Shown here: positions 1-5,286 of the stretch, one piece after another
Numbering within the stretch: the first letter of the stretch is position 1
Layout of the letters: the number at the start of each line of letters is the position of its first letter
NCBI GenBank assembly: GCA_012728775.1
Contig: JAAYEN010000258.1
Coordinates: 1 to 5,286, forward strand
DNA: 5,286 bases
Source: Tissierellia bacterium
GTDB lineage: Bacteria > Bacillota_A > Clostridia > Tissierellales > Peptoniphilaceae
Reading direction: 5' to 3'
Translations under genes and position numbers: made by a program
Notes under the pieces: generated by a model
Databases searched by the model: none
Told to the model about the DNA's origin: nothing
What the model saw: the letters and a program-made list of their open reading frames with translations, nothing else

Positions 1-1
1 A

Positions 2-553
2 TTTTTTCTACTTTCAGCTATTTTAAGTGTCGTGGGCTCTTATCAATTATATGGTGGAAATTATACGAATATTTTTAAAGAATTTACTGTAATTCTAATT
101 TCTGTAATGAAGTTATTCACCTTTGCTCCGACTAATGGGCTTTTAAATGAAGCTCCTTTGGCATACGAATTAGCTATTTGGATGGCACCCCTTTCTACTA
201 TGGTGGGAATATTTTCGATTTTTGATAAACTCTATAAAACCATCAGCTTAGGACTATATCATGTTAATAAAGAGCATATAGTCATTATGGGAGCAGATGA
301 AGATGCTATAACTTTTATAAAAAATCTTCAAAAGGATATGCCAGGAGTTAGAATATATTCTCTCTTGGACGAAGGGGAAAAATTTGATGAAAAAAGACTT
401 GAAGAGCTTAGTGTAGAAGTAATTAGATTAGATTATTCCAATCCTCAAGATGAAATCAATTTATTAAAAATAAAAGATAAAAAATTGGAGATAAAGGTAT
501 TATTATTTCCTTTGAATCTGAGCCTAAAAACTATGGTCGTGTATCTGCTTTAA
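2..553 (+). CDS. 5' fragment of a channel-like TrkA-N/RyR membrane protein (partial at left edge, frameshifted at its end)
   Basis: The frame is open from base 2 (Phe-Phe-Leu-Leu-Ser...), so the GTG at 32 lies inside a hydrophobic stretch and is not a credible start; the true start is outside the window. Numbering from base 2, residues 1-15 are the end of a membrane segment. Residues 25-42 are a second hydrophobic stretch (FKEFTVILISVMKLFTF), and 52-75 a third (LAYELAIWMAPLSTMVGIFSIF). A Rossmann-like beta-alpha unit starts at about 92 (HIVIMGADEDAITFIKNL) with a degenerate glycine motif. This membrane-plus-TrkA-N layout matches bacterial proteins in which a pore-like region precedes an NAD-binding-type domain and a C-terminal RyR domain; I recognised the layout by pattern, without a search. 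The final 25 or so residues after the A6 run at 479-484 are out-of-frame translation. This fragment and the open frame at 481-1770 are parts of one gene. The ligand and transport activity are unknown. Confidence 0.8.
   Translation, partial: FFLLSAILSVVGSYQLYGGNYTNIFKEFTVILISVMKLFTFAPTNGLLNEAPLAYELAIWMAPLSTMVGIFSIFDKLYKTISLGLYHVNKEHIVIMGADEDAITFIKNLQKDMPGVRIYSLLDEGEKFDEKRLEELSVEVIRLDYSNPQDEINLLKIKDKKLEIKVLLFPLNLSLKTMVVYLL
476..487 (+). other. Frameshift site in an A6 homopolymer
   Basis: The upstream frame reads GAT AAA AAA TTG and continues to a stop at 551-553. The downstream frame reads AAA ATT GGA GAT AAA GGT from 481, giving a plausible continuation (KIGDKGIIISFESEPKNYGR) that runs unbroken into the 559-1770 segment. 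One extra A (A7 instead of A6) would join the two frames as Asp-Lys-Lys-Ile-Gly. This could be a real loss-of-function or phase-variable indel, a homopolymer sequencing error, or less likely -1 ribosomal or transcriptional slippage. A6 is short for transcriptional slippage, and I see no stimulatory hairpin just downstream. Confidence 0.8.
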
Positions 554-1770
554 ATCGCATGTATTCTAACAATAACAAAGAGATAAATCTTTATATTAAA
601 ACGGAGGATTATCGAATAAAAGAATTGGTAGAGTTAAAGATGGACGAACTGGACAGTTTTGACATTCATTATTTTACCATAGAAGAATTATTGATTAAGG
701 ATTTGCTGGAAAATTCGGATTTTATTTTCAGTTATCCTAGAAGTTTAAAAAATGGTTTTGAAAAGGAAAAGTATGGAACCATGGAAGAGATAGCTAGAGA
801 AATGGGAACATATAATTTATTAATTATTGGATTTTCAAAAATTAGCGAGCAATTTCTTAACCAAGCTTCTAACTTATTGACGATTAATCCTATAGAAAAT
901 TTAAAAGTTACCATAATAGATCAAAATGCTACGAAAAAATTTAACAAATATAAAGATTACAAGACTATGATCGATAAGGTATTGGATTACACTTTAATAG
1001 ACTTGGACAGCGAAAGGGAAATAGGAAAAGTGGTAAAGGAGCTCCACGAAAAAAATGCTTTTAGTGGAGTGTTATTTGGAGCGGAAGATATTTATGACAA
1101 TATTTTAAAAATAGACAGAGTTATTGATAATATAACGGATTTGCCAGTGGCAGTTTATTCTAAAGAGTTTGAAATTATTGAAACCTTAGTAGAAAGCCTT
1201 TTCTTGCGCCATGACAATATTACAGTATTTGGAGATTCTAAAGATGTGTTAACTATGGATATTATAGTAAATGAAAGTCTGATGGAAAATGCAAAACATT
1301 TCAATGCTTATTACAATATGATTTCTTCTGAAATGATGGGGTGGGAAGATGAGAAAATTTCACCTGAAGAACAGTGGAAAAAGCTTTCGAATATTAAAAA
1401 AGAGTCTAGTATATACCAAAGCGCACATCAAGACACAAAAATAAATATTCTAGAAAAATTTATAAACTTAGAAGGACTTCCTAATTCTGTAAATGAAATA
1501 ATAGATTTGTGGAATGAAAAAATAGAGAACAAGAACATTTCGGAGCAGCTTAGCATTATTGAATCCAATCCCTATATGAATTACATGACTGCTCTTGAAC
1601 ATAAGAGATGGAATAACTTTTATTATATGAGGGATTTCGTCTTTGATGAAGTAAAAGATGAAAAGAGAAAGACTCATGATTGCCTTATTGACGATTGGGA
1701 TGAGTTTTTAGTAGGAATCCAAAGGGATAAGGCCATATACGATTTTATATCTACTTTGAGTTTAAGGTAG
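481..1770 (+). CDS. 3' fragment of the same gene: second TrkA-N-like domain and C-terminal RyR domain
   Basis: The frame is open from 481. The first ATG is at 559, but no Shine-Dalgarno sequence precedes it and the codons at 481-558 read as conserved protein, so this is a continuation of the upstream fragment and not a separate gene. Numbering from the ATG at 559, residues 84-122 form a second Rossmann-like unit (YNLLIIGFSKISEQFL, then a VTIIDQN strand). Residues 167-240 look like its second half. Residues 245-300 carry a helical block with the spaced pattern W-x2-L-x12-QxAH, resembling the segment that precedes RyR domains in this family. Residues 345-400 match the RyR domain pattern: LEHKRW, then DEKRKTHDCLIDDWDEF, then RDKAIYDFI. 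RyR repeats were first described in ryanodine receptors; their bacterial role is not settled. A cytoplasmic sensor for the membrane part is inferred. If the break at 479-484 is real, this half is probably not made efficiently. Confidence 0.8.
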   Translation, partial: KIGDKGIIISFESEPKNYGRVSALNRMYSNNNKEINLYIKTEDYRIKELVELKMDELDSFDIHYFTIEELLIKDLLENSDFIFSYPRSLKNGFEKEKYGTMEEIAREMGTYNLLIIGFSKISEQFLNQASNLLTINPIENLKVTIIDQNATKKFNKYKDYKTMIDKVLDYTLIDLDSEREIGKVVKELHEKNAFSGVLFGAEDIYDNILKIDRVIDNITDLPVAVYSKEFEIIETLVESLFLRHDNITVFGDSKDVLTMDIIVNESLMENAKHFNAYYNMISSEMMGWEDEKISPEEQWKKLSNIKKESSIYQSAHQDTKINILEKFINLEGLPNSVNEIIDLWNEKIENKNISEQLSIIESNPYMNYMTALEHKRWNNFYYMRDFVFDEVKDEKRKTHDCLIDDWDEFLVGIQRDKAIYDFISTLSLR

Positions 1771-1785
1771 TCTTTCTGATATAAT
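1756..1785 (+). promoter_or_regulatory. Predicted sigma-A-type promoter for dinB
   Basis: TTGAGT (1756-1761) and a perfect TATAAT (1780-1785) are separated by 18 nt, with an extended -10 TG at 1777-1778. Transcription would start near 1792, giving a leader of about 20 nt. The -35 lies in the last codons of the preceding gene. I see no clear LexA-type inverted repeat over it, so SOS control is not supported by the visible sequence. Confidence 0.6.
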
Positions 1786-1810
1786 TGTATTTAGAATTGA
1801 GGATGATTAA

Positions 1811-2860
1811 ATGGATTGGGATGGTTTAAACATTATCCACTTAGATATGGATGCGTTTTTTGCAGCTGTGGAAGAACTGGACAATCCTAGCTTAAAGGGA
1901 AAACCTGTAATAGTAGGTGGAACGAGTAAACGAGGGATAGTCACGACGGCGAATTATGAAGCTAGAAAATATGGAATCCATTCCGCTATGCCTTTATTCC
2001 AAGCTAGACAAAGATGTCCCCATGGAATTTACTTACCCACGAGAAAGGACAGATACTCTGAAATTTCCAGAGAAGTATTTCAGATATTATATGAAGTTAC
2101 TGATTTGGTGGAAAAGTTATCCATAGATGAGGCTTTTTTAGATGTATCTGATGTGGATAAAACTCCATTAGAAATAGTTAATTACATTAGAAAAAGAGTT
2201 AAAAATGAAATAGGTCTTACGATGAGTTTTGGAATTTCTTATAATAAATTTTTAGCAAAACTTGCATCTGATTGGGAAAAACCTGAAGGTTTAACAATAA
2301 TAACAAAGGATATGGTACCTGAAATTCTTTTGCCTTTACCAGTGAGAAAAGTTTATGGAATAGGAAGAAAATCAGAAAAAAAGTTTAACAATATTGGAGT
2401 CTATACGGTTTTGGATATGATGAATTTGTCTGAAGAATTTTTGATTAAATTCTTAGGTAAGATGGGCAAAGAAGTTTATGATAGAATTAGAGGCATAGAC
2501 GATAGAAAGGTAAATCCTTATAGGGAAAGAAAATCCATAGGAACAGAAAGAACTTTCAAAGTAATTAGGGACAAGAAGGTTTTGCGAAATTTATTAAAAT
2601 CCTACGCCAATGAAATTTCGCAGGATATGAAAGCTAAAGGCATAGTAGGAAAGACGGTAAATATAAAAATAAAATACGAAGACTTTTCTTCCCATACTAG
2701 ATCTTTTACTATGGAAAACTACACTAATTCACCAGCTATTATTTATGATATTGCAGTAGAACTCTTAGATGATTTACCTTTAGAGCAACATGTAAGACTA
2801 ATTGGACTTTCCCTTTCTAATTTGGACGAGGATTTATATACTCAGATGACATTTTTGTGA
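1811..2860 (+). CDS. dinB: DNA polymerase IV (Y-family translesion polymerase)
   Basis: This is an error-prone, template-directed DNA polymerase that bypasses damaged bases at stalled forks. At 349 aa it is full length for the family. The palm begins IIHLDMDAFFAAVE (residues 8-21): D12 is the metal-binding aspartate equivalent to E. coli D8, and F17 aligns with the E. coli steric-gate residue F13. The second catalytic pair is D106-E107 in SIDEAFLDV. GISYNKFLAKLAS (141-153) is the conserved Y-family motif. A helix-hairpin-helix thumb follows (about 178-200, VYGIGRKSEKKFNNIG), then the little-finger domain from about 240 (KSIGTERTF) to the end. The last five residues, QMTFL (345-349), fit the beta-sliding-clamp binding pentapeptide, so the protein should be recruited to the replisome. 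The ATG is preceded by GAGGA (1799-1803) with 7 nt spacing, and its position fits the family N-terminus. The gene stands alone between two predicted promoters. Confidence 0.96.
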   Translation: MDWDGLNIIHLDMDAFFAAVEELDNPSLKGKPVIVGGTSKRGIVTTANYEARKYGIHSAMPLFQARQRCPHGIYLPTRKDRYSEISREVFQILYEVTDLVEKLSIDEAFLDVSDVDKTPLEIVNYIRKRVKNEIGLTMSFGISYNKFLAKLASDWEKPEGLTIITKDMVPEILLPLPVRKVYGIGRKSEKKFNNIGVYTVLDMMNLSEEFLIKFLGKMGKEVYDRIRGIDDRKVNPYRERKSIGTERTFKVIRDKKVLRNLLKSYANEISQDMKAKGIVGKTVNIKIKYEDFSSHTRSFTMENYTNSPAIIYDIAVELLDDLPLEQHVRLIGLSLSNLDEDLYTQMTFL

Positions 2861-2866
2861 TGTAAT

Positions 2867-2878
2867 AAGGAATTCCTT
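2867..2878. repeat. 12-bp perfect palindrome AAGGAATTCCTT
   Basis: This perfect inverted repeat with no spacer sits just after the dinB stop and overlaps the start of the -35 box (2877-2882) of the next promoter. Its position would suit an operator for a dimeric regulator. It has no loop or U-tract, so it is not a terminator. It may also be chance in A+T-rich sequence; no second copy was noticed in the window. Confidence 0.3.
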
Positions 2879-2904
2879 GAATAGAAGAATAACTTTGATA
2901 TAAT
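2877..2904 (+). promoter_or_regulatory. Predicted promoter of the UPF0316-rph-rdgB operon
   Basis: TTGAAT (2877-2882) and a perfect TATAAT (2899-2904) are separated by 16 nt, with an extended -10 TG at 2896-2897. The motif TGATATAAT is identical to that of the dinB promoter. Transcription would start near 2911, about 30 nt before the TTG start codon. No other promoter was seen before rph or rdgB, so the three genes are probably co-transcribed. Confidence 0.6.
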
Positions 2905-2930
2905 AGTAATGTTTAAATAAAAGAATGTAT

Positions 2931-2937
2931 AGGGGTG
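2931..2937 (+). promoter_or_regulatory. Ribosome binding site AGGGGTG that fixes a TTG start
   Basis: AGGGGTG is close to the anti-Shine-Dalgarno complement AGGAGGTG and ends 4 nt before TTG at 2942-2944. No ATG or GTG lies at a suitable distance in this frame, so the TTG start of the UPF0316 gene is well supported. Confidence 0.65.
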
Positions 2938-2941
2938 TAAA

Positions 2942-3442
2942 TTGACTTATTTATTAATTTTTTTCTCTAGAATTTGTGACGTGTCACTATCTACAATGAG
3001 AACAATTCTAGTGGTTCAAGGCAGAAAAATCCCTGCCGCCATATTAGGTTTTTTTGAAGTTGTAATCTACATTATGATATTGAATACTTTAATGCAAAGT
3101 ATGGATAATATATTTAACGTCATAGCCTATGGTTTAGGTTTTGCCGCAGGAAATTTCGTAGGAATAACCATAGAAGATAAGCTAGCTTTAGGTTATATAA
3201 GTGTCCAAATTATAATACCTCAAGCGAATGAAGCAGAACTTACAGAAGCCTTGAGAAAAAGGGGATATGGAGTTACTGTATTGGAAGGTCATGGATATGA
3301 AACGAAAAACTCTGTATTAATAGCAGTAATAGGAAGAAAAGAGTATGATAAATTGAGATATATTACTAAAAAATTAGTGCCAAGCTCATTTATCACAGTA
3401 AACAGTATTAAACAATGGACTGGAGGATTTTTCAAAAAATAA
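2942..3442 (+). CDS. UPF0316 / DUF2179-domain membrane protein (YebE-like)
   Basis: This is a 166-aa protein of the UPF0316 family, recognised from the opening LLIFFSRICDVSLSTMRTIL and the C-terminal DUF2179 domain. Three membrane segments are visible: about residues 1-25, 30-53 and 56-77. A cytoplasmic region follows. Residues 108-162 are the DUF2179 part (RGYGVTVLEGHGYETKNSVL... then FITVNSIKQWTGGFF), the same domain found at the C-terminus of YitT-type membrane proteins. The molecular function of the family is not established; DUF2179 is thought to be a small ligand-binding or regulatory domain. The start is TTG, supported by AGGGGTG just upstream and by the family N-terminus. It is the first gene of the operon, and its stop lies 1 nt before the rph start codon, which suggests translational coupling. 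Confidence 0.9.
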   Translation: MTYLLIFFSRICDVSLSTMRTILVVQGRKIPAAILGFFEVVIYIMILNTLMQSMDNIFNVIAYGLGFAAGNFVGITIEDKLALGYISVQIIIPQANEAELTEALRKRGYGVTVLEGHGYETKNSVLIAVIGRKEYDKLRYITKKLVPSSFITVNSIKQWTGGFFKK

Positions 3443-3443
3443 T

Positions 3444-4202
3444 ATGAGAATAGACGGTAGAAACTCTGACGAACTTAGAAGGTTAAATATAAAAAGAAAT
3501 ATTTTAGAATATCCTAATGGTAGCGTACTTATAGAAATGGGCAAGACTAAAATTATTGTAACAGCTATGATCGAAAATAAAGTTCCCATTTTTTTAAAAG
3601 GCTCTGGCCAAGGATGGCTAACTTGCGAATACTCCATGTTGCCTGCTTCTACTTCTACTAGAAAGCAAAGGGATTCTACAAGGGGAAAACAAGACGGTCG
3701 AGGAATAGAAATTCAAAGACTTATTGGACGAGCTTTGAGAGCTTCCATTGATCTTACGAAGATTGGTGAAAGGACAATTTGGATAGATGTAGATGTAATT
3801 CAAGCAGATGGAGGCACTAGATGTGCAGCTATTTCTGGAGGATTCGTCGCTCTTTATGATGCAGTTTATAAGCTATATAAAAAAGAAAATCTTAAAGAAT
3901 TTCCTATGAAGTTTTTTATGGCAGCTGTAAGCGTAGGCAAAGTTCAAGATGAATTATTATTGGATTTAAATTACCACGAAGATTCAAAAGCTCAAGTGGA
4001 TATGAATGTCATTATGAATGACAAAGGAGAATTTATTGAAATCCAAAGTAGTGCAGAGCAAGGTACCTTTAACGAAGAGGAATTTAGCAAGCTTATGAAA
4101 TTAGCTAAGTCTGGCGTAAATGAAATAATCTATGATCAAAAAATTGAACTAGAAGAACTAATAGAGGAAATAAAAAATGAAAAAGATAGTCCTAGCGTCT
4201 AA
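3444..4202 (+). CDS. rph: Ribonuclease PH (tRNA 3'-end processing phosphorolytic exoribonuclease)
   Basis: RNase PH removes nucleotides 3' of the CCA end of tRNA precursors by phosphorolysis, releasing nucleoside diphosphates; it works in the cytoplasm as a hexameric ring. The 252-aa sequence aligns end to end with the family and in register with E. coli from the first Met. Visible marks are FLKGSGQGWLTCEYSMLP (50-67), GKQDGRGIEIQRLIGRAL (81-98) with R86 and the phosphate-binding GTR motif at 124-126 (QADGGTRCAAISG). The acidic motif DLNYHEDSKAQVDMNV (174-189) supplies D174, D180 and D186. All key residues seem present, so it should be active. ATG 3444 follows the previous stop by 1 nt. The only good SD-like sequence (GGAGGA, 3422-3427) is 16 nt away, so reinitiation by ribosomes leaving the upstream gene is likely. 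The last 26 nt overlap rdgB. The charged tail after about residue 235 extends past the conserved core. Confidence 0.97.
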   Translation: MRIDGRNSDELRRLNIKRNILEYPNGSVLIEMGKTKIIVTAMIENKVPIFLKGSGQGWLTCEYSMLPASTSTRKQRDSTRGKQDGRGIEIQRLIGRALRASIDLTKIGERTIWIDVDVIQADGGTRCAAISGGFVALYDAVYKLYKKENLKEFPMKFFMAAVSVGKVQDELLLDLNYHEDSKAQVDMNVIMNDKGEFIEIQSSAEQGTFNEEEFSKLMKLAKSGVNEIIYDQKIELEELIEEIKNEKDSPSV

Positions 4203-4773
4203 TAACAAACATAAAATAGAAGAGATAAAAGAAATCATTGGAGATTTGCAAATAGAAATCTTACCTAAATCAGAAGTAGGACAAGAAAATTTTGACGTAG
4301 AAGAAACTGAAAACACTCTAGAGGGAAATGCTTTGTTAAAAGCTAAAGGACTAAAAGAATTAATTGGCCCTGAATATATAGTAATTTCAGATGATACAGG
4401 ACTTTTTGTAGACTACTTAGAGGGGGAACCTGGAGTTCATACTTCCAGATTTGCAGGAAAAGACCATGACGATGGAGCTAATAATGCATTAATGCTAGAA
4501 AAGTTAGATAACGTGCCTTATGAAGAGAGAACTTGTGAATTTAGAACTACAGTTGCAATAGTTGAAGACGGAAAAGAACCGGAATTTGTAACAGGAATTC
4601 TAAAAGGACATATAGCAAGTAGCCTCAGAGGAGATGGAGGCTTTGGATATGATCCATTATTTATTCCAGAAGGTTTCGACAAAACTTTTGCAGAATTAGG
4701 AACCCACGAAAAAAATCAAATAAGCCATAGAAGAAGAGCTTTTGAAAAATTTGCTGAGCATATTAAAGATTAA
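4177..4773 (+). CDS. rdgB: XTP/dITP pyrophosphatase (HAM1/RdgB family)
   Basis: This cytoplasmic house-cleaning enzyme hydrolyses non-canonical purine triphosphates (ITP, dITP, XTP) to monophosphate and pyrophosphate, keeping deaminated bases out of DNA and RNA. At 198 aa it is full length. The N-terminal IVLASNNKHKIEEIK (4-18) is the substrate-binding SNN/K motif. E49 and N51 lie in TLEGNALLKA. SDDTGLFVDYLEGEPGVHTSRFAG (71-94) holds the catalytic and metal-binding acidic pair D72-D73. GDGGFGYDPLF (152-162) and SHRRRAF (183-189) complete the base-recognition and active site. ATG 4177 has a good ribosome binding site (GAGGA, 4164-4168, 8 nt spacing) placed inside the end of rph, and the two genes overlap by 26 nt in different frames. 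The rph-rdgB pairing is common in bacteria, where the two are sometimes fused. In many relatives a YfcE-type phosphodiesterase gene follows, but none is seen here before the right edge. Confidence 0.96.
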   Translation: MKKIVLASNNKHKIEEIKEIIGDLQIEILPKSEVGQENFDVEETENTLEGNALLKAKGLKELIGPEYIVISDDTGLFVDYLEGEPGVHTSRFAGKDHDDGANNALMLEKLDNVPYEERTCEFRTTVAIVEDGKEPEFVTGILKGHIASSLRGDGGFGYDPLFIPEGFDKTFAELGTHEKNQISHRRRAFEKFAEHIKD

Positions 4774-4844
4774 AATTTAAAATTCATTCAAATTATGCAA
4801 GTAAAAATTATAAAAGTTTCAAATAAAATAAATGCGACGATTAG

Positions 4845-4873
4845 AATCGACTAAAAACAGCCGATTATTTTTT
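4845..4873 (+). terminator. Candidate intrinsic terminator after rdgB
   Basis: AATCGACT (4845-4852) can pair with AGCCGATT (4859-4866) around the loop AAAAAC, giving 8 positions with one A-C mismatch. Six U residues follow at 4868-4873 after a single A. The stem is weak in GC, and an overlapping CGATT/AATCG pairing at 4838-4849 could compete. It lies about 70 nt after the rdgB stop and upstream of the next promoter, the right place to end the operon. Confidence 0.5.
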
Positions 4874-4901
4874 ACAGCTAATTACAAAAACAAATAAAAT
4901 G

Positions 4902-4928
4902 AAAAAAATTTCAAAAAAATTTCAAAAA
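4902..4928 (+). repeat. Phased A-tract repeat, probable UP element
   Basis: The 11-nt unit AAAAAAATTTC occurs twice in tandem (4902-4912, 4913-4923), followed by a partial third tract AAAAA (4924-4928). The tracts are spaced by about one helical turn and cover roughly -65 to -39 relative to the predicted start at 4967. This is where an UP element contacts the RNA polymerase alpha C-terminal domains. Such A-tracts also bend DNA. They support a strong promoter of stable-RNA type. Confidence 0.6.
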
Positions 4929-4932
4929 GGTG

Positions 4933-4960
4933 TTTACAATTATTTTACTTGTGGTATAAT
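4933..4960 (+). promoter_or_regulatory. Strong near-consensus promoter for a non-coding RNA
   Basis: TTTACA (4933-4938, 5 of 6 consensus positions) and a perfect TATAAT (4955-4960) are separated by 16 nt, with an extended -10 TG at 4952-4953. The predicted start is A4967, exactly where the first hairpin stem begins. With the A-tracts just upstream, this is the strongest promoter in the window. Confidence 0.8.
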
Positions 4961-4966
4961 ACTTAT

Positions 4967-5240
4967 ACAAAGAATTAAAGACTCTTTGTAATTTAAAAAC
5001 CGGACCAGGCTACACTGTGAATATCATAAAAATCTAAGCTAAGAAGTTTTTTAGCGAAGTGACTAGAGGATGATGATGTTTTTAAGGGTAGTAAATTGGA
5101 TTCCTCTCAATTGAAAAAAACTGGAAATTGAGAGCGGTGCACAACTAAATATTGTGCTATACAGTTTATCATAGATTGCAGAATGGCTTATATTCTGAAG
5201 GTTTAGAGTAACTATTAAGTAAAGGTATTAGGTTTAGCTT
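4967..5240 (+). ncRNA. Candidate structured non-coding RNA or long regulatory leader (3' end undefined)
   Basis: No credible protein gene follows the strong promoter, but the predicted transcript holds a series of hairpins. H1 is ACAAAGA/TCTTTGT (4967-4973 with 4983-4989), 7 perfect pairs starting at the predicted +1. H2 is 5038-5044 with 5049-5055, 7 pairs with one G-U and a 4-nt loop. H3 is CTCTCAATT/AATTGAGAG (5104-5112 with 5126-5134), 9 perfect pairs. H4 is GCACAA/TTGTGC (5139-5144 with 5152-5157). H5 is CAGAAT/ATTCTG (5179-5184 with 5192-5197). The unpaired GC-rich segment CCGGACCAGGCTACACTGTG (5000-5019) stands out in such A+T-rich sequence and may be a conserved core. I see no terminator before the right edge, so the end is arbitrary. 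The family is uncertain: a raiA-motif RNA is a guess from size, host group and apparent strong expression. Features of 6S, tmRNA, RNase P, SRP, T-box and the common riboswitches were looked for and not seen. Confidence 0.6.
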
Positions 5241-5286
5241 TGAAATTCTATTATAAGTTTGAAAATTGTAATTTGATAATCTTAAA
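5241..5286. other. A+T-rich right-edge sequence, no gene seen
   Basis: These last bases hold no start codon with a ribosome binding site, no clear hairpin with a U-tract and no good promoter. They are either the 3' part of the RNA or the leader of a gene beyond the window. Confidence 0.4.

Follow-up and report, generated by a model that had tools for sequence, protein, structure and literature searches.

A probable new family of large structured non-coding RNAs, with a predicted rRNA-type promoter, in a Tissierellia bacterium and three related genomes

Known large bacterial RNAs and the locus at the end of the window

To our knowledge, large structured bacterial RNAs whose functions are open are few, namely OLE, ROOL, GOLLD and the smaller raiA, and a further family of this kind in one small group of genomes would offer a test case for the origin and role of large RNAs. 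OLE (ornate, large, extremophilic) is described as a structured ncRNA of about 600 nt in Bacillota with an intricate secondary structure, whose partner proteins include OapA (PMC11706538) and OapC. ROOL is described as having predicted pseudoknots and as a feature of phage and prophage genomes, where it often sits close to tRNA islands; the same source indicates that both OLE and GOLLD have Rfam models (PMC12286853). The raiA motif, or ModT RNA, is presented as a structured Bacillota RNA with two pseudoknots (PMC11706538, PMC11751092) and a length of 210 nt in C. acetobutylicum (PMC11751092). The RNA considered here resembles OLE in size and in being a structured ncRNA of Bacillota, but it has no Rfam match and was found in one small genome group only. 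Like ROOL, whose model spans 574 positions, it is large and has a predicted pseudoknot, but it lies beside glpK or rdgB rather than near tRNA islands, and ARAGORN detected no tRNA in the window or in the three relative loci. Like raiA it is a structured Bacillota RNA, with a pseudoknot that is predicted here, but it measures 533-670 nt in the relatives against 210 nt for the raiA RNA of C. acetobutylicum. Among the listed open papers on large ncRNAs, on uncharacterised large RNAs and on structured RNAs of Peptoniphilaceae or Tissierellales, no title or beginning of an abstract describes this RNA, and the genera of Peptoniphilaceae do not occur in the text of the discovery papers PMC11109978, PMC8632094 and PMC6429828.

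The window, i.e. the whole stretch of 5,286 nt that was analysed, consists of A+T-rich bacterial DNA, with the ncRNA candidate at its 3' end, past rdgB. The genes assigned by Pfam are:

1811-2860, Y-family DNA polymerase gene
2942-3442, gene for a DUF5698/DUF2179 protein
3444-4202, RNase PH gene (rph)
4177-4773, RdgB/Ham1 pyrophosphatase gene (rdgB)

The rph and rdgB genes overlap by 26 nt (4177-4202), and RdgB shares 99% identity with one protein cluster and 90% with another named 'Tissierellia bacterium'. Its relatives P0001-P0006, at 79-99% identity, point to contigs on which the RNA may also be present. At the other end of the window, two forward-strand frames (2-553 and 559-1770) are adjacent, 5 nt apart and in different frames, and neither has a Pfam match; they look like a single gene interrupted by a frameshift, either real or an artefact of sequencing or assembly. 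The features of the candidate RNA, named after the comparison with its relatives given below (A1 being the alignment of the four available sequences), are:

4933-4960, + strand, promoter: -35 box TTTACA at 4933-4938, a 16-nt spacer and an extended -10 element TG..TATAAT with TATAAT at 4955-4960
4967-5286, + strand, 5' portion of the ncRNA, which is large and structured and runs past the window end (homologues at L090, L091 and L096; leave-one-out profile)
4967-4973/4983-4989, + strand, P0, the 5' hairpin ACAAAGA/TCTTTGT (hand-drawn comparison)
5002-5015, + strand, 5' arm of P1, within the GC-rich stretch 5000-5019 (alignment with the 5' arm of the relatives)
5019-5027/5073-5081, + strand, P2 (helix on A1)
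5033-5036/5064-5067, + strand, P3 (helix on A1)
5038-5042/5051-5055, + strand, variable apical stem of P3 (hand-drawn, possible in all four sequences)
5059-5075, + strand, most conserved motif GTGACTAGAGGATGATG (15 of 17 A1 columns invariant in the four sequences)
5104-5112/5126-5134, + strand, P4 hairpin, with the invariant loop sequence AACTG at 5119-5123
5139-5157, + strand, hairpin GCACAA/TTGTGC (5139-5144/5152-5157), from folding only and not conserved
5162-5166, + strand, CAGTT, predicted pseudoknot partner of the P4-loop AACTG, inside the conserved GCTATACAGTTT (5156-5167)
5179-5197, + strand, P6 hairpin CAGAAT/ATTCTG (5179-5184/5192-5197; covariation on A1)
5200-5208, + strand, conserved motif GGTTTAGAG, which is GGTCTAGAG or GGTCTAGGG in the relatives

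An initial annotation of this DNA had pointed to five hairpins beginning at the predicted transcription start. Five stems fitting that description are indeed present (P0, the apical stem of P3, P4, the hairpin at 5139-5157 and P6), and the first of them starts at 4967; the hairpin at 5139-5157, however, has no equal stem in the three relatives when compared by eye. A mechanical repeat finder (at least 7 nt) returned five inverted pairs, only two of which are among these stems. The GC-rich segment recorded by the same annotation is likewise real (13 of the 20 positions in 5000-5019 are G or C, against 30% across 4967-5286) and aligns with the 5' arm of P1. In comparisons with dinucleotide shuffles the piece 4967-5230 gave a z of -2.77, with 1 of 200 shuffles folding equally well, and 4967-5286 a z of -2.39 (2 of 100), while the three full-length relatives reached -6.5, -3.6 and -3.6 (0 of 100 in each case); the sense strand folds better than the antisense strand in all four sequences. 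Since the window piece beats its shuffles just modestly, folding alone is no proof of an RNA.

Homologues and conserved anatomy

The nearest genomes were sought by means of RdgB, in a class sample of 245 genomes and then in 249 genomes of the order, with the closest proteins found in genomes G433 (62% identity), G431 (53%) and G432 (51%). RNA homologues were recovered in 3 of the 249 genomes of the order, and these are the same three. Based on the nearest genus-named relatives of the GlpK protein of G431, which are Peptoniphilus, Miniphocaeibacter and Anaerosphaera, all three appear to be Peptoniphilaceae-like. A blastn search of 130 genomes of the family with 4940-5230 recovered G432 as the best match (E 1.6e-8, 69% identity over 162 nt), followed by G431 (E 3.9e-5) and a third row of 26 nt with E 7e-4 and a score near that of G431; G433 gave only a weak match to the promoter (E 0.002), located where its RNA lies. 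Weak rows of this search mean little, given that 121 of the 130 genomes have a row at E <= 1. In G431, G432 and G433 the same RNA is found downstream of glpK, with GTGACTAGA.GATGAT and GCTA.ACAGTTT following each other in this order.

A covariance model (R1) built from the cores of the window, G431, G432 and G433 matched each of the three relatives once in the 249 genomes of the order (E 2e-34 for G431, 8e-39 for G432 and 3e-25 for G433), these E-values being inflated by the fact that the model was built from the same sequences. A row for G360 in this search (E 0.08) was taken as chance. Against a class sample of 391 genomes R1 matched G433 alone, under strict filters that left few scored candidates and might let diverged copies escape. 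Leave-one-out sequence profiles, searched against 182 sequences comprising 874 kb, are a more independent test of the relationship in that the profile of the three relatives alone found the window at 5006-5218 with E=4.8e-13; the corresponding profiles recovered G431 (E 5.1e-89), G432 (E 1.7e-83) and G433 (E 6e-7, with 3.3e-5 for two locus copies of shorter length). Outside the RNA loci no row in the 182 sequences fell below E 0.3 (L119 being at least 0.3), and at the RNA loci no antisense row fell below E 0.05 (all at least 0.06).

The genomic position of the RNA is variable. Searches with blastn and nhmmer of 89 loci, among them the rdgB loci of G431, G432 and G433 (the G433 contig stopping about 350 nt past rdgB), gave nothing of weight, and thus the RNA occupies a different site in the window, beside rdgB, than in the relatives, beside glpK. 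A glpK match is present in 110 of the 130 genomes; among the 30 glpK loci examined, 3 have the RNA and the other 27 have neither a motif nor a profile match, and twelve glpK-downstream regions (one of them, from G440, also among the 30) gave no profile match. A blastn search with the complete G431 RNA plus promoter matched 54 of 248 genomes, and among the matches listed all but those in G431 and G432 are at most 69 nt long; the negatives of this search show little, as G433 itself was missed by it. No match to the RNA was found in viral contigs (two patterns), plasmids or phages, and none turned up in 60 genomes from the order to which G001 and G004 belong.

Measured between its predicted start and the last T of the terminal T-run, the RNA spans 670 nt in G432, 660 nt in G431 and 533 nt in G433. 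P1 is a long-range helix of 14 bp whose arms enclose a core of about 425-435 nt, with all 14 pairs formed in each of the three relatives (CATTCAACCTATAC/GTATAGGTTGGATG, CATCCAACTCATAC/GTATGAGTTGGATG and CTTTCAAACTATAC/GTATAGTTTGGAAG). Several of its positions are changed on both sides among the relatives, and 14 pairs were reached by none of 500 shuffles in each of them. In the window no 3' partner of P1 was found, the best candidate pairing at 9 of 14 positions, and the partner is thus expected beyond 5286. The RNA does not end at 5286; the relatives imply that it probably continues for about 170-230 nt, to a total of roughly 490-550 nt; the missing arm would be GTGTAGCC-like, close to GTGTAGCCTGGTCC, and should lie within about 250 nt past 5286.

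The remaining stems are supported to varying degrees by four sequences, one of which (the window) is incomplete at its 3' end, and P0, P1, P4 and the P3 apical stem are hand-drawn. P0 is ACAAGGA/TCCTTGT in G433, which amounts to one compensatory change relative to the ACAAAGA/TCTTTGT of the window, while in G431 and G432 its outermost bases do not pair. P2 has three of nine pairs changed on both sides, whereas the pairs of P3 are invariant and hence lack covariation support; an apical stem on P3, of varying sequence, is possible in each of the four. The arms of P4 are CTCTCAATT/AATTGAGAG in the window, CTCCTAAA/TTTAGGAG in G431 and G432, and AAAGTA/TACTTT in G433. All four sequences contain AACTG in the P4 loop and CAGTT downstream of it; the five pairs of the pseudoknot predicted from them (AACUG/CAGUU) are invariant and thus without covariation support of their own. 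In P6, by contrast, five of seven pairs are changed on both sides, with 85.7% of cells paired (CAGAAT/ATTCTG in the window, and GGGAA/TTCCC, GGGTCT/AGACCC and ATAGAA/TTCTAT in the others). On A1, the 27 tested pairs of P2, P3, AACUG/CAGUU and P6 gave standard pairs in 93.5% of cells against 38-49% with the partners slid, and two-sided changes in 9 pairs compared with 1-4; these controls favour the structure somewhat, as it was derived from A1 itself and the sequences are related. Overall, four of the five window hairpins, P1 and the AACUG/CAGUU loop pairing are kept and most stems show compensatory changes, so that covariation of stems among homologues, raised by the initial annotation as a point to check, is seen in P2, P6 and P1, with P3 and the pseudoknot invariant.

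At the 3' end of the relatives, folding gives a 9- to 14-bp stem followed directly by six T residues; a pattern scanner did not list these predicted terminators, whose loops are probably too long for it. No conserved ORF crosses the RNA in the window or the relatives, in keeping with the earlier remark that there is no credible coding frame: no ORF of at least 40 aa follows position 4773 in the window, and for a 61-aa opposite-strand frame of G432, G431 offers no equivalent of 50 aa and G433 none of 60 aa.

As a separate observation, the P0 stem of G432 and G431 (L090 and L091) contains about 130 extra nucleotides, with GACAGGAAAAACGTGAATTAACTAG common to both. This insert is absent in the window and in G433, and has the appearance of a modular extra domain.

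Stand-alone RNA, regulatory leader or known family

The most probable interpretation, in which we have considerable confidence, is that these sequences define a new and narrowly distributed family of structured ncRNA, large and stand-alone, with an rRNA-type promoter and an intrinsic terminator, which would most likely act in trans. Its structured, stand-alone character is directly supported by sequence conservation, the helices, the lack of a conserved reading frame, the promoter, the terminator-like end in the relatives and the changing neighbours. An alternative put forward in the initial annotation, beside that of a stand-alone RNA, is a cis-acting leader (a riboswitch or attenuator) controlling the next gene. 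It gains some appeal from the strong promoter, which often marks the start of a leader, and from the gene downstream of the window RNA lying beyond the window end. However, in G431, G432 and G433 a terminator-like hairpin precedes the next ORF by about 187, 176 and 70 nt respectively, and these ORFs differ, encoding a PepSY lipoprotein, a similar-looking lipoprotein and a VOC-like protein (the latter two named by eye). The downstream contrast rests on G433, since the gene that follows may be the same one in G431 and G432, but the upstream neighbour differs as well, being glpK in the relatives and rdgB in the window. For a T-box or riboswitch leader in particular there is no Rfam match, and the G433 downstream gene is unlike that of G431 and G432. 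As the terminator-like hairpin ends the RNA before differing genes in the three relatives, the stand-alone option is the one of the two that survives and the leader is quite unlikely. The RNA thus combines its own promoter, a conserved structure and the lack of an ORF with a terminator, the last recognised by folding in the relatives. Still less credible, to the point of being very hard to sustain, is that chance hairpins in A+T-rich intergenic DNA were conserved just as promoter-proximal sequence: the modest folding of the window piece on its own would fit such a view, but the homologues in three genomes show covarying helices and the long-range helix, and the leave-one-out profile match extends well downstream of the promoter.

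The possibility that a known RNA has diverged so strongly as to be missed by its Rfam model applies to raiA, ROOL, OLE, GOLLD, 6S, RNase P and tmRNA, and is favoured by the OLE/ROOL-like size and architecture, that is a closed multibranch RNA with a strong promoter. A cmscan of the window with all 4227 families of Rfam 15 yielded nothing credible, and neither raiA, ROOL, 6S nor T-box, all of which had been singled out beforehand, gave a credible match. Nor did a scan with all families up to E 10, covering 4930-5286 and the full-length G431 and G433 RNAs, recover any of the seven RNAs above; sub-gathering rows for MIR408, nuoG, sn668, STnc430, mir-1743, CRISPR-DR47, mir-6, mir-3578, mir-154, Plastid-psbA-2 and SNORA2 were taken as chance. 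The raiA identity floated in the initial annotation has to be given up: the model (RF03072) produced nothing up to E 10 for any of these three sequences, although it works in 4 of 21 other Bacillota genomes (3 above cut-off), and the conserved raiA sequence GGTCTGTGGTTGAAAGTCGA...GACCAGGTCAGC, as read from model matches, is absent here by eye. The ROOL model (RF03087) matched none of the three relatives up to E 10, with a control plasmid, pMP118, scoring 130.4 bits; OLE and GOLLD were judged by the all-Rfam cmscan alone. At this RNA neither the 6S model (RF00013) nor the RNase P class B model (RF00011) finds a match; at other places, G431 and G432 have 6S matches above the cut-off, and G431 and G433 have full-length RNase P class B matches below it. 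The two models found no match in the whole of G433 (6S) and of G432 (RNase P class B), which speaks for a diverged known RNA to some degree and may reflect incomplete assemblies or another RNA class. ARAGORN made no tmRNA call in the window, L090, L091 or L096. Taken together, these results make a disguised member of a known family improbable, and with the homologues and the covariation they bear out the suggestion that the structured RNA fits no known family.

Predicted mode of action and the rRNA-type promoter

Under the favoured interpretation of a new stand-alone family, the window would hold the 5' part of a large structured ncRNA (533-670 nt in the relatives and perhaps 490-550 nt here) that would be transcribed from its own rRNA-type promoter and stop at its own intrinsic terminator. 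The 5' stem P0 would be followed by the core of about 425-435 nt closed by the 14-bp P1, within which are predicted a P2/P3 arm bearing the conserved GUGACUAGAGGAUGAUG, P4 with its loop AACUG pairing to CAGUU downstream, and P6. The anatomy suggests that the folded molecule would work in trans, either by itself or as a protein scaffold, much like OLE, ROOL or raiA RNAs, and such an assembly could be an RNP or RNA-only. The RNA may also be abundant, as judged from its rRNA-like promoter. The core, the closing helix and the predicted pseudoknot are defined well enough for direct experimental work.

The strong promoter claimed for the window RNA is present, with TTTACA and TATAAT matching the consensus at 11 of 12 positions across a 16-nt spacer in addition to the extended -10 TG, and A-tract-rich DNA at about 4900-4932, upstream of the -35 box, is UP-element-like. 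The same promoter is present at the RNA loci of G431 and G432; in G433 the -10 box is retained, the -35 box is weaker and the scan did not report this promoter. The blastn search with the complete G431 RNA plus promoter gave short matches to the promoter part in further genomes of the order: 7 of the 10 loci obtained are of this type, and in 4 of the 7 a motif of the 16S 5' end lies about 110-235 nt downstream, with no 16S motif within the available flank in the other 3. The promoter stretch is A-rich, which raises chance similarity and flatters the scores. The promoter part of the G431 RNA thus aligns with 16S rRNA operon promoters from elsewhere in the order, but the likeness is limited to the promoter and the transcripts are dissimilar. 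Furthermore, in 3 of the 12 glpK-downstream regions (L170 of G437, L171 of G434 and L174 of G435, with the 16S starts recognised by eye), an rRNA operon with promoter-like boxes directly follows glpK, which is the very place of the RNA in G431, G432 and G433. The 16S motifs downstream of promoter matches and the rRNA operons after glpK suggest that the RNA promoter is of the rRNA class and perhaps originated from an rRNA operon promoter.

A more far-reaching reading, which is attractive but on balance doubtful, would combine these points into a new 'ornate' RNA class confined to one Peptoniphilaceae-like clade, transcribed from an rRNA-type promoter to near-rRNA levels and acting as an RNA machine, predicted to be a ribozyme or an RNA-only or RNA-protein assembly. 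Such a class might stem from the takeover of an rRNA operon promoter downstream of glpK.

At a further locus (L162 of G492), whose available flank contains neither a 16S motif nor a tRNA, a promoter closely resembling that of the RNA, at about position 1502 on the + strand, is identical to the G431 copy at 35 of 40 positions.
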